NCBI GenBank assembly: GCA_903850425.1
Contig: CAINLR010000176.1
Location: 62,001 to 126,000, forward strand
Source: an uncultured Verrucomicrobia subdivision 3 bacterium
GTDB lineage: Bacteria; Verrucomicrobiota; Verrucomicrobiia; Limisphaerales; UBA11358
Direction: 5' to 3'
Length of the DNA: 64,000 nt
Positions 1-64,000 of this stretch are shown here, one piece after another. Both the position numbers and the translations under genes were made by a program. The notes beneath the pieces are model-generated. The model saw nothing but the letters and a program-made list of their open reading frames with translations, was not told the origin of the DNA and made no database searches. The stretch's first letter is position 1. Each line of letters begins with the position of its first letter.

Positions 1-340
1 CGATCACTTCGGGCGAGACCGGGTCGAGGAACATCTCGGCGACCGACTCCCACGGGGCCGTGGATTCAGGCGGCACGGGCTTTCTTGCATTCACGCTCAC
101 CCGGCTGTGCGAGATGATCTCCAGCCGGTTGTGGATTTCCTGAATGGCAAAAAAGCAGAGCGAGTTCCCAAAATAATCCACGCGGGCCTTGCGCAGCGTA
201 GGTTCGGGAAAAATCTGGAGCGAAAAATTCTCCCGCGCTTGCGTCGCCGAGGCGCGCGGTTCCAGTCGGGCGACGTGATGCGACACCGACACCGGCGCGG
301 CGTATTCGTAAAGCGTGCGATGGGTGATGTGGTAATTCAT
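1..340 (-). CDS. Transglutaminase-like protein, N-terminal part (cut by window edge)
   Basis: The frame begins with ATG at 340, which overlaps the TGA of the upstream gene (ATGA), and stays open to base 1. The visible 113 residues begin MNYHITHRTLYEYAAPVSVS and continue with HHVARLEPRASATQ. This is the usual start of bacterial transglutaminase-like proteins (Bact_transglu_N beta domain: 'Y.y..pv..s.h..rl.Pr'). The catalytic Cys-His-Asp core would lie left of the window and cannot be checked. It is the fifth gene of the ATP-grasp/alpha-E/transglutaminase operon and a second, shorter transglutaminase beside the 1139-aa one. Translational coupling to the 904-aa gene is likely from the 4-base overlap. 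Confidence 0.85.
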   Translation of the reverse strand, partial: MNYHITHRTLYEYAAPVSVSHHVARLEPRASATQARENFSLQIFPEPTLRKARVDYFGNSLCFFAIQEIHNRLEIISHSRVSVNARKPVPPESTAPWESVAEMFLDPVSPEVI

Positions 341-3051
341 GGCGCATCCCCCCGACCGGTTCTTGAGATTGTCGAGTGCGCGAAATAGCTGGCGGCGATG
401 GCATCGGACAATTGCGGCAGCGCGCGCAAGGTTGCCTGAATGGCGTTGGCAATGCCCGAGTCCGGCCACTCTGCCGCCGGCCCCGCCAGCTCCCGCGCAT
501 CGGACTTTTCCAACTGCAACAGCGCATTGAGCAGGATCATCTTCCCCGCCCCGGCGGCGTCACCGCGTTCTTTCGGCAGTCGGTCAAAATGTTTTACGAG
601 TTGCTTGATTTGAAACAAAACCGAGCGTGGATTTTTTTCGTCGAGCAGCACCAGGTCGAACACGGCCGGCACCGTTGGCAGCAAATTATAACGCGAACGA
701 AACGTGATGCTGCTGTCCACCACTTCGAGGACGGCTTCGAGCAGACTGGGGTTTTCCGCGTCGGGCGAGCGCAGCGTCGCGTCCAGCAGCGTGCAAAGAT
801 ACATGGCGCGTTCGAGGCGCAAACCGATGTCGAGAAAACGCCACGCTTGCGCGCGCGTCATGTTCTCGCGCGCCAGTCCCTGAAACGCCGCGAGACCGAG
901 CAACGTCTGGTTCAGCACGCCCACGGCATCACCCGCGAGCATCACCCGGTGTGGCTGCGCCGCCCTCGTCCCAGCGGGTGAGCGTGACGCCCCGTCGCTC
1001 CGGCCAGTTTCAGGTGCCTGCGACGAGGGCGTCGCGGTCAGGCTCGGCACCGAGGCGTCGCCGCCACTGAGCCGGTCGTCAATCTGGCTCAACACGCGCC
1101 ACATATCATTCGACGTGCGGTCGCGCACGAGCATCGCCAGCCGCTGCAATTGTTCCGCCGTGTGCCGCAAACTGCCCGCTCGTTCCGGGTCGAAAATGGC
1201 CGCGATCAATTCCGCCTCGAGCGCCTCGGCGTTCCGCCATAACTCCCGCTTCGCGGAAATGCCCGGCAACTGTCCCTGCATTTCGAGCGTTTCCAAGAGC
1301 GGCGCAATCAGCGGCTTGGCGCCGCCCGTGCGCTCGGGATTGAAGCGGAGCAGGGCACAGCGCAACAATCGTGACGTGGCGTCGGCACGCTCCGAGTAGC
1401 GGCCGAGCCAGAAAAAATTATCCGCCAGGCGCGACGGCAGGTTGTTTCCTGTGCGCCGCAGCTCGACACTTTGACTGGTGCCGTGAAGCAGCGTCACTTC
1501 TTCCACGGGCGTGGCGGAGGGAATCCAGGCGTCCTTGCTGCTGCCGCCGCGCTGCATGGAAATAAAACTGTTGCGGTGATCGGGTGCCACGCGCACCAGG
1601 CCGCCGGGCATCACGCGATAACTTCCATTACCGTCGGACACCAGAAAGACGCGGAGGCTGACCGGCTGCGCCACGAGCGAATTTTGGGCCCACGATGGCG
1701 CGGTGGAAAGTTCCACGCGCTCCTGCGCCACGAAGAGATCCGGATCAAATTCAATCCGGCGTTTCAATTCCTCGCGCTCGGCGTCGGCAATTTTCAGGTG
1801 CGTGCGAAACGCCGGTTTCACCACCAGTTCGTCGAGATTCTTGAGGACATGTTCGCGGGCGGCTTTCTGTCCGCACCACCACGTTGCGACGGACGGCAGT
1901 TTTAAAGGCTCGTTCAGCAGATGCCGGCACAATTCGGGCAGGAACGCCATGAACGCGGGGCTTTGCACCAGGCCGCTGCCGAGCGCATTGCTGACGACCA
2001 CATTGCCCGCGCGCACCACCTCGACCAGGCCCGGCACGCCGAGAATGGAATCGTTGCGCAATTCCAGCGGGTCGCAAAAATCATCGTCCACGCGGCGCAA
2101 GATCACGTCCACCCGCTCGAGGCCGCTCAAGGTTTTCAGAAAAACGTGGTTGTCGCGCACCGTCAAATCCTGGCCCTCGACGAGCATGTAGCCGAGGTAA
2201 CGCGCGAGATACGCCTGCTCAAAATAGGTTTCGTTGTGCGGGCCGGGCGTGAGCATGACGACGCGCGCCTTGTCGGCCTGTTGCGGCGCGAGTTGCGCGA
2301 GCGAGGCCTGCGTCGTGCGGAAAAATCCGGCGAGGCGATGCACGTGATTGTCGCGAAACGATTCGGGCAGGATGCGCGACGTGACCAACCGGTTGGCCAG
2401 CGCGTAGCCCGCCCCCGTCGGAATCTGGGTGCGATCGGAAACCACCCACCAGCGGCCGTCGGAGGAGCGCGAGAGATCAGCGGCGTAAAGGTGCAGGTAA
2501 TTTTCGCCGGGCACCCGGATGCCGTGGCAGGGCCGCAGAAAATCCGGCTGGCCAAAAACCAGCGCCGGTGAAAGCCAGCGCGAACGGATGAGTTCCTGCG
2601 CGCCGTAGCAGTCGGCGAGAATTTTGTTCAGCAACGTCGCGCGCTGGATCAATCCGGCTTCGAGTTTCTGCCAGGCTTCTGGCGCGATGACCAGGGGGAT
2701 CGGGTCCAGTCGCCACGGACGTTCCATGCCGTGCGGGTCACCATAGACGTTGTAAGTGATGCCGTGTTCGTGGACAAAACGCTGGCACGCCTCCGCGCGC
2801 CGCGCCAGTTCGGTTGCCCCCAACTCCTCCAGATCGCCGAGCAGTTTTGCGTAATGCGGAAAGATTTCTCCAGCCGGCGCGAGCAGTTCATCGAACGCGC
2901 CGGCACTGCGTTTATAGCCGGACAACAGGCCGACGGGCGTCGCCTTTTGGGCAAAGCTGGTGTCGTCCGTCGCGGATTGAGATTGCGATTGAATCATCGG
3001 CGGCGTGGAATCTAAACGTGGATCGGCTCTTTTGCCAGTCCCGTCAGACAT
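337..3051 (-). CDS. Circularly permuted ATP-grasp / alpha-E domain fusion protein
   Basis: A 904-residue fusion. Residues about 30-520 are a circularly permuted type 2 ATP-grasp (DUF404/DUF407 type): 'YNVYGDPHGMERPWRLDPIP', 'VMLTPGPHNETYFEQAYLAR' and 'ILGVPGLVEVVRAGNVVVSN' are typical blocks. Residues about 540-900 are an alpha-E (DUF403) helical domain beginning 'LADNFFWLGRYSERADATSR'. Family knowledge predicts ATP-dependent amide or peptide ligation for the ATP-grasp, with alpha-E as a partner; the substrate is unknown. It overlaps the upstream DUF2126 gene by 8 bases and the next transglutaminase by 4, so co-translation is likely. In the same operon the two domains also occur as separate proteins. 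A linker of low complexity (about 690-720) sits inside the alpha-E part. Family assignment is secure; the biochemical role is inferred. Confidence 0.93.
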   Translation of the reverse strand: MSDGTGKRADPRLDSTPPMIQSQSQSATDDTSFAQKATPVGLLSGYKRSAGAFDELLAPAGEIFPHYAKLLGDLEELGATELARRAEACQRFVHEHGITYNVYGDPHGMERPWRLDPIPLVIAPEAWQKLEAGLIQRATLLNKILADCYGAQELIRSRWLSPALVFGQPDFLRPCHGIRVPGENYLHLYAADLSRSSDGRWWVVSDRTQIPTGAGYALANRLVTSRILPESFRDNHVHRLAGFFRTTQASLAQLAPQQADKARVVMLTPGPHNETYFEQAYLARYLGYMLVEGQDLTVRDNHVFLKTLSGLERVDVILRRVDDDFCDPLELRNDSILGVPGLVEVVRAGNVVVSNALGSGLVQSPAFMAFLPELCRHLLNEPLKLPSVATWWCGQKAAREHVLKNLDELVVKPAFRTHLKIADAEREELKRRIEFDPDLFVAQERVELSTAPSWAQNSLVAQPVSLRVFLVSDGNGSYRVMPGGLVRVAPDHRNSFISMQRGGSSKDAWIPSATPVEEVTLLHGTSQSVELRRTGNNLPSRLADNFFWLGRYSERADATSRLLRCALLRFNPERTGGAKPLIAPLLETLEMQGQLPGISAKRELWRNAEALEAELIAAIFDPERAGSLRHTAEQLQRLAMLVRDRTSNDMWRVLSQIDDRLSGGDASVPSLTATPSSQAPETGRSDGASRSPAGTRAAQPHRVMLAGDAVGVLNQTLLGLAAFQGLARENMTRAQAWRFLDIGLRLERAMYLCTLLDATLRSPDAENPSLLEAVLEVVDSSITFRSRYNLLPTVPAVFDLVLLDEKNPRSVLFQIKQLVKHFDRLPKERGDAAGAGKMILLNALLQLEKSDARELAGPAAEWPDSGIANAIQATLRALPQLSDAIAASYFAHSTISRTGRGDAP

Positions 3052-6000
3052 TGCGCAGGTCGAGCGTAAACGGGAACTCGCTGTTCACGGTTTCCGGCGG
3101 CGGCGTGAACTTGCCTTGCTGATGGCCGTGGCGGAAAAACCGCGCGAGACGACGCGACTCCGCTTCGTAGGAATTCACCGGGAACGTGTCGTAACTGCGG
3201 CCGCCGGGATGCGCGACATTGTAGGTGCAGCCGCCGAGCGAACGCTGGTTCCAAGTGTCGTAAAGATCAAAGCGCAGCGGCGCGTGTGATTTGATGGTCG
3301 GTTGCAAACAGATCGGCGGTTGCCACGCGCGATAGCGCACGCCCGCCACGCCTTCACCGTTCGTGCCGGTGGGATGCAGCGGCACGCGATGGCCGTTGCA
3401 GGTGATGGCAAAGCGATCGCCCGCGAGGCCGTTCGCCTTGATTTGCAAACGTTCCACCGAGCTGTCCACGTAACGCACCGTGCCACCGCCGCCGGGTTCC
3501 TCGCCGAGGACGTGCCACGGTTCGAGCGCGGTGCGGAGTTCGATCTGCAAATCGCGTTGTTCCAGATCGCCGATGCGCGGGAAGCGAAATTCAAAATGCG
3601 GCGCGAACCATTCGGCTTCGAACGGATATCCCGATTCGCGGAGATCATTGATGACATCTTTGAAATCGGTTTGGCAAAAATGCGGCAGCATCCAGCGGTC
3701 GTGAATGTCCGTGCCCCAGCGCACGAGATTGTTTTTGTAAGGCTCCTTCCAAAATTTCGAGACAAGACCGCGCAACAACAGGTGCTGCGCGAGGCTCATG
3801 CGCGCGTCCGGCGGCATTTCAAAGGCGCGCATCTCGACGAGGCCGAGGCGGCCGGTGCTGCTTTCCGGCGCGTAAAGTTTATCAATCGAAAACTCGGCGC
3901 GATGCGTGTTGCCGCTGGAATCAATCAGCAGATTTCGGAACAGCCGGTCCACGAGCCACGGCGGCGTCTGCCCGAAGGTGCCGACTTGCTTGTCCATCTC
4001 CTTGAAAGCGACATCGAGTTCGTAAAGAGAATCGTTGCGCGCCTCGTCAATGCGCGGCGCCTGCGACGTCGGGCCGATGAACAGGCCGCTGAACAGCCAA
4101 CTCAACGACGGATGGTTCTGCCAATACGTCAGCAGGGAGCGCAGCAAATCGGGCCGGCGCAGCACCGGTGAGTCCGTCGGCGTTTCGCCGCCGATGATGA
4201 TGTGGTTGCCGCCGCCGGTGCCGGTGTGGCGACCGTCCACCATGAATTTTTCCGTGCCAAGCCGCGTCTGCCGCGCTTCTTCATAGACCGTGGTCGTGCG
4301 CTCAACAAGTTCTTCCCACGTTTTGCTCGGGTGCATGTTCACCTCGATCACGCCGGGGTCGGGCGTAACGGCGAGCTTGTTCAGACGCGGATCTTTCGGC
4401 GGCGTTTCGCCTTCGATGACGACGGGCAAACCGGTTTCGGCGGCGCTCGTTTCGATGCCCGCAATGAGGTCGAGGTAATCTTCAGCCTTTTCTACGGGTG
4501 GCATGAAGACGTGCAGGCGGCCTTCGCGCGGCTGCACACAGAGAGCCGTGCGAATGATCCAAGGCGCGCTCTCGCCTGGGGCGGGACGGCGATTGGGATT
4601 TTCGTCTGGCTTCTCGAGTTGTTGGGCGCGCTGGCCTGGTCCGTAACCGGGCGGCACCGGCGCATTGCGTCGGCTCACGACTTGTTGCCGATACGGAAAT
4701 TCTTTCGGCAACTCCGGCAAATTGGGTTCCGACGGATCTTGTGGGCGCAGCCATGGAAAATCCTTTTCGGCCACCCACGGCACGGAATCGAGCGGCAAAC
4801 GCAGGCCCATTGCGGAATCACCGGGAATCAGCCACAGCGTGTCGTCGTCGCGCAAAAACCAATTGCCGGAAACCCAGCCGTGTTGCTGGCCGAGGGACGC
4901 GCGTTTGATCGGCAGTGTGTAGCCGACGACCGAGCCGAGTCCCTGCTGGAAAATTCGCGCGATGCGTTCGCGCTCCAGCTTGTCCTTGAGATTGGATTTT
5001 TCCGGCGAAACATTCGTCGGAAAACGCCGCTCTTTCCAAGTGTAATAAAAGGCGTCCTCGTAAGCGGGAATGAGATGTTCGGGGTTTACGCCAATCGTTT
5101 TTGCGAGCCGGGTCGCGAGTTCTTTCGCTTCCTTCGGGCCGTGACCGTAGTCCTTCGATTCATCGGCGATGAGCGAATCATCTTTCCAGACCGGCACGCC
5201 GTCCTTGCGCCAATACGCAGCGAGCGCGTAACGCGGCAGCGGTTCGCCCGGATACCATTTGCCCTGGCCGTAATGCAGCAGTGCGCCGGGTGCGAATTTA
5301 TTCCGCAACCGCCGGATGAGTTCGCCGGAGAGAATGCGCTTCTTCTGCGACATCGCGGTGAAATTCCATTCAGGTCCATCGGGATCATCCACGGAAACGA
5401 ACGTTGGTTCGCCGCCCATCGTGAGACGCACGTCGCCTGCTTTCAAATCAACATCGATCGCGTGGCCGAGCTTCTCGATGTCCGCCCATTGCTCCTCGGT
5501 ATAAGGCTTGGTGACGCGCGGCGATTCATAGACGCGCTTGACGGTCATCTCGAATTCAAACTCCGTTTCGCACTCGTCCACACCGCCGCTGATCGGCGCG
5601 GCGCTGGAAGGGTCGGGCGTGCAAGCTAGTGGAATATGTCCTTCACCCGCGAGTAAACCGGAGGTGGGATCGAGACCAATCCAGCCCGCACCTGGCAAAT
5701 AAACTTCCGTCCACGCGTGCAGGTCGGTGAAATCCTTTTCCGCGCCGCTCGGGCCGTCGAGTGATTTGACGTCGGGCTTGAGCTGGATCAAATAGCCGCT
5801 GACAAACCGCGCGGCCAGGCCGAAGTGGCGCATCAGTTGCACGAGCAGCCACGCCGAGTCGCGACACGAACCGCTCATCTTCGTGAGCGTTTCCTCCGGC
5901 GTCTGCACGCCGGGTTCGAGGCGAATGGTATATTTGATGTCCTTCCACAGCCGCTGATTGATGGCGACGATGAAATCATTCGTCGGCTGCTTCTCGCTGT

Positions 6001-6463
6001 CGGGCATGGCCAACCGTTCTTGCTTGGTCCGCCGTTTGATTTCGCCGATCAAGTCGCGCCGCAGCTCGGTGAGATACTTTGAGAAATTCGTCGTCAGCCA
6101 GCATTTGCGTTGGAACGGCGCGAGTTCGGTGTCCAGCGAAGGATCATAGGCGAACGGAAATTTCTGCGCGCTCGGCTCCAGGAAGAAGTCAAACGGATTC
6201 AGCACCGCCATTTCCGCGACCAGATCCACTTCGACGCAGAACTCTCGCGTGGGCTTTTCAAAGACGAGGCGGGCCGCGTAATTGGATTGCGGGTCTTGCT
6301 GCCAGTTGATGAAATGCTTTTCGGGGCGAACCTTCAGCGAGTAGCTCAAAATCCGCGTGCGCGAGTGCGGTGCCGGCCGGAGCCGCACGACCTGCGGGCC
6401 GAGGTTGACGAGCCGGTCGTATTTGTAGAGCGTCTTGTGGTGGAGGGCGACGTGGATAGACAT
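3044..6463 (-). CDS. Transglutaminase-like protein with DUF2126 domain
   Basis: 1139 residues. Residues 1-100 are the Bact_transglu_N beta domain ('HHKTLYKYDRLVNLGPQVVRLRP'). The transglutaminase core follows with the complete triad: Cys200 in GSCRDSA, His249 in DLHAW and Asp265 in GLDPTSG. From about residue 335 ('DVRLTMGGEPTFVSVDDPDGPEWN') to the end is DUF2126, a domain almost always fused to this transglutaminase. The predicted activity is a cysteine peptidase or transamidase acting on a peptide product; genome-context work on this cluster suggests it cooperates with the ATP-grasp and alpha-E proteins. No signal peptide is visible, so a cytoplasmic site is expected. It lies third in the operon, 71 bases after the alpha-E gene. 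The intact triad argues for an active enzyme. The substrate cannot be read from sequence. Confidence 0.94.
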   Translation of the reverse strand: MSIHVALHHKTLYKYDRLVNLGPQVVRLRPAPHSRTRILSYSLKVRPEKHFINWQQDPQSNYAARLVFEKPTREFCVEVDLVAEMAVLNPFDFFLEPSAQKFPFAYDPSLDTELAPFQRKCWLTTNFSKYLTELRRDLIGEIKRRTKQERLAMPDSEKQPTNDFIVAINQRLWKDIKYTIRLEPGVQTPEETLTKMSGSCRDSAWLLVQLMRHFGLAARFVSGYLIQLKPDVKSLDGPSGAEKDFTDLHAWTEVYLPGAGWIGLDPTSGLLAGEGHIPLACTPDPSSAAPISGGVDECETEFEFEMTVKRVYESPRVTKPYTEEQWADIEKLGHAIDVDLKAGDVRLTMGGEPTFVSVDDPDGPEWNFTAMSQKKRILSGELIRRLRNKFAPGALLHYGQGKWYPGEPLPRYALAAYWRKDGVPVWKDDSLIADESKDYGHGPKEAKELATRLAKTIGVNPEHLIPAYEDAFYYTWKERRFPTNVSPEKSNLKDKLERERIARIFQQGLGSVVGYTLPIKRASLGQQHGWVSGNWFLRDDDTLWLIPGDSAMGLRLPLDSVPWVAEKDFPWLRPQDPSEPNLPELPKEFPYRQQVVSRRNAPVPPGYGPGQRAQQLEKPDENPNRRPAPGESAPWIIRTALCVQPREGRLHVFMPPVEKAEDYLDLIAGIETSAAETGLPVVIEGETPPKDPRLNKLAVTPDPGVIEVNMHPSKTWEELVERTTTVYEEARQTRLGTEKFMVDGRHTGTGGGNHIIIGGETPTDSPVLRRPDLLRSLLTYWQNHPSLSWLFSGLFIGPTSQAPRIDEARNDSLYELDVAFKEMDKQVGTFGQTPPWLVDRLFRNLLIDSSGNTHRAEFSIDKLYAPESSTGRLGLVEMRAFEMPPDARMSLAQHLLLRGLVSKFWKEPYKNNLVRWGTDIHDRWMLPHFCQTDFKDVINDLRESGYPFEAEWFAPHFEFRFPRIGDLEQRDLQIELRTALEPWHVLGEEPGGGGTVRYVDSSVERLQIKANGLAGDRFAITCNGHRVPLHPTGTNGEGVAGVRYRAWQPPICLQPTIKSHAPLRFDLYDTWNQRSLGGCTYNVAHPGGRSYDTFPVNSYEAESRRLARFFRHGHQQGKFTPPPETVNSEFPFTLDLRNV

Positions 6464-6534
6464 TGAAAAAAGGGTGAATTATGAATTGTGAATTATGAAG
6501 GAGCCGAGGCGCCAAGCGCGGTAGATTTCATCAT
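6464..6534 (-). repeat. AT-rich inverted-repeat spacer before the DUF2126 gene
   Basis: This 71-base gap in a GC-rich operon is very AT-rich. It repeats GAATTATGAA-like words and carries their complement (TTCATAATTC) at its far side, so a hairpin can form just upstream of the DUF2126 start codon. No Shine-Dalgarno sequence is visible. Confidence 0.5.
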
Positions 6535-7569
6535 TCATAATTCATCCTTCCTACTTTGCTGCTGCTGTTCTTCCTGCTGCACCATGATTTCCTCCTCGAG
6601 GGTGCTAAACGGCTGGAAAATATAGGTGTTGAACATCGCCGCGCCGATGTTGTTTAACTTCAGTTGGATTAAGTCCAGATAGTCGTGCAGACCCGCCTCA
6701 AAAATTTCATCAATCGCGCCGAACTGCAATTCGGCGACCAGTCGGCCCGCCAGCTTTTCCGCGTCGTTGCAAAACTTGCCTTCGGCCACGCCGGAAATCC
6801 GCCGCAGCGCAAAGTTGAGATCGGTGACACAGAACCGGACGGAACGCGGAAAGTCCTCGTTCAACAACAGAAATTCGGCCACGAGCCGCGGGTTGACATC
6901 CGCGCCGTGGATGGATTTGTAAGCATCCCAGCCGCTGCAGGAGCGCAGGATGGCCGACCATTCCAGCACGTCCGTCTGATTGACGGCTGTGGGCAAGCCT
7001 TTTTCTGGAAGCGATTTGTATCGCAGGTCGAGAATCCGCGACGTTTTGTCAGCGCGCTCGATGAATTTGCCGACCTGCGCGAACCACCAGCCTTCATTGT
7101 GAATCATCGTGGCGTAGATGATCCCGATGATGTGGAGCGACGAGGCCTTGATCTGCTGGAAAAAATCGCTCGGGCTGTCTTTCCAAACCTGCCGCGCGGT
7201 CGGGGTGCGCGCGAACCAGTAAAGCCGGTTCAATTCCTCCCACAGCTCTAGTGTGATTTGATCGCGCACCATGCGGGCATTTTCGCGCGCCTGAAAAATC
7301 GAGGAGACGATGGAGTTCGGATTCTCCACTTGGAACACGAGAAATTCCGTGACTGCGTGGCCGGTGGCGTGCGGGTGCAATTTGAAGAACCCTTCCTCGT
7401 CCCCGGTCGCCTGCACGATGGGGAGCCAGTAGTCGGCGAGTCCTTTTTCATCCAGGTGACGGATGTCGAGCAACAGTTGCAGGTTCACGTCCACGATGCG
7501 CGCGATATTTTCGGCGCGCTCGATGTAACGAGCCATCCAGTAGAGTGAGTGAGCGACACGGCTTAGCAT
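6535..7569 (-). CDS. Alpha-E domain-containing protein (DUF403)
   Basis: A 344-residue stand-alone alpha-E protein. The N-terminus 'MLSRVAHSLYWMARYIERAENIARIVDVN' is the family signature, followed by 'YWLPIVQATGDEEGFFKLH' and 'SIHGADVNPRLVAEFLLLNEDFPRS'. The length is normal for the family (about 310-350). The protein is predicted all-helical and cytoplasmic. Alpha-E genes almost always sit beside circularly permuted ATP-grasp and transglutaminase genes, as here, and are thought to help in ATP-dependent peptide bond formation or modification; this is context-based knowledge, not a demonstrated reaction. It is the second gene of the operon. The Gln-rich C-terminal tail ('EEIMVQQEEQQQQ') is probably disordered. 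Confidence 0.94.
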   Translation of the reverse strand: MLSRVAHSLYWMARYIERAENIARIVDVNLQLLLDIRHLDEKGLADYWLPIVQATGDEEGFFKLHPHATGHAVTEFLVFQVENPNSIVSSIFQARENARMVRDQITLELWEELNRLYWFARTPTARQVWKDSPSDFFQQIKASSLHIIGIIYATMIHNEGWWFAQVGKFIERADKTSRILDLRYKSLPEKGLPTAVNQTDVLEWSAILRSCSGWDAYKSIHGADVNPRLVAEFLLLNEDFPRSVRFCVTDLNFALRRISGVAEGKFCNDAEKLAGRLVAELQFGAIDEIFEAGLHDYLDLIQLKLNNIGAAMFNTYIFQPFSTLEEEIMVQQEEQQQQSRKDEL

Positions 7570-7668
7570 GATAATGATGAATAATAAATGATGAATGACG
7601 AACGGTTTAACGGATGCGGCGGGTGAAGTGAAAATTCATCATTCATTATTTTTCCTTCATCCTTTCTT
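7570..7668 (-). repeat. AT-rich repeat spacer before the alpha-E gene
   Basis: AATGATGAAT occurs directly twice (7573-7582 and 7587-7596) and inverted once (7634-7643), so the transcript could fold into a hairpin between the ATP-grasp and alpha-E genes. The rest is A/T-rich with no coding potential. Confidence 0.5.
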
Positions 7669-9105
7669 TTATTCATCTCCATAAAGCACCCAGGTGTCTT
7701 TGCTGCCGCCGCCCTGCGACGAGTTGACCACGAGCGATCCCTTGCGCAACGCGACGCGCGTAAGGCCGCCGGGAATGATGCTGATGCGTTCGCCGGATAG
7801 GACGAACGGTCGCAAGTCCACATGGCGACCGTCAAAATTATCGTCGCAATAAGTCGGATGCTGCGAGAGAAAAATCATCGGCTGGGCGATGTAATTACGC
7901 GGGTCGGCAATGATGAGGCTGCGGAACTTCTCAATTTCTTCGGTGGACGCTTTCGGTCCCATCAACATGCCATAGCCGCCGGATTCATTGGCCGCCTTGA
8001 CCACCAGCTTGGGCAGGTTTTCCAGAATGTATTTGAGATCCTTTTCCTCACTGGCGAGATATGTCGGCACGTTCGGCAAAATTGGATCCTGGTCGAGGTA
8101 ATACTTGATCATGCGCGGCACGAAATAATACATCACCTTGTCGTCCGCCAGGCCGGTGCCGATGGAGTTTGCCAGCGACACACTGCCGGCGCGGTAGGCG
8201 TTGATGAGGCCGGGCACGCCGAGCATGGAATCTCGGCGGAACACCGTCGGGTCAATAAAATCATCGTCAATGCGCCGGTAAATGACGTGAACCGGCTGCG
8301 GCCCCTTGGTCGTGCGCATGAAGACGCGGGAGTCGCGCACAAACAAATCGCGGCCTTCCACAATCTCGATGCCCATCTGCCGAGCGAGATAAGTGTGTTC
8401 AAAATAGGCGCTGTTGTAAGCACCCGGCGTCAGCACCACCACCGTCGGATCGGCCACGCCGGCGGGCGCGATGTATTTCAGCGACTTTAAGAGTTCCTGT
8501 GGATAATTATCCACGGGGCGCACGCCGATGTTCTCGAACATGGAGGGAAACGCCCGCTTCAGCGCGCGGCGATTCTCCAGCACATAACTCACGCCGGAAG
8601 GGCAGCGGCCATTGTCTTCCAGCACTAAATAGTTTCCCTGCGCATCGCGGATCAGATCCGTGCCGCAGACGTGGATGTAAATATCCTTGGGCACATTGAA
8701 GTTCACGAACTCGCGCCGGAAATGCCGCGCCGACAGAACGTAAAACTCCGGAATGACCCCGTCCTTCAAGATTTTCTGCTCGTGATAAATGTCGTGCAGA
8801 AAGAGGTTCAGCGCGGTGATGCGTTGCGCCAGTCCGCGTTCAATGTGCTCCCATTCCTTGGCTGGAATGATGCGCGGCAGCAAGTCGAACGGAAAAACTT
8901 TTTCCGCGCCCGCCGCGTCGCCATAGACATTGAACGTGACGCCCTGCCGCAGAAACGCCGTGTCCACCGCCTGCCGCTTGGCCTGGAATTCAGCCGGTGT
9001 CAGGCCCTCAAATAGTTGGTGGAATTTGCTGTAATGCGACCGCACGCCAGTTTGTTCATCCAGCATTTCATCGAACCCGCTGTTTAACTTGTAATCTTTG
9101 AGCAT
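7669..9105 (-). CDS. Circularly permuted type 2 ATP-grasp protein
   Basis: 478 residues, normal for the stand-alone family. Diagnostic blocks include '[26 protein letters not shown]', '[24 protein letters not shown]', '[24 protein letters not shown]', '[14 protein letters not shown]', '[24 protein letters not shown]' and the C-terminal '[24 protein letters not shown]'. The family is predicted to activate a carboxylate with ATP and join it to an amine, making a peptide or amide on an unknown substrate. It is the promoter-proximal gene of the operon: the 357 bases to its right separate it from the divergent DUF1800 gene. A second ATP-grasp copy, fused to alpha-E, lies at 337-3051. The two paralogues share layout but are clearly diverged. 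Confidence 0.95.
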
Positions 9106-9463
9106 GGTAACCAGTTGTTTTTTTTACGCCTTGGGCAATTTCCGCCAGTCATTAGTCGCATCTGCCAGTCTTTGCGCGGCTGCATAAAAATCTACAGCCA
9201 GACGCTTGACCCGCTGCCACCGTGCGGTTCCGGCTTATCTGCGGGCACGATTGAACTGCCGCGATGGCTTTGCGTTTGAACATTCAATTCTACAATTAGC
9301 AACCCGCTTGCCGACTTTGCCATTATCACAAACTTTTCCCCAAACACCTAACGGATATATCCGCGGGCGGCTGCGGGTGCGACGCCCGCCACCCATTTCC
9401 AAGCTCGCGGCGGCTGCCAATTGCCTGAAACCTCGGGTCGGGGACATTCGTCTGCTGAATCAT
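9106..9463. other. Divergent intergenic region between ATP-grasp operon and DUF1800 gene
   Basis: The gap holds an 8-T run next to the ATP-grasp start (about 9117-9124) and a perfect 12-base palindrome CGGATATATCCG at 9352-9363, a possible operator. The DUF1800 frame is open upstream to 9206, but that stretch has no family similarity. No RNA gene was recognised. Confidence 0.4.
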
Positions 9464-10948
9464 ATGCTTAAGCCGCTTTCATCCGACCGGTGGAACTATG
9501 CCGCCGCGGCGCATCTCTTGAACCGCGCCGGCTTTGGCGGTCCGCCCGCCGAAATTCAAATGCTCGCAGACCTTGGCCTGGACAAGGCGGTTGCATTTTT
9601 AGTGGATTACGAAACCATTCCCGACCCGACGACCAATCCAGACTGGGCCAAACCCAATCCGGAGGAAATCGTCAAGTATCGCGCGGCGATCAAGAACGGC
9701 ACGCCGGAGGAAAAGAAGCAGGCCCAGCGCGAGCAGCAGCAGTTGTTCCAGCGCCGGATGCTGGAACTGCGCGGCTGGTGGCTGCAACGCATGATGCACG
9801 GCCCGCGTCCGTTCCAGGAGAAGATGGTGTTGTTCTGGCACGGCCATTTTGCAACGAGCATTGAGAAGGTGAAAAATCCGTATTTCATGTGGCGGCAGAA
9901 TGAGTTGTTTCGCCGGCTCGCCACCGAAAACTGGCAGCATTTGCTCACCGAGGCGGGCAAGGATCCGGCGATGTTGATCTGGCTCGATCAAGGCCAGAGC
10001 CGCAAGGATCATCCGAACGAGAATTTTGCGCGCGAGGTCATGGAGCTTTTCGCGCTCGGCGAGGGGCATTACACCGAACACGATATCGCCGAGGCGGCGC
10101 GCGCGCTCACCGGCTGGTCCATGAATCCGGAGGAACAAAAATTCATCTTCCGCGCGCGTATTCACGACGAAGGCGCCAAGACCTTTCTCGGCCGCACCGG
10201 AAATTTCGACGGCGATGAGGTGATCCAAATCATCGTCGCCCAGCCGCAGGCGGCGCGGTTCATCACCGCGAAGTTATGGAATTATTTCGCCGGCCAAGTG
10301 CCGTCGGAGGAATTAAGCGAAACGCTCGCGGCGAGCTTTCGGGCACACGGAAATAATTTCAAACCATTCCTCCGCGAAATGTTCCGCAGCGAGGAGTTCT
10401 TTCACGATGCGGTGATGCGCAACCAAGTCAAGAGTCCGGTGCAATGGCTCGTTGGCAGCGTGCGCGTGCTGGAATGTCAGTTGCCGCCGCCGCTCATCAG
10501 TTGGGGCATGTTGCGGCAGCTTGGTCAGGATTTGTTCGCGCCGCCCAACGTCAAAGGCTGGGACGGCGGCGTCACCTGGATTACGACGAACACGTTGCTG
10601 ACGCGCTACAACGACGCGCAATCATTAGTGGAAGGCACGGTGCCGCCCTTTGGCGCTGGTGATCTGGCCAAAAAGCCGGGCGGGCAGGGCGGGATGAAAT
10701 TGGAAAAGGCCATGCAACGCATCCGCCTGGGCGGCGTGAACGTGGAGAAGATTCTCACACCCGAGGAACGGGCCGACAAGCATGCGATCGTCACCGCACT
10801 GGAACGCCGTTTGTTTCAAGCCACCCTCAGCCACGACCAGCAGCAGACCTTGCGCGACTTTCTCGAAGCCAAGACAAAAATGTCCAATGCCGACATCGTC
10901 ACGACCATCCGTTTGATGATGTCCACGCCCGATTACCAAGTGACTTAA
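9464..10948 (+). CDS. DUF1800 domain-containing protein
   Basis: From ATG 9464 the protein has 494 residues. The frame is open further upstream, but DUF1800 similarity begins at 'SSDRWNYAAAAHLLNRAGFGGPPAEIQML', so the internal start is preferred. Signature blocks are 'MVLFWHGHFATS', 'NENFAREVMELFALGEGHYTEHDIAEAARALTGW' and 'PNVKGWDGG'. DUF1800 proteins are common in Planctomycetota, Verrucomicrobiota and Bacteroidota, almost always next to DUF1501. Their biochemical role is not established; a surface or extracytoplasmic role is usually assumed from the Tat-type DUF1501 partner. No signal peptide is visible at the chosen start. The DUF1501 gene begins 6 bases after the stop, so the two are one operon. 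Confidence 0.92.
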   Translation: MLKPLSSDRWNYAAAAHLLNRAGFGGPPAEIQMLADLGLDKAVAFLVDYETIPDPTTNPDWAKPNPEEIVKYRAAIKNGTPEEKKQAQREQQQLFQRRMLELRGWWLQRMMHGPRPFQEKMVLFWHGHFATSIEKVKNPYFMWRQNELFRRLATENWQHLLTEAGKDPAMLIWLDQGQSRKDHPNENFAREVMELFALGEGHYTEHDIAEAARALTGWSMNPEEQKFIFRARIHDEGAKTFLGRTGNFDGDEVIQIIVAQPQAARFITAKLWNYFAGQVPSEELSETLAASFRAHGNNFKPFLREMFRSEEFFHDAVMRNQVKSPVQWLVGSVRVLECQLPPPLISWGMLRQLGQDLFAPPNVKGWDGGVTWITTNTLLTRYNDAQSLVEGTVPPFGAGDLAKKPGGQGGMKLEKAMQRIRLGGVNVEKILTPEERADKHAIVTALERRLFQATLSHDQQQTLRDFLEAKTKMSNADIVTTIRLMMSTPDYQVT

Positions 10949-10954
10949 ACGCAT

Positions 10955-12277
10955 ATGAAAAACGAAATTTCTCTCCAGACGCGCCGGGAATTCCTGCGCC
11001 AAACCGTGCTCGGCAGCGCGCTGTCGTGGACGGTGCCGGCATTCCTCGCCAACACGTTCTCCGCGTTGCACAGCCAGGCGGCGGATTCCGCCACGCAAAT
11101 CGTCACGGGCAAAGACTCGACGATTCTGGTCGTGCTGCAAATGGCCGGCGGCAACGACGGCATCAACACCGTTGTGCCGTTCACGAATGACTTCTATCAC
11201 AAGGCACGGCCCACGCTTGGTCTCCACGCCGGGAAGGTATTGCCGCTGAATGAGCAGGTCGGCCTGCATGGGGCGATGAAAGGCTTCAAGGAACTTTACG
11301 ACGCCGGGCAGCTTTCCGTTATCCAAGGCGTCGGCTATCCGAACCCGAACCGCTCGCATTTTCGTTCCACGGAAATCTGGCAGACGGCGAGCGATTCGAA
11401 TCGCGTGGAGAAGCACGGCTGGATTGGCCGTTACTTCGATGCCGCCTGCGCCGGAGCCGATCCCGCCGTGGGCGTGACTATTGGCAGCCAGTTGCCGCAG
11501 GCGTTTTTCGCGGCGCAACCCAAGGGAATCGTGTTCAACAATCCGCAGAACTATCGCTTCATGTCCAATGGCGGCTCGACCGAAGAGTCCTACAAAAAAT
11601 TAAATGAGTTGGAGATGTCCAGTCCGTTGGCCGAGGAAAACTCCGGCGGCAGCATTGGCATGTTGCCGGCGGGAATGCCCATGACCGGCGGGCGCGCGGT
11701 GGATTTCGTTTCCCGCACGGCGCTCGATGCGCAGCATAGTTCCGACGAAGTCCGGGCCATCGCCGCGCGCGTGCAGAATCAAGCGGAGTATCCCGGTTCG
11801 CAGCTTGGCACCAGTCTCAAGCTCGTCGCCAAACTCATCGGCGGCGGTCTGCCCACGCGCATCTATTACGTCTCGCAAGGCGGCTATGACACGCACACCA
11901 ACCAGCTTGGCTCGCAACAGCGCTTGCTCGGCGATCTGGCGGATTCCGTGAAGTCCTTCGTGGATGACATGAAGGCGCAGGGCAACCTGTCGCGCGTGCT
12001 CGTGATGACCTTCAGCGAATTTGGCCGGCGCGTTTCCGAAAATGCGAACGGCGGCACCGACCACGGCGCGGCCGCGCCGATGTTCATCGTTGGCAACAAA
12101 GTGAAAGCCGGCTTGCTCGGCCAGTATCCGAGCCTCGCGCCCGCCGATCTGTTTCAGGGCGACATCAAATACAATGTGGATTTCCGCAGCGCCTACGCCG
12201 GCGTTTTGGAGCACTGGCTCAAGACCAAAAGCGAGCCGATACTAGGCAAACGATTTCCGCCGCTGCCGGTGGTTTGA
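10955..12277 (+). CDS. DUF1501 domain-containing protein, Tat-type leader
   Basis: 440 residues. The N-terminus carries a twin-arginine-like leader: 'TRREFLRQ' followed by a hydrophobic stretch and Ala-rich cleavage area near residue 45, so export in folded form is likely. The body shows DUF1501 (sulfatase/alkaline phosphatase-like fold) landmarks: 'ILVVLQMAGGNDGINTVVPF', 'GLHGAMKGFKELYDAGQLSVIQGVGYPNPNRSHFRSTEIWQTA', 'RIYYVSQGGYDTHTNQ' and 'LVMTFSEFGRRVSENANGGTDHGAAAPMFIVG'. The Asp/His residues in the last two blocks resemble metal ligands of that superfamily. The substrate is unknown. It follows the DUF1800 gene by 6 bases, the usual partner arrangement. Confidence 0.94.
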   Translation: MKNEISLQTRREFLRQTVLGSALSWTVPAFLANTFSALHSQAADSATQIVTGKDSTILVVLQMAGGNDGINTVVPFTNDFYHKARPTLGLHAGKVLPLNEQVGLHGAMKGFKELYDAGQLSVIQGVGYPNPNRSHFRSTEIWQTASDSNRVEKHGWIGRYFDAACAGADPAVGVTIGSQLPQAFFAAQPKGIVFNNPQNYRFMSNGGSTEESYKKLNELEMSSPLAEENSGGSIGMLPAGMPMTGGRAVDFVSRTALDAQHSSDEVRAIAARVQNQAEYPGSQLGTSLKLVAKLIGGGLPTRIYYVSQGGYDTHTNQLGSQQRLLGDLADSVKSFVDDMKAQGNLSRVLVMTFSEFGRRVSENANGGTDHGAAAPMFIVGNKVKAGLLGQYPSLAPADLFQGDIKYNVDFRSAYAGVLEHWLKTKSEPILGKRFPPLPVV

Positions 12278-12799
12278 TGGGTGGCAACGTCCAAGCGAAA
12301 CCGGGTGGCCCATTTTTTACAGTCCCTGGGATTACGCTACGTTGAAGCGGGCGAAAAGCCGCGCTCCGGCCGCGTTTCAACCGCATCGTTCCGGCTTCGC
12401 CTCCGTCCCCGTCGCGCCGCGCCGTAACCGAATTCAACCGCGGATGACGCCGATAGCACGGATGGAAAAGGCATTTTATCAGCGCCCTCCGCGGCTCTGC
12501 GTTGATCTGACGGCCCGCGCTTGACTTTGCACCCGAGTTTCGCGGCCGCCTGTGCCGCCGCGCCACCCACCGGCCACGGTGAATCCATTCCGTTTCGGCG
12601 GGGGACTTCTTTGGCTTGCTGAGTCTTTGCCGGCGGCCACGAGCACCACAAAAAAGCGTGTTTTCTCTTGCGCTGCCCGTGCTTTTTTGCGGCCCGGCAA
12701 ATAGCTGGAGGACGGCCGCGCCGGAAAAAAATCTCGGCAAATGAAAATAAAGCCCTACGCTTTCCGAGCCGGCATTTTGTGAACACCCAACTCAAGACC
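12278..12799. other. Intergenic region, no gene recognised
   Basis: About 520 bases between DUF1501 and hpt. Long frames here are antisense or compositional artefacts without recognisable domains. Words near 12430-12470 ('accgcggatgacgccgata', 'gcacggatgg') look like dispersed intergenic repeats, but no second copy was found in the window. A promoter for hpt should lie here; I could not assign one with confidence. Confidence 0.4.
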
Positions 12800-13396
12800 A
12801 TGAATTCAAAATCCAATACTTCCGTCCCGCCGCGCTTGCGGGCGGAAGTGGAGAGCATCCTGATCACCGAGGACCAACTCGCCCGCCGCATCAAAGTTCT
12901 GGCGGGCGAAATCGAAGACGATTTTCGCGGACACGAAATGGTCGTGGTTTCCCTCTTGAGCGGCACGGTGATGTTTCTCGCCGATTTGATCCGCCACCTG
13001 AACCTGCCCTTGCGTTTGGATTTCATCGGCGTCTCCAGCTACGGCGCGGGCACGGAATCCGGCGAACTGGTGTTCACCAAAGAGCTGCGCATTGACGTCC
13101 GCAATCGCGATGTGCTGCTGGTAGATGACATTCTCGACACAGGCAAGACGTTGAGCCGCGTGCTGCCAAAATTGAAGGCGCTCAAGCCGCGTCGCATCAA
13201 GACCTGCGTGCTGCTGAACAAGGCCGCGCGCCGCGTGGAGAATATCAAGGCGGATTACGTGGGCTTCGAGATTCCGGATTTTTTTGTGATCGGCTACGGG
13301 CTGGATTTTGCCGAGCGCTATCGCAATCTTCCGTTCGTCGGCGTGCTGCATCCGCACATTTACAAGGAAGTGTCCCAGCAGGTTCTCAAAAAATAA
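12800..13396 (+). CDS. hpt: Hypoxanthine phosphoribosyltransferase
   Basis: From ATG 12800 the product has 198 residues, close to the family norm of about 180. It converts hypoxanthine (or guanine) and PRPP to IMP (or GMP) in purine salvage. The PRPP loop is at residues 106-118 (VLLVDDILDTGKT). 'SLLSGTVMFLADLIRHL' and the C-terminal 'DFFVIGYGLDFAERYRNLPFVGVL' are typical Hpt blocks. The frame is open about 130 bases upstream, but the added residues are unlike the family. The next gene, 42 bases downstream, is a nucleoside transporter, making a coherent purine uptake and salvage unit. A cytoplasmic enzyme is expected. Confidence 0.95.
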   Translation: MNSKSNTSVPPRLRAEVESILITEDQLARRIKVLAGEIEDDFRGHEMVVVSLLSGTVMFLADLIRHLNLPLRLDFIGVSSYGAGTESGELVFTKELRIDVRNRDVLLVDDILDTGKTLSRVLPKLKALKPRRIKTCVLLNKAARRVENIKADYVGFEIPDFFVIGYGLDFAERYRNLPFVGVLHPHIYKEVSQQVLKK

Positions 13397-13438
13397 TCGG
13401 CACGCCGGGCACCGTCCCGGCGCTCCGTTACTGAAAAC

Positions 13439-14707
13439 ATGGAACTCAAACTGATCAGTCTGTTCGGCTGGCTTACGATGATCGCGGCGGCGTGGGCGAT
13501 CTCGTTCAACCGCAAAAAATTCCCGTGGCGCACGGTTATTTGGGGCATCGGTCTGCAATTTGTCCTGGCGCTGCTGATCTTGCGGACGCCGTGGGGCGGC
13601 AAGGTGTTTGAGTTCGCGGGCAAGGTCGTTCAGAAACTCATCCAGTTTTCCACGGACGGAACCAAGTTTGTGTTCGGCCCGCTCGCGGATGGCGAAGTGC
13701 TCGGCAAATCGTTTGGCGCGGAACACGGATTGGTCTTCGCCATTCTCGTAACGGGCACGGTAGTCATCGTGTCTGCGCTGTCGGCGCTGTTTTATCACTG
13801 GGGTGTTTTGCAGCGCGTCGTGCGCGCGGTGGCGTGGGTGATGCGCCAGGCGCTCGGCACCAGCGGCAGCGAAACGCTCTCCGCCGCCGCGAATATTTTC
13901 ATGGGCCAGACCGAGGCGCCGCTGGTCATCCGGCCTTACGTTCCGCGTATGACGAAGAGCGAGTTGATGACCATCATGGTCTGCGGCATGGCGCACATCG
14001 CGGGCGGCGTGGCGGCGGTTTATGCGGCGATGGGCATGGCGGCCGGCTATCAAAATACCGCCGGGCATCTGCTCACCGCCTCCGTATTGAACTGCCCGGC
14101 TGCGCTGCTCATCGCCAAAATCATGCTGCCGGAAACGGAGGTCAGCGAAACGGCCGGCACGTCGCCCGCCACGGTGCCGCGCACCACGGCCAATTCCATT
14201 GACGCCATTTGTCGCGGTGCCGGCGACGGGTTTCATCTCGCGCTCAACATTATCGCGATGCTCATTGCCTTCATCGCCATCATCGCGCTGGCGAATTACG
14301 TCGTCGGGTTTCCGCAAACGCACCTCGGCGTCAAACATCCGGTGACGCTGCAAATGTTCTTCGGCTGGATCAACGCGCCGTTCGCCTTTCTCATGGGCGT
14401 GCCGGTGCAGGACTGCTTGAGCATCGGGCAAATTCTCGGCGAGCGCATCGTGCTGAATGAATTTGTCGGCTATCTCGATCTCACGACCAACGCCAAGACG
14501 CTCGCGCTCGATCCGCGCAGTTTCACAATCGCAACTTACGCGCTGTGCGGTTTCGCGAATTTTTCCAGCATCGCCATTCAAGTTGGCGGCATTGGTTCGC
14601 TCGCGCCGGAGCGCCGCAGCGAAATGGCCAAGCTCGGTTTCCGCGCGATGGTCGGCGGCCTGCTCGCCGCCTACATGACCGCGTGCCTCGCGGGTTTCTT
14701 GCTCTAA
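13439..14707 (+). CDS. Concentrative nucleoside transporter (CNT/NupC family)
   Basis: 422 residues with about ten hydrophobic segments. CNT hallmarks are 'SAAANIFMGQTEAPLVIRPYVPRMTKSELMTIMVCGMAHIAGGVAAVYAAMG' and 'LTASVLNCPAALLIAKIMLPETE' in the middle, and 'NEFVGYLDLT' plus 'ALCGFANFSSIAIQVGGIGSLAPERR' in the C-terminal third, which form the substrate and cation site in this family. It should import nucleosides with Na+ or H+ across the inner membrane. It lies 42 bases after hpt and is probably co-transcribed with it, so imported purine nucleosides can feed salvage. Length and motif order are normal. Confidence 0.94.
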   Translation: MELKLISLFGWLTMIAAAWAISFNRKKFPWRTVIWGIGLQFVLALLILRTPWGGKVFEFAGKVVQKLIQFSTDGTKFVFGPLADGEVLGKSFGAEHGLVFAILVTGTVVIVSALSALFYHWGVLQRVVRAVAWVMRQALGTSGSETLSAAANIFMGQTEAPLVIRPYVPRMTKSELMTIMVCGMAHIAGGVAAVYAAMGMAAGYQNTAGHLLTASVLNCPAALLIAKIMLPETEVSETAGTSPATVPRTTANSIDAICRGAGDGFHLALNIIAMLIAFIAIIALANYVVGFPQTHLGVKHPVTLQMFFGWINAPFAFLMGVPVQDCLSIGQILGERIVLNEFVGYLDLTTNAKTLALDPRSFTIATYALCGFANFSSIAIQVGGIGSLAPERRSEMAKLGFRAMVGGLLAAYMTACLAGFLL

Positions 14708-14796
14708 TTCCGGTGGCGTTCAAGTTGAGCTTAAGGCGCTAAGGCGGCGGATAGGATCCGGCGGCGCGTCGGACGGGATGGCAAGGAATTGCCAGA

Positions 14797-15882
14797 TTAT
14801 TCCCTGGCCTGGCCTTCGGAGCAGGAGCCGAGTGAAGCCAACGCGATGAAAAGGCAGAAGGCAGTCACAAATCCAAGCGTGGTGACGTCTGGCAGCAGGA
14901 CGCTGTTTGACGCTCCCCAGCTCCGCTCAATGATTTGAAGCGCCGGTTCAACCAACAGTGGCGAAGTGATGGCCAAAGCTGTAACCGCCCAGATCCGCCC
15001 GGCAGTTGGCGGCCAACGTCGCACCGCCATTTGCCGTTCGACGAAGATGAGGAGCGGTTGCGCCAGAAAAAATGCGCCGCAGATGATCGAAAGCTTCCAC
15101 TTCCCGATGGCCATGAAAGCCAAGAGCACATGCGCAACCGCGCTGACCATGAAGGTTAGGGATAAAGCGAGCCAGACACCATGCCGGGCCACCGGCATAA
15201 AGCAAAACTTCCGAAACAATTCCGCCGCCGGCAGATTCCAGCGCCGGGTCCAAAATTCGCCGACGGACAGGGAGCCATGTGGAGATTGAAAGAATGGCGG
15301 CACGCTGATACCCAGGGCGGCCGTCACCAGGTTGTGCCCCACCGTTGCCATCTCGGCAAACGCATAAATCATCATGCCACCGGCAAGCCACCGGACGATT
15401 AACCACCAGCCCTGAGGTGAAACCGCCTTGATGGCCGCAATGGCAAAAGCGAAGACGGCCGTTGCTATCAAGAGTCGTAGCACAGCCTTCCGGTCGAAGA
15501 AGCGAGCGTGCCGCTTTACCTGGCTTTTACTGGACCAATTACAAAGATACGCCAATCGCGACCGGAAGCCGGGAATCGGCGGGGCCAGCACCAGCGCCGC
15601 CGCCGTGGCGAAGGGCAATCCCATGAAGCACATCAGCAGGACGCGCGGTAGAGGCAGTGCCCAGACAAAGCATGGAATGGCTAGAAACAGTCCCGCCAGC
15701 AGAACCCCCAATCGTGAGCCAATCAGATTACTTGAAAGCATCAAGACGAGCAGCATCGCGGAGAACCAAGCCACCATCCCGGCCAGGAGCGAGATATGCG
15801 GCACATAAAAAGGATTTATTGCGGCGAGGGTCCCGATAACCAGTCCGGCAACCGGCCAGACGAATTGCTTTCGTTTGCTCAT
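14797..15882 (-). CDS. MBOAT-family acyltransferase, wax-synthase-like
   Basis: 361 residues, about eight transmembrane segments. The block 'SVGEFWTRRWNLPAAELFRKFCFMPVAR' (residues 206-233) with 'FMVSAVAHVLLAFMAIGKW' (His251) matches the wax-synthase branch of the membrane-bound O-acyltransferases, where this His is the likely catalytic residue and FW..RW is the signature. The expected reaction is transfer of an acyl chain to an alcohol in the membrane; the acceptor (fatty alcohol, hopanoid or sugar) cannot be told. It stands alone on the minus strand, convergent with the transporter and 86 bases after the beta-helix gene. Bacterial homologues are usually only annotated by domain. Confidence 0.8.
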   Translation of the reverse strand: MSKRKQFVWPVAGLVIGTLAAINPFYVPHISLLAGMVAWFSAMLLVLMLSSNLIGSRLGVLLAGLFLAIPCFVWALPLPRVLLMCFMGLPFATAAALVLAPPIPGFRSRLAYLCNWSSKSQVKRHARFFDRKAVLRLLIATAVFAFAIAAIKAVSPQGWWLIVRWLAGGMMIYAFAEMATVGHNLVTAALGISVPPFFQSPHGSLSVGEFWTRRWNLPAAELFRKFCFMPVARHGVWLALSLTFMVSAVAHVLLAFMAIGKWKLSIICGAFFLAQPLLIFVERQMAVRRWPPTAGRIWAVTALAITSPLLVEPALQIIERSWGASNSVLLPDVTTLGFVTAFCLFIALASLGSCSEGQARE

Positions 15883-15968
15883 CGTGCTGGCAAGTTACTC
15901 CGGCAGCGGCACCTGGTAAAAGGCTATATCAAGCGAGCGCCGGCGGAAGCGGAAGTTAAAACTGACAG

Positions 15969-17090
15969 TCACGGCGGCGGTTGTATCAGTGTCGTATGGT
16001 CCAGTTTTTCAGCGGTTGACGTGGAGCCGGTAAAGCTTGATGACATTTGGTTGCCCCGTCCTTGCACGGCATCTGGCATGGTCGAAGCGCCGCGATTCAC
16101 GAGGATTTGACCGGACTTTTGACTGCCAGAATTTTCAACACGGTTCTGGTTCATCACCACGCGCGTCTGCGGGGCCGATAGCTGGACCACCGGCGAAACA
16201 AACGGCGTGCAAATGGTGTTGCTTTCGAGCAGCAAGGTTCCTTTGCGCGCTTTGCCGCCATCCTGGCCGAAGTGGATCACCTCGCGATTGCCCGGACAGT
16301 TCCGCGCCTTGGTAATTTGGTTGCCGACCAGGACCGCATCGCTATCGGGAAACGCGGTTTCAGCCGCATCCACCAGATCCAATTCCCGGTTGGCGGAATC
16401 GTGAATAAGGCAATCGCGAACTTCAATTTTATGGGCGCGGCTTTTTACGTTGTGGCCGGTCAGACTGGAATGCACGTCGCAACCAGTCAACGTGACGCTC
16501 GCACCGCCGAGATACAGGTTGTGATTGTAGCCCGGATCGCTCGGGTCGCCGTTGTGATGAATGACGCAAGCCTCGATTCGTTGATTCGTGGCGCAGCCGA
16601 GCGTGCCATCACCATTCGACATCAAGCCCATGTCGTTGTTGTGAATTTCGCAATTGCGCACCGTCACATCGTTCGCCTGGTTGATGCGAACGCCCGCACC
16701 GTTGTGGCTCTCGTTGTGCGCGCCAAAAAGTTCAAATCCTTCCAACACACAGCCGCTGGCGTTCTTGTTGAACTGCACGATCGCTCGCGGCGTGGAACCG
16801 TTTCCCGTGTAATTGAAATCGCGTCCGTTGAGCGCCACGCGGATGCCCGGAGGCGCGGCCGCACGGAGGGTGATGCGCGGCTTGTCCACATCCAACGCCA
16901 CTTTTGCGTAAGCCGTATTACTCGTTTGTGGATGCACGGTGATCACATCGCCGGGAGCGGCTGCGGCCAGGGCTTCCTCAATGCGCGCAAAATTTTGATC
17001 AGGCCCGACGGTCAGGTCGGCGGCAAATAAGGGCACGTCGCGAGCCGCCAGCATGAAGGTGAAGCAAGCCAGGGTGATGAATGTCTTCAT
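15969..17090 (-). CDS. Secreted right-handed beta-helix protein
   Basis: From ATG 17090 (373 residues) the protein starts with a clear signal peptide ('MKTFITLACFTFMLAARDVPLFA' region, cut near residue 24). A longer in-frame start would put about 35 polar residues before it, so this start is preferred. The mature part opens 'DLTVGPDQNFARIEEALAAAAPGDVITVHP', the usual first rung of parallel beta-helix proteins. It continues with rungs such as 'VTVRNCEIHNNDMGLMSNG', 'IEACVIHHNGDP', 'LTGCDVHSSLTGHNVKSRAHKIEVRDCLIHDSANRELDL'. Such proteins are often polysaccharide lyases, hydrolases or isomerases, but I see no decisive catalytic set. It is expected outside the inner membrane. The last 20 residues are Ser/Thr-rich. 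Confidence 0.85.
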   Translation of the reverse strand: MKTFITLACFTFMLAARDVPLFAADLTVGPDQNFARIEEALAAAAPGDVITVHPQTSNTAYAKVALDVDKPRITLRAAAPPGIRVALNGRDFNYTGNGSTPRAIVQFNKNASGCVLEGFELFGAHNESHNGAGVRINQANDVTVRNCEIHNNDMGLMSNGDGTLGCATNQRIEACVIHHNGDPSDPGYNHNLYLGGASVTLTGCDVHSSLTGHNVKSRAHKIEVRDCLIHDSANRELDLVDAAETAFPDSDAVLVGNQITKARNCPGNREVIHFGQDGGKARKGTLLLESNTICTPFVSPVVQLSAPQTRVVMNQNRVENSGSQKSGQILVNRGASTMPDAVQGRGNQMSSSFTGSTSTAEKLDHTTLIQPPP

Positions 17091-17566
17091 CCTCAAAATA
17101 TGACCTTCTGAACCAACGGCAGCAAGACTGCCGACGCAGCAAATCGCTTTGGCGGGGCAGCAGGCGCGAACAGGACGGAGGGAAAGCTGGGGCAAAGATT
17201 TTGACGCGAATTGCGTGAAATTTCGCTAATTGAATTCGCGTTAATTCGTGTAATTCGCGTCAAGCCGTTTTGGGGAAAAGCGGCGGAGGGCCGCCGCAGT
17301 CCAAGACGCTGGCGCGCGGAACCAAACGCTCGATGAACGCGCAGCGTCTTGAACGGCACCAGCCCTCTGCCGCTTTGGCAGGGTGTGCGGCGCAGCCCAT
17401 GCGACGGAGCGCGACTGTGTCCGCAGGACCAGACGCAGCGCGTGGCTGGCGGAAGTTGCGTGGAATATTTCAAGCGGTCTGCGTTGGCGACGTGTTGCGG
17501 CTGGTCTGCGACACAGCCGCGCTCCGGAAAAAGGCGGCGGGGCGCGCGGCGGGAGGGATGAATTGC
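17091..17566. repeat. Intergenic region with large hairpin and repeated words
   Basis: CAAGACGCTG (17302-17311) and CAGCGTCTTG (17342-17351) form a perfect 10-base stem, extendable to about 14 with a bulge, around a loop of some 30 bases. Just before it, near 17220-17265, the words aattcgcgttaattcg and taattcgcgtcaa repeat. This resembles dispersed non-coding repeats rather than a gene; no protein similarity was seen in any frame. Confidence 0.5.
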
Positions 17567-18349
17567 TTACAATCCTTCGTCAGGAATAATTTCCAGCCGC
17601 AGCTTAAATCTTTTCAATTCGATGTTCGGATTTGCCGCGACCGCATACCGCAGCTTTTCGTCATTCTCGTATGTCAAAATAAGTCCTTTGACAACGCGGC
17701 CTTTTGCAATGTTGTGTTTGACCCAGCCAATGTATCGGGAGATTTGTCCCACGACGATGTCCGAACTACGACCTCGCTTTAGTTCAACGACAAGCAGTTC
17801 GCGGTTTGGGCGGTTGCAAAGAAGGTCTATTTCTCCGACATCCGTTGGATATTGACGACCTTCTCTTCCTTCTTCATCACGATAAATTTGAAGTCCTGTT
17901 TCAAGCATCTCAAGATTTGAAGCTAGAAAATCTTCGAGCTGCCGTTCAAGTGAGAGAGGCAATTCAGAACTTGAATCAAGCGGCTCTTGAATGGATTCGT
18001 CCTGTGATGACAATGTCCCGGGGATTGCAGGCGAAGGCGGAGCATCAATCACTTCAAGATGAAGTATTGGTAAACCATCTGACGAGCGTTCAGCCGAATC
18101 GTATCTGACCTTGATTCTTGTTCCAGCGGCAACATTATTTTGCTCATACCAGTTGTTTAGTCCGCCCCATACTTGATTGACATGATGCTTTCTAGCGTTT
18201 GTGCGGCGTCCAGCACCATCTATAATGGCAAGAGCAGTTCTTCCGGGCGGCAACTGTGCTCCATAAGTCCGCCGAGCATCATCCGTCAGGTTTAGGAATT
18301 GCGTATGAGCCTCGCCGTTACCGATGGTTCGATAAAATTCGATTGGCAT
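17567..18349 (-). CDS. NucS-type PD-(D/E)XK endonuclease-domain protein
   Basis: 260 residues. The C-terminal half (about 135-260) is an endonuclease NucS/DUF91-like domain: 'LEDFLASNLEMLETGLQIY', 'TDVGEIDLLCNRPNRELLVVELKRG' and 'VVGQISRYIGWVKHN'. The PD-(D/E)XK residues are visible: Asp175, Glu189 and Lys191, with Gln202 after them. The N-terminal half (1-105) is distinct: 'MPIEFYRTIGNGEAHTQFLNLT...NARKHHVNQVWGGLNNWYEQNNV' and could bind DNA; I do not recognise it. NucS proteins cut branched or mismatched DNA, and stand-alone NucS-like domains also occur in restriction or defence settings. It lies directly downstream of the gltX remnant and the DUF4160-DUF2442 pair, all on the minus strand, so it may belong to an inserted cassette. 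Confidence 0.8.
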   Translation of the reverse strand: MPIEFYRTIGNGEAHTQFLNLTDDARRTYGAQLPPGRTALAIIDGAGRRTNARKHHVNQVWGGLNNWYEQNNVAAGTRIKVRYDSAERSSDGLPILHLEVIDAPPSPAIPGTLSSQDESIQEPLDSSSELPLSLERQLEDFLASNLEMLETGLQIYRDEEGREGRQYPTDVGEIDLLCNRPNRELLVVELKRGRSSDIVVGQISRYIGWVKHNIAKGRVVKGLILTYENDEKLRYAVAANPNIELKRFKLRLEIIPDEGL

Positions 18350-18375
18350 AACAGTTTGAATTAATTGTTACGTTG

Positions 18376-18525
18376 CTATTGAACAAATCCACCGCAGCCT
18401 AGCGCCTTCTCAACCCTCGCCATGACGCGTTCTTTGCCGAGGACTTGGAGCAGGTGGTAGAGGCTCGGGCCGGAGGTTTTGCCGGTCACGGCCAACTGGC
18501 AAAGATGCGCGTCGGTTTTCACGCC
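18376..18525 (-). pseudogene. gltX 3'-end remnant (second copy)
   Basis: The minus frame reads GVKTDAHLCQLAVTGKTSGP, then SLYHLLQVLGKERVMARVEK, nearly the same as the C-terminus of the intact gltX at 19036-20382. Only the last 40-50 codons are present; there is no catalytic core, so it is a partial duplication and not a second synthetase. At DNA level 18401-18510 matches 19052-19161 with about nine differences by eye. Confidence 0.8.
18401..18510 (-). repeat. Direct repeat of gltX 3' end, distal copy
   Basis: About 110 bases, roughly 92% identical by eye to 19052-19161 in the same orientation. The two copies bracket the DUF4160-DUF2442 pair. Confidence 0.8.
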
Positions 18526-18800
18526 GGAGTCAATGCGCCCGTTTTCTTCCGGCGCAATCCGGGCGCTTCGGGAAGTCCTTGCATTAAACCTTCGACGCTC
18601 AAGTGGTAGTCCAGCGCCGGCCATTCGATGCCGTAGCCCGCGCCGATGGGATGACAGCTTTTCCGTTCCGCCTCGGTCGCGTGCAGCAGCGTGGGATAAT
18701 ACGTCAGCGGCACAGTCAGCACCCGGCCATCCATCAACTCGACGGTCAATGTGTCGGCGGATGTTTCGATGCGTTTGATTCTAAGGTCTGAAAAACTCAT
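18519..18800 (-). CDS. DUF2442 domain-containing protein
   Basis: 93 residues. 'LTVELMDGRVLTVPLTYYPTLLHATEAERKSCHPIGAGYGIEWPALDYHLSVEGLMQG' is a standard DUF2442 domain. It overlaps the DUF4160 gene by 20 bases, and DUF4160-DUF2442 pairs are widespread, often on mobile regions and sometimes suspected to be toxin-antitoxin-like; the activity is not established. The last 15 or so residues (EAPGLRRKKTGALTPA) go beyond the usual family end and run into the gltX duplication, suggesting the original C-terminus was replaced at the junction. Confidence 0.85.
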   Translation of the reverse strand: MSFSDLRIKRIETSADTLTVELMDGRVLTVPLTYYPTLLHATEAERKSCHPIGAGYGIEWPALDYHLSVEGLMQGLPEAPGLRRKKTGALTPA

Positions 18801-19017
18801 TCCATTTCTCCAGTATCAGCGTTTCGTTTTCTTCAATGATCCCGGCAATCTCCCGCAAATCATGCGGCCTGAAACCATGGTTGACCGCGAGCCGCGCCGG
18901 TGACAACCAAAATTTCGCATCCTCGCCGCCTTTTGCAACGTGAATATGCGGCGGCTCATTGCCTTCTTCGGCGTAGAAATAAAACTGGTAGCCGTTGACT
19001 CTTAAAATCGTGGGCAT
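18781..19017 (-). CDS. DUF4160 domain-containing protein
   Basis: 78 residues: 'MPTILRVNGYQFYFYAEEGNEPPHIHVAKGGEDAKFWLSPARLAVNHGFRPHDLREIAGIIEENETLILEKWNEFF'. The 'EPPHIHV' motif and length are diagnostic for DUF4160. It overlaps DUF2442 by 20 bases, so the pair is probably co-translated. It starts 18 bases after the gltX stop codon. Function is unknown; pairing with DUF2442 is the only solid clue. Confidence 0.88.
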   Translation of the reverse strand: MPTILRVNGYQFYFYAEEGNEPPHIHVAKGGEDAKFWLSPARLAVNHGFRPHDLREIAGIIEENETLILEKWNEFFRP

Positions 19018-19035
19018 AGCAACATGAAGTTCAAA

Positions 19036-20382
19036 TCATCCGATGGTCGCCAGCGCCTTTTCAATCCTCGCCATGACGCGTTCTTTGCCGAGGACTTGGA
19101 GCAGATGGTAGAGGCTGGGGCCGGAGGTTTTGCCGGTCACGGCCAGCCGGCAGGGATGCACCAGCACGCCGGCTTTAACGCCCAATGCCTTGGCGGTTTC
19201 CTTGAGCGCGATTTCCAGACTCTCGGCGTTGAAGGCGGGAGCATGGACAAAGGCGTCGCGGAGCTTTTCGAGGCGCGGTTTGTTCTCCGGCACGAAATCT
19301 TTCTGGGCGGACTCGGCGTCGTATTCAATTTTGTCGGTGAAATAAAAACCAGCATAGCCGGGCAGTTCGCTGAAGGTCTTGAACTTGCCCTTGCAGGTGT
19401 CGAGCGCGGCCTTGACGTAGCCGAGCGCGAACGTGTTCGTATCTATCCCGGCCTTGGCGAAGGTGTGAACGGCAAGTTCGTAAAAGCGGTCGGGCGCGAG
19501 TTCGCGGGCGTATTCGCCTTGCAGCCAGAGGAGTTTCTCGTAATCGAACTTGGCATTGTGCCGGAGAATCTGCGGCAGGTCGAAGCGTTGAACAATTTCG
19601 GCGAGCGGCATTTTTTCGAGATTGTCCTTGGGCGACCAGCCGAGGAGGCAGAGGTAATTCACGACGGCTTCGGGCAGAAAACCGTTGTCGAGATAGCTGG
19701 TCAACGACGCGCCCTGGTCGCGCTTGCTCATCTTGGAACCGTCGCCATTCAGGATAAGCGGGATGTGCGCGTAATGCGGCGGCGGCACGCCAAATGCCTT
19801 GAAGAGTGCGATGTGCTTGGCGGTGTTGCTCAGATGATCTTCGCCGCGAATGACGTGGGTAATGTTCATTTCCAAATCGTCAATGACGTTGACGAGATGG
19901 AACACGGGCTGGCCGTCGGAACGCTGGATGACGAAGTCGGGATCAATTTCCTCGCGATCGGTGAGCTTGCGGACGACGTCGCCGACGACGAGGTCGTGGA
20001 TGGTGACGGGTTCGCGTTGCATGCGGAACTTGATGGCCCCTTCGTGTTCGTAAGCGAGGTCGTGGGAGAGCAGGGCTTCGACGCGGGCGGTGTAATTGGC
20101 TTTGCGCTGCGACTGGAAATACGGGCCGAATGCTCCCTTGCTGGGGCCGGTGGCGTCGCCGGTGAGCGGGCCTTCGTCCCAGTCGAGGCCGAGCCAGCGG
20201 AGGCCGTTGAGGATGACGTCCACGGCTTCCTGGGAATTGCGCGCGGCGTCGGTGTCCTCGATGCGCAGCACGAACGTGCCGCCGGTGTGGCGGGCGTAAA
20301 GCCAGTTGAACAGCGCGGTGCGCGCGCCGCCAATGTGGAGGTAACCGGTGGGTGAAGGGGCAAAGCGAACGCGTGGTTTCAT
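19036..20382 (-). CDS. gltX: Glutamyl-tRNA synthetase
   Basis: 448 residues, a little shorter than the usual 465-510. It charges tRNA-Glu (and in many bacteria also tRNA-Gln) with glutamate. Class I signatures are intact: 'RFAPSPTGYLHIGGARTALFNWLYA' with HIGG at 16-19 and 'GSKMSKRDQGAS' with KMSKR at 217-221. 'FVLRIEDTD' and 'VIRGEDHLSNTAKH' are also typical. The C-terminal anticodon-binding domain ends 'GPSLYHLLQVLGKERVMARIEKALATIG', and its gene end is duplicated at 18376-18525. Whether it is discriminating or non-discriminating cannot be settled; I did not find a gatCAB gene in the window. Confidence 0.97.
   Translation of the reverse strand: MKPRVRFAPSPTGYLHIGGARTALFNWLYARHTGGTFVLRIEDTDAARNSQEAVDVILNGLRWLGLDWDEGPLTGDATGPSKGAFGPYFQSQRKANYTARVEALLSHDLAYEHEGAIKFRMQREPVTIHDLVVGDVVRKLTDREEIDPDFVIQRSDGQPVFHLVNVIDDLEMNITHVIRGEDHLSNTAKHIALFKAFGVPPPHYAHIPLILNGDGSKMSKRDQGASLTSYLDNGFLPEAVVNYLCLLGWSPKDNLEKMPLAEIVQRFDLPQILRHNAKFDYEKLLWLQGEYARELAPDRFYELAVHTFAKAGIDTNTFALGYVKAALDTCKGKFKTFSELPGYAGFYFTDKIEYDAESAQKDFVPENKPRLEKLRDAFVHAPAFNAESLEIALKETAKALGVKAGVLVHPCRLAVTGKTSGPSLYHLLQVLGKERVMARIEKALATIG
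19052..19161 (-). repeat. Direct repeat of gltX 3' end, in the intact gene
   Basis: The source copy of the 110-base repeat whose partner is 18401-18510, offset by 651 bases. Confidence 0.8.
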
Positions 20383-20963
20383 ATTAGTGTCAAAACAGTT
20401 GTTTTTATTGGGCTTTTGTCAGGTTGAAGCGCGGCGAACCAGAACGATCCGCCGGGACCGGCAGGCTTAGCCGGAACGATGTCGTTGATTGGGGAGCGCC
20501 CGCGGCCCGCGGGCAGTTTTCGGTGGCTCGCCGAAAACTTCGTTCCACCATCTTTCTTCTCACCGATTGGTGCGGGACAAAATAGTTGATTGATGGGTTT
20601 GGCGGGCCGCCAAACCCCGCCAGCCAGCGGCCGGCACTCCCGCTCCCATCGGCCGCGTTCCGGCTTAGAGCATGGCGGCAATGCCAGCATCCGCGCTTGC
20701 TGTGCAGGCAAGTCGGCGGGCGCGTTGGAAATAATTGGTTCAATCGTGGACCGAGGGTATCAATTCGCCCCACGGCTGAAAAGAAACTTGCGTTCTTCGA
20801 CCTCCCGGTGGGAGCGACGCTTACTTTCTGGTCAGACCATTTTTCTCATCAGCACCCGATTTCAGCCTGATGCTCAGGAAAGACGCGGCATGAAAACTCA
20901 TGGGAATTTCAATCAAATCGCCGCGAAAACCAATTGCTTTTGACACGCTGGAAAGATTTGTGG
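20383..20963. other. Divergent intergenic region with hairpin
   Basis: About 580 bases between gltX and the lipoprotein gene. A perfect hairpin lies at 20515-20539 (stem AGTTTTCGG / CCGAAAACT, 7-base loop), right after the palindromic cccgcggcccgcggg at about 20499-20513. There is no T-run, so it is not a standard terminator. A frame open in the region (20586-20943) has no recognisable similarity. gltX promoters should lie near 20390-20450 but none is clear. Confidence 0.45.
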
Positions 20964-21548
20964 ATGCTCGAACGGATGTGGAATGAACCCCAAATTATTG
21001 GCAGACATGGTAAAGTCGCACCCGGTGTGACGACGACCCTGGCGCTATTCGTGTTGTTGGCCATCGCTGGCTGCGCAGCGCCCGACCGGGGCGGAGTTGC
21101 CAGCCCGGTGATGACGGGCCAGCCAGTTGCCTTCGACCTGATTTTTGTGACGACTTCCAGTTCGGTGGCTGATTTGGAAGCCGAAAAGCAATCGCTGGGC
21201 GACGCGATTATTTCTGGCCTGAATGATTCAAAGATGTTCGCGCGGGTGACGGGCAACCCGGCGGACATCGGGGCAGGCAACGGAATTAAAATTAGTGGCG
21301 AGATCAAGGGGATCAAAAAGGTGTCCCCCCGGGCGCGCGAATGGACGGGGGCCTTGGCGGGCCGGGCGCGCATGTTGGTGCGCGTGACGATTTCTGATTT
21401 GGCGTCCGGGAATCCAATCGAGCAATTTGACGCGGTTGGACAATCCGGCAAATCCGCTTTTGCCGGCACCACGGAGGAAGCGATCCAACGAGCGGCGGAA
21501 CAAATCGTGGCCGCAGTGCGCAAACTCAATGCGCAAATGGCGCAATGA
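20964..21548 (+). CDS. Putative lipoprotein, DUF4410-like
   Basis: From ATG 20964 (194 residues; a TTG at 20934 is possible) the protein has a hydrophobic segment ending in the lipobox-like LLAIAGC near residue 37, so it is probably a lipoprotein. GGAAAG lies about 8 bases before the chosen ATG. The body, 'PVAFDLIFVTTSSSVADLEAEKQSLGDAIISGLNDSKMFARVTG...GNGIKISGEIKGIKKVSPRAREWTGALAGRARMLVRVTISD...EEAIQRAAEQIVAAVRKL', has the layout of DUF4410-type envelope proteins: a rising list of peptide parameters followed by a beta-rich domain. Similarity is by pattern only. Function unknown. It is a single gene. Confidence 0.6.
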   Translation: MLERMWNEPQIIGRHGKVAPGVTTTLALFVLLAIAGCAAPDRGGVASPVMTGQPVAFDLIFVTTSSSVADLEAEKQSLGDAIISGLNDSKMFARVTGNPADIGAGNGIKISGEIKGIKKVSPRAREWTGALAGRARMLVRVTISDLASGNPIEQFDAVGQSGKSAFAGTTEEAIQRAAEQIVAAVRKLNAQMAQ

Positions 21549-21932
21549 TTCCCCATTGAATCCTGGCCATGAACCTTGATGGGCGTGACCGTTTCCGATT
21601 TGACATTCTTTATCCGCATGGGCATTCGCTGAACTTCGGCTTCTCCCACAGCGCCGGGGACCGCTTCGCCGAAATCCTCAATGATTCCAGCAGCCAGCCG
21701 ACGCTCAAACCAAGGAAGTAAGCCGCCGTGGCACGCGCCGGGAATGATTTCCCGGCGCGTGTTTCCCCTCGTTACCAGGAATCAGCTTTGGGCCTGCGGT
21801 GAATTATTTCTGCAAGTTTCCTCGCGGCATTCGTGTTCCCAGTGTGAAGGCGGTGGTGGCTGCCGAACAGAAAGCCTGCGGGTCAAACTGCGGCGCAGAT
21901 TCCCAGCGCCAGCTCCGCTTCTGGCCCACACC

Positions 21933-22244
21933 GCGACCATTGCCGGCGGCCAGCAGGCAGCGGCAGTAAATCATGCGCAGGTGGCTTACTTCAGCGGCAG
22001 GTTCTTCAGCCCAGGTGACTCCCAGTATTCCCTTTATGTGCTGCGCGGCTCAAAGACGAGCAACCCTGCGAATCCCACAAGCTATGTTCTAACACATAAT
22101 AACAGCGGATCGGAAATCGCCCTACCAGTCAACCAGACGATAGCCTACTCCATCACCTTGGTGGCCCGCGAAAGCTACGGTGCTGGACTATCGAGTGCCT
22201 TCTTCATCCGTGGTTACCAAAGGCTACGCAGCATGATAAATTGA
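21933..22244 (+). pseudogene. Remnant of a repeat surface protein (C-terminal domain only)
   Basis: The frame contains 'ATIAGGQQAAAVNHAQVAYFSG', 'FSPGDSQYSLYVLRGSKT' and 'SEIALPVNQTIAYSITLVARESYGAGLSSAFFIRG'. These align along their length with the C-terminal domain of the 857-aa protein ('ATIPGGRQAVATNYAQLAYSGG', 'ATPGDSQYSLYVLRG', 'LEIALPANRAFAFSIKIVART...MCSAFCFRG'). The repeats, signal peptide and last ~60 residues are missing, and the upstream part of the frame (21681-21932) has no similarity. It is therefore a decayed copy of the neighbouring gene family. Confidence 0.78.
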
Positions 22245-22594
22245 GAGTATCCGGAGGTTCGCCCAGACCGCATGGTCAGGGGAATGAAGATCAGGGGAAT
22301 GGCAAACATTCCCTGTCGCGATCGGAGGCTCACCCGGTTCCGCCGGGAGCTGGGCAGAGGCATGGATGGCAGTAGAATTGGTTGCGGCTTTGCCTCGCGC
22401 TAACTTTGCACTAAAAGCTAACTGCATGGTTGCGGTTAAAATGTGCTTGCTAGCATTTCGCCCTGATTCCAGCGGAGCCATGCCAAGCAAAAATTTATGG
22501 CCTAGGTCTGCAAGTTTGTCTTCCCAGTTCGTTGATCCAATACATGGGCCAATCAAGCCGATGTAAACATAACCAACATTACACAACACACATT
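22245..22594. other. Leader region of the 1194-aa repeat protein gene
   Basis: Holds a bulged hairpin (22292-22301 CAGGGGAATG with 22307-22315 CATTCCCTG), preceded by a direct repeat of TCAGGGGAATG. Nearer the gene is a leader segment (about 22500-22594) with a 26-base exact match to the region before the 857-aa gene. No independent gene is supported. Confidence 0.5.
22527..22552 (+). promoter_or_regulatory. Conserved leader element, copy 1
   Basis: 26 bases beginning GTTCGTTGATCC and ending CATGGGCCAA are identical to 26785-26810. Both copies lie 40-70 bases upstream of a repeat-protein ATG, with further partial identity around them (tgcaagtttg). It may be a shared promoter or a 5' UTR element. 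Confidence 0.5.
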
Positions 22595-25500
22595 ATGAAA
22601 ATACAAATTCAGAGTTTCCTCATAGCACTGACATTGCTCGCCGGTCTGCCCCGGGCGGTGGCCGCCATCGACGACGCCAATACGGCGATGGTCTATCAGG
22701 GTTTGATTGCCAACCAACTGGATCATGGCAGCAATACTCTGGACTTCACCTTCACTTTGTTCAACAACAGCAGCGACGGCAGTCCCGTGGCCGGGCCGGT
22801 GACGAACACAGCGGTGGCAGTCAACAGCAACGGGCTATTTACGGCGGCAATGGATTTTGGGGCCAGCGCATTTAACGGGGCGACCAACTGGCTGGAGATT
22901 GGGGTGCGGACCAATGGCACCGGCGCGTTCACAACGCTGACGCCACGTCAGCATTTGGCAGCGACACCGCAATCCATTTATGCCCTGAACGCCGGTTCAG
23001 CCGCCAGTTTTTCCGGTTCGGTCGCCGGGGATGTGGCCGGTTCCCAAGGGGCAACGGTCGTTACCTCCGTCGGCGGCCAAACGGCGACGAACATTGCCGC
23101 CGGTGTGAGCGCAGCCAATGCCGCCACCAGCGCGAACACGCCGAACACGCTCGTCAAACGCGATGGCAGCGGAAGCTTATCGGCCGGTGACGTTACTTTG
23201 GGAGGCAGTTTATATCTGCCTTTCCCGGCCGTCATTTACACAGGCACCAACACCTTGTTAATTGAGGAAGGTAATTTGTTCATTGGATCGGCTGATTATC
23301 CTAATGGTTTGGGATTTGCGGGCCATTCTGCCGGCACGTTGGTTGTGGGTGTGCATAACGTCGGAGTGGGAGATTCTTCTTTGTCCGGTGGCGGCCCCGG
23401 CTTCAGTTCGCAGAATACTGGCAGTTACAACACTGCCATCGGCGAGGACACGCTTCAGTTCAACACGACCGGATCTAATAACACGGCCGGTGGCTACGCG
23501 GCGCTGCGGAACAACACAACCGGCTCGCGCAACAAGGCGGATGGCTTTCAGACTCTTTTTTCTAACACTACGGGTTCTGATAATACGGCGCTTGGTCATC
23601 AGGCACTCCGTAGCAACACAACCGCCAGTTTCAATACTGCCAGCGGTTCGCAAGCACTATTCAGCAACATCACCGGTAGTGACAATGTGGCCAATGGCTA
23701 TCAGGCGCTGAGATTGAACCTCACCGGCAGTGGCAATACGGCCAGTGGAAATTATGCGCTCTATGCTAACACGAATGGATTTTCCAACACAGCGGATGGG
23801 TATTTTGCGCTTTACCGCAACACCAGCGGTGCCGATAACACCGCGAATGGCATGCAGGCCCTTTATGGCAACACTGCGGGAAATCATGACACCGCCAATG
23901 GCTTTCAGACCTTATTCTCAAACACGAGCGGCAATGATAACACGGCCAGCGGATTCCAAGCCCTGTTTGCCAACTTGACCGGCATCGTGAATACTGCCAA
24001 CGGCGAGCAAGCGCTTTTCTCCAATACGAATGGTTCCCACAACACCGCCATTGGTGGCGAAACACTTTACGGCAATACCAGCGGCTCGAACAACACGGCC
24101 AGTGGCTTTCAGGCGCTCCGCAACAACAACGCCAACAACAACACCGCCTATGGATATCAGGCGCTGTTTGCCAACACGACCGGCTACGCGAACACCGCCA
24201 GCGGCGAAGAATCCCTCTACCACAACAACGGCGATCAAAACACTGCCAATGGATTTTGGGCGCTATATAACAACACAAACGGCTATGAAAACACCGCCAA
24301 CGGTTATCAGGCGTTGTTCGGGAATACGTCGGGTTACCAAAATGCCGCCAATGGCGGCGAGGCGCTCGCTGGCAACACGAGCGGTTATTGGAACACCGCC
24401 AATGGGGTGCAGTCCTTGAATCAAAATTCCAGCGGTTTCGCCAATACGGCCAATGGTTTTCAGGCCCTTCAGCTAAATACCACCGGCTTCGAGAACACGG
24501 CCGACGGGTTGTGGTCCATGCAATACAATCAGGACGGGGCCAACAATACCGCCCTGGGTTATGCCTCGCTGAAAGGCAACAGCAGCGGTAGCGCCAACAC
24601 CGCCGTGGGTGTTCATGCACTCATCAACAACTTCAATGGCTCCAACAATATTGCCGTGGGTGTTCTGGCCGGGGACAACCTCACGAGTGGCAATTACAAC
24701 ATTGATATTGGCAACGAAGGCGTGGCCGGCGAAGGCAACACCATCCGCATCGGCACTACGAACCTTCAAAATAACACTTATGTCTCGGGTATTTGGGGAA
24801 CGACGCTCGTAACTAGCAACAAAACCGTGGTGGTGGACAGCAGCGGTCATCTTGGCGTTAGCACGTCCGTTGGCGGTAGCGGAGTTGCTTCGGTGACTGG
24901 CGATTCGGTCCACATCACGGCCTCGCCCACGACGGGCAACGTGGTCGTGAGCAGTGATGCCACTTACCTCTATTCGTTCAACACCACCGTCAGCCGTGAC
25001 GGCTATGGTAGCTTCAACGCCAACAACATTGACCTTGGCAGCGCCGTGCATTGTTCTGACCAGATGGGCGTATTGAATCTGCCCGTGACGGCGCCCCATG
25101 CCGGTATGATTACGCTGGGCGGTTGCACCCAGCGGTTCCTGCATGGCTATGGCAACAACAACTTTTTCGGCGGCTTGAACGCCGGCAACTTCATCCTGAC
25201 CGGCGGGAACAATACGGCCGTGGGTGCCAACTCGCTTTTCTCCGACACCACCGGCTACCAAAACACGGCCAGTGGTTATCAGGCGCTTTACAAAAACACC
25301 TCGGGCTACAACAACTCCGCCAGCGGTGAACAGGCGCTTTACGCCAACACCAGTGGCGGGGCCAACGTGGCCAACGGTGTGCTGGCGCTGGCCAACAACC
25401 TGACCGGCAGCGGCAACACGGCCAACGGCCAGCAGGCGCTTTACAGCAGCACCAATGCGGATGACAACGTGGCGGATGGCTTTCAGGCGCTCTACAGCAA

Positions 25501-26179
25501 CACGGGCACGCAAAACACGGCCAGTGGCCGTTCGGCGCTTTGGGGCAACACGACCGGCGTCAACAACATTGGCATTGGCTATTTTGCCGGTGCCAGCCTG
25601 ACCACGGGGAACAACAACATTGACATCGGCAACTCCGGGGTGGCAGGTGAAAACAATACCATCCGCATTGGCACCGTTGGTAATTCCATCTCGAACGGCC
25701 CGGCGAATACTTACATTGCGGGGATTTACAATAACTATCGCTACAACGGGACACCGGTCCCGGTCTATATTGACGCCAACGGCCATCTGGGCATGATGCC
25801 TTCCTCGCAACGCTACAAGCAGAATATTCAAAACATGGCCGATACCAGCGACGTGCTGCTGGCTCTCCGCCCGGTCAAGTATCAATACAATCCGGAGATT
25901 GATCCTAAAGGCAATTCGCAATTCGGCCTGGTCGCCGAGGAAGTGGACAAGATTGATCCGAATCTAGTGGTGCATGATGAAGAACACGGGATTTACACTG
26001 TGCGCTATGAAGCCGTCAACGCGATGCTGTTGAATGAATTTCTCAAGCAGCACCAGAAGGTTGAGTTGCAAAACCAGGAGATTGCATCCTTGAAGGCAAA
26101 GGCCGGCCAGGTGGATTCATTGGCCAGCCGGTTGGATGAGTTGCAGGCGCTGGTGAAGCAACTGTCCGCACAGAAATGA
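22595..26179 (+). CDS. Large 17-residue-repeat surface/tail-fibre-like protein with S74 chaperone domain
   Basis: From ATG 22595, 1194 residues. The signal peptide ends near residue 27 (LLAGLPRAVAA). Residues about 30-130 are the 'MVYQGLIANQLDHGS...LFTAAMDFG...WLEIGVRTNG.GAFTTLTPRQ' domain common in Verrucomicrobiota and Bacteroidota exported proteins. Residues about 270-690 hold some 25 tandem 17-residue repeats of consensus GxxNTAxGxxALxxNTs, like YadA-type head repeats that build beta-rolls. A second block of about eight repeats covers 870-990. The C-terminus ('YKQNIQNMADTSDVLLALRPVKYQYNPE...QFGLVAEEVDKIDPNLVV...MLLNEFLKQHQKVELQNQEIASLKAK') is the peptidase S74 intramolecular chaperone of phage tail spikes, ending in a coiled coil. 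Trimerisation and self-cleavage are expected. A small secreted partner follows 7 bases later. Confidence 0.9.
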   Translation: MKIQIQSFLIALTLLAGLPRAVAAIDDANTAMVYQGLIANQLDHGSNTLDFTFTLFNNSSDGSPVAGPVTNTAVAVNSNGLFTAAMDFGASAFNGATNWLEIGVRTNGTGAFTTLTPRQHLAATPQSIYALNAGSAASFSGSVAGDVAGSQGATVVTSVGGQTATNIAAGVSAANAATSANTPNTLVKRDGSGSLSAGDVTLGGSLYLPFPAVIYTGTNTLLIEEGNLFIGSADYPNGLGFAGHSAGTLVVGVHNVGVGDSSLSGGGPGFSSQNTGSYNTAIGEDTLQFNTTGSNNTAGGYAALRNNTTGSRNKADGFQTLFSNTTGSDNTALGHQALRSNTTASFNTASGSQALFSNITGSDNVANGYQALRLNLTGSGNTASGNYALYANTNGFSNTADGYFALYRNTSGADNTANGMQALYGNTAGNHDTANGFQTLFSNTSGNDNTASGFQALFANLTGIVNTANGEQALFSNTNGSHNTAIGGETLYGNTSGSNNTASGFQALRNNNANNNTAYGYQALFANTTGYANTASGEESLYHNNGDQNTANGFWALYNNTNGYENTANGYQALFGNTSGYQNAANGGEALAGNTSGYWNTANGVQSLNQNSSGFANTANGFQALQLNTTGFENTADGLWSMQYNQDGANNTALGYASLKGNSSGSANTAVGVHALINNFNGSNNIAVGVLAGDNLTSGNYNIDIGNEGVAGEGNTIRIGTTNLQNNTYVSGIWGTTLVTSNKTVVVDSSGHLGVSTSVGGSGVASVTGDSVHITASPTTGNVVVSSDATYLYSFNTTVSRDGYGSFNANNIDLGSAVHCSDQMGVLNLPVTAPHAGMITLGGCTQRFLHGYGNNNFFGGLNAGNFILTGGNNTAVGANSLFSDTTGYQNTASGYQALYKNTSGYNNSASGEQALYANTSGGANVANGVLALANNLTGSGNTANGQQALYSSTNADDNVADGFQALYSNTGTQNTASGRSALWGNTTGVNNIGIGYFAGASLTTGNNNIDIGNSGVAGENNTIRIGTVGNSISNGPANTYIAGIYNNYRYNGTPVPVYIDANGHLGMMPSSQRYKQNIQNMADTSDVLLALRPVKYQYNPEIDPKGNSQFGLVAEEVDKIDPNLVVHDEEHGIYTVRYEAVNAMLLNEFLKQHQKVELQNQEIASLKAKAGQVDSLASRLDELQALVKQLSAQK
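23404..24690 (+). repeat. Tandem 51-base coding repeats (main block)
   Basis: About 25 degenerate 51-base units encode the 17-residue GxxNTAxGxxALxxN(T/N)(T/S) repeat. A few units lose one or two codons (for example around 24120-24240). Identity between units is moderate, so this is an old array under selection. A shorter second block lies at about 25200-25610. Confidence 0.88.
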
Positions 26180-26186
26180 GGCACCG

Positions 26187-26621
26187 ATGAAAAAGTATCT
26201 CCTTCTTTTCGGTCTGGTCCTGCCGGTAGTCAGCCAGGCGCAGAATTACTCGATCGAGTGGTATCAGATCGCCGGCGGCGGGGGCACGAGCACGGGCGGG
26301 GTGTTTACGGTGACCGGCACCATTGGTCAGGCGGAGCCGGGCGGGCCGCTGACCGGCCCCGGCTATTCGCTGACCGGCGGCTTCTGGTCGCTCTACGCGG
26401 TGCAAACGCCCGGGGCACCCGTGTTGAACATCAGCCACAGCGGGAACCTAGTGACGGTGTCGTGGCAGAATGTGTCCGGCTGGAGTTTGCAGCAGACCAG
26501 TAATCTCAGCACGCCTGCGGGCTGGACGGCCAACAACAGCGCGACCCTGGTGGGCGGGACGAACTATCTGAACTTAACCAATCCGGCCGGTAGCGTGTTC
26601 TTCCGCTTGCAGCATCCTTAA
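26187..26621 (+). CDS. Small secreted 'GGGGTSTGG' partner protein
   Basis: 144 residues with a signal peptide (MKKYLLLFGLVLPVVSQA, cut near 18). The mature part has a Gly-rich beta domain, 'WYQIAGGGGTSTGGVFTVTGTIGQAEPGGPLTGPGYSLTGGFWSLY', followed by 'GAPVLNISHSGNLVTVSWQNVSGWSLQQTSNLSTPAGWTANNSATLVGGTNYLNLTNPAGSVFFRL', a fibronectin-like or small beta-sandwich segment seen in Verrucomicrobiota secreted proteins. It starts 7 bases after the large repeat protein and is followed by a terminator, so the two form an operon. A close paralogue follows the 857-aa gene at 29452. It may be an anchor or partner for the fibre; that is inference from the conserved pairing. Confidence 0.8.
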   Translation: MKKYLLLFGLVLPVVSQAQNYSIEWYQIAGGGGTSTGGVFTVTGTIGQAEPGGPLTGPGYSLTGGFWSLYAVQTPGAPVLNISHSGNLVTVSWQNVSGWSLQQTSNLSTPAGWTANNSATLVGGTNYLNLTNPAGSVFFRLQHP

Positions 26622-26633
26622 TCCGCAGCAGCA

Positions 26634-26665
26634 CCAGTCGGGGACGGCGGTCCCCGGCTGGTTTT
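26634..26665 (+). terminator. Rho-independent terminator after the first module
   Basis: 12-base stem CCAGTCGGGGAC (26634-26645) / GTCCCCGGCTGG (26650-26661), one G-T pair, loop GGCG, then TTTT. Confidence 0.85.
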
Positions 26666-26784
26666 ACGCTTACCTTCATATATGTCTTTACGACTATAAT
26701 GGCCTTGCCTGCATCCCGCCTGGATTCCAGCGCGTCCACGTCGAACCAAATTTTTTTGCCTCATTTTGCAAGTTTGCCTATCCC

Positions 26785-26810
26785 GTTCGTTGATCCAATA
26801 CATGGGCCAA
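26785..26810 (+). promoter_or_regulatory. Conserved leader element, copy 2
   Basis: Identical over 26 bases to 22527-22552 and placed similarly, 40 bases before the 857-aa start codon. See copy 1. Confidence 0.5.
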
Positions 26811-26850
26811 ACAAGCCCATGTTAAAACAACCAAGCAACTCACAAAACAC

Positions 26851-29424
26851 ATGAAAATAAAAATCCAATTCCTCAGCATTGCGCTGGTTTTGCTCGCTGG
26901 ACGCCAGCATGGCGGGGCGGCACTCACAGTTCAGGAGACTCAAATCACCTATCAGGGCCTCATCGCAAACCAATTAGACCACGGCAGCAACCGATCCGAT
27001 TTCGTTTTTTCGCTATTCAACACCAACAGTGGCGGCAGTCCCATCGCCGGTCCAATCACCAACAGCGCCGTGGCGGTGAACAGCAACGGTCTGTTTACGA
27101 CCACGATGGATTTTGGTTCCACGGCGGGAATTTTCACGGCGACACCCTATTTGCAGATTGCCGTGCGCACGAATGGCAGCGGCCCTTTCACCACGCTATC
27201 GCCGCGCCAGCCGATCACGCCAACGCCGCAATCCATCTTTGCCCAAACCGCCGGCACGGCGGAGGTTGCCCTGTCCGTTTCGCCCACCACGATTGTCCAA
27301 GCGCAAAGCCTGAATGTCGGCGTCAGCAATGTGACCAGCGGTGCCCTCACCACCATCGCCGGCGGCAGTTACAACGCGGCGACCATGGACTATGCCGTGG
27401 TGGCCGGTGGTTATTACAACACCGCCAGCAGCAACTCCGCCGCCGTCGGCGGTGGCTCGGGTAACTGGGCGAGTGGGGATCATGGAGTGGTGGCCGGCGG
27501 CGAAGGGAACATCGCCAGCGGCACCCATTCCTTCGTCGGCGGCGGCTGGGGCAACATTGCCGCCAGTGATGAAGATGTCGTCGTTGGTGGCGTCTCCAAT
27601 ACCGTGGCGGGCGATCCGTCTTTCATCGGTAGCGGCGAATGGAATACGATTGGCACGGCAATGGTGTCTGCTTCCGGAGCTTCCACTTTTGGCGGAACGT
27701 GGGATAGTTGGATCGCTTGCGGTAAATGGAATACCAACCAAGCCAATTTTTCCGGCATTGGAGGTGGTGTCCGAAACTACATCCAGACCAATGCCGCCTT
27801 CTCATTCATTGGCGGCGGGTCTACCAATACCATCCAACGCAACGCCGCCTACTCCGTCATCAACGGTGGTCAGCAAAATACGATCCAAAGCAACGCGGTT
27901 GGGGCCGTCGTCGGTGGTGGCGCTCGGAACACCATTCAGACCAACGCCCAATATTCGGTCATCGCCGGCGGCCTGTGGAACCTCATTCAAAGCAACGTCA
28001 CCTACTCGGTCATCAGCGGTGGCTTTACGAATACCATCCAGCGCAACGGCCGATTTTCGGTCATCAGTGGCGGGGATGGGAACCTCATCCAGACGAATTC
28101 CACGGAATGTGTCATCAGCGGGGGGACGAGCAATCTCATCCAACTCAATGTCAGCGATGCTACCATTGCCGGCGGATTCCAGAACACCATCCAGTCCACC
28201 AACGTCTGCTCGACCATTGGCGGCGGCGAACACAACACCATTCAGGGCAACGCGACGAACTCCACCATCGGGGGAGGCGTGGGCAACACGATTCAGTTTG
28301 GCACGTTGGACTGCCTCATCGGCGGCGGTTCAACCAACCTCATCGGCTCCGGCACCGATGATTCGCTCATCGCCGGGGGCGATCTCAACACCATCCAGAA
28401 TGCGTGTGATGACGTGGTCATCGGCGGCGGCGAACTCAACACCATTGAAGCCCAAAACGACCACATGACGATTGCCGGCGGGGCGCAGAATAGCATCCGC
28501 TTCGGTGGAACCGCCTCAACTATCGGCGGCGGTCAGGGAAACACCATCGAGGGCCTTTCAGGCGGCGCGACGATTGCGGGCGGCGCATCGAACACCATCC
28601 AGACCAATGATAACGGCTCGACAATCAGCGGTGGGAATAACAATGTCATCCAAGCCATGAACATCGGCTCGACCATCGGCGGCGGCTCGGAAAACAATAT
28701 CCAAGACGGTGAGTTTGCCTCGACCATCAGCGGGGGGAGTCACAACGTGATTAAGACCAATGCCTCCTGGTCAACCATCGGCGGGGGCGCCTTCAACACG
28801 ATCGAGACCAATAACAACTATTCCACGATTGGCGGGGGCGGTTACAACACCATTCAGACGACCGCCATGCTCCAGAGCAACACCAACTCCTTCTTGCAGG
28901 CTTACGCGACTATTAGCGGTGGCTATAACAACACGATCATGACCAATGCCCCCTACGCCACCATTCCGGGCGGCCGGCAGGCGGTGGCCACGAATTATGC
29001 CCAACTGGCTTATTCAGGTGGCATGTTGGCCACGCCCGGTGATTCGCAATACTCACTCTATGTGTTACGCGGCAAGGTGACCGATGTTGATCCGATTCAA
29101 AACCTGTTTCTCGATGGGCAGTCTCTGGAGATCGCTTTGCCAGCCAACCGAGCCTTTGCTTTCAGCATCAAGATTGTCGCCCGCACTTCTGGCACGTCGG
29201 GAATGTGCAGTGCGTTCTGCTTCCGTGGTGCCGCCAACGGCTCATCCTCGGGCGGTGTGGCAAATACCTTGCCAATGGAGACCTTGATTGACCAGCTCGG
29301 GTTGGCGTTCGCCCCACCCGTGGTTTCCGCGAGTGGTTCCTTGCTTCACTTGCAGGTGACGGGGGATGGAATCTCTACTATTTACTGGACGGCGACGGTT
29401 GAAACTACCGAAGTGTCCTTCTAA
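26851..29424 (+). CDS. 17-residue-repeat surface protein (paralogue)
   Basis: 857 residues. A signal peptide ends near residue 24, followed by the same N-terminal domain as the 1194-aa neighbour ('ITYQGLIANQLDHGSNRSDFVFSLFNTNSGGSPIAGP...LFTTTMDFG...FTTLSPRQPITPTPQSIFA'). Residues about 165-700 contain some 30 repeats of a 17-residue unit, here STIGGGxxNTIQxNxxx, also beta-roll-like. The C-terminal domain, 'GGRQAVATNYAQLAYSGGMLATPGDSQYSLYVLRG' to the end, replaces the S74 chaperone of the neighbour and is also found in the remnant at 21933-22244. An exported adhesin or fibre is likely. Its own small partner follows 27 bases after the stop codon. Confidence 0.88.
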   Translation: MKIKIQFLSIALVLLAGRQHGGAALTVQETQITYQGLIANQLDHGSNRSDFVFSLFNTNSGGSPIAGPITNSAVAVNSNGLFTTTMDFGSTAGIFTATPYLQIAVRTNGSGPFTTLSPRQPITPTPQSIFAQTAGTAEVALSVSPTTIVQAQSLNVGVSNVTSGALTTIAGGSYNAATMDYAVVAGGYYNTASSNSAAVGGGSGNWASGDHGVVAGGEGNIASGTHSFVGGGWGNIAASDEDVVVGGVSNTVAGDPSFIGSGEWNTIGTAMVSASGASTFGGTWDSWIACGKWNTNQANFSGIGGGVRNYIQTNAAFSFIGGGSTNTIQRNAAYSVINGGQQNTIQSNAVGAVVGGGARNTIQTNAQYSVIAGGLWNLIQSNVTYSVISGGFTNTIQRNGRFSVISGGDGNLIQTNSTECVISGGTSNLIQLNVSDATIAGGFQNTIQSTNVCSTIGGGEHNTIQGNATNSTIGGGVGNTIQFGTLDCLIGGGSTNLIGSGTDDSLIAGGDLNTIQNACDDVVIGGGELNTIEAQNDHMTIAGGAQNSIRFGGTASTIGGGQGNTIEGLSGGATIAGGASNTIQTNDNGSTISGGNNNVIQAMNIGSTIGGGSENNIQDGEFASTISGGSHNVIKTNASWSTIGGGAFNTIETNNNYSTIGGGGYNTIQTTAMLQSNTNSFLQAYATISGGYNNTIMTNAPYATIPGGRQAVATNYAQLAYSGGMLATPGDSQYSLYVLRGKVTDVDPIQNLFLDGQSLEIALPANRAFAFSIKIVARTSGTSGMCSAFCFRGAANGSSSGGVANTLPMETLIDQLGLAFAPPVVSASGSLLHLQVTGDGISTIYWTATVETTEVSF
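27345..28960 (+). repeat. Tandem coding repeats of the 857-aa protein
   Basis: About thirty degenerate units, mostly 51 bases, encoding STIGGGxxNTIQxNxxx. The unit length equals that of the neighbour, but the consensus differs. Confidence 0.85.
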
Positions 29425-29451
29425 ACCAGCCTCAACGCAAAGGAACTCATC

Positions 29452-30000
29452 ATGAAAACTCTGACTGCTCCGTTGAACATCACCAAACCACGCCCACGGT
29501 TGAACCTCGCGCAGCGGCCCCTGGTGCGGGTGGAAACGGTTCTATCCCGATTGAGATTCGGTGATTGGAAATGGCCGTTCATGGCCGCACTGCTGCTCGC
29601 CCCGCTGCTGCTGTTCGCCCAGCCCTACTCGATCGCGTGGTATCAGATAGCCGGCGGCGGCGGGACGAGCACAGGCGGGGTGTTTACGGTGAGTGGCACC
29701 ATTGGTCAGGCGGAGGCGGGCGGGCCGCTGACGGGCCCCGGCTACTCACTGACCGGCGGGTTCTGGTCGCTCTATGCGGTGCAAACGCCCGGGGCGCCGA
29801 CGTTGAACATCAGCCACAGCGGGAACATCGTGACGGTGTCGTGGCAGAATGTGTCCGGCTGGAGCTTGCAGCAGAACAGCAATCTCACCGTGCCCGCTGG
29901 CTGGGTCGCCAACAACAGCGCGACGCTGGTGGGCGGGACGAACTATCTGAACCTCGCCAATCCGGCCGGCAGTTTATTCTTCCGTTTGCAGCATCCTTGA
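29452..30000 (+). CDS. Small secreted 'GGGGTSTGG' partner protein (paralogue)
   Basis: 182 residues. The last ~128 are nearly identical to the 144-aa protein at 26187 ('WYQIAGGGGTSTGGVFTVSGTIGQAEAGGPLTGPGYSLTGGFWSLYAVQTPGAPTLNISHSGN'). The N-terminus is different: about 40 polar residues (MKTLTAPLNITKPRPRLNLA) come before the hydrophobic stretch MAALLLAPLLLFA. ATG 29581 inside the frame would give a more usual signal peptide, but AAAGGAA sits 6 bases before ATG 29452, supporting the longer form. Same operon position as its paralogue, and again followed by a terminator. Confidence 0.78.
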   Translation: MKTLTAPLNITKPRPRLNLAQRPLVRVETVLSRLRFGDWKWPFMAALLLAPLLLFAQPYSIAWYQIAGGGGTSTGGVFTVSGTIGQAEAGGPLTGPGYSLTGGFWSLYAVQTPGAPTLNISHSGNIVTVSWQNVSGWSLQQNSNLTVPAGWVANNSATLVGGTNYLNLANPAGSLFFRLQHP

Positions 30001-30014
30001 TTCACCGCCGCACG

Positions 30015-30041
30015 AGCCGGGGACGACGGTCCCCGGCTTTT
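30015..30041 (+). terminator. Rho-independent terminator after the second module
   Basis: Perfect 10-base stem AGCCGGGGAC (30015-30024) / GTCCCCGGCT (30029-30038), loop GACG, then a TTTTCTTCTT tract. The design matches that at 26634. It may also end the convergent cyclase transcript. Confidence 0.88.
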
Positions 30042-30045
30042 CTTC

Positions 30046-33000
30046 TTAAAGCGAGTCCGCGTCTGGCGTGGCGCGGGCCCCGCCCGATTTGAGGAGCAGC
30101 GCTTCGATGGCCGCCAGTTCCAAGCCGACGTTGAGTCGCAAAAACATTTCCCGGGCCGCCACGAGTTTCTCGCGACCGGCTTCAATTCTGCCGGCTTCAA
30201 TTTCGTATTCGGCCCAGACGCGTAGGGTGCGGGCTTGTTCGCCTTCCGCTTTCATCTCACGAAACACCCGCAGGCTTTCGGCAAAACTGTGGTGCGGTGA
30301 AGGATCGGCCGGGTGAGACGAGCGGTCAACCGCCGTTTCATTGCCCGGTGACTTTGGTATCGCTGCGCCGGCCCGGCCCAAGGCCCGCCAGGCGCTGCCG
30401 AGATAAAGTGAACTTTCTGATTCCTGCGCCAGGGCAATGGCCTTTTTCGCGGTCTGCACCGCTTCGGCGAACTGGCCCTGTCCGCAGCAGGCTTCGCTGA
30501 GAAAGGTGTAAGCTTCAGATAACGTGCAGGAGTTGGGCGTCGAGGTTTGCTGGATGACCTGCCGCAAGTCTTTTTCGGCCGAGGCAAATTGAAGCAGCCC
30601 AAGTTTGGCCGCGCTCAGATTGGTCAGGTAAATCAGTTCGTTTCCTCGATTGTCAATGCGGCGCGCGATGGTCAAAGCCCGCTCATAAAGTTCGGCAGCG
30701 GTCTGATAATCGCCGCCGGCCCGCGCGGTTTCTCCAAGATTACTCAACATCGCGGCCGTGTTGCGCTGGTCGCCAAGCTCCTGAAAGAGCATCAAGCCTT
30801 GCTGGAAATAACGCTCCGCCGCCGGATAGTTCCCCAGTTGCAGGTGAGCCACGCCGAGTAATTTGTAGCTGATCGCGGTGCCCCGGCGATCCTGCTGCCC
30901 GTGGCCCAGCGCGAGCGTCTGGTCGCCGAGGGCGAGGACTGAGGCCGCATCGCCGAGCCGGTAAAACGCCCAGCCTTTGAAGTGCAGCGCCCGGACGTGT
31001 TCGGCGCGACCGGCTTCGGCCGCTGAGCGCGCCAGCCTTTCGGCGTGTTCGGTGCATTGGATGGACGCGCGGTTGTCGCCGCGCCGTTCGTGCAGAAACG
31101 CCAGGTTGTTCCAAGCCCGCGCCTCAGCCACCGGGTCGGCCAGCCGTTGCGCCAGACTGAGCATGGCGGTGCCGGCCGTCTGCGCTTCGGCGAAGCGGGC
31201 CTGCGCGTCGAGGGCTTCAAACAAACCCTCTTGCCAGTCCAGTTGTTGCCGTTCCCGTTCCGGCCAGCCATCGGCCGGCAGCAGTTGCAGTGCCTTCTTG
31301 AAATAATCGCTGGCCATGGCGGGCGCGTAGCCGAGCCGGGCTTGCTGGCCGGCGCGTCCGTGCCACTCCGCCGCCTCGGCCGGCCGCGCGGCTTGCTCAT
31401 AGTGCGCGGCCACGAGGCCGGCGAACTCATGGGTGCGATCGCCGCTGTGTAACTTGAGCCACTCGGCAATCCGGGCGTGGTGCAGGCGGCGGGATTTTTT
31501 CAGCAGACTTTCGTAGGCGACCGCGCGCAGCAGCTCGTGCTTGAAAGTGTATTCAACGGTGTTCGCAAACGCGGAGGCTTCGCGTCGAAAAATGAGCTCC
31601 TTTTGGCACAAGCCTGCAAGGGCCAACGTCAGGGCTTCGGGGCCGAGGGCCGCCTCAAAGGACGACTCCGTAACACCGTTTTCGCCGCTGGCGCTGCGGC
31701 TTTGCTCGACGGCGCTGTCCCAAAAGACCCGGCCCACCACCGCCGCGCGTTGGAGCACCACGCGTTCCGCCACGGAGAGACTGTCCAATCGCGCCTGCAA
31801 GACGCCGGTCAGGGTGGCCGGCACGCGGGCGTCCACGAGTCGCTCCAACTCGATGCGCCACGGTTCGGTTTGCGGCAGGATCACTTTCTGATCCATGAGC
31901 ATCTTGATCATCTCCTCGATATAAAATGGGTTGCCGTCGGCACCGTCGGTCACCAATTCCCGCAGCGCCGGTGGAATTTCCCGCGCCTTGCGCAGAATCG
32001 TTTCAACGAGGGCATTGCTTTCGGCCGCGGTCAACGAAGTCAAGTTGATGCGGACCCGATTCGGCCGGTCGGCGCACCAATCCGGGCGACGCTCAAATAA
32101 TGTCGGCCGCGCGGAATCGAGTATCATGAGCGGCACGCCCGCACAATTGCGCATGAGATGTTGCATTAGATCCAAGGAGCCGTCGTCGCACCAGTGGAGG
32201 TCTTCAATGATCAGTAAAATCCCCTTGCATTCGAGGTCGTGCTGGAGCGCCCGGCTCCGGCTGATGGCGGCAATGAGGCGGCTGAAGCCATTAAAGGCGC
32301 GCTGCCGAATCTGGTCGGGGTCCGCCAGAATATTCCGGAGATGCGGGCTGGCCGAAAAATCAAATCCGAGCAACTGCCCAAAAAAATGGATGTCTTGGAT
32401 CCGTTCCGGCGGCAACCCCGGTCGCGCGTCGTCGGTCAGCAGTCCGAGCAGACCGCGTTCGAATTTTTGGCGCACCAACGCGCTGGGATCGCTTTCCTGG
32501 ATTTCGAACCGCGCTGAAAAAAGGTCGCGAACGAGGGCGAAGGGCAGGCGGCTGATTTCGGTGCTCCCCCGCGCGTAGAGCAAGCGAAAGTATTGCGGCA
32601 GCAGTTCGCAACGCTTCTGGAATTCATGCACCAAGCGGGACTTGCCCAGGCCGGCTTCACCGACAATGGTCAGAAATTGCGGTTCGTTCGTCGCCATCGC
32701 CAGTTGAAAGGCATCCAGCAGACATTGCAACTGCGCCTGCCGGCCAATCATGTCGGTCTCGACGCCTTCGATGCCGCGCATCTGCAACGCCAGTCCGCGC
32801 GGCTTGGCCCGCAATATCAGATACGTTGCCACGGGCTCGGCTTTGCCTTTGACCATCAGCAGGGGTTGTGGCTGGGCGTCGAAAAACCCAAAGACATGCC
32901 GGTAGGTTTCGCTCGAAATCAACACCCCGCCGGCGGGCGCATTCTGTTCCAGCCGGCTGGCCACGTTCACAGGATCGCCCGTGGCCAGAAATTCGCTCTG

Positions 33001-33552
33001 CTGATCGGCCGGGCCGACCACCACGAGGCCGGTATGAATGCCGATCCGCATGGGCAAGGCCGGCCAGTCGTTGGCGAACTTCATGGTTTTCAGCCAGGCC
33101 TGCATGGCCAGCGCGGCCCGCACGGCTTCCGCCGGATCTTCTTCGCGGGCCCGCGCGCCGCCGAACACGGCCATGAGGGCGTCGCCGCTGTGTTTTTCCG
33201 GATTGCCGCCGTGCGCAACGATGATGGCGTCCAGCTTGGTCCAGAGCGAATTCATGGTGTCGCGCACATCTTCCGGGTCAAGCTGGGCGGAGAAAGCGGT
33301 GAACCCGGAGAAGTCGGCAAACAAAATCGTTGCTTGTTTGCGGGCTCCGACGCGTGGCTGCGCGGCCGGATCGTTCACCGGCGCGCGGCGAAAAATTTGC
33401 GGGTCCAGCGCCTGACCGCAAGCCGAACAGAACCGCGCCCCCGACCGGACGGTAGAGGCGCAAGCTGGACAAGTGGCCGCCAGCCCTGCGCCGCAGTTTG
33501 CGCACGCGCCGGCTTCGGTTAAATTCACAGCGCCACAAGCATGGCAGATCAT
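30046..33552 (-). CDS. Adenylate/guanylate cyclase-domain protein with AAA ATPase and TPR regions
   Basis: 1168 residues from ATG 33552, which overlaps the ZIP stop codon (ATGA); a start 15 bases upstream is possible but less likely. Two zinc ribbons open the protein (Cys 3, 6, 17, 20 and 28, 31, 42, 45). A class III cyclase domain (about 70-250) has 'TILFADFSGFT', 'KHSGDALMAVFG' and 'MRIGIHTGLVVVGPADQQSEFLATGDPVNVASRLEQ', so metal-binding Asp residues are present. An AAA/STAND-type ATPase follows with Walker A GEAGLGKS at 298-305 and 'ILLIIEDLHWCDD'. The C-terminal half is TPR-like repeats ('YKLLGVAHLQLGNYPAAERYFQQGL'). Such proteins are large signal-responsive cyclases; the ligand is unknown. 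Coupling to a zinc transporter gene suggests, but does not prove, a metal-related signal. Confidence 0.92.
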   Translation of the reverse strand: MICHACGAVNLTEAGACANCGAGLAATCPACASTVRSGARFCSACGQALDPQIFRRAPVNDPAAQPRVGARKQATILFADFSGFTAFSAQLDPEDVRDTMNSLWTKLDAIIVAHGGNPEKHSGDALMAVFGGARAREEDPAEAVRAALAMQAWLKTMKFANDWPALPMRIGIHTGLVVVGPADQQSEFLATGDPVNVASRLEQNAPAGGVLISSETYRHVFGFFDAQPQPLLMVKGKAEPVATYLILRAKPRGLALQMRGIEGVETDMIGRQAQLQCLLDAFQLAMATNEPQFLTIVGEAGLGKSRLVHEFQKRCELLPQYFRLLYARGSTEISRLPFALVRDLFSARFEIQESDPSALVRQKFERGLLGLLTDDARPGLPPERIQDIHFFGQLLGFDFSASPHLRNILADPDQIRQRAFNGFSRLIAAISRSRALQHDLECKGILLIIEDLHWCDDGSLDLMQHLMRNCAGVPLMILDSARPTLFERRPDWCADRPNRVRINLTSLTAAESNALVETILRKAREIPPALRELVTDGADGNPFYIEEMIKMLMDQKVILPQTEPWRIELERLVDARVPATLTGVLQARLDSLSVAERVVLQRAAVVGRVFWDSAVEQSRSASGENGVTESSFEAALGPEALTLALAGLCQKELIFRREASAFANTVEYTFKHELLRAVAYESLLKKSRRLHHARIAEWLKLHSGDRTHEFAGLVAAHYEQAARPAEAAEWHGRAGQQARLGYAPAMASDYFKKALQLLPADGWPERERQQLDWQEGLFEALDAQARFAEAQTAGTAMLSLAQRLADPVAEARAWNNLAFLHERRGDNRASIQCTEHAERLARSAAEAGRAEHVRALHFKGWAFYRLGDAASVLALGDQTLALGHGQQDRRGTAISYKLLGVAHLQLGNYPAAERYFQQGLMLFQELGDQRNTAAMLSNLGETARAGGDYQTAAELYERALTIARRIDNRGNELIYLTNLSAAKLGLLQFASAEKDLRQVIQQTSTPNSCTLSEAYTFLSEACCGQGQFAEAVQTAKKAIALAQESESSLYLGSAWRALGRAGAAIPKSPGNETAVDRSSHPADPSPHHSFAESLRVFREMKAEGEQARTLRVWAEYEIEAGRIEAGREKLVAAREMFLRLNVGLELAAIEALLLKSGGARATPDADSL

Positions 33553-34487
33553 AGCTCGAACCGACAATTGGCCTTCATGGATAAGAAGAGCGTATCAGCC
33601 ACAACCGCCCCGGCATTTGCCGGCGGCTTCGGCGGCCCCGTTTCAATTTGTTTGATGACAATGGCCACGGTCAATCCCATCAGCAGCGCCACCGACAACT
33701 TGAAACGATCATGCGAATGGAATTGGAGCTCCGGCAGCAGGTCACTGCATGAGATGCACAGAAAGGTGCCGGCACAGAACGCCAGCGCCGCGCCAAGAAA
33801 GGCCGCGTTCGATTCGGCAAACTGACTGGCACCCAGATAAAACAAGCAGGCACCGAGGGGGCTCACCAGCGCAAACACCGCGTTCAACAGGTGCCGCGAC
33901 AAGCGCGAACTGCCGCCGGCCGTCATCAGCGCCGAGACGGCCATGGCGTCGAAGGGCTTGTGGAGGATCACCACCAGCGCCACGCCCAGGCCGGCAAGTT
34001 TGGCGTGCCCGTGCGCGCCGGCTTGGACCGCCGCCGCGAGCGCCAGGCCATCCAGCAGCGAGTGCAGCGTCAGGCCCAGCGCCGTGCCCACCCAGGAAAG
34101 TTGCTTCGCCGAGCGGCCGGCCAGCGTGTGCGTGTGGTCGTGCGTGTGCTCCTGTTCCTGGTTGTGGCAACAGTCTTCCGGGTCGCCCTCCGGCGAATCA
34201 TGGTGGTGAAAATGAAAGAAGCGCTGCAGAAAGAACATCGCCAGAAAACCGCCCAGCACCCAAGACGCCGTCCGATCCACGGAATGCAATTGTTCCACCG
34301 CGTCCGGCAGGAAGTGGAGCACGGCGATGCCGAGCATGAGGCCGGCCACGAAGCTGATGGCGATCTGCAACCGCGAATGCGTCGGATGGATCAGCATGAT
34401 CAGCCAGCCGCCTGCCAGCGATGCCAGCAGGAGAACGCTGCAATAAATCACCAGCAGTCCGTTCGGAGAAATCACGTGTTCAAACAT
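33549..34487 (-). CDS. ZIP-family metal transporter
   Basis: 312 residues with about eight transmembrane helices. The cytoplasmic loop between helices 3 and 4 is His-rich ('FFHFHHHDSPEGDPEDCCHNQEQEHTHDHTHT'), typical of metal-sensing loops. Helices 4 and 5 carry the metal path: 'LTLHSLLDGLALAA' and 'VVILHKPFDAMAVSALM'. In the classic family these are HN..DG and HE.P.., so 'HKPFD' departs from the common HExP motif and could alter selectivity. It should bring Zn2+ or a related divalent cation into the cytoplasm. The stop overlaps the start of the cyclase gene, so the two are translationally coupled. A TTGCAA dyad lies upstream. Confidence 0.9.
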   Translation of the reverse strand: MFEHVISPNGLLVIYCSVLLLASLAGGWLIMLIHPTHSRLQIAISFVAGLMLGIAVLHFLPDAVEQLHSVDRTASWVLGGFLAMFFLQRFFHFHHHDSPEGDPEDCCHNQEQEHTHDHTHTLAGRSAKQLSWVGTALGLTLHSLLDGLALAAAVQAGAHGHAKLAGLGVALVVILHKPFDAMAVSALMTAGGSSRLSRHLLNAVFALVSPLGACLFYLGASQFAESNAAFLGAALAFCAGTFLCISCSDLLPELQFHSHDRFKLSVALLMGLTVAIVIKQIETGPPKPPANAGAVVADTLFLSMKANCRFEL

Positions 34488-34535
34488 AAGTTAGCCTTGC
34501 CCGCCGGTGAGCAGCGACCGAGACGCTTTTCCGTA

Positions 34536-34552
34536 TTGCAAAGTGATTGCAA
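34536..34552 (-). promoter_or_regulatory. Putative operator TTGCAA-N5-TTGCAA
   Basis: TTGCAA at 34536-34541 and 34547-34552, spaced by 5 bases, about 50 bases upstream of the ZIP start and in the ~200-base gap to the divergent dsbD-like gene. The dyad resembles operators of Fur-family regulators in general form; assignment to a zinc regulator is inference. Confidence 0.35.
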
Positions 34553-34685
34553 CATAGCAAAAGCCCGGCCGGACACAAGCGGTTCCAAACTGGAGGAAAT
34601 AATTAAAGCTGTGTTCACACGCGAATTGAACGATAATCGGCCGAGTTGATTTCGAACGCATCTTGAATTCCGCCATCTAAATTTC

Positions 34686-36869
34686 ATGCGCCACCTTGCC
34701 GCCATCATTGTTCTGTTGCTTACGCTAGCCGTCGGGCCGGTGCGTGCCGCGCACACGGAGGCTAAGTTGTTATTGTCCGCTGCTGCCACGGTCCCCGGCG
34801 ACGTCGTGCTGGCCGGCGTGCAGTTGAAGATGGAACCCGGGTGGCATACTTACTGGAAAAACCCCGGCGATTCCGGCCAGGCCACGGAAATCAAATGGCA
34901 GTTGCCGCCCGGCGTCACGGCGGGCGAGGTCCAATGGCCGCTGCCGGAAAAATTACCACCCGCCGACGTCACCACTTACGGTTACGAAGACGAAGTCGTG
35001 TTGATCGTGCCGCTCAAATTGGCAGCCAATTTGCCCGCCGGGGCACTGAACCTGGTCGCCAAAGTTTCGTGGCTCGAATGCAAGGAGTCATGCGTTCCCG
35101 GCAGTGCTACGGTTCAAGCCACGCTTCTGGTTGGAACGGAGACCAAAGCGTCTGCGAATGCCGCGCTGTTTGAATCGTGGAAAGCCAAGTTGCCGCAAGA
35201 CATCAATCACTTTTCGCTTCAGGCCTGGTGGGAAACTGCGAAGGGCGACCAGCGACCATTGAACCTCGGCAGCCCTGCCAGTGGAACCGACAAGAATTTC
35301 AAGTATGACGCCGTAGAGTTTTTTCCCAATACGAACGACGATTATGAAGTGTCGGCAAACACCGAGGTGCTTAGCGCTTTTTCGGCCGAGTTGCATCTCC
35401 GCAAGAACGTAAAGAAATTATCTGGCGACTGGCCAAAGGAAATTTCGGGCGTGTTGGTTGTTGAACAAAACAAAACGCGCAGCGGTTACGAAATCAAATT
35501 GCCAATCTCAGACAAGGCTCCTGCAGGCGGATCCGTTTCGGCGCAACCGCAACCGGTCCAGGCAGGCGGGACACCTGCCCCGCTGCCGCAATCGCTCGGG
35601 CGCATGCTGCTCTTCGCCTTTATTGGCGGGATCATTCTCAACATCATGCCCTGCGTGCTGCCGGTCATTGCGTTGAAAATTCTTGGCTTCGTCAGCGAGG
35701 CCAAGAGCGAACCGCGCCGCGTTCGCAAACTCGGTTTGATCTATGCGCTCGGCGTGCTGCTCTCGTTTCTGGCGCTGGCAGCGGGCGTCATCGGCGTCAA
35801 GGCGGCAGGCCATCACGCCGGTTGGGGCATGCAATTTGGCAGCCCGATTTTCGTAGTCTGCCTCACCACGCTCGTCATGCTGGTGGCGCTGAATCTGTTC
35901 GGTCTATTCGAGGTCACACTCGGTGGCCGCGCGTTGGACACCGCGGGCGAACTTGCCGCGAAACATGGCGCGGCCGGCGCGTTCTTCAACGGCGTGCTCG
36001 CCACGATCTTGGCGACACCTTGCACGGCGCCATTCTTGGGAGCGGCGCTCGGCTTCGCGTTCGCGCAGAACGCATCGGTCATCGTCTTGATTTTCCTCAC
36101 CGTCGGCCTCGGGCTGGCATCGCCGTATATTTTGTTGAGTTGGAATCCGGCGTGGCTGAAGTTTTTGCCGAAACCTGGCGCGTGGATGGAAAAATTCAAG
36201 ATTGCGATGGGCTTTCCCATGCTCGCGACCGTCATGTGGTTGTTCAACGTCGCGGCCAGCAGCTACGGCAGAAATGTGCTGTGGCTTGGTATCTTTCTCG
36301 TGGTGGTCGCGTTCGCCGCTTGGATTTTTGGCGAATTTTTCCAGCGTGGGCGCCAGCGCAAAGGCGTCGCACTCGCGTTCGTTTTGATTTTGCTCGCCAG
36401 CGGTTATGCCTTCACGCTGGAAAAAGGATTGGACTGGCGCGCGCCGATAATAGAAACCAATGCGGCCGGTGCGCTGAAAGCATCGGGTGCCGGCATTGAC
36501 TGGCAGCCGTGGTCGCCGGAGGCTGTCGCCGCCGCCCGCGCCGCCGGCCGGCCGGTGCTCGTGGATTTCACCGCCAGCTGGTGCGTGACCTGCAACGCCA
36601 TCGTCAAACCGGCGCTCGAAAACAATTCCGTTTTAGCAAAACTCAAGGTGCTCAACGCGGTAGCTTTGCTGGCGGATTACACGCGCACGCCGCCGGCCAT
36701 CACCGAGGAGATCGCGAAATACGGCGTCGCCGGCGTGCCGCTGGTTTTGGTGTATCCAAAAAACCCGGATTTGCCGCCGCTGGTTTTGCCCCAGCCTTCG
36801 CCGCTGCAACTGCCTTCGGGTTACAGCAGGACTGTGTTGGACGCACTCAACCGCGCCAGCCAGCCGTAG
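34686..36869 (+). CDS. DsbD-like thiol:disulfide interchange protein
   Basis: 727 residues. A signal peptide ends near residue 21. The periplasmic N-terminal domain (about 22-250) has the Cys pair C132/C136 in 'SWLECKESCVPG'. A hydrophobic domain of about eight helices (300-590) has the conserved Cys motifs 'NIMPCVLPVIALKIL' and 'ATPCTAPFLGAALGFAF'. The C-terminal thioredoxin-like domain (about 605-727) has 'VDFTASWCVTCNAIVKPAL', with the CVTC pair at 633-636. The layout is that of DsbD, which carries electrons from cytoplasmic thioredoxin to periplasmic thiol proteins. Length is above the usual ~570 because of a larger N-terminal domain, as in the 'ScsB-like' branch. A thioredoxin-fold secreted protein follows downstream and could be a substrate. 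Confidence 0.92.
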   Translation: MRHLAAIIVLLLTLAVGPVRAAHTEAKLLLSAAATVPGDVVLAGVQLKMEPGWHTYWKNPGDSGQATEIKWQLPPGVTAGEVQWPLPEKLPPADVTTYGYEDEVVLIVPLKLAANLPAGALNLVAKVSWLECKESCVPGSATVQATLLVGTETKASANAALFESWKAKLPQDINHFSLQAWWETAKGDQRPLNLGSPASGTDKNFKYDAVEFFPNTNDDYEVSANTEVLSAFSAELHLRKNVKKLSGDWPKEISGVLVVEQNKTRSGYEIKLPISDKAPAGGSVSAQPQPVQAGGTPAPLPQSLGRMLLFAFIGGIILNIMPCVLPVIALKILGFVSEAKSEPRRVRKLGLIYALGVLLSFLALAAGVIGVKAAGHHAGWGMQFGSPIFVVCLTTLVMLVALNLFGLFEVTLGGRALDTAGELAAKHGAAGAFFNGVLATILATPCTAPFLGAALGFAFAQNASVIVLIFLTVGLGLASPYILLSWNPAWLKFLPKPGAWMEKFKIAMGFPMLATVMWLFNVAASSYGRNVLWLGIFLVVVAFAAWIFGEFFQRGRQRKGVALAFVLILLASGYAFTLEKGLDWRAPIIETNAAGALKASGAGIDWQPWSPEAVAAARAAGRPVLVDFTASWCVTCNAIVKPALENNSVLAKLKVLNAVALLADYTRTPPAITEEIAKYGVAGVPLVLVYPKNPDLPPLVLPQPSPLQLPSGYSRTVLDALNRASQP

Positions 36870-37006
36870 GTAACGCCGCGAGGCATCGGTAGGGCCGACA
36901 TTGGTTTGATCCTCGTCACCCCCAGCTTCGACAAAAAAATATTGAACCAAACGCCGCTGAATTGCGTCTGTTCATTCATTAGTCATCAACTAAACTGAAT
37001 TCGATT

Positions 37007-37603
37007 ATGAAAACAACTTTCGTCCTATTTGCCGCCCTGGCATTGGCTACGTCTGCTTGGGCCGTTGATATTGGCAAACCCGCGCCGGATTTCAGCGCCA
37101 CGGACATCAACGGCAAAACCATCAAGCTCGCGGATTACAAAGGCAAAATCGTGGTCCTTGAATCGTATAATTCCGACTGCCCGTTTTGCCACAACCATTA
37201 CGCCAGCGGCGCAATGCAGGAATTGCAGCGTGACCTCGCCGCCAAAAATGTGGTGTGGTTGCTGGTGGATTCGGTGAGCACGAGGAATTTCAGCTACCGC
37301 ACGCCCGAACAAGCGCGCAAGGAAGTGGCCGACCTGAAAATCGCCGCGACGGCGTGGATTGATGACCACCCCGGCGAACTTGGTCATCTCTACGGAATGA
37401 AAACCACGCCGCACGCCTTCGTCATCGCCGCCGACGGCACGCTGGTTTACGAAGGCGCGATGGACGATCGTCCGCAGCCCTTCGGTGATCCGCGCACGGC
37501 GAAGAATTATGTCCGGGCCGCCGTGGACGAATTGCTCGCCGGCAAGCCGGTCACCGTTTCCCAGACCAAACCGTATGGCTGCGGCGTCCACTACGCCAAC
37601 TGA
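37007..37603 (+). CDS. Periplasmic thioredoxin-fold protein (redoxin/AhpC-TSA-like)
   Basis: 198 residues with signal peptide MKTTFVLFAALALATSAWAV. The core is 'IGKPAPDFSATDINGKTIKLADYKGKIVVLESYNSDCPFCHNHY', with Cys58-Pro-Phe-Cys61 as a redox pair, then 'LYGMKTTPHAFVIAADGTLVYEGAMDDRPQPFGDPRTAKNYVRAAVDELLAGKPVTVSQTKPYGCGVHY'. The C-terminal Cys ('PYGCGVHY') is shared by the redoxin-family proteins of this type. It probably reduces or resolves disulfides in the periplasm. It lies about 140 bases after the DsbD-like gene, in the same direction, so the DsbD homologue may supply its electrons. The exact activity (peroxiredoxin or reductase) is open. Confidence 0.88.
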   Translation: MKTTFVLFAALALATSAWAVDIGKPAPDFSATDINGKTIKLADYKGKIVVLESYNSDCPFCHNHYASGAMQELQRDLAAKNVVWLLVDSVSTRNFSYRTPEQARKEVADLKIAATAWIDDHPGELGHLYGMKTTPHAFVIAADGTLVYEGAMDDRPQPFGDPRTAKNYVRAAVDELLAGKPVTVSQTKPYGCGVHYAN

Positions 37604-37608
37604 CTGGA

Positions 37609-38421
37609 CTAAGCGGTCACTCCGGGCGGCGGCGGATTTCCGCCGTGGCCTTTTTCCTTGGGCACGAATGGACGACGCGCCCATTTCTCCGACTGTAATT
37701 CTGGCGTGAGTCTGAAATTGAACTCTTTCAAAAACTCTTCCGTTGGCGCGAGAATGTTCACCGGCCGCCGCGTGAATGAATCTTTGTAAGCCAGCCGCAC
37801 GGCGCGCAAGCCCAGCCGATACCCTTTCTCGACGCGGCCATAAAGTTCGTCGCACATGATCGGACAGCCCGATTGCGCTAGGTGAACTCGGATCTGGTGC
37901 GTGCGCCCCGTTAGCGGACTCGCCTCGATCAGCGTGAACCGGTCATTGCTCGCCAGCGCGCGAAAATGCGTTTCGCATTCCCGCCCGTCCTGGGAGTTGT
38001 CCACGCGCATCTTGCCGAAATTTTTCGGGTCCGGCCCGAGCGGCAGTTCGCAGATCCATTGCTTTCCCTTCGGCACACCTTCGACGACGGCTAGGTAAGT
38101 TTTCTCCATGCGCCGCGACTCAAACAAATCGCCCATCGCCCGCATGGCTCCTTCGCTTTTGGCAAACAACATCACGCCGCTGGTGTCCGCATCGAGCCGG
38201 TGAACATGCCGGAGATAGCGCAGGTTCCGCGAGCGCGCCCAGAAATCATCCGCGCGGATGGACGAATCAATCGCCGTCTGCAAATTCCAATTCGTCTTGC
38301 GCCACGAATCCGGCACGAGCATCCAGCCGCGCGGTTTGTCAATCGCCAGCACCGAGCGATCCTCAAACAGGATTTTGATCGGATCGCAGCCGGGCAGCTC
38401 GATGAAATTGGGTTTCGCCAT
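37609..38421 (-). CDS. RluA-family pseudouridine synthase
   Basis: 270 residues. 'RHVHRLDADTSGVMLFAKSEGAMR' holds the catalytic Asp77 of the HRLDxxTSG motif. Further family blocks are 'DRSVLAIDKPRGWMLVPD', 'KTYLAVVEGVP', 'LIEASPLTGRTHQIRVHLAQSGCPIMCDELYG' and 'LALRAVRLAY'-like 'LGLRAVRLAYKDSFTRRPVNILAP'. It isomerises uridine to pseudouridine in rRNA or tRNA; the target site cannot be told. No S4 domain is present at the N-terminus. It is convergent with the thioredoxin-fold gene, stop codons 5 bases apart. Confidence 0.93.
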   Translation of the reverse strand: MAKPNFIELPGCDPIKILFEDRSVLAIDKPRGWMLVPDSWRKTNWNLQTAIDSSIRADDFWARSRNLRYLRHVHRLDADTSGVMLFAKSEGAMRAMGDLFESRRMEKTYLAVVEGVPKGKQWICELPLGPDPKNFGKMRVDNSQDGRECETHFRALASNDRFTLIEASPLTGRTHQIRVHLAQSGCPIMCDELYGRVEKGYRLGLRAVRLAYKDSFTRRPVNILAPTEEFLKEFNFRLTPELQSEKWARRPFVPKEKGHGGNPPPPGVTA

Positions 38422-38519
38422 GACACCAGCCTAGCGAAATGAGTCGTCTCCCGCAAAGCCTGTTGTGCCCCCGCGACGACAACCTTTACACCCGCTGGAT
38501 AAATTGCAAAATACCCGCG

Positions 38520-38554
38520 GCATCCGTAGCTCAATCGGATCGAGCGTTTGACTT
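38520..38554 (+). other. tRNA-Arg-like 5' half (non-functional fragment)
   Basis: 35 bases look like the first half of a bacterial tRNA-Arg: GCATCCG-TA-GCTC-AATCGGATC-GAGC-G-TTTGACTT. The D stem pairs perfectly (38529-38532 with 38542-38545) and the 5' anticodon strand follows. After 38555 the sequence diverges into the start of the next CDS, with no T arm or acceptor 3' strand. Either a truncated tRNA or a chance match. Confidence 0.4.
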
Positions 38555-38557
38555 GGA

Positions 38558-40123
38558 ATGCGTATGACTAACAAAATCTCCCATCGCAGCTGGTTCCTGC
38601 CGATGGCATTGGCCGGCGGCATGGGCCTGCACGCCCTCGCTGCGGCGGTCCCCCAAAGTGAATGGGCCCGCGCCAATCCAGACGGCAAGCTCGCCTACCA
38701 GACCCTGCCAACAGGCGACCGCATCATGGATTTCTCGTCTGCGGGTTACATGGGCGGCGGCGTAAAAATCCCGCTGGTTCCAGTGAAGAAAACGGTATTG
38801 CCATGCGGTCGCGACGACACGGCGGCCATCCAAAACGCGATCAGCGAAATTTCGCAGGACGAATTGCGCGACGGCTTTCGCGGTGCCGTTTTACTCGCGC
38901 CCGGTGTTTTCAATTGCAGCAATACCCTGACCATCACCGCCAGCGGCGTGGTGTTGCGCGGCAGCGGTTCCGGCGCGAATGGCACGACCATCAACATGAC
39001 CGGCGCACCGCACCTTGGATTTTCCATCGGCAGCGGCGGCGCGGCCAACGTCATTGGCAATGCAATTCTCATCGCGGATGCGTATGTGCCGTCGGGAGCT
39101 TTTTCTTTTCATGTCCGCCACGCGGAAAATTTCAAGGCGGGCGACACGATTCTCATCAACCGGCCCGCCACGCCGGCTTGGGTGAAGTTCATGGGCATGG
39201 ACACGCTGGTCCGCGATGGCCAAGCTCAACACTGGGTCTCCGGTGAAATGCACACGGAGCGAACCATCAAAAGCGTTTCCGGCAACCGGCTCACACTCGA
39301 CGTGCCGCTGGCCGATTCATTTGATGCCAAATATCTCAACCCGCCCGGCGGCTCGGTGGTGAAGTGTGATCTTTCGTCGCGGCCAACCCAGATCGGCGTC
39401 GAGCATCTCCGCATCGTTTCACCGCCGCAAGCCGTGACCATCAATCAGCCGCATAACAAAGTGATGCGCATGGACGGCGCGGCGGACGCCTGGGTGCGTG
39501 ATCTCAAGGTGGAAAATTCGGTCAACAGCTTTTACTTCGGCGAACATACCAGCCGGATCACAATTGACGGCGTGGACATCCAGCACGCCGTGCCGAGCAT
39601 TGGATCCGCCAAGCCGGAAGATTTCTGGGCGGGCGGCACGCAGACGCTCATCAACCGTTGCTCGGCCACCGGCGACAATGTTTTCTATTTCTCAACCGGC
39701 GCGCGGATGATGGGCCCGGTTGTGGTGCTCAACTGCACATTCCACGGCAACGGCCACATTCAGCCGCACATGCGCTGGGGCACCGGCTTGCTTCTGGACA
39801 ACTGCCAGGTGCCTGCGAGCGGCATTGATTTGATGAATCGCGGCATCATGGGCTCCGGCCACGGTTGGACAATCGGCTGGTCGGTCGCGTGGAACTGCAC
39901 CGCAAAATCTTTCCTCATCCAGCAACCGCCCGGTTCGATGAATTGGGCGATTGGCTGCCAAGGCTCCGCCGAAACCAGCGCCCAACCCGGCGACAAAGGC
40001 GGCGCAAAATTGGCCTCGGGAATATTTGATTCGCACGGCACCCAAGTTGCCCCCGCAAGTCTGTATCTGGCGCAATTGCGTGAACGCCTCGGCGCACAGG
40101 CGCTGGCGAACATCGGCTATTGA
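38558..40123 (+). CDS. Exported beta-helix protein, pectate-lyase-superfamily-like
   Basis: 521 residues with a signal peptide (hydrophobic 'SWFLPMALAGGMGLHALAAA', cut near 31). ATG 38558 or the next ATG two codons later can be the start. 'DFSSAGYMGGGVKIP...LPCGRDDTAAIQNAISEI' is the usual opening of pectate-lyase-superfamily (glycoside hydrolase 28-like) beta-helices. It continues 'AVLLAPGVFNCSNTLTITASGVVLRGSGSGANGTTIN' and rungs such as 'DAWVRDLKVENSVNSFYFGEHTSRITIDGVDIQHAV'. An extracellular role on polysaccharides is plausible. I did not identify a decisive catalytic triad. It stands alone. Confidence 0.82.
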   Translation: MRMTNKISHRSWFLPMALAGGMGLHALAAAVPQSEWARANPDGKLAYQTLPTGDRIMDFSSAGYMGGGVKIPLVPVKKTVLPCGRDDTAAIQNAISEISQDELRDGFRGAVLLAPGVFNCSNTLTITASGVVLRGSGSGANGTTINMTGAPHLGFSIGSGGAANVIGNAILIADAYVPSGAFSFHVRHAENFKAGDTILINRPATPAWVKFMGMDTLVRDGQAQHWVSGEMHTERTIKSVSGNRLTLDVPLADSFDAKYLNPPGGSVVKCDLSSRPTQIGVEHLRIVSPPQAVTINQPHNKVMRMDGAADAWVRDLKVENSVNSFYFGEHTSRITIDGVDIQHAVPSIGSAKPEDFWAGGTQTLINRCSATGDNVFYFSTGARMMGPVVVLNCTFHGNGHIQPHMRWGTGLLLDNCQVPASGIDLMNRGIMGSGHGWTIGWSVAWNCTAKSFLIQQPPGSMNWAIGCQGSAETSAQPGDKGGAKLASGIFDSHGTQVAPASLYLAQLRERLGAQALANIGY

Positions 40124-40225
40124 AGGCAAAGCGTTTTTTATCGCGCGCCGGTGCGTTTCTCAAAATGATCCGCCAAAAAATGATCCTCCATTGACTCTGC
40201 AATCGCCTGGCTGCAAGATCGGCAA

Positions 40226-40660
40226 ATGGCCACCGCCAACCGTGAACTTGAGGCGCGATCTGTTGCAGATCGGGAAGTATCTTTGCCAGCGCGTCGAAAA
40301 GACGGTTTTCTCAATTGGGATATGGCCAAAGGGGCAGCATACAGCAAATCCATCCGCATTCTTGAAGTGCCGAAAATTTCTCGGAGAGGAATGCGTCTCA
40401 TCTACGGACGCGGAGACCATTTTGGCAGACTTTCCTGCGGCCTCGATATGTTGCTGCGAAAAGACGGGCGATTGTTTGTTCTATTTTATTCTCCGGGCAA
40501 GCGCGTGATGTATCGTTCCTACGAGCTAATCGGACTCAAGCTGCCCCCGCTGCCCGAGCGCGGGAAACTCTATGAGGACGATTGTGTGCCGGAAGTTCTG
40601 CGGGATCTTTACGAAGACTGGACGACTGAGTGTATCGAGTATCCAGATGACATTGATTAA
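40226..40660 (+). CDS. Hypothetical protein, first gene of a three-gene unit
   Basis: 144 residues, family not recognised. 'RKDGFLNWDMAKGAAYSKSIRILEVPKISRRGMRLIYGRGDHFGRLSCGLDMLLRKDGRLFVLFYSPGKRVMYRSYELIGLKLPP' looks like a compact mixed alpha/beta protein; the C-terminus is acidic (CVPEVLRDLYEDWTTECIEYPDDID). No signal peptide or membrane segment. The stop is 12 bases before the nuclease gene, so the genes are probably co-transcribed. The acidic tail and small size would fit an inhibitor or adaptor, but this is only a guess. Confidence 0.55.
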   Translation: MATANRELEARSVADREVSLPARRKDGFLNWDMAKGAAYSKSIRILEVPKISRRGMRLIYGRGDHFGRLSCGLDMLLRKDGRLFVLFYSPGKRVMYRSYELIGLKLPPLPERGKLYEDDCVPEVLRDLYEDWTTECIEYPDDID

Positions 40661-40672
40661 ATATTATCGCAA

Positions 40673-41884
40673 ATGAAAACTCAACAAACTGTATTCAGCC
40701 ACATTGTTCAAACCACCCGTCTTTCCCAAGAAACTGAAAATGTAGCCACGACTGCATTGTGCTTCATTCTCAATGAAAGACCGGAAGCTCGGATTGGATT
40801 TTTCAAACTTCTTGGTGGTGTCCTTTCGATAGAACTGCCCCACCTCAATTTCAAGACTCAACAATCCGAAGAAAACACAACGCAATCCGATTCTGCGGAG
40901 CTAACAGGTGAAAACACAAAAAAGCGGCGTGGCAAAGAACAAAGTCGGCCTGACATGGTGGGTTACGATGAAAACGAAAACGTGCCGATTGTTTATATTG
41001 AAAACAAGTTTTGGGCGGGATTGACTGACAAGCAGCCTGTCTCCTATCTCAAGAATCTCGCAAAGCAACCGCATCCGACAATGTTGCTGGTGGTCGTTCC
41101 TGATCGGCGTAGCGAAGAAGTGTGGGGTGAAATGATGCGAAGGCTCACGAAGGAAAAAATCCCAACTGCCGAAGAAGCCGCGCCAAAAGGAATTATTCAT
41201 TGCGCCAAAATCTCCTTGAATTCGCACGAGCAAAAAATTGCGCTTACCTCGTGGGACACTGTAATCGCCAGCCTCAAAGACACGTCAAGTGACCCCGCTA
41301 CACGAAATGACATTCAGCAATTGCAGTCGCTTTGTATTCAGGAAGAAAATTCGTATCATCCGATTTCATCAGAAGAAGTGACCAATTTACGAACGCCTGA
41401 CTTGGTTCGCCAGTTGAACACAATCGTCAAAGAAGTCTCTGACAGGGCGTTTGCCAAAGCTGTTTTCCATGAAATCGGGAAGCGACGTGTTACTGGAAAT
41501 AGTCAGGATGGAGCCGGTAAATGGGTGGCGATTTTGCCGGATAATAGCTGTGGCCTTTGGTTTGGCCTAAATTTTAAGTGGTGGAGTGAATTCGGCTGCT
41601 CTCCACTCTGGGCTGCATTTTCAACGTCAAATTGGGGAAGGTCGCATGAAGTCAATAAACTGCTTAAACCGTGGGCAGACAAAAAAGGCATATTTGCAAC
41701 AATTGATCAGGACGATGGGAATTTTATTGTGGCAATAGACATACCGCATGATAAAGAAAAAGAGGATGTCATCTTGGCGATTGTGAAATTTTTCGCAGAA
41801 ATTGGACATGAGTTGTCAGGTCTTTTGCCACGAAAAACCGATGCACAGACTGATGCTGTTGAACCAAATTTATCGCAAGGATGA
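40673..41884 (+). CDS. PD-(D/E)XK nuclease-superfamily protein
   Basis: 403 residues. The N-terminal half carries a PD-(D/E)XK core: Asp94 in 'SRPDMVGYD', Glu110-Asn-Lys112 in 'VYIENKFWAG', then Gln121 in 'TDKQPVSYLKNLA'. The spacing fits the superfamily and the 'KQPVSYL' helix resembles restriction-like and DUF-type defence nucleases. The C-terminal half ('NRKVSDRAFAKAVFHEIGKRRVTGNSQDGAGKWVAILPDNSCGLWFGLNFKWWSEFG' region) may bind DNA or a partner; I do not recognise it. The gene is visibly more AT-rich than its neighbours, a sign of transfer. It lies between the 144-aa gene (12-base gap) and the PolX-like gene (6-base gap). Confidence 0.75.
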   Translation: MKTQQTVFSHIVQTTRLSQETENVATTALCFILNERPEARIGFFKLLGGVLSIELPHLNFKTQQSEENTTQSDSAELTGENTKKRRGKEQSRPDMVGYDENENVPIVYIENKFWAGLTDKQPVSYLKNLAKQPHPTMLLVVVPDRRSEEVWGEMMRRLTKEKIPTAEEAAPKGIIHCAKISLNSHEQKIALTSWDTVIASLKDTSSDPATRNDIQQLQSLCIQEENSYHPISSEEVTNLRTPDLVRQLNTIVKEVSDRAFAKAVFHEIGKRRVTGNSQDGAGKWVAILPDNSCGLWFGLNFKWWSEFGCSPLWAAFSTSNWGRSHEVNKLLKPWADKKGIFATIDQDDGNFIVAIDIPHDKEKEDVILAIVKFFAEIGHELSGLLPRKTDAQTDAVEPNLSQG

Positions 41885-41890
41885 AAAGCA

Positions 41891-43153
41891 ATGATGGACG
41901 GCGACCAATATGAAAATCTGACGCTTGACGAAATGCGGGATTTCGTTCGCCGGCACGAGTGGACTTTTGCCAAGACCATGCCGCAGATTCCGCACGAGTA
42001 TTTGCTGGAATGGAACGCGGACAACCCGGACGAATACTTTCGGTTTATGATGACGGTTCGGCGGTTGGGCTATGACGACTACTTTTTCAAAACCAAGAAT
42101 CGTTATGCGGACGTGGACGGCTACAAATACTGGACGATGGGCGAATACTTGAACACGTCTTGGGTTTTGAACCGGGCGAAATTGGACCGGTCGGAAAAGC
42201 CGCTGGCTCCCAATCCAGTTCCGTTCGTGCCCAAACTTACCACCGGCCCGCCGCATCCACGGGGCAGCAGGGTGAAAAGCCCGACGATTCCCTGCCAAGA
42301 CGCAGAACGCATCGCGGCAGAAGTCGAGACTTTGCTGCGCGATTCCTGTGAGCGCATTGCGGTGACGGGAGACGTGCGCCAAAAGATTCCGTTGGTGCGG
42401 GAAATTTTATTTCTCGTGATTCCAAGATTTTCAGCCTGCGGCAATCAGTTCGATGAAAAGATGAAAATGCTGCAAACGGCGGGGCGGTTTAGAAAAGCAA
42501 CGGAGCCGGAGACCTTCATTATTGAAAACGGCGGCGTGCCGGTGAAGTTTTTGGCGGTGCGGGAACAGACATGGTTTCCGATGTTGTTCAAAACATCGAG
42601 TTGCCGGGATTGGGACATCACCGTGGCGACAGCGGCAAAGGGACTGGGGCTGAAATGGTCTCCGGCGCGATGCGGCTTTGAAAATGTTGAATCGAAACGT
42701 CCGCTTCCGGTGAATTCAGAGGAGGATATTTTCGAGATCGTCAGGTTGCCCGTGACACCGCCCGAACGCAGGGCAATTCTTCCCGTGTTTGAAAGAAGGG
42801 AGTCAGGCAGGCCGCTCCCGATGACGAAGGAAGAGGTCAGGGCTTTTGTGGCGAAATGTAGCTGGGTTGACACGCGCAGCGGCGGGGAACTTCACCAATA
42901 CACTTTTAGAACCGGATTTGATGAATTGGAATTTCTGCGCTTGGCGCAGTTTATTCGGCAGTATGGTTACGATGGAATGTATCTCGGAAAACTCTGGCGG
43001 TATCTGGATTTGGACGGGCTTTTCTACTTCACTTGCGGAGCTGGGCTGCGAACAACCACCATTTTGAACCGGAAACGGATGATGGAGCCGGAAAGACCGT
43101 GGATACAAAATCCGCAGGTCTGGGTGGAAAACTTCAAAGACCCAGAAGTGTAG
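41891..43153 (+). CDS. PolX-like nucleotidyltransferase with degraded active site, between two copies of a small domain
   Basis: 420 residues. Residues about 143-295 align with the palm and thumb of phage/bacterial PolX: 'CERIAVTGDVRQKIPLVREILFLVIPRF', 'GVPVKFLAVREQTWFPMLFKTSSCRDWDITVATAAKGLGLKWS', 'SEEDIFEIVRLPVTPPERR'. In active relatives the first block is GS.RR......D(I/L)(D/E); here the Gly-Ser is TGD and the acidic pair is E-I-L, so at least one metal ligand is lost. Residues 10-105 and 310-405 are two copies of one domain ('EMRDFVRRHEWTFAK...YKYWTMGEYLNTSWVLNRAKLDRSEKP' and 'EVRAFVAKCSWVDTR...LFYFTCGAGLRTTTILNRKRMMEPERP'). AAGGA overlaps the preceding stop codon, so it is coupled to the nuclease gene. 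A DNA-end or nucleotide sensor is plausible; function unknown. Confidence 0.72.
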   Translation: MMDGDQYENLTLDEMRDFVRRHEWTFAKTMPQIPHEYLLEWNADNPDEYFRFMMTVRRLGYDDYFFKTKNRYADVDGYKYWTMGEYLNTSWVLNRAKLDRSEKPLAPNPVPFVPKLTTGPPHPRGSRVKSPTIPCQDAERIAAEVETLLRDSCERIAVTGDVRQKIPLVREILFLVIPRFSACGNQFDEKMKMLQTAGRFRKATEPETFIIENGGVPVKFLAVREQTWFPMLFKTSSCRDWDITVATAAKGLGLKWSPARCGFENVESKRPLPVNSEEDIFEIVRLPVTPPERRAILPVFERRESGRPLPMTKEEVRAFVAKCSWVDTRSGGELHQYTFRTGFDELEFLRLAQFIRQYGYDGMYLGKLWRYLDLDGLFYFTCGAGLRTTTILNRKRMMEPERPWIQNPQVWVENFKDPEV

Positions 43154-43314
43154 GCAGATTTGACAATTTTGCACGGGTAACGCAAGGGCGGGCCAGGGCT
43201 GGATTGGATGACTCAACTGGGACTGGGCGAGCGCAGCAACGATTGGAATGTCAAAATGATCCTTCATGTGCGTTTCTCCTTGAAGCGGCCGGTGATCTTC
43301 CGCAAGCTTTCCAC

Positions 43315-43406
43315 GTCAGGGCCCATGGAATGCGGACTTACGAACCCCGCTAGAGCCGGAAGGCAGCAACGGCAGTTTGCTCTGCGTCTGCCGTGGTCAC
43401 CCTGAC
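43315..43406 (+). ncRNA. ffs: 4.5S signal recognition particle RNA
   Basis: The ends pair perfectly (GTCAGGG 43315-43321 with CCCTGAC 43400-43406). The centre holds the universal SRP domain IV: CCCCGCTAGAGCCGGAAGGC followed by AGCAACGG (about 43345-43373), with the GGAA tetraloop and the AGCA internal loop that bind Ffh. Length of 92 bases fits the small bacterial form. It guides ribosomes making membrane and exported proteins to the translocon. A terminator follows. Exact 5' end is uncertain by a few bases. Confidence 0.88.
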
Positions 43407-43436
43407 ACTCCTCTTTTTCGCTGGCGATCGGCGGCG

Positions 43437-43472
43437 CTGGTCGGGAGCGGCAGACCGACCCCAGTTTTTTTC
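43437..43472 (+). terminator. Rho-independent terminator after SRP RNA
   Basis: Stem CTGGTCGG (43437-43444) with CCGACCCCAG (43455-43464, two-base bulge), then eight T. An earlier short T-run (43414-43418) may end some transcripts. Confidence 0.7.
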
Positions 43473-43559
43473 AAGCGCCCTGCACGGGCGGCCGCCAAAC
43501 GCCTTGCCGTTGAAAATTGCCGTTGACTCTTTCTCCGTTGGAACTATTAACTTTGCCGC

Positions 43560-44633
43560 ATGCGACGCCTCATCGTCAATCCGGGCACCGACAGTGAATG
43601 GGCAATGCCTTTGCCGGCGGGCGTGATCAAGGCGGGGCGCGGGCCGGAAAACGATCTTGTCTTGGAACACCCCTCCGTGTCAGACCAGCACTGCGAAATT
43701 ACCAATCGCCATTCCGCCGTGACCATCCGCGACCTCGGTTCGGCCAAGGGAACATTCATTGACGAGCAGCCGGTCACGGAATCGCTTTGGCTGACCGCAC
43801 AGACCCTGCGGCTGGGCGATGTGCAATTGCGTTGGGAAGAAACGATTGCTCTCAACGAACGCCCGCCGGTGCTGATTGAGCGGTCGCCGGCGGAACTCAC
43901 CAGCGACCGGCCGTTTCTCAACCAGGTTCTGAGTGCGTTTAACTACCCTTTCCAGGGCGATGGCATGGTGCTCCTCTGCGTGGGTGTGCTGTTATTTTTC
44001 TTGATGAGTTTGGTCATGCTGATTGTCCAGTTCGCCTTCTTGATCGGTGGCTTGGTAATGATTCTCCTCGCGCTTTACATGACCGGCTTTTTGACGGCGT
44101 ATTTGCGCCGGGTCATCACCAGCACCGCCTTGGGCGATGCGACCATGCCGGATTGGCCGGACGTGGATGACTTTGCGGATGACATACTGCGGCCAGTTTT
44201 CCAGTTGCTGTCCACGGTGCTGATCAGCTTTGCCCCGGCCATCGGGTTGTTGGTTTACGCGGCCACCCACGATTACCGCAGCCTGAACTGGCTTGATTGG
44301 GCGCTACCTGGATGCGGCCTGCTGGGCTGCGTCTATTTTCCCATGGCCTTCCTGGCGGTGGCGATGTTCGATTCCGTGGGTGCGTTGAATCCGCTGCTGG
44401 TGATTCCTGCCATTTTCCGCGTGCTGCGTCATTACTGCCTGACCGTGCTGATGTTGGCGGCCATTTTGGTGCTGCGCTGGGTTGTGCTCGAGCGGTTGGC
44501 CGCCCATACCCGCTTCCTGCCGTTGCTTCCGGGAATCCTCATGAATTTTGTCGGACTCTATTTACTGGTGGTGGAAATGCGCATTCTCGGCCTGCTTTAT
44601 CAGAATAAAAAAGTTGAACTGGACTGGTTCTAA
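43560..44633 (+). CDS. FHA-domain membrane protein
   Basis: 357 residues. An N-terminal forkhead-associated domain (about 15-100) is clear: 'GVIKAGRGPENDLVLEHPSVSDQHCEITNRHSAVTIRDLGSAKGTFIDEQPV', with the Arg, Ser and Gly-Thr residues that bind phosphothreonine. From about residue 140 there are five or six transmembrane segments in a layout like DUF4013 ('MVLLCVGVLLFFLMSLVMLIVQFAFLIGGLVMILLALYMTGFLTAYLRRVI'). FHA domains recognise phosphothreonine, so it probably links a Ser/Thr kinase signal to the membrane. No kinase is in the window. It follows the SRP RNA and precedes tRNA-Val. Confidence 0.88.
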   Translation: MRRLIVNPGTDSEWAMPLPAGVIKAGRGPENDLVLEHPSVSDQHCEITNRHSAVTIRDLGSAKGTFIDEQPVTESLWLTAQTLRLGDVQLRWEETIALNERPPVLIERSPAELTSDRPFLNQVLSAFNYPFQGDGMVLLCVGVLLFFLMSLVMLIVQFAFLIGGLVMILLALYMTGFLTAYLRRVITSTALGDATMPDWPDVDDFADDILRPVFQLLSTVLISFAPAIGLLVYAATHDYRSLNWLDWALPGCGLLGCVYFPMAFLAVAMFDSVGALNPLLVIPAIFRVLRHYCLTVLMLAAILVLRWVVLERLAAHTRFLPLLPGILMNFVGLYLLVVEMRILGLLYQNKKVELDWF

Positions 44634-44896
44634 ACGAGCCCGTCGGTGAACCACCGGCCCGGCGCGCGCCGTCGCCCGCAGCCATGGTTCGCCTGGAGAG
44701 AATGCGCTTTGCGCTTGCCGCCGTTTGTTTTTATTCCATAGTAACTGCCGCTGCCGCTAGGGCAATTCACGCACGGACAATTCGGAGTTGTTTCGAGCCA
44801 GGGCCTGGGGTTGAGGTGAGGGGGTGACACGGCGGGTGGCAGCAGCAACCCTGCATTGGCAAGCGTTGCCAGTGGTTGCAAATGCAATAGCTTGAT

Positions 44897-44972
44897 GGGC
44901 GTTTGGCACAGCGGTTAGCGCAACTCGTTTACACCGAGTAGGTCGGGGGTTCGAATCCCTCAACGCCCACCA
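44897..44972 (+). tRNA. tRNA-Val (anticodon TAC)
   Basis: GGGCGTT (44897-44903) pairs with AACGCCC (44962-44968). The anticodon arm ACTCG-TTTACAC-CGAGT is perfect, giving anticodon TAC (Val, codons GTA/GTG). The T arm is GGGGG-TTCGAAT-CCCTC (one mismatch at its base), and CCA is encoded at 44970-44972. A short palindrome TGGCAA-GCG-TTGCCA lies 26 bases upstream. The phage module ends about 270 bases downstream. Confidence 0.93.
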
Positions 44973-45238
44973 TCTTCCGCAATCAAATTCTACAACACTC
45001 AAAACTTTGCAGGACTGGACACGGCTTGATTTGGGTTGAAAGACGTTGATTTACACCGGGATGACTGCGATTTCAAAAAACAGCAGTTTCAACTGAAAAC
45101 TTGCAGTATCTGGACATTGGCAGCACCAATATCTGGACAAATAACTTGCAGATTTAGTGAAACCGACCGTCCCAATTACCACTCACATTTAGAGACGCTG
45201 CAACTGCCGTGCAGACCGCCTGCACGCCCTCAGCAGAA

Positions 45239-47332
45239 TCAGATATACGCCCCGTCAAAATATTCGCTGAACGATACTTCCAGCCGATCATCGTCGCCGT
45301 ATTGCAGATCTTCCACGCGGAACAGTTTCTGCGCCCAGGCGGGCTGGCTACTGTGCGTGACGTCAATGATGTCCCCCGGTTCCAGCGCGACGCCGAGCAC
45401 CGTCGTTTTGAGGATGCCAGTCCAGACCACATTGCTGGCTTCGCGCAAGAGCACCTGGCCGACCCGCTGCGCCTGCTGCTGGTTGTCAATCGCCGGATAT
45501 TTCAGCGTCTGTTCGACCACGCCGTCGTTGCCGATCCGGGCCGCGCGATTGGCCTGGTCGGCGGCGTCGTCCAGATCCACCTCGGTTTCGGAATTGTAGG
45601 TGTTCTGATCGTGGAAAAACAATTTGAGCCGGTTCGGCATCTGCGCGCGATCAATCAGCGTGCTCTGGAATGAATCTTTCAGGATGTTGCCTTCGTTGAA
45701 CGAAAATATGCTCGTGTCGCTGGCGCGGGCCTTCATGACGAATTTTCCGCCGCTGAGGAAGAGATAAGCGCACGCGGCATCGCAGATCACTTGGATGTGT
45801 TCCTGGATGGGCTTGCGAAAATCAATCGCGTAGTTTGTGGTGTAGCGCGGATTAGTCGTCATGCCGCTGGAATCGGTCCAGGTCACCGGGGTGTTGCAAT
45901 ACGTTTGGAACGCCACGGCCCGCACCCAGTCAATTTTGCCCGCATCAAATCCCTTCCCCCGGCCCTTTTCGGTCAGCAAATAGACCAAATGATCTGCCGG
46001 GCATTGGGTCCAGGCGCGCGTGTAGTAAGTATAGGTGGCGACGACGGACGCCGCCGCCGCGGGCGCGGTGACAAATTCGATGAATCCCTTGGTGGCATTC
46101 AGGTGGAAAACCGCGCCCGATTGGTGGCTGGCATCCATTTGCGTCTGCGCCGTGCCATTAACCGTCACGGCCGACACCGCCGCGACGTCAGAATTAGCGA
46201 AGAGGAACCGTTTGGTGCTGCCATCGCCCGCCGCCAGCGTTTCCGCCGTGGCCGTGGTGACAATGAAGCCTGAATTGTCATACGTCCGGCATAACCGGCC
46301 CTGCACGCGGGCATTCAGGTTGAAGCTCGTGAAGATCGTGGAATTAAACAGGCGAAACACGAGGTAAGCGCAGCCGCTGTAGCCATAGACCGGGAAGGTG
46401 CGATCGTAGCTGGCCCGGATGTCCACCGGCACACTGATGTCCGGCGTGGCGTTGTAAATCGTCATGCTCGGCGCATACGTTACCGCGCCAATGCTGCCGC
46501 TCACCGCTTCTGCCTTGGTCTGCGCCGGATTGAGCGTGATCCCGATGTTAGGGGAGCCGGCGAAAAAGGAGGAATCCGTGTAAGTGATCCCGTTTACCAG
46601 GATATTCAGGTCCGCAGAGTCCACCGCACTGACCGGGCCGCTCGCCAGCACCACGATCTTGTTCGCGGCCTGCTGCACGGGGTTGCTGACCGTCAGATTT
46701 TTATCCTTCAACTGGGTGTAAGGCGAATTGCCCGCCACTGTCACTTCCCCCAAAATATCCGGCAGCGGAATCTCCGGCGAATTCTGGGTCATAAGCCCGT
46801 CGAAACCATATTTGCCGGTCTTGTTGCCCTGCCGCGCCAGCGTGGGCATCAGGAAGTGGGCGGCGATCGAGAAAACAATGGATACAATGATCCCGATGAC
46901 CACTGACCAGCCCAGGGATTTATCCGCCAACGCCCGCGCGAGAATTTCAGCGTCCGCCGGCTTCACCATCGCCACCGGCGTCATCCCCACGCGCCGCGCC
47001 AGGGTAAATCCATTTTCGATTCTACTCGGAGATCCGCGCAGCGAGTGCAGCAACTTGCCAGCGCCGAGCCACACCGCCACATGCCGGATGGCACCATCGG
47101 AATGCGCGAAAAAAATCACCTCGCCGCGCGTCAAATTCTTTTCCACGAACGGATGATCCGCCAGCAGCGTCTTCAACTCGCCGGGCCGTGGTTGGCTACT
47201 GGGCACCGGCGCGGTGAAGCCGGCTTCGCGCGTGAGCCAGAGGCACGTCAGGCCCACGCAATCCGCCCCGGCAAAGTTCCGCCCGCCATCCTTCCACGGA
47301 ATGCCCACATATTGTTCATCGGCTTGTTTCAT
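45239..47332 (-). CDS. NlpC/P60 peptidase - tail tip (gp14-gp15-type) fusion protein
   Basis: 697 residues from ATG 47332; the longer frame upstream is antisense to the hub gene and has no similarity. Residues 1-130 are an NlpC/P60 cell-wall peptidase domain: Cys25 in 'FAGADCVGLTCLW', His84 in 'IRHVAVWLG' and His96 in 'LLHSLRG'. A hydrophobic segment follows near 145-170 ('VVIGIIVSIVFSIAAHFL'). The remainder is a tail-tip/baseplate protein ('DILGEVTVAGNSPYTQL...DHLVYLLTEKGRGKG...YNSETEVDLDDAADQANRAARIGNDGVVEQTLKYPAIDNQQQAQRVGQVLLREA...PGDIIDVTHSS'). In Rhodobacter-type GTA these are separate proteins (gp14 peptidase and gp15). It should open the host wall and form the tip. It is the last gene of the tail operon. 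Confidence 0.85.
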   Translation of the reverse strand: MKQADEQYVGIPWKDGGRNFAGADCVGLTCLWLTREAGFTAPVPSSQPRPGELKTLLADHPFVEKNLTRGEVIFFAHSDGAIRHVAVWLGAGKLLHSLRGSPSRIENGFTLARRVGMTPVAMVKPADAEILARALADKSLGWSVVIGIIVSIVFSIAAHFLMPTLARQGNKTGKYGFDGLMTQNSPEIPLPDILGEVTVAGNSPYTQLKDKNLTVSNPVQQAANKIVVLASGPVSAVDSADLNILVNGITYTDSSFFAGSPNIGITLNPAQTKAEAVSGSIGAVTYAPSMTIYNATPDISVPVDIRASYDRTFPVYGYSGCAYLVFRLFNSTIFTSFNLNARVQGRLCRTYDNSGFIVTTATAETLAAGDGSTKRFLFANSDVAAVSAVTVNGTAQTQMDASHQSGAVFHLNATKGFIEFVTAPAAAASVVATYTYYTRAWTQCPADHLVYLLTEKGRGKGFDAGKIDWVRAVAFQTYCNTPVTWTDSSGMTTNPRYTTNYAIDFRKPIQEHIQVICDAACAYLFLSGGKFVMKARASDTSIFSFNEGNILKDSFQSTLIDRAQMPNRLKLFFHDQNTYNSETEVDLDDAADQANRAARIGNDGVVEQTLKYPAIDNQQQAQRVGQVLLREASNVVWTGILKTTVLGVALEPGDIIDVTHSSQPAWAQKLFRVEDLQYGDDDRLEVSFSEYFDGAYI

Positions 47333-47355
47333 AATTGGGTCCAGCGTCACGCTGG
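47331..47355 (-). repeat. 25-base intergenic palindromic repeat, copy 1
   Basis: Identical to 50224-50248. It contains CCAGCGTGACGCTGG on the minus strand, which folds into a hairpin. It fills the whole gap between the hub stop codon and the next start codon. Confidence 0.85.
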
Positions 47356-49047
47356 CTACTGCGCCAGCACATTGACCATGTTTTGCAGTTCCAGATCGTT
47401 GAATCCGCCGTAATTTTCCGTGTTCAGCCGCGCGCAGCACGCGTTGAACGTCCGCGCGCAGCCCCGTTTGAGCGTGAACGTGTCGCCGCTGGCCGGGGCC
47501 ACCGGCAGCGGCGCGCAAAAGAGTTCGCCGCTGAAACTCTGGAGCACCTGGCGCGACACGCCCTGGAGCGCCGCCGTGACATTGCCGCTGAACGTGAGCT
47601 GGCCATCCAGCCACCAATTCCGGCTGCCGGTGTAGGCGCTTACCTGCTGAAACATCAGGTAATAAAGCGTCTCCGCCCAGCGGCTGCGCACACAGATGCG
47701 CCAATAGCGTGCCGTGCTCGCTTTGGGGATCAGCACGTCAAATAATTGGCCGCCCACCTTGGGCACTTCAAAATAACTCTCAAACGTCCAGGTGCTGGCA
47801 TCCGGCGAGGAAAAGAATTCAATCAAGCGCACCCGCTGCTCCGCCTGCACCCAGTCAAAGCTCGACACCTGCCAGAGTTTGGGCGTCACCGCGCTGCCAA
47901 AATCAAATTGGATGTAAGGCTTCAGCGCGGCGTTTTTCAGGCCCGCCTGCGCATCGGGGATTTGGTAATACCCCTGCACCTGGGTGCCCCAATCGGCGGC
48001 ATTCGTGAACTGCCAGCCCAGTCCGTTGCTGATTTTCACCCCTTTGGCTCCCACGCTCGTCTGGAGATACGCCACCAAGCCACTGCCTGCCGTCGTCAGA
48101 TTCACCGCCGCCCCGCCCGGCGTGAGCGAGAGCCGGCACTGCAAATTCGTGGCGTCGCGGATGTAATAGGTGGTGAACAGGGCCAGCGGGGCCGGCGGCG
48201 TGGTGCCGGCGGCAAATGTCAGCGGCAGTCCCGTCGTCATGAAGTAATTGGTGGGATGGTTAAACACCACGTAATCCGTGGCTGGATTCACCGTGCAGGG
48301 AACGCCGCCTGACACCGGCCCTTCGCTGCTCGCCGTGATCGCCGCATCGGCCAGCGCATTCACCAGGTCCGCGCCATAACCGCTGCTGCTGCCCGTGTCC
48401 TGGGTCAGCGCCGCCGCCTTCACATTGGTGAGGCTGCTGCCAGATCCGCACGTCCCCGCCAGCCGGTTTTCCGGCCGCCAGGGAATTTGCGTGCAGTTGT
48501 CATCGCCAAAGCGGAACCGGCAGCTCGCGTGCATATTCTCGCTCGGCAGCAGATAATTCAACGCCCCCAAACTGCTGCTGCAAGTGAATTGCAATGTGGC
48601 GGTGGTGATGCTGATGCTGTCCACCACGCCTGTGAAGAGCACCGCGCAATCATTCGTTGTCAGGCCCGGTTGGCCGAGCGGCACTTTGCGGATCACCACC
48701 GGCGTGTCATACCAGTTCACCAGGGCGAGCAGCGCGGCGAACTGGCTCGTCACATTGCTGGCGTTGATCTGGAGCTTGTCATCCTGGAATTTCGTGTCGC
48801 CCTTCACCACATCGCGCTTCAGCGGCCAATATTGATACGTCTGGGCCGTGCCGCGCGTCGCTCCCGGTTCCGGGGCATCGTTCGGCGCAAAAAACGCGAA
48901 GCCGTCCGGCGTGGTGCAGAGGCGGATAATGTTCGTGGTGCCCCACGGCGTGACGATGCTGGCGCTGAGATAGAATTCATAGAGTTCCACCCAGCCGGAT
49001 TGCCCGGCGGCGGCGGAAGTGGAAACAGGTGACGTGAGCGTTTTCAT
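47356..49047 (-). CDS. DUF2163 / BR0599-type tail hub protein with inserted discoidin-like domain
   Basis: 563 residues. The N-terminal part ('WVELYEFYLSASIVTPWGTTNIIRLCTTPDGFAF...YQYWPLKRDVVKGDTKFQDDKLQINASNVTSQFAALL') and the C-terminal part ('GDTFTLKRGCARTFNACCARLNTENYGGFNDLELQNMV') are the two halves of the DUF2163/phage BR0599 family, the gp13-type hub. About 250 residues in between are additional. They include 'GYYQIPDAQAGLKNAALKPYIQFDFGSAVTPKLWQVSSFDW...FFSSPDASTWTFESYFEVP...ARYWRICVRS', with the pattern of an F5/8-type C (discoidin, carbohydrate-binding) fold. Cys pairs near 175-200 ('SCRFRFGDDNCTQIPW') may be structural. It lies between distal tail and peptidase-tip genes, the GTA order. 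Confidence 0.82.
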   Translation of the reverse strand: MKTLTSPVSTSAAAGQSGWVELYEFYLSASIVTPWGTTNIIRLCTTPDGFAFFAPNDAPEPGATRGTAQTYQYWPLKRDVVKGDTKFQDDKLQINASNVTSQFAALLALVNWYDTPVVIRKVPLGQPGLTTNDCAVLFTGVVDSISITTATLQFTCSSSLGALNYLLPSENMHASCRFRFGDDNCTQIPWRPENRLAGTCGSGSSLTNVKAAALTQDTGSSSGYGADLVNALADAAITASSEGPVSGGVPCTVNPATDYVVFNHPTNYFMTTGLPLTFAAGTTPPAPLALFTTYYIRDATNLQCRLSLTPGGAAVNLTTAGSGLVAYLQTSVGAKGVKISNGLGWQFTNAADWGTQVQGYYQIPDAQAGLKNAALKPYIQFDFGSAVTPKLWQVSSFDWVQAEQRVRLIEFFSSPDASTWTFESYFEVPKVGGQLFDVLIPKASTARYWRICVRSRWAETLYYLMFQQVSAYTGSRNWWLDGQLTFSGNVTAALQGVSRQVLQSFSGELFCAPLPVAPASGDTFTLKRGCARTFNACCARLNTENYGGFNDLELQNMVNVLAQ

Positions 49048-49057
49048 ATTGCTTTTA

Positions 49058-49130
49058 AGTAGGAGACGAGGTGACGAGTCTCTAACTTTTCACCCGAATT
49101 GATTCGAGACTCCTCACGTCGTCTCCTACT
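49058..49130. repeat. Long inverted repeat between distal tail and hub genes
   Basis: Two 25-base arms (49058-49082 and 49106-49130) are complementary with two mismatches around a 23-base loop. The arms contain AGTAGGAGACGA and a GACGTGAG-like core related to the other phage-region hairpins. No T-run, so not a typical terminator. Confidence 0.85.
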
Positions 49131-49144
49131 GGAAATAATATTCT

Positions 49145-50221
49145 TCATGCGATTGGCAACCCATATTGATAACCGAGTAAATTGTGCACCGCCTTGATCT
49201 GTGCGTCGCTCAACTGGCCGGGGAAGTAAAGGACGTGCGCGAGATCCGCATTCGCCATTGCGTTGCCGGGATTCATCGGAAACGTGCCGTCAAAATTCGC
49301 GCCCAATACCAGCGGGCCGCTCAGATTATATGCCACCGCCGCCCCGCTATAGACCGACGTGCCGTTCGTCCAGATTTTGGTCGAGGGTTCCAACGTAAAG
49401 GCCAGGCTGCGCCAGGTGTTGGCCGGACTGTTGGCCTGCACCAGCCCAGTGGCAACGCCCTTCCAGAGTTCATATTGGGATGAGGAGTTAATCATCACGC
49501 CCAGCGCATTGCCACTGCTCTGCGTCCCCACCGCAAACAACACTTGCGAGTTGGTGCTCGCCGAATGCCGCGCAATGAAGAACACCGTCACCGCCGGATT
49601 CGTGCCGCTCAGCGGCGTCAGACTCGCCGCCGTCTTGGCCCATTCCGTGCCGCTGAAATGATAGTGCTGATATTGCGTGAGGAGGTCGCCGAGGTTCAGC
49701 GCCGTGCCGCTCTGCCAGACCGCGCGATACGCTTCCATCACATCCCACGTCGAGCCTTCGCGAATCACGCTGGCCAGGTGCTGCAGATAATATTCCCGGT
49801 TGGGGTCATACCACGCCACCGGTGCCACGCCCGCCGCCGCGCTCAGCTCGTCAAACTCCGGCAGCGCGCGGATCGGCGCGACTTCCTCCAGATCAATCTT
49901 CACCCCCGCCAGCATCGCCGCCCGCGCTTCCTTGAGCTGCGTGGCAAAGCGCACGCTGGCATTGCCGCCGCGCGTGATGTTGTCGCGAAACCAGAACGCG
50001 TCATACTGCCCGCCGCGCTGGCTGTTGAAGCTGCGCAGATATTTATACTCTGCCGCCTTCAGCGGGGCATGGCTCACCGTGAACTTGCGCTTGAAATTTT
50101 GCGCGCTCCAGTAGCTGCGCGCCGCCGTGTTGCCCGCCTCAAATTCATCGCGCAGCGTGCGGTCCAGCCGCTCAATTTCGAGCTGCTGAATCAAACCGAG
50201 TGGATACAAAACGTTGCTCAT
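49145..50221 (-). CDS. DUF2460-like distal tail protein with LamG-like C-terminus
   Basis: 358 residues. The N-terminal ~190 match the DUF2460/distal tail pattern (GTA gp12-type): 'YPLGLIQQLEIERLDRTLRDEFEAGNTAARSYWSAQNFKRKFTVSHAPLKAAEYKYLRSFNSQRGGQYDAFWFRDNITRG'. The C-terminal ~165 look like a concanavalin/LamG domain ('FSGTEWAKTAASLTPLSGTNPAVTVFFIARHSAST...WRSLAFTLEPSTKIWTNGTSVYSG...LSDAQIKAVHNLLGYQYGL'), common in tail proteins that touch carbohydrate. It should cap the tail tube and link it to the hub. It follows the tape measure gene by 27 bases, a gap made by the second copy of the palindromic repeat. Confidence 0.78.
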   Translation of the reverse strand: MSNVLYPLGLIQQLEIERLDRTLRDEFEAGNTAARSYWSAQNFKRKFTVSHAPLKAAEYKYLRSFNSQRGGQYDAFWFRDNITRGGNASVRFATQLKEARAAMLAGVKIDLEEVAPIRALPEFDELSAAAGVAPVAWYDPNREYYLQHLASVIREGSTWDVMEAYRAVWQSGTALNLGDLLTQYQHYHFSGTEWAKTAASLTPLSGTNPAVTVFFIARHSASTNSQVLFAVGTQSSGNALGVMINSSSQYELWKGVATGLVQANSPANTWRSLAFTLEPSTKIWTNGTSVYSGAAVAYNLSGPLVLGANFDGTFPMNPGNAMANADLAHVLYFPGQLSDAQIKAVHNLLGYQYGLPIA

Positions 50222-50223
50222 AA

Positions 50224-50248
50224 ATAATTGGGTCCAGCGTCACGCTGG
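50224..50248 (-). repeat. 25-base intergenic palindromic repeat, copy 2
   Basis: Exact copy of 47331-47355, filling the gap between the tape measure stop codon and the distal tail start codon. Confidence 0.85.
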
Positions 50249-52186
50249 TCACGCGGTCAGCCCTTTCACCGCGCTGCTGATGGCGGAATTGCGCTTCATT
50301 TGCTTGGTCACTTCCGTCACTGCGCCCTTGATGGAATTGCTCACGATGTTCGCCTGCGTTTCCGGCGTATGCTCAATCCGAATATGGATCACGCCGCCCG
50401 CGCTGCCGCCGCCGCTGTTTTCCAAATCGCTCGCATTGGTGATGGCCAGCCGCCGATTGCCCGCGTTGCCGACGACGGCATCCATGCCGCCGATGCTGCG
50501 GAACGTCGGCTTGGCCAGCACCGTCAACATCTCCATGCCCGCCTCGCCCGCCACCACGTTGAACTTGGGAAAATAAGTTGCGGACGAAACCGACTGGATC
50601 CCGTTGGCCGCGTAATGCACGCCGCCCGTGGCGTTGGCCGTGGCCGTGCCACCGCTGCCGAAATAGGAGCTGGCCGATTTGATCGCATTCAAAATTTCCT
50701 GCTGAATGATCATCTCGGCAATCTGCGTGAGGAACGAGGCCGCGAACTGGCCAAACGCTTCCTCGGCGGACTTCGTGCCATCCGCAAAGCTCACCAGGGC
50801 ATTGGCCATGCCGCTCGCGAACGACTGCGCCGCGCTGTCCGCCATCTGCTGCCACTGCTTGATGTGCAACGCCGAATCATCCACGGCTTTCTTTTGCAGT
50901 TCCGCGCCGGCGCGGGCCTTGGCGTTGAAGTTATCCACCGCTGCCTGGCTCAAACCCAGTTGCGTGGCCAGCTCGCGATATTGTTTGATGAGCGCCGCCG
51001 TGGTCTGGTCAATCGCCCTGACCTTGCGCGCCTCGCCCGTGAGGTTTTCCAGTTCCACGCGGTTTTCCAAATCGCCCAATTGTTTCTGCACTGTGGCCGC
51101 CGCCTTGAGCGCCGATTCCTTCTCCTTTTCCACGCTCGCCTGCGCTGCCACGAGCTGGTGCTGCTGCGTCATCACATACGTCGTGAAATCATCGGCGGAA
51201 ATCTTTTCCTGCTGCGCGAGTTTGTGCATCGCTTCCACCTTGAAGGTGTTTTCCTGCTCGGCGGAGAGCTGCCGTTTCTGGCCCAGCATGTTCTCATACT
51301 GGAAGAGGTCATCGTCAATCTGTTTGACGGCCTCGGCGTAAGCCTTGGACTGTTCGGCCCCCTGCACGCCCGCCAGCTTGGAATTATATTCCGTCATCGC
51401 GCCCTGTTCGGCCTTGCTGCCTTCCTGCGCGGTGAGGCCGCCGCTGCCCTTGAGATTGCCAATGTCAATCAGCCGCTGCTCATAGACTTCATGGGCCTTG
51501 CTGCGTTCGGCATCAAAATGGTCCATCGTCGCCCGGTGCATGTCGTCTTCCAACTTCCGCAACTTTTCGTAGTTGGAAATCTGCTCGCCGGAAATGCCGA
51601 GTTCAGAGAGCCGCGCTTGTGCCGAGCGCAAGGCTGAAGGCGTTCCAATGCTCAACAGCTTGGTGATGAATTCCCAGTCCGCCGGATTGATCAGCCGTTT
51701 GCCCAGCGCATCGTTGAGCGCGTTGAAATTGCGGGCGATGTTGCTCTGCGTCGCCGCGAACAGCGCCGCTTCGCTCTCCGCCTCGCTGACGCTCGCCCGC
51801 CACGTTTGCAAGGCCACCGCCCCGGTCACCACCAACGGCGTAAACGCCAGCATCCCCGTGCCAATTGCCGTCAGCGAAATCCCCAGCATGGACATGGCCT
51901 GCACCACGCGCGGCGTTTCCATGGCCAGCACGCGCACGGGATTGATGCCAATGGCCAGCGCATCCGCCGAACTGCGCGCCACATGACCGAGTTCCATGTA
52001 AGCCATCCGGTTGCCGCCCAGCGCCGCCGTATGGCCTTGCATGGCCTGCTCGGCCTGTTTGATGACCGCCGTGGTCTTGGTGACCTCCTCGCCCACTTTC
52101 TTGATATCCGCCGCCGCCGGCGCGGCACTGCCCTCCGTTTGAATGGAGATCACATACTTGGCCGTGGCATTGCTGAGATCGGACAT
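50249..52186 (-). CDS. Tail length tape measure protein
   Basis: 645 residues. Rich in Ala, Gln, Lys and Glu with long predicted coiled coils, as for tape measure proteins. The hydrophobic segment 'VVQAMSMLGISLTAIGTGMLAFTPLVVTGAVAL' (about 95-130) is the typical membrane-insertion region, and 'SFASGMANALVSFADGTKSAEEAFGQFAASFLTQIAEMIIQQEILNAIKSASSYFGSG' matches the lambda gpH C-terminal region. It sets tail length and is injected ahead of DNA. The short length predicts a tail of about 95-100 nm by the usual 0.15 nm per residue. It follows the G/GT chaperone, as in lambda. Confidence 0.88.
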   Translation of the reverse strand: MSDLSNATAKYVISIQTEGSAAPAAADIKKVGEEVTKTTAVIKQAEQAMQGHTAALGGNRMAYMELGHVARSSADALAIGINPVRVLAMETPRVVQAMSMLGISLTAIGTGMLAFTPLVVTGAVALQTWRASVSEAESEAALFAATQSNIARNFNALNDALGKRLINPADWEFITKLLSIGTPSALRSAQARLSELGISGEQISNYEKLRKLEDDMHRATMDHFDAERSKAHEVYEQRLIDIGNLKGSGGLTAQEGSKAEQGAMTEYNSKLAGVQGAEQSKAYAEAVKQIDDDLFQYENMLGQKRQLSAEQENTFKVEAMHKLAQQEKISADDFTTYVMTQQHQLVAAQASVEKEKESALKAAATVQKQLGDLENRVELENLTGEARKVRAIDQTTAALIKQYRELATQLGLSQAAVDNFNAKARAGAELQKKAVDDSALHIKQWQQMADSAAQSFASGMANALVSFADGTKSAEEAFGQFAASFLTQIAEMIIQQEILNAIKSASSYFGSGGTATANATGGVHYAANGIQSVSSATYFPKFNVVAGEAGMEMLTVLAKPTFRSIGGMDAVVGNAGNRRLAITNASDLENSGGGSAGGVIHIRIEHTPETQANIVSNSIKGAVTEVTKQMKRNSAISSAVKGLTA

Positions 52187-52215
52187 GGCAGTTTTTAATT
52201 TTTAATTTTTAATTT

Positions 52216-52587
52216 TCAATTCCCGGCGGCCATCATGGCCGCGAACTCTTCCGCGCTCGCCGGGGCCTGGCTTACGGGCGTCTGCACGCCCGTTGCAACT
52301 TCATTGCTGAACTGCTGCAGCTCCGTTTTCAACTGCCGGTAAAGTTCCCGGCAACCGTCGCCGCTCTGCGCCGCCGCCGCGATGGCCAGCGCCCGCAGCT
52401 CCCGCCGCACCTGGGCCGCGCTGTGTCGCCGGTGCAACCAGAGCAGCCGGGCCGGCGAAGCGCGCAGTAATATATGGTGCGGATGATGACATTCGATCAG
52501 GTCGCACTCGGCGGCGTAGTAATCGGCGTAAGTGGCGCGCTCACCGCCTGCGGATCGGTGGTCGCCGGGGCATCCGTCCGCAGAGAC
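52216..52587 (-). CDS. T-type extension of tail assembly chaperone, reached by -1 frameshift
   Basis: An open -1 frame relative to G. From codon GTC at 52587 it runs 123 codons to a stop at 52216: starts VSADGCPGDHRSAGGERATY, ends TPVSQAPASAEEFAAMMAAGN. There is no ATG in the frame before 52437 (only a TTG there), so expression by frameshift from the upstream gene is likely. The fused GT product would have about 219 residues (96 + 123). Lambda-type tails need both G and GT to load the tape measure protein, whose gene starts 30 bases downstream. The Cys/His cluster 'AECDLIECHHPHHILL' is unusual. Confidence 0.7.
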   Translation of the reverse strand, partial: VSADGCPGDHRSAGGERATYADYYAAECDLIECHHPHHILLRASPARLLWLHRRHSAAQVRRELRALAIAAAAQSGDGCRELYRQLKTELQQFSNEVATGVQTPVSQAPASAEEFAAMMAAGN

Positions 52588-52874
52588 TTTTTTAGCGCGT
52601 CAATTCCATGCGTGAGTTGCAGCGCCACGTTGCGGATTTCCACCAGGCCATTCGGCGGCAGCTTGTCCAGGAGCGGTTGCTCGGTTTTGCCCACGGCATT
52701 TTCCAGCGTGTGGACCATTTCATCCTCGACGCGTTTGAACGTGCTGCCGATGGCCGCGCGCCAACTGAGCGCATTAACAGTCACCGTTACCGGCGCGCCA
52801 TCGCGACCCGCCGTGGTGATGCGTTTGAAGCCCTGCAAAACGTCGGCTTCCGTGACTAAGTTCGTTGGTTCCAT
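52497..52874 (-). CDS. Tail assembly chaperone (G-type)
   Basis: From ATG 52874, 125 residues. A longer frame adds 16 residues from REP-like sequence, so the internal ATG (MEPTNLVTEADVLQGFKRIT) is preferred. 'APVTVTVNALSWRAAIGSTFKRVEDEMVHTLENAVGKTEQPLLDKLPPNGLVEIRNVALQLTHGIDALKKSLRTD' is consistent with a small chaperone, though the family was assigned mainly by position: between tail tube and tape measure genes, with a frameshift site. The slippery sequence lies at codons 94-96. After the site the normal product continues with a Thr/Pro/Ala-rich tail. Confidence 0.7.
   Translation of the reverse strand: MEPTNLVTEADVLQGFKRITTAGRDGAPVTVTVNALSWRAAIGSTFKRVEDEMVHTLENAVGKTEQPLLDKLPPNGLVEIRNVALQLTHGIDALKKSLRTDAPATTDPQAVSAPLTPITTPPSAT
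52548..52593 (-). promoter_or_regulatory. Programmed -1 frameshift signal (A AAA AAG plus hairpin)
   Basis: On the minus strand the G frame reads CTA-AAA-AAG, so the heptamer A-AAA-AAG (52593-52587) is in the correct phase for -1 slippage, the same heptamer as in E. coli dnaX. Three bases after it, CTGCGGA (52583-52577) pairs with TCCGCAG (52554-52548). The -1 frame is open to 52216. Confidence 0.75.
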
Positions 52875-52900
52875 ATGGTCCTTTCTTTTTATCTGGCAGC

Positions 52901-52948
52901 AGCCGACGTGAGTCGGCTCCATTCAGTCAGAGCGGACGCACGTCCGCT
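52901..52948. repeat. Head-to-head REP-like hairpins
   Basis: AGCCGAC-GTGA-GTCGGCT (52901-52918) and, in the opposite orientation, AGCGGAC-GCAC-GTCCGCT (52931-52948). Both are perfect 7-base stems and lie between the tail tube and G genes. Confidence 0.85.
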
Positions 52949-52961
52949 GCTACGGGGTTAA

Positions 52962-54224
52962 TCAATAAAACTTCAGCGCAAATTCGCTGTTGACGGCATC
53001 GGTCAGGTTGGCGCGTTCGGCGCTGTAAGTGATCGGCGTGGTGCGCAGGCCCTGGCGGTCGCCATAGCTCACGCTCTCTGGCACGCCGATGATCTGCACC
53101 TGAAACTTGTTGCCGGAATCCGTGCCGATCTTGCCCGTGATGGTGCGGCTCGTGGCGCTGTTCAGATCGTCCCAAACCGGCGACGTCGCTTCCACCACGC
53201 TTTCCGGGTCAATCGTCGCCTTCGTGGCGCGATCCGTGATGAGGAAGCCCGCCACGCCATTCACGCTGTTGGCATCCTCGCGTTTCGTCACCTTGGCCCC
53301 CAGGTCAAAATCCAGTTTGGTGAACACGGGCGAATAGCTACCCACCGTGCTGCCGCTGGCGCTGAAGACCGGCGGCTTGGTATTCAGAAACACCGCCGCC
53401 GTGTTGGCGTTGAACGTCAGGTTCAGCGTGGCCGTGGTGCCGGTGCCGCCGGTCACCGCATTGGCGCTGAGGCTGGGGCTGACCGAATATAGGCCCACTT
53501 GCGCCACCTTGATACCGGTGATCTGGCCCGTGCTGCTCACCGCCGTCACCCGCGCCGAGGCCGTCACCGTTCCCGTGCCGCCGGCAATGGTTAGGATATC
53601 GCCGACCACATAGCCGGTGCCGGACGCCTGCACCGCCACGGTGGCCAGGTAATTGCCCGCCGCCGGCAGCGCCGCATCCACCACATCCACATAACTGCCG
53701 GTGAAACTGAAATCCAACTGGCCAAACTGCCCGGCCTGCAGGGAGCCTTTGACCGTGCCTTTGCAGCCGGTGATCTTGTGCAGCTTCAAGCCGCTGTAAA
53801 AATAGAACGTCACGCTCGCCCCGGTCGTGGCTGGCACCAGGGGCAGATAGGTCACATTGCCATCCCGCGCGCCGCCCGAGCTTTCGGCGGTGTAAGTCGG
53901 CGTCAGATCGCACGCCTGCAGCAGGCAGTCAATCTCCAGTTTGTTGGCCACGTAACCGGCGGAAATATCCGCCACCGCGCCCGTGGTGCGGTTCCCGCGC
54001 ACTTCCACGCTGAAGTCAAACGAGACTTCCGGCAGCGTGTTCGCGCCCGCCACCTTGCTGAAGGAGCCATCCGCCACCTGCCGCATGATGTGCGTGAACT
54101 TGGGGCCGAATTTGACCGTGTTGCGAATCATCGCAATCGTGTTCAAGCCGCCCGTGGGCACCGGGTCCACGCCGTAAGTGGTCTCGCTTTTCGCGAGCAC
54201 CAGACCGAATACACTTCTTTCCAT
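52962..54224 (-). CDS. Major tail tube protein
   Basis: 420 residues. The N-terminus 'MERSVFGLVLAKSETTYGVDPVPTGGLNTIAMIRNTVKFGPKF' is typical of phage tail tube proteins (the 'E..YG.DP.PT' start). A tube fold follows: 'SFDFSVEVRGNRTTGAVADISAGYVANKLEIDCLLQACDL', 'KITGCKGTVKGSLQAGQFGQLDFSFTGSYVDV'. Residues about 195-290 are an added Gly/Thr-rich beta region ('VAVQASGTGYVVGDILTIAGGTGTVTASARVTAVSSTGQITGIKV'), probably an Ig-like or decoration domain exposed on the tube. The C-terminus 'TDSGNKFQVQIIGVPESVSYGDRQGLRTTPITYSAERANLTDAVNSEFALKFY' is normal. It forms the tail shaft. Confidence 0.85.
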   Translation of the reverse strand: MERSVFGLVLAKSETTYGVDPVPTGGLNTIAMIRNTVKFGPKFTHIMRQVADGSFSKVAGANTLPEVSFDFSVEVRGNRTTGAVADISAGYVANKLEIDCLLQACDLTPTYTAESSGGARDGNVTYLPLVPATTGASVTFYFYSGLKLHKITGCKGTVKGSLQAGQFGQLDFSFTGSYVDVVDAALPAAGNYLATVAVQASGTGYVVGDILTIAGGTGTVTASARVTAVSSTGQITGIKVAQVGLYSVSPSLSANAVTGGTGTTATLNLTFNANTAAVFLNTKPPVFSASGSTVGSYSPVFTKLDFDLGAKVTKREDANSVNGVAGFLITDRATKATIDPESVVEATSPVWDDLNSATSRTITGKIGTDSGNKFQVQIIGVPESVSYGDRQGLRTTPITYSAERANLTDAVNSEFALKFY

Positions 54225-54314
54225 AGTTTGCTCTCTTTCTTTTCGTTGGCCGCTCGCGCAGCCGGGTTGGTTATTTGTTGATTCTCACTAACGACTGACC
54301 ACTGACTACTGACT

Positions 54315-54764
54315 TCAGTAATTCACACTGGGCTGCGCCTTCATCCGCCGATACTCCACCAGATAGGTGATCACCGTGCCGCCCGCCGGCTTGAGCACTT
54401 CTTCTGTGAACGGCATTTCGCCGTCATAGGTCACCTTGCTGGCCAGGCTGTTGAGCTGCTCATCCGCCTCAATCTTTTCCTGCACGAAGGCGGCCGCCTT
54501 GTCCGCCTGGTTATAGCCATCGTCCGGCGATTCGGTGAGGAGCTTGAACAGCACCGGAAACTGCATGTTGTAGCCGCGCTCATCCTGGTAAAGCACCCGC
54601 TCATCCCCGATCACCAGATGCAGCGCCGGCTTGATGCTTTCCAGCAGGAACAACGTCTGTTTGCGTTCCACCTTCAAAAACTTCTGTTCCGCGATCAGCG
54701 GCTGGCAGATGGCCAGCAGCCGCGCGATGATCTGCATCTTCACCGATTGAATATTGAGCGTCAT
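54315..54764 (-). CDS. Tail terminator-like protein
   Basis: 149 residues: 'SVKMQIIARLLAICQPLIAEQKFLKVERKQTLFLLESIKPALHLVIGDERVLYQDERGYNMQFPVLFKLLTES...KIEADEQLNSLASKVTYDGEMPFTEEVLKPAGGTVITYLVEYRR'. Size, position between the tail completion and tube genes, and the final strand 'ITYLVEYR' fit the lambda gpU/minor tail terminator group that stops tube growth. Identification rests on position and pattern; no exclusive motif. Confidence 0.65.
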   Translation of the reverse strand: MTLNIQSVKMQIIARLLAICQPLIAEQKFLKVERKQTLFLLESIKPALHLVIGDERVLYQDERGYNMQFPVLFKLLTESPDDGYNQADKAAAFVQEKIEADEQLNSLASKVTYDGEMPFTEEVLKPAGGTVITYLVEYRRMKAQPSVNY

Positions 54765-54772
54765 ATTATCTG

Positions 54773-54836
54773 GTAGCAGCCGACGTGAGTCGGCTCAAAC
54801 CGGTTTGGAAATGAGCGAACTCACGTTCGCTGCTAC
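54773..54836. repeat. Paired REP-like hairpins with flanking inverted GTAGCAGC
   Basis: GTAGCAGCCGACGTGAG begins the left hairpin AGCCGAC-GTGA-GTCGGCT (54778-54795). The right one is AGCGAAC-TCAC-GTTCGCT (54814-54831) in opposite orientation, closed by GCTGCTAC. AAACCGGTTT, itself a palindrome, lies between. Confidence 0.88.
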
Positions 54837-54848
54837 GACATTTTGAGT

Positions 54849-55391
54849 TCATGGATTCGCCGCGACCTTCGCCGTGGCCGCGTTTATTTCTCCGGCAATG
54901 TCCGTGTCGTTCAGCGCCGGTCGCAGGAACGGTTTGCCCGCATAATTGATCCGGCGCGGATGCGCATGGACCGGGCTCACGCCCACGAAACCGGTCTTAA
55001 GTTTGGCGGCATTCTTCTTGCCGCCCTTGGCCAGCATCTGGTTTTTGCCATTCACCAGGTGCGTCACACGGTTGAACCCTTTCACCTGCACCGTGCCGTG
55101 AAAGCCAAATTCGTGATAGGCCGCGTAGGGAACATTGGTGCCGATCACGCCGGTCACCGTCTGCGCCGCCGTGGTGACTTCTTCCGTGATGGATCCGCGC
55201 AAACGCGTGGTGATGACATTCAGTTTCCCTGGGCGCGGCCCGCTCAGATAATTCGTCTGCGCGCGGCCCACCGCCAGCAGCAAGCCCGCTTCCAAGCCCT
55301 GACCCAGCGCCAGTAGCACGCGCTCATCCGTCGTCGCCAAGGAATTGATGACGGTCTGCTCGTTTGCGCGGATGATGCTGACTTTGATCAT
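54849..55391 (-). CDS. Tail completion / virion morphogenesis protein (HK97 gp10-like)
   Basis: 180 residues from ATG 55391. 'LARLGQGLEAGLLLAVGRAQTNYLSGPRPGKLNVITTRLRGSITEEVT' region, then 'VIGTNVPYAAYHEFGFHGTVQVKGFNRVTH' and 'GKPFLRPALNDT' form the usual pattern of head-tail joining proteins: 'L..G.....a..a...a......r.G.LR.si', 'g....Ya.y.e.G' and 'a.PFl.pA'. Basic, Lys/Gly-rich middle. It joins the completed head to the tail. The AT-rich spacer 55392-55416 precedes its start codon. Confidence 0.75.
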   Translation of the reverse strand: MIKVSIIRANEQTVINSLATTDERVLLALGQGLEAGLLLAVGRAQTNYLSGPRPGKLNVITTRLRGSITEEVTTAAQTVTGVIGTNVPYAAYHEFGFHGTVQVKGFNRVTHLVNGKNQMLAKGGKKNAAKLKTGFVGVSPVHAHPRRINYAGKPFLRPALNDTDIAGEINAATAKVAANP

Positions 55392-55416
55392 GGGCAATTA
55401 AAAATTAAAAACTCCC

Positions 55417-56118
55417 TCAGTTCAGCCAGCGCGTTTGATTTTTGAGCGTGGCCTGCACACTGGGCAGCAGATCCAATTTGGCGAACTGGGAGAGGCTGCC
55501 GCCTTCCCCGCTCACGCTGACCAGGCCGAGCCGGTCGCGATTCTGAAACCAGTAAGTGATTTGTTCCACCGCCGCCCCTTCCAGATCATTCGGCAGCCAG
55601 GGGAGCGCCTGCCAATAACCGGTGCCATCGCCGGGCACATTGCCCGCGCCCACCAATTCCTGCGCCAACCAGGGCAAGTCCTGATGCAGCACGATCTCGC
55701 CGGTATTATAGATCGGGAGCGGGTCCCATTCCGGGGCCGTGGTAGCCGGCAAAATATAACCGCCGGTATAGGTCACGCGGCCGATGGCCTTTTCCACGCC
55801 GAGCGCGGTGCTGAGGGAGAGCACCGCTTTGCGGCGCAGCAAATAATCCACGTTCGTCTGTGGCAGCCAGCCGTCCGTCTCATTGGTTTTCAATTCCCAC
55901 GCGCTGACCATTTCAATGGGGTAGAGCGGCGGCAAAATTTCCGTGTCGGCCCCGCCGAACTCGTATTGATAATCCACGGTGCGGGCAAAGGTGCGGTTGG
56001 TTTCATTTTCAAACCGGCCGGTCACGCGGGCCAGCCACAGGTTGAGCAACGCGTCATACTTGACGGTGGCCTCGTCCAATTGCAGCCGATTCTTAACGGT
56101 GGCGAGCGTGGTGAGCAT
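55417..56118 (-). CDS. Head-tail connector protein (gp6-like)
   Basis: 233 residues. 'MLTTLATVKNRLQLDEATVKYDALLNLWLARVTGRFENETNRTFARTVDYQYEFGGADTEILPPLYPIEMVSAWELKTNETDGW' is the pattern of the gp6/DUF3199-type connectors: an N-terminal helical bundle with the 'V..F....NR.....' helix. The central region 'ALSLSTALGVEKAIGRVTYTGGYILP' also fits ('v.vtY.gGy..p'). It is about 60-100 residues longer than the HK97 prototype because of a carbohydrate-like insertion region (about 135-185). It forms the ring under the portal. It starts 11 bases after the SGNH-protein stop. Confidence 0.78.
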   Translation of the reverse strand: MLTTLATVKNRLQLDEATVKYDALLNLWLARVTGRFENETNRTFARTVDYQYEFGGADTEILPPLYPIEMVSAWELKTNETDGWLPQTNVDYLLRRKAVLSLSTALGVEKAIGRVTYTGGYILPATTAPEWDPLPIYNTGEIVLHQDLPWLAQELVGAGNVPGDGTGYWQALPWLPNDLEGAAVEQITYWFQNRDRLGLVSVSGEGGSLSQFAKLDLLPSVQATLKNQTRWLN

Positions 56119-56129
56119 ATTTGTATGAG

Positions 56130-58862
56130 TCAGTCCGTGCGAACGTCAATGCTATAGACCCAGATCGTGGCCTTGTTCGTGACCATCTGGAGATAAAACT
56201 GGTTGAGCATCACGTTTGTCGGGTTGAACCCGCTGCTGTAGGTGTTCGTGATCGTCACCTGATACACCACCGGCGAGGTCGGGCTGGCCACCGTGCTGAT
56301 CATGGGATAGACGCCTGGCAAGGGCACCGGCCAGGCCAGGTCAAGGAAGTTGCCACCGCCTTGATACGGCGTGGTGCAGCCGTAGTAGTGCGCGTTCCAT
56401 GCCAGCACCTCCGTGTTAGTCGAAAGGAAAGTAACCCGCGTGTAAATGTTCGTCTTGCCCCAGAACATCGAGGTGGGAATGGAGAAGAGCGAACTGTTGC
56501 CCGCCCCGCCGCTGGTGTTCGTGGCCGTGCCCAGCAGCGCGATGTAATTGACGAAAAACGCTTTGGTGTTGTCCGAAGTGCCGCTGGAGCCGAGCTGCGT
56601 CGGTGTGGGGTTCAGTGTGAAATAATCGAAGCCAAAGCGCGCCGTGTTCGTGATGGTGCTAATGACTGTGTTGGTGATGTTGTTGGTGATGTAAGTGGTG
56701 CCGCCGCCGCCAGCCGCGACATTGGCCGGCGTGAGTTGCGCCACCCAGTTGGTCAGCGCCGCCGCCAGCAACAGCGCACCATTCGTCTGCGGATGCACAC
56801 CATCTGCGCAGATGCCGTTGGGAAATGCCAGCCCGTTGACCAACCACACTCCGCCATTCGTCGTCAGCACGTTATTCGTGCCAACCTCCACTTGCGCGGC
56901 CACGTCAAATATGCCGGACAATGGCGGCGGACAGGTTCTAAGCCAGGTGTTGATCGCGGCCCGCGGTGCCCCCATGGTGTCGGTTTCGTGGAACGCCGAC
57001 TGATACCGGTCATCCACTTTTGCCGTCACGGCCGCACTGGGAATCCCTTTCAAAGTGATGCTCCCACTGGTCGCGGTGAACAACCAATTGTTGGTAGCGC
57101 AGTCGCCCGCCCCATAATTAACCAGCGTGTCATTCCCGCCATTGTTCGTTGTCCAGAGATAAGTCCAGCCGTTGGTCACCGACAAAGTGTAGGTGCCGCC
57201 ACCCGTATAAGTCGCGCCCGCCGGCACCAAATTTACCAGGCTGACGCGCGGCGTGATCGTCGTCTGATATACCGAAACGCCATTGGTAGCATACGAAACC
57301 CATAGTTGCGTCATCAGGTTTGTCATGCGACTAAAGGTCGAATCCAGTGCAAGATCGTTGAAACCCAGTTCGTCTAGCACTATGTCACAACTTTTGAGAG
57401 TCAAATCCTTGTGCACATTCGCGTTGGTCTGTTCATAAGTGATCGCATTGCCAAACCAGTTCATCGCCACTGAGGGATAGTTCGTCCCAACCGCCTTGGC
57501 AAAGTAACCCTGATAAGTGCCGGAGGCGTTCGCCTGGCTGGAGCTGCTCACACTGACGCTATCACCAATAAAGGCGATGGCATGGCCGATGCCACTACTA
57601 AGGATCGCGCACGGGGCAAAGTTGTAATACAAGCTGGTGACCCCATCCGCCACTGGAATCGTATTGGTGAGCGCCGCAAACCCAATGTCATTTGTGCCCA
57701 ACAAACTGCCGCTCTCCATCGCCGTGCCTCCGAACAAATCCACGTTGCCGTTCTGCGCCGCTGAACTGACGATATAGCCCATTGGCGCACTGGGAACACT
57801 CGCCCATTGGCGCATTCGGAACTTGGTGTTAGCCGGAATGAATAGCTGCATCCGATCGGCCTGAACCATGGCGTTGGTCTGACAAATAACATTCGTCTGC
57901 CCGCCAAACGTAAAGAAGTGAAACACCCCATTTGGGTATTCGACTAACGACTGGATAGTCACCGGACTCATGTTCGTCGAATATGACTGCCAGTTGTTAT
58001 TGGCGGGACCGGCTTGTTGGCCAACCAATCCATTGTAATTCGCATACACCACGGTCAAGTCATTGATCGGGGTCGGCCCTGTGCGATAGGTAATCAAACT
58101 CACCTCATTGGTGGCCCGCCAGCGCAGACTATTGGTATTACCATAAGCCAGCTCGTAGGCGGCAAAGCCGTCAATGGCGTTAGCCACAAACGTGCCCACG
58201 ACCGAGTTCCGATAATTAAGATTCACGTTTTGCTGGCCGTTGGTAACGGCCCCACCAAAACTGATTACGGGCCAAATCTGACTGGGATTGATCGTCGTCA
58301 ATTGATTGCTGCTCAGCCCGGTGATATTGGTGATCAACTGCTTGGTGAAATACGTGTTTGGCACCATGCAGTTGGTGATGTTCACCACGCCGAGGTTGTA
58401 GCCCACCGCAATGCTGAAGGGATCACGCCCGCTGATCAGCGGCAGCGCCACGGTGTAGTTTTGCGGATCCAGCACGATGCTGAAAAAACCATTCGTGGCC
58501 GTGATCGTCTTGGACGGCCCGGCGGCGAGGCCATTGTTATTGATGAGAATGGTGCTGTCGGGAATAAAGGAAATCTTGGTGGTGAGTCCGTTCTGGCCGG
58601 TGAGGTCAAGCAGATTGCCCGTCACCGTTGTCACCGCCGGCGTTGCAATGGCGCTGCACAGGATCAGCAACGCGACTGCCAGGCGCACATTGCGCCGAAC
58701 CCAGGCATCCGGCAAACCCAGCGCTTCCCCCGGCGTGAGCTCGCCCGCGCATTCTTGCGGCAGCGCGCGCGGCGCGGGCGACTTCAGCGCGCGATCGTTC
58801 GGCGGCTGCGCCAGCATTCCCGTTCGCAGGTTCAATTTCTGCTTTCTGCTTTCTGCTTTCAT
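56130..58862 (-). CDS. SGNH-hydrolase-domain protein encoded in the head module
   Basis: From ATG 58862 (910 residues) or ATG 58817 (MLAQPPNDRA, 895). A hydrophobic segment ('LAVALLILCSAIATPAV', about 66-82) looks like a membrane or export signal. The middle holds SGNH/GDSL hydrolase blocks: GDS in 'HAIAFIGDSVSVSSSS' (about residue 433), 'LDELGFNDLALD' (GxND block, about 499) and 'DGVHPQTNGALLL' (DxxH block, about 687), so an esterase/deacetylase is likely. The flanks are Asn/Thr-rich beta segments of tail-fibre type ('TTYITNNITNTVISTITNTARFGFDYF'). Its place between capsid and connector genes is odd for a fibre. It could be a capsid decoration or a moron gene. Confidence 0.72.
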   Translation of the reverse strand: MKAESRKQKLNLRTGMLAQPPNDRALKSPAPRALPQECAGELTPGEALGLPDAWVRRNVRLAVALLILCSAIATPAVTTVTGNLLDLTGQNGLTTKISFIPDSTILINNNGLAAGPSKTITATNGFFSIVLDPQNYTVALPLISGRDPFSIAVGYNLGVVNITNCMVPNTYFTKQLITNITGLSSNQLTTINPSQIWPVISFGGAVTNGQQNVNLNYRNSVVGTFVANAIDGFAAYELAYGNTNSLRWRATNEVSLITYRTGPTPINDLTVVYANYNGLVGQQAGPANNNWQSYSTNMSPVTIQSLVEYPNGVFHFFTFGGQTNVICQTNAMVQADRMQLFIPANTKFRMRQWASVPSAPMGYIVSSAAQNGNVDLFGGTAMESGSLLGTNDIGFAALTNTIPVADGVTSLYYNFAPCAILSSGIGHAIAFIGDSVSVSSSSQANASGTYQGYFAKAVGTNYPSVAMNWFGNAITYEQTNANVHKDLTLKSCDIVLDELGFNDLALDSTFSRMTNLMTQLWVSYATNGVSVYQTTITPRVSLVNLVPAGATYTGGGTYTLSVTNGWTYLWTTNNGGNDTLVNYGAGDCATNNWLFTATSGSITLKGIPSAAVTAKVDDRYQSAFHETDTMGAPRAAINTWLRTCPPPLSGIFDVAAQVEVGTNNVLTTNGGVWLVNGLAFPNGICADGVHPQTNGALLLAAALTNWVAQLTPANVAAGGGGTTYITNNITNTVISTITNTARFGFDYFTLNPTPTQLGSSGTSDNTKAFFVNYIALLGTATNTSGGAGNSSLFSIPTSMFWGKTNIYTRVTFLSTNTEVLAWNAHYYGCTTPYQGGGNFLDLAWPVPLPGVYPMISTVASPTSPVVYQVTITNTYSSGFNPTNVMLNQFYLQMVTNKATIWVYSIDVRTD

Positions 58863-58961
58863 ATTTGTTTTCAAAGGGAAGTGGCACCGGAGATCGGAGA
58901 GATGCTCCGATGCCACCGTTAAGCCGCGACGCGGGACCAAGCGCGAGCGGCAAAGTTGTTT

Positions 58962-59249
58962 CTATTCGGCTGGCCAGTGCCAGGTGTTGCCGGCGTGATC
59001 CGCGTCATCGCGCCAGGGCGCGGACTGCACGGGCTGAAGGCCCGCACCGGTGTCCACGGCCAGATCCACCACGCGGCTTTCCAGCTCGGTATAAACCGCC
59101 GTGACGGTGGCGGCATTCACCTGGCCATTCGCCGGCCAGATATAATTCACCACGTCGCCCACTTGCGGCGCGGGGTCCGGCGCGAGGATTTCCTCGGCGG
59201 CATTTACTACCCCGGCTTCGGTCGTAACTTTTTTGGCTTTGCGTCCCAT
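58962..59249 (-). CDS. Small phage head-module protein
   Basis: 95 residues from ATG 59249. 'MGRKAKKVTTEAGVVNAAEEILAPDPAPQVGDVVNYIWPANGQVNAATVTAVYTELESRVVDLAVDTGAGLQPVQSAPWRDDADHAGNTWHWPAE' resembles small proteins coded after capsid genes in other Verrucomicrobiota phages, with a KOW/SH3-like strand ('VGDVVNYIW...ATVTAVY...VVDLAV'). Longer in-frame starts add unrelated residues. Function unknown; a capsid-associated role is plausible from position. Confidence 0.6.
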   Translation of the reverse strand: MGRKAKKVTTEAGVVNAAEEILAPDPAPQVGDVVNYIWPANGQVNAATVTAVYTELESRVVDLAVDTGAGLQPVQSAPWRDDADHAGNTWHWPAE

Positions 59250-59332
59250 AAAAAATTGAATTCGATTCGAGTTAAAATTGCAGAGGTGAAGCGGTGAGCC
59301 ACACGGTTTCCCGGTGGCCCACCGCAAGGTGG

Positions 59333-60769
59333 TCAGCTCGCGCTCAACTGGAGCGAGGCGCTCGCCTTTTGACCCATCAGATGGATGTCGAAGCGTTCCA
59401 ACGCGCGGACGCCGACTTCATCCGTGGCGAAGTAAACGTCGCGGCTGGTCTGCACATCCATGCCCCGGCGCTCGCCGAAATACCACCAGGAGAAATCACC
59501 GAAGTGAACCTGGTAGGCGTTGAGCGTGGCGCTGGTGGAATACACCGGCATGATCGGCACCCAGACGATGGGGAAGCCGTCGAACGTGGCCGAGCCGTCC
59601 GGCATCCGCACATAAGGCACCACCGTGGCGCTCGTGTTGAAGCTGACGAACAGCGTGTCCATCGTGGGATGCGCGTAATACTTGGCCGTCTTCAAAATCG
59701 CGCCGGTCGGCAGCGCGCGGATGGCGCGCATGTTGGCCAGCGTGATCTTGTCGGACGAACTGTTCGTCGCGGTCAATTGCAGCTTGGTGGAATCCGTCGT
59801 GGCCTGGGCGCCCACGCCGCTGATGCTGTTATAAGTGCCGGAACCGTCACCCAGGAACAGGCAGGTATCTTCCCAATACGCCATCTCGCGGGCGATGTAG
59901 CGGGCCACAAACTGACCCACGGCGAAGATGCTGTCCTCGTCAATTTCCGACGGGATGCGCACGATGCCGCCGGCCTTGCCGGGCGTGAACGTGACCCACT
60001 CGGACTGCGGCACTTTTTCCGTGACACTGCCGGAAACCGCGATGAAGGCGAACTGCGGCTCACCCGTTTTCAAGCGTGGCAGTTTCATGGAATTGCCGGC
60101 GAGCGGATAGACCGTGCAGGCTTTGCGGGCCGTGCCATACACATACACCAGTTCAATGATCTGGTTGGCATAGGCAACCGGTAGCGGAATATCCGTGGCC
60201 GCGATCGCCGCCTTGGTTTCCACGCCGATGAACTCACAGGCTTTGGCCACGAGGCTGTTGGTTTCGCCACCTTTGAGCTTGTTATCCTGGAGCGCTTTTA
60301 GCACGAACATGCTGCCCAGATACTTCGCGCACTGCTCGCCCACCATGGCGACACCATTGACCATGCGCACGCACTCCGTCTCACCGCTCTGCACGCGCTT
60401 GCTGAGTTTGCGGAGCTGCGCTTCCAAGGCATCATTCCGATCCTTCTCGGTTTTGAGCAGGTTGGGCAATGACTTAAACGCCGCGAATCCACCTTCCGCC
60501 GAGTTAATATCCTTCAAGCCCGGAATGAACGTAGCCAGGTCTTTCAACTCGCCGAGGATCTTGTCGAACTCTTTGACTTGATCTTCGGTGAGGCCGGCGA
60601 TGTAGCACGCCTGACTGCGTTTGGCCATGGCGATCTGGCTGAGCTGATAGCCCGCCACGAGCAGCACACCCAAGCCGAGCGGAGCGCCGAGCGCCGTGAT
60701 GGCCACGGCCAGCAAACACACCGCCGCGAGTGCGAGCGTGTGCTTATGTTGTTTGAGGAACTTATTCAT
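59333..60769 (-). CDS. Major capsid protein, HK97 fold, with hydrophobic N-terminus
   Basis: 478 residues. The mature region (from about 140) shows the HK97-type pattern: 'ETNSLVAKACEFIGVETKAAIAATDIPLPVAYANQIIELVYVYGTARKACTVYPLAGNSMKLPRLKTGEPQFAFIAVSG', 'ITLANMRAIRALPTG', and the ending 'WWYFGERRGMDVQTSRDVYFATDEVGVRALERFDIHLMGQKASASLQLSAS'. Residues 45-130 are a coiled-coil delta/scaffold domain. Residues 10-45 are strongly hydrophobic ('LALAAVCLLAVAITALGAPLGLGVLLVAGYQL') and form two possible membrane helices, rare for a capsid protein. The prohead protease upstream would cut the N-terminal domain away. Confidence 0.88.
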   Translation of the reverse strand: MNKFLKQHKHTLALAAVCLLAVAITALGAPLGLGVLLVAGYQLSQIAMAKRSQACYIAGLTEDQVKEFDKILGELKDLATFIPGLKDINSAEGGFAAFKSLPNLLKTEKDRNDALEAQLRKLSKRVQSGETECVRMVNGVAMVGEQCAKYLGSMFVLKALQDNKLKGGETNSLVAKACEFIGVETKAAIAATDIPLPVAYANQIIELVYVYGTARKACTVYPLAGNSMKLPRLKTGEPQFAFIAVSGSVTEKVPQSEWVTFTPGKAGGIVRIPSEIDEDSIFAVGQFVARYIAREMAYWEDTCLFLGDGSGTYNSISGVGAQATTDSTKLQLTATNSSSDKITLANMRAIRALPTGAILKTAKYYAHPTMDTLFVSFNTSATVVPYVRMPDGSATFDGFPIVWVPIMPVYSTSATLNAYQVHFGDFSWWYFGERRGMDVQTSRDVYFATDEVGVRALERFDIHLMGQKASASLQLSAS

Positions 60770-60797
60770 AATGTTGTTTCTTTCTTTTTTCCGTAGC

Positions 60798-60815
60798 AGC
60801 GGACGTGAGTCCGCT
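60798..60815. repeat. Single REP-like hairpin
   Basis: AGCGGAC-GTGA-GTCCGCT between capsid and protease genes, preceded by GTAGC and followed by a CATT end, as in the other copies. Confidence 0.85.
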
Positions 60816-60827
60816 CATTTGTTTTGG

Positions 60828-61556
60828 TTACTTGAGCAGTTGCGCCAGTCCGCTGGTGAGCAGCCGGCATTTCATTTGCACCAATGCGTGCGACGCGTTA
60901 ATCCCCTCGCCAGCGTCGCTTCCTGGGGCGGGAGGATTCGGGTTCTCATCACTGCAAAATTGTTTTAGCCAGGTGCGCAGTTCGCGCAGATCGGATTTCT
61001 CAATCGCGCCGGCGGCGAACGCCTTGCTGAGATTGCTGGCGGCCGGATTGGCTGGCACCACGGTGAGCGCGATTTCCAGCAGATCGCACTCGGTATAGGT
61101 GCGGTCGGGCGTGCCATTGCTGCCGCCGTTATTCCAATCCAGCGGAATGAACCCAACCGATTGCGTGGGCAGGAAGCCGGCCTTGGCCATGTCATACGCC
61201 ACCTTGCCCAGGGGATTTGCCACCGCGAAGAGCACGTCGTTTTCCAGCCGGCCATTCTTGACCTCGTAACGAACGGCCCGGCCGAGCACGAAGCCCACAC
61301 TGGAATAGTTGTGGCAGTCCGTGATCACCGGATTGCTTTTGAAGTTGTCGAAATTCTTCCACGCCGTGGGCAGGATGGATTCGTTGTAGCGATCCACCGT
61401 GTCATCGGTGGCGATGTAGGAAATGATCGGCTGATCGCCCGCCACCGCCTTGGACTCCATGTGCAACCCGGCGGAAAGCCCGAGGCTGCCATCCTTGAAT
61501 GTGACGAGCCGATTACCAAATTCAGCCTTAATTTTCTCTAAGTTTAATTGCTTCAT
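60828..61556 (-). CDS. HK97-family prohead protease
   Basis: 242 residues. 'IISYIATDDTVDRYNESILPTAWKNFDNFKSNPVITDCHNYSSVGFVLGRAV' and 'AYDMAKAGFLPTQSVGFIPLDW' are the family blocks; His82 and Ser133 are the likely catalytic pair of this herpesvirus-like serine protease fold. It matures the capsid by cutting the scaffold-like N-terminus of the capsid protein encoded next (58 bases downstream). The C-terminus (about 200-242) is a variable region. It starts 4 bases after the 48-aa ORF. Confidence 0.88.
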   Translation of the reverse strand: MKQLNLEKIKAEFGNRLVTFKDGSLGLSAGLHMESKAVAGDQPIISYIATDDTVDRYNESILPTAWKNFDNFKSNPVITDCHNYSSVGFVLGRAVRYEVKNGRLENDVLFAVANPLGKVAYDMAKAGFLPTQSVGFIPLDWNNGGSNGTPDRTYTECDLLEIALTVVPANPAASNLSKAFAAGAIEKSDLRELRTWLKQFCSDENPNPPAPGSDAGEGINASHALVQMKCRLLTSGLAQLLK

Positions 61557-61560
61557 AGGT

Positions 61561-61707
61561 TCAATGAGTTGCGAGTTGGGGGTGAGCGGTAAAATTTAGG
61601 CCTTGCAGAGCCGCCGCAGGGCCTTGCAACGACGATTCCAGCGAGGGCGTGACTTGGGAGGGTGGCGTTCCCGTCGCGCGCAAATCGAATTCTAGGCGTT
61701 CGTTCAC
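61561..61707 (-). CDS. 48-residue ORF coupled to the portal gene
   Basis: GTG at 61707 overlaps the portal stop codon (GTGA), and GGAGG lies 6 bases before it, a far stronger Shine-Dalgarno than most in this window. The product starts MNERLEFDLRATGTPPSQVT and ends ALQGLNFTAHPQLATH. It stops 4 bases before the prohead protease start. No family recognised; it may be a small head protein or only a coupling ORF. Confidence 0.5.
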   Translation of the reverse strand: MNERLEFDLRATGTPPSQVTPSLESSLQGPAAALQGLNFTAHPQLATH

Positions 61708-63977
61708 TGTGCGCCTCCCTTCTGGGTCTGAAATTCGTCGTAGCTCAGGAACTTCGCCGGCTGGAAATGCTTTTGCCCTTTCACCGCATAGCCCACGCAA
61801 CGGCAGTTGATGGTCTCGCCGGGAGCGCCGAGCGGGTCGCCGGGGTAGCTGCAACCGTTCGGCCAGACTTCGCCGATGGGAATGCCATTCTTTTCCTGGC
61901 TCACCTGTTCGTTGAGCGTGTGGGTGAGGCGGGTATTCTCCAGATGCGAGGTCAGCCAGCCCTTGCGCGTGATCCCCGCGCGAACCATGGCATTGTTTCG
62001 GCCGCTGTTGATGGCCACATTCGTTTCGGTGAGCGCAATGACATCGGCGCGGGCGTCCGTGGTGTTATAGACTTCCTTGATGCGCGCGGCCATTTGATCG
62101 TAGCTCTCGCCGTCCTTCAGTCCCTGTTCCAACGAAGAGCGCACACGTTCCCACGTCGTCTGGTTGATGTCTTTGATCACCGGTTCCCGCTGGGCGAGAA
62201 ACTTGATGGCATCGGCCGGCGCGAGCTTGAAGTTCGCCAGGTCAATTTCCTGCCAGAGCTGATTGCCGCCAAATTCCAGATCATCCAGCAGCAGCGGTTT
62301 CAATTTCTCAATCAGCTTCCCGTCTTCATTGGCCGAGTTCCAGAGGTCATTCAGATCTTTGGTAGCAGCCGACGTGAGGAGGCTCTTATTCGTTTCCAAC
62401 TTCGCGAGCAAACGGCTCCGCTGTTCAAAAAAGAATTTGGCAATCTTCCCGCGCTTGATCCGCACGCTGCCGGCAATGCTCTCTTCAAAGCCATTGGGCG
62501 CATTGCAGACGTGTGCCGGCGCAGTCAGCAGTTTGCGGATACCAGTCGCCGATTTGAGCGTGCGCAAGAAAGCTTGTTCCGGATCCGTTGGATTGTTCGC
62601 ATCGTTGCCCACTTCCGGCGGCTCAGTGGCGCCATCATTGCCGACGCTTTGCAGGTTGAACGGCAGATAACTCGTGTCGCCCCAGGAATATTCCGGGAAG
62701 CCCAGATCATACGTCTGGGTGATGTCATTCAGCGGAATACCCATGCCGAACGCCTTGCCCGCCGCATCCAACCGATCCCGCCGCGCTTCCTGCATGATCG
62801 GCTGGCTGTCCACGTCGAACCACAATTCCAACGCCGGATCAAACCGCTTCACCAGGGGACCGAACGCCGCTTCCAACTGCCGGCAATAATTGCTGACCGT
62901 GTTTTCGATGAACACCCGGCGATCCTGCTGCTGGCTGCCGCCGCTGCTGCTGCCGCTCGCGCCGCCGGCCTTGCCGCCACTCGCCGTCTCAATGCCCGCC
63001 ATGCTCGGCGGCACTTTGAAAATCGAAAAGATTTCTTCGCGGGAATATTTCCGGTTCGCCAGGAACTCCATGTCCGCATTCGAGATGGCCGGCTTTTCCA
63101 TCTTGGCACCGCCCCAGAGAAAGAGCGGACGATCCGCCGTTCCCGCCGCCCGCTTGCGCTCGCGCAACGCCGCCATGATCTGCTCGCGCTCCGTTTGTTC
63201 CACTTGCTGATCCGTGGTGATGATCACGCCGGTATCGGCATTGTTCATCATCAATCCCTTCATGAACTGCGCCGCCGCGTAATCCGTCATCGCCGCCAGC
63301 CCGGCCACCACCATGGGCGACATGCCGCGCCAAAATAAAAATGGATTGAACGTGCGATGATGAATCACTTCCGTGGGCACCAGCATTTCGCTCGGCAGCG
63401 GACTCATCAGCGGCGAACCGGTGTAACGCCACGCGGTCAGATCATAGCCTTGCACCACATGCCAGAACATCGCCGGATCCAGCGCCAGCATCTTGGCCAC
63501 CTTGCCATTGCGGCCCGCGAGGTCCACCGGCTCGTCATAGCGATCCAGCGGCGTGACGAAAAATTCTCCGCGCAATGCTTTCCAAGAAACGATGTGCGCC
63601 CAGAACAACGCCCGGTCCATCGTGGGATGCGGATGATTGAACAGATCCACCACCGCGCCGGATTCAATGATATTTTCGCCGAGCACCTTTTTCTTGAAGC
63701 CGGCCTTGGCGCCGCGTTCCAACTGGCGCTGAGCGGAAGCTGGCACCAGGGAAATGCGCAACGGGATCTGCGCGACATTCTCCGCCAGGCAACTGATGGC
63801 CGTATAGACGGAAGCCGATTGCGAGTAAGGCGAGTGCATCGTCGCACCCCGGCCATCGGACATATCGTTGCCGGTAAGGAACTGCTGGATGGCGGGCGAG
63901 GCGGATTTCTTTTCCGGCAGCGTGGCGAGCTTGAACGCGTTGCCGGTGAAGGGCGAAAATGTGAGGTTGTTTTTCAT
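61704..63977 (-). CDS. Portal protein fused to MuF-type minor head protein
   Basis: 757 residues. About 40-440 is a phage portal (SPP1/HK97 type): 'YSQSASVYTAISCLAENVAQIPLRI', 'DLFNHPHPTMDRALFWAHIVSWKALRGEFFVTPLDRYD', 'IHHRTFNPFLFWRGMSPMVVAGLAAMTDYAAAQFMKGLMMNNADTGVIITTDQ', 'YSREEIFSIFKVPPSMAG'. About 590-740 is a MuF/gp7 minor head domain: 'SYDQMAARIKEVYNTTDARADVIALTETNVAINSGRNNAMVRAG...WPNGCSYPGDPLGAPGETINCRCVGYAV', with the typical 'C..PGDP.......NCRC' end. Fusion of portal to MuF is known in some phages but uncommon. The linker near residue 535 contains an embedded REP-like sequence. The terminase gene should lie just right of the window. Confidence 0.88.
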   Translation of the reverse strand: MKNNLTFSPFTGNAFKLATLPEKKSASPAIQQFLTGNDMSDGRGATMHSPYSQSASVYTAISCLAENVAQIPLRISLVPASAQRQLERGAKAGFKKKVLGENIIESGAVVDLFNHPHPTMDRALFWAHIVSWKALRGEFFVTPLDRYDEPVDLAGRNGKVAKMLALDPAMFWHVVQGYDLTAWRYTGSPLMSPLPSEMLVPTEVIHHRTFNPFLFWRGMSPMVVAGLAAMTDYAAAQFMKGLMMNNADTGVIITTDQQVEQTEREQIMAALRERKRAAGTADRPLFLWGGAKMEKPAISNADMEFLANRKYSREEIFSIFKVPPSMAGIETASGGKAGGASGSSSGGSQQQDRRVFIENTVSNYCRQLEAAFGPLVKRFDPALELWFDVDSQPIMQEARRDRLDAAGKAFGMGIPLNDITQTYDLGFPEYSWGDTSYLPFNLQSVGNDGATEPPEVGNDANNPTDPEQAFLRTLKSATGIRKLLTAPAHVCNAPNGFEESIAGSVRIKRGKIAKFFFEQRSRLLAKLETNKSLLTSAATKDLNDLWNSANEDGKLIEKLKPLLLDDLEFGGNQLWQEIDLANFKLAPADAIKFLAQREPVIKDINQTTWERVRSSLEQGLKDGESYDQMAARIKEVYNTTDARADVIALTETNVAINSGRNNAMVRAGITRKGWLTSHLENTRLTHTLNEQVSQEKNGIPIGEVWPNGCSYPGDPLGAPGETINCRCVGYAVKGQKHFQPAKFLSYDEFQTQKGGAQ

Positions 63978-64000
63978 GCGTCGCTGGTCAGCCTACAAGT

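Follow-up and report, generated by a model that had tools for sequence, protein, structure and literature searches.

The window, the whole stretch of 64,000 nucleotides analysed here, carries the head and tail module of a putative prophage. On the minus strand, genes for a tail tube (major tail) protein of 420 aa (52962..54224) and for a tape measure protein of 645 aa (50249..52186) flank a short gene with two overlapping reading frames. The tape measure gene is recognised by PHROG tape measure matches (to 5.8e-9) and by a Pfam match to Tape_meas_lam_C above cut-off; the tail tube gene is assigned from its position and its homology to the gene in the same place in relatives, its PHROG matches being weak and mixed. 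The initial annotation had placed a tail chaperone gene between these two, and that placement is borne out, with the same order recurring in relatives. The remaining module genes encode portal, prohead protease, capsid, connector and distal tail proteins, and a terminase gene follows the module just beyond the window edge.

The tail tube protein contains an extra region of ~80 aa (residues ~195-280), the site of PHROG head-decoration and weak Gp18 domain matches, that is missing in relative L003 and, by tblastn, also in L086; in relative L088 the tail tube gene is present as two tandem copies (708-1640 and 1702-2718). The distal tail genes (45239-50221, minus strand) match DUF2460, Phage_BR0599, NlpC/P60 and Phage-tail_3, a set that we take to resemble a gene-transfer-agent type tail module. 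Between the head-tail connector and capsid genes lies a 936-aa ORF without a Pfam match (56130-58940, minus strand). A tRNA-Val(UAC) gene (44897-44972, plus strand) adjoins the end of the tail module, and no duplicated 15-mer was found in the contig stretch searched. Outside the window, an AAA ATPase with a weak match to the Mu B C-terminal domain (L311:12738-13925, or 76738-77928 in window numbering) has a 767-aa ORF adjacent to it, upstream; this pair suggests that the prophage could be of the transposable, Mu-like kind. The prophage contig also encodes a 1262-aa protein with an HNH_4 domain and a Cas9-like N-terminus (L312:12823-16608), followed by a 298-aa Cas1-like ORF.

The zero frame of the short gene, a predicted tail assembly chaperone short form ('G'), occupies 52497..52874 on the minus strand and encodes 125 aa between an ATG at 52874 and a TGA at 52497-52499. 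This 125-codon gene (52874-52497) is read around the slip site as ...GAC GCG CTA AAA AAG TCT CTG CGG..., which sets the slippery heptamer A AAA AAG (52587..52593, minus strand) in exact phase for -1 slippage, as the initial annotation had proposed, and leaves 29 more zero-frame codons 3' of the site before the stop. Counted from the slip, the -1 frame (the 'T' part; 52216..52593, minus strand) has 125 codons before a TGA at 52216-52218, or 127 if the two codons upstream of the slip are included; its upstream limit is a TGA at 52602-52600, and it is open only to 52599. It had been described as open for 123 codons, and the openness holds, that count being the one obtained after the two slip codons. 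The predicted fusion length was reproduced from the sequence as exactly 219 aa, against 125 aa for the zero-frame product. A further statement, that the -1 frame has no ATG, was mistaken: tandem ATG codons occur at 52236 and 52233, near the stop, and other start-like codons are found at 52437 (TTG) and 52410 (GTG), although none of these is able to start the domain.

Relatives were collected with the tail tube and tape measure proteins as search anchors, the chaperone being too divergent for single-sequence searching. As a single-protein query it returned zero matches among viral contigs, and INPHARED phages gave short tape-measure C-terminus matches only, with no chaperone match. One locus from a class-wide genome search with the chaperone (L002) was rejected as a chance match that overlaps an ABC-transporter-like ORF. 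Seven distinct in-group loci were obtained (L086, L090, L003, L087, L088, L089 and L234), among which L090 is a Verrucomicrobia MAG from the same order as the host. In all seven, the gene that follows the tail tube gene contains an A-run in phase, and beyond the run the -1 frame is open for 108-139 codons. Run length is A6 in the window, A7 in L086 and L090, A8 in L003, and A9 in L087, L088, L089 and L234. The relatives' heptamer is A AAA AAA; L087, with A9 followed by G, contains A AAA AAG as well, and the window's heptamer with its A6 run occurs in none of the seven. Comparison of the heptamer across related prophages, proposed in the initial annotation, therefore yields a divided answer: the exact A AAA AAG is not kept, but relatives do keep an A-run in phase and the -1 direction. 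The L086 counterpart of the window's lysine pair reads CTT AAA AAA, which is not in the phase that tandem slippage needs; a site that is in phase follows ten codons downstream, and the slip site itself may have moved. Both halves of the fusion are common to the window and six aligned relatives, and several of these share a C-terminal motif (SAEEFAAMM / SWEQAKAMM type), in an alignment of seven that is too diverse to serve as a search profile.

Downstream of the heptamer, RNA folding predicts a hairpin (52548..52583, minus strand) made of the 7-bp stem CTGCGGA/TCCGCAG and an inner stem. The stem and its start 3 bases after the heptamer were both found as first described, with arms at 52583-52577 and 52554-52548. 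The 3-nt spacer (TCT), shorter than expected, is real, and the same distance separates the A-run from a predicted hairpin in the A7 relative L090. The 40 nt after the heptamer fold at -17.0 kcal/mol (z -1.97; 8 of 200 shuffles fold equally well), and windows of 50-60 nt have no excess stability over shuffles. Upstream, a stimulatory Shine-Dalgarno element was sought and rejected for the window, where no convincing candidate is present: a weak GGA (52605..52607, minus strand), 11 nt upstream of the heptamer with a duplex energy of -3.3 kcal/mol, is probably not functional. L003 has GGGAG 10 nt upstream of its site, and this is not conserved.

The lysine tRNAs of the host bear on how slippery the site would be. 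Among the tRNAs found by ARAGORN in the host genome are one tRNA-Lys(UUU) and one tRNA-Lys(CUU), and the latter was called in 19 of the 20 homologous loci that were checked, among them the window genome. The tRNA-Lys(CUU) (L202:41-116) has an unusual anticodon loop, CTCTTTC, with U replacing the purine after the anticodon, and its activity is thus unproved. Frameshifting at E. coli dnaX proceeds with an efficiency of 50%. With two lysine tRNAs, unlike E. coli, efficiency at the window site is expected to fall below that value, as the putative tRNA-Lys(CUU) should lower slippage on AAG; a yield lower than that of dnaX would suit a chaperone. The exceptional slippage on A AAA AAG in E. coli is attributed to weak pairing of the sole lysine tRNA with AAG (PMC5009743). 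Measured frameshift efficiencies of tail chaperones are 6-7% (PMC3711429), and the ratio in lambda is 30:1 (PMC5009743).

The same tRNA complement is relevant to the strongest alternative, in which RNA polymerase adds an A within the A-run and normal translation of the altered transcript gives the fusion, as in Thermus dnaX. Thermus has two lysine tRNAs and uses transcriptional slippage on A9 (PMC5009743), and the host lineage resembles it in its two lysine tRNAs. Four of the eight in-group members carry A9 (L087, L088, L089 and L234) and L003 carries A8, placing them in the class of poly-A runs longer than 7 that is implicated in transcriptional realignment (PMC3711429); downstream structure also tends to be weaker in A9 members, a trend drawn from eight sequences only. 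The A6 run of the window is below the implicated length, which makes transcriptional slippage unlikely there (PMC3711429), and L086 and L090 have only A7; the A AAA AAC and G GGA AAC heptamers of far relatives, moreover, fit tandem tRNA slippage. We accordingly consider this explanation improbable for the window gene, and a live rival in the A9 members. Combining the two mechanisms, the lineage could conceivably straddle ribosomal slippage where the run is short and a hairpin follows (A6 in the window, A7 in L086 and L090) and transcriptional slippage on A9 runs with little downstream structure (L088, L089 and L234), the second lysine tRNA of the hosts disfavouring slippage on AAG and the site having moved in L086; this is a speculative reading that we judge unlikely overall.

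Evidence that the -1 frame is translated as a continuation of the zero frame comes chiefly from the closest relative, L086. The -1 peptide matches the -1 frame of L086 with 39% identity (tblastn, 4e-18), and the region 3' of the zero-frame stop aligns with a score of 137 in this frame, against 6 and 38 in the other two; in L090 and L003, whose zero-frame stops lie far downstream, such scores are uninformative. G+C by codon position in the post-stop -1 stretch (0.72, 0.51, 0.78) is coding-like. Conservation in the -1 frame is highest in a block that reads DYYAAECDLIEC in the window and DFFAVECELIEC in L086 (8 of 12 residues identical by inspection) and occupies -1 codons 22-34; the first ATG, GTG or TTG of the frame comes at codon 52 in the window and at codon 39 in L086; the open -1 stretch 5' of the slip, 2 codons in the window and 9 in L086, has no start in either. 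No standard initiation codon can therefore make the block, and ribosomes must arrive from the zero frame. The -1 ORF thus has no usable start of its own and overlaps the zero frame at an in-phase heptamer. These observations weigh heavily against two separate genes, in which the downstream ORF would start independently, at TTG 52437 or elsewhere, by reinitiation or coupling. Non-ATG starts do exist in frame (TTG 52437 and GTG 52410), but TTG 52437 has no ribosome-binding site just before it, the conserved block lies 5' of every candidate in both the window and L086, and in-phase slippery sites recur in all relatives, which leaves this arrangement very improbable. A homopolymer indel from sequencing or assembly, or a decayed chaperone gene, which a single draft assembly of 197 contigs might bring to mind, is less credible still, as independent contigs and isolate genomes show the two-frame layout too and both frames are conserved as protein.

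How far the arrangement extends was assessed in 235 locus entries, some of them duplicates, that all have a homologous tail tube; about 200 show the same two-frame layout. In 195 of the 211 entries left after removal of 24 that were too short, an in-phase heptamer (A AAA AAV or G GGA AAV) leads to a -1 exit 80 or more codons long; 7 use another heptamer and 9 have none. A AAA AAC (142) and G GGA AAC (42) predominate. As a control, the window and related loci were scanned across 1,577 ORFs of 90 aa or more, yielding 192 in-phase A AAA AAV or G GGA AAV heptamers, 60 of which open into a -1 frame that spans at least 85 codons and extends beyond the zero-frame stop. Since 53 of these 60 long exits fall at the tail-chaperone position, the layout is more than chance, in what is a background estimate only, the control picking genes greedily by length and missing some short chaperone ORFs. 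In distant relatives the -1 part contains DUF1799, and a weak Phage_TAC_4 match occurs in one of them; profile comparison of the in-group chaperone with these Phage_TAC_4/DUF1799-type chaperones of distant tail-tube relatives found no similarity. This agrees, at the level of sequence, with the published conservation of the G-T frameshift despite low sequence similarity (PMC5009743).

A Pfam search with the chaperone gave no match, and in PHROG the zero frame was likewise unmatched, the -1 frame reaching only a sub-threshold hit to phrog_1131 (unknown function; E 0.014). Structure prediction was more informative. An AlphaFold2 model of the zero-frame protein, built from a 7-sequence alignment (pLDDT 80.4), aligned in VIA-align with 3FGX (Z 7.6, rmsd 4.3, 82 aligned), with the HK97 tail assembly chaperone 2OB9 (Z 6.3, rmsd 2.5, 72 aligned) and with YqbN, 3KLU (Z 5.4, rmsd 3.6, 79 aligned). 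All Z scores are below 8, and the next solved structure falls to Z 2.5. 3FGX and YqbN are presumably prophage chaperones themselves. Foldseek also ranked 2OB9 first, weakly (E 0.12), and the model has viral fold matches as well, tail assembly chaperones and a 'pre-tape measure frameshift protein G' among them. The fold predicted for the zero-frame product is therefore like that of HK97-type tail assembly chaperones, with a moderate match. The -1 part is modelled as mainly helical (pLDDT 72), and this domain alone has no viral fold match below E 0.001.

Taken together, -1 coding, conserved phase, gene order and predicted fold favour the programmed -1 frameshift in a Verrucomicrobiota phage chaperone that the initial annotation had put forward. 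We consider the gene to be a tail assembly chaperone gene of a long-tailed prophage with a programmed -1 ribosomal frameshift of the lambda G/GT type, with a probability of roughly 0.88; that the slippage is ribosomal is an inference. Most ribosomes would read CTA AAA AAG straight through and stop at 52497, giving the 125-aa short form. A minority would slip one base back on A AAA AAG, with lysine tRNAs on AAA and AAG and probably with help from the GC-rich hairpin 3 nt downstream, and would continue in the -1 frame to 52216, giving the 219-aa fusion with its extra, mainly helical domain. If the two forms work as gpG and gpGT do in lambda, binding of the tape measure protein would fall to the N-terminal part present in both, and tail tube subunits would be recruited by the -1 domain, which only the rare long form has. 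The G/GT frameshift as a phage device has long been known; comparison with relatives shows its conservation in a group with an uncatalogued chaperone. Frameshifting of the G/GT type thereby reaches a group of Verrucomicrobiota phages with a chaperone that lies outside Pfam and is only weakly touched by PHROGs, so that gene callers would miss the long form. The series of A6, A7, A8 and A9 runs in one gene, in hosts with two lysine tRNAs, also offers a natural test of when a phage relies on ribosomal or on transcriptional slippage.

Among known systems, Thermus thermophilus dnaX (A9) shares with this group the two lysine tRNAs of the host and, in four relatives, the A9 run, whereas the run in the window is only A6. 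With E. coli dnaX the site has in common the heptamer A AAA AAG and a predicted GC-rich downstream hairpin, but it differs in the absence of a clear upstream Shine-Dalgarno stimulator, in its 3-nt spacer, in a frameshift product that is longer (219 versus 125 aa) rather than shorter, and in the second lysine tRNA (CUU) of the host. The earlier label 'dnaX-type' thus fits the heptamer, is less sure for the predicted downstream hairpin, which is only modestly better than shuffles, and fails for the Shine-Dalgarno element, the shorter product, the sole lysine tRNA and the A-runs of relatives. Proteobacterial prophage chaperones (Phage_TAC_4-like / DUF1799, with A AAA AAC or G GGA AAC) have a homologous tail tube and the same -1 layout; their sequences bear no detectable profile relation to this one, and their zero-frame stop usually follows two codons after the site. 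A conserved family of tail assembly chaperone -1 frameshifts was reportedly described by Xu, Hendrix and Duda in 2004. The lambda heptamer is G GGA AAG. The gene studied here departs from lambda gpG/gpGT in its A AAA AAG heptamer, in the 29 zero-frame codons past the site and in a chaperone that has no Pfam family and a sub-threshold PHROG match only, and it resembles lambda in the order of tube, chaperone and tape measure genes, in a heptamer located in the 3' part of the first ORF and in a longer product made by a -1 shift, a layout kept despite little sequence similarity.
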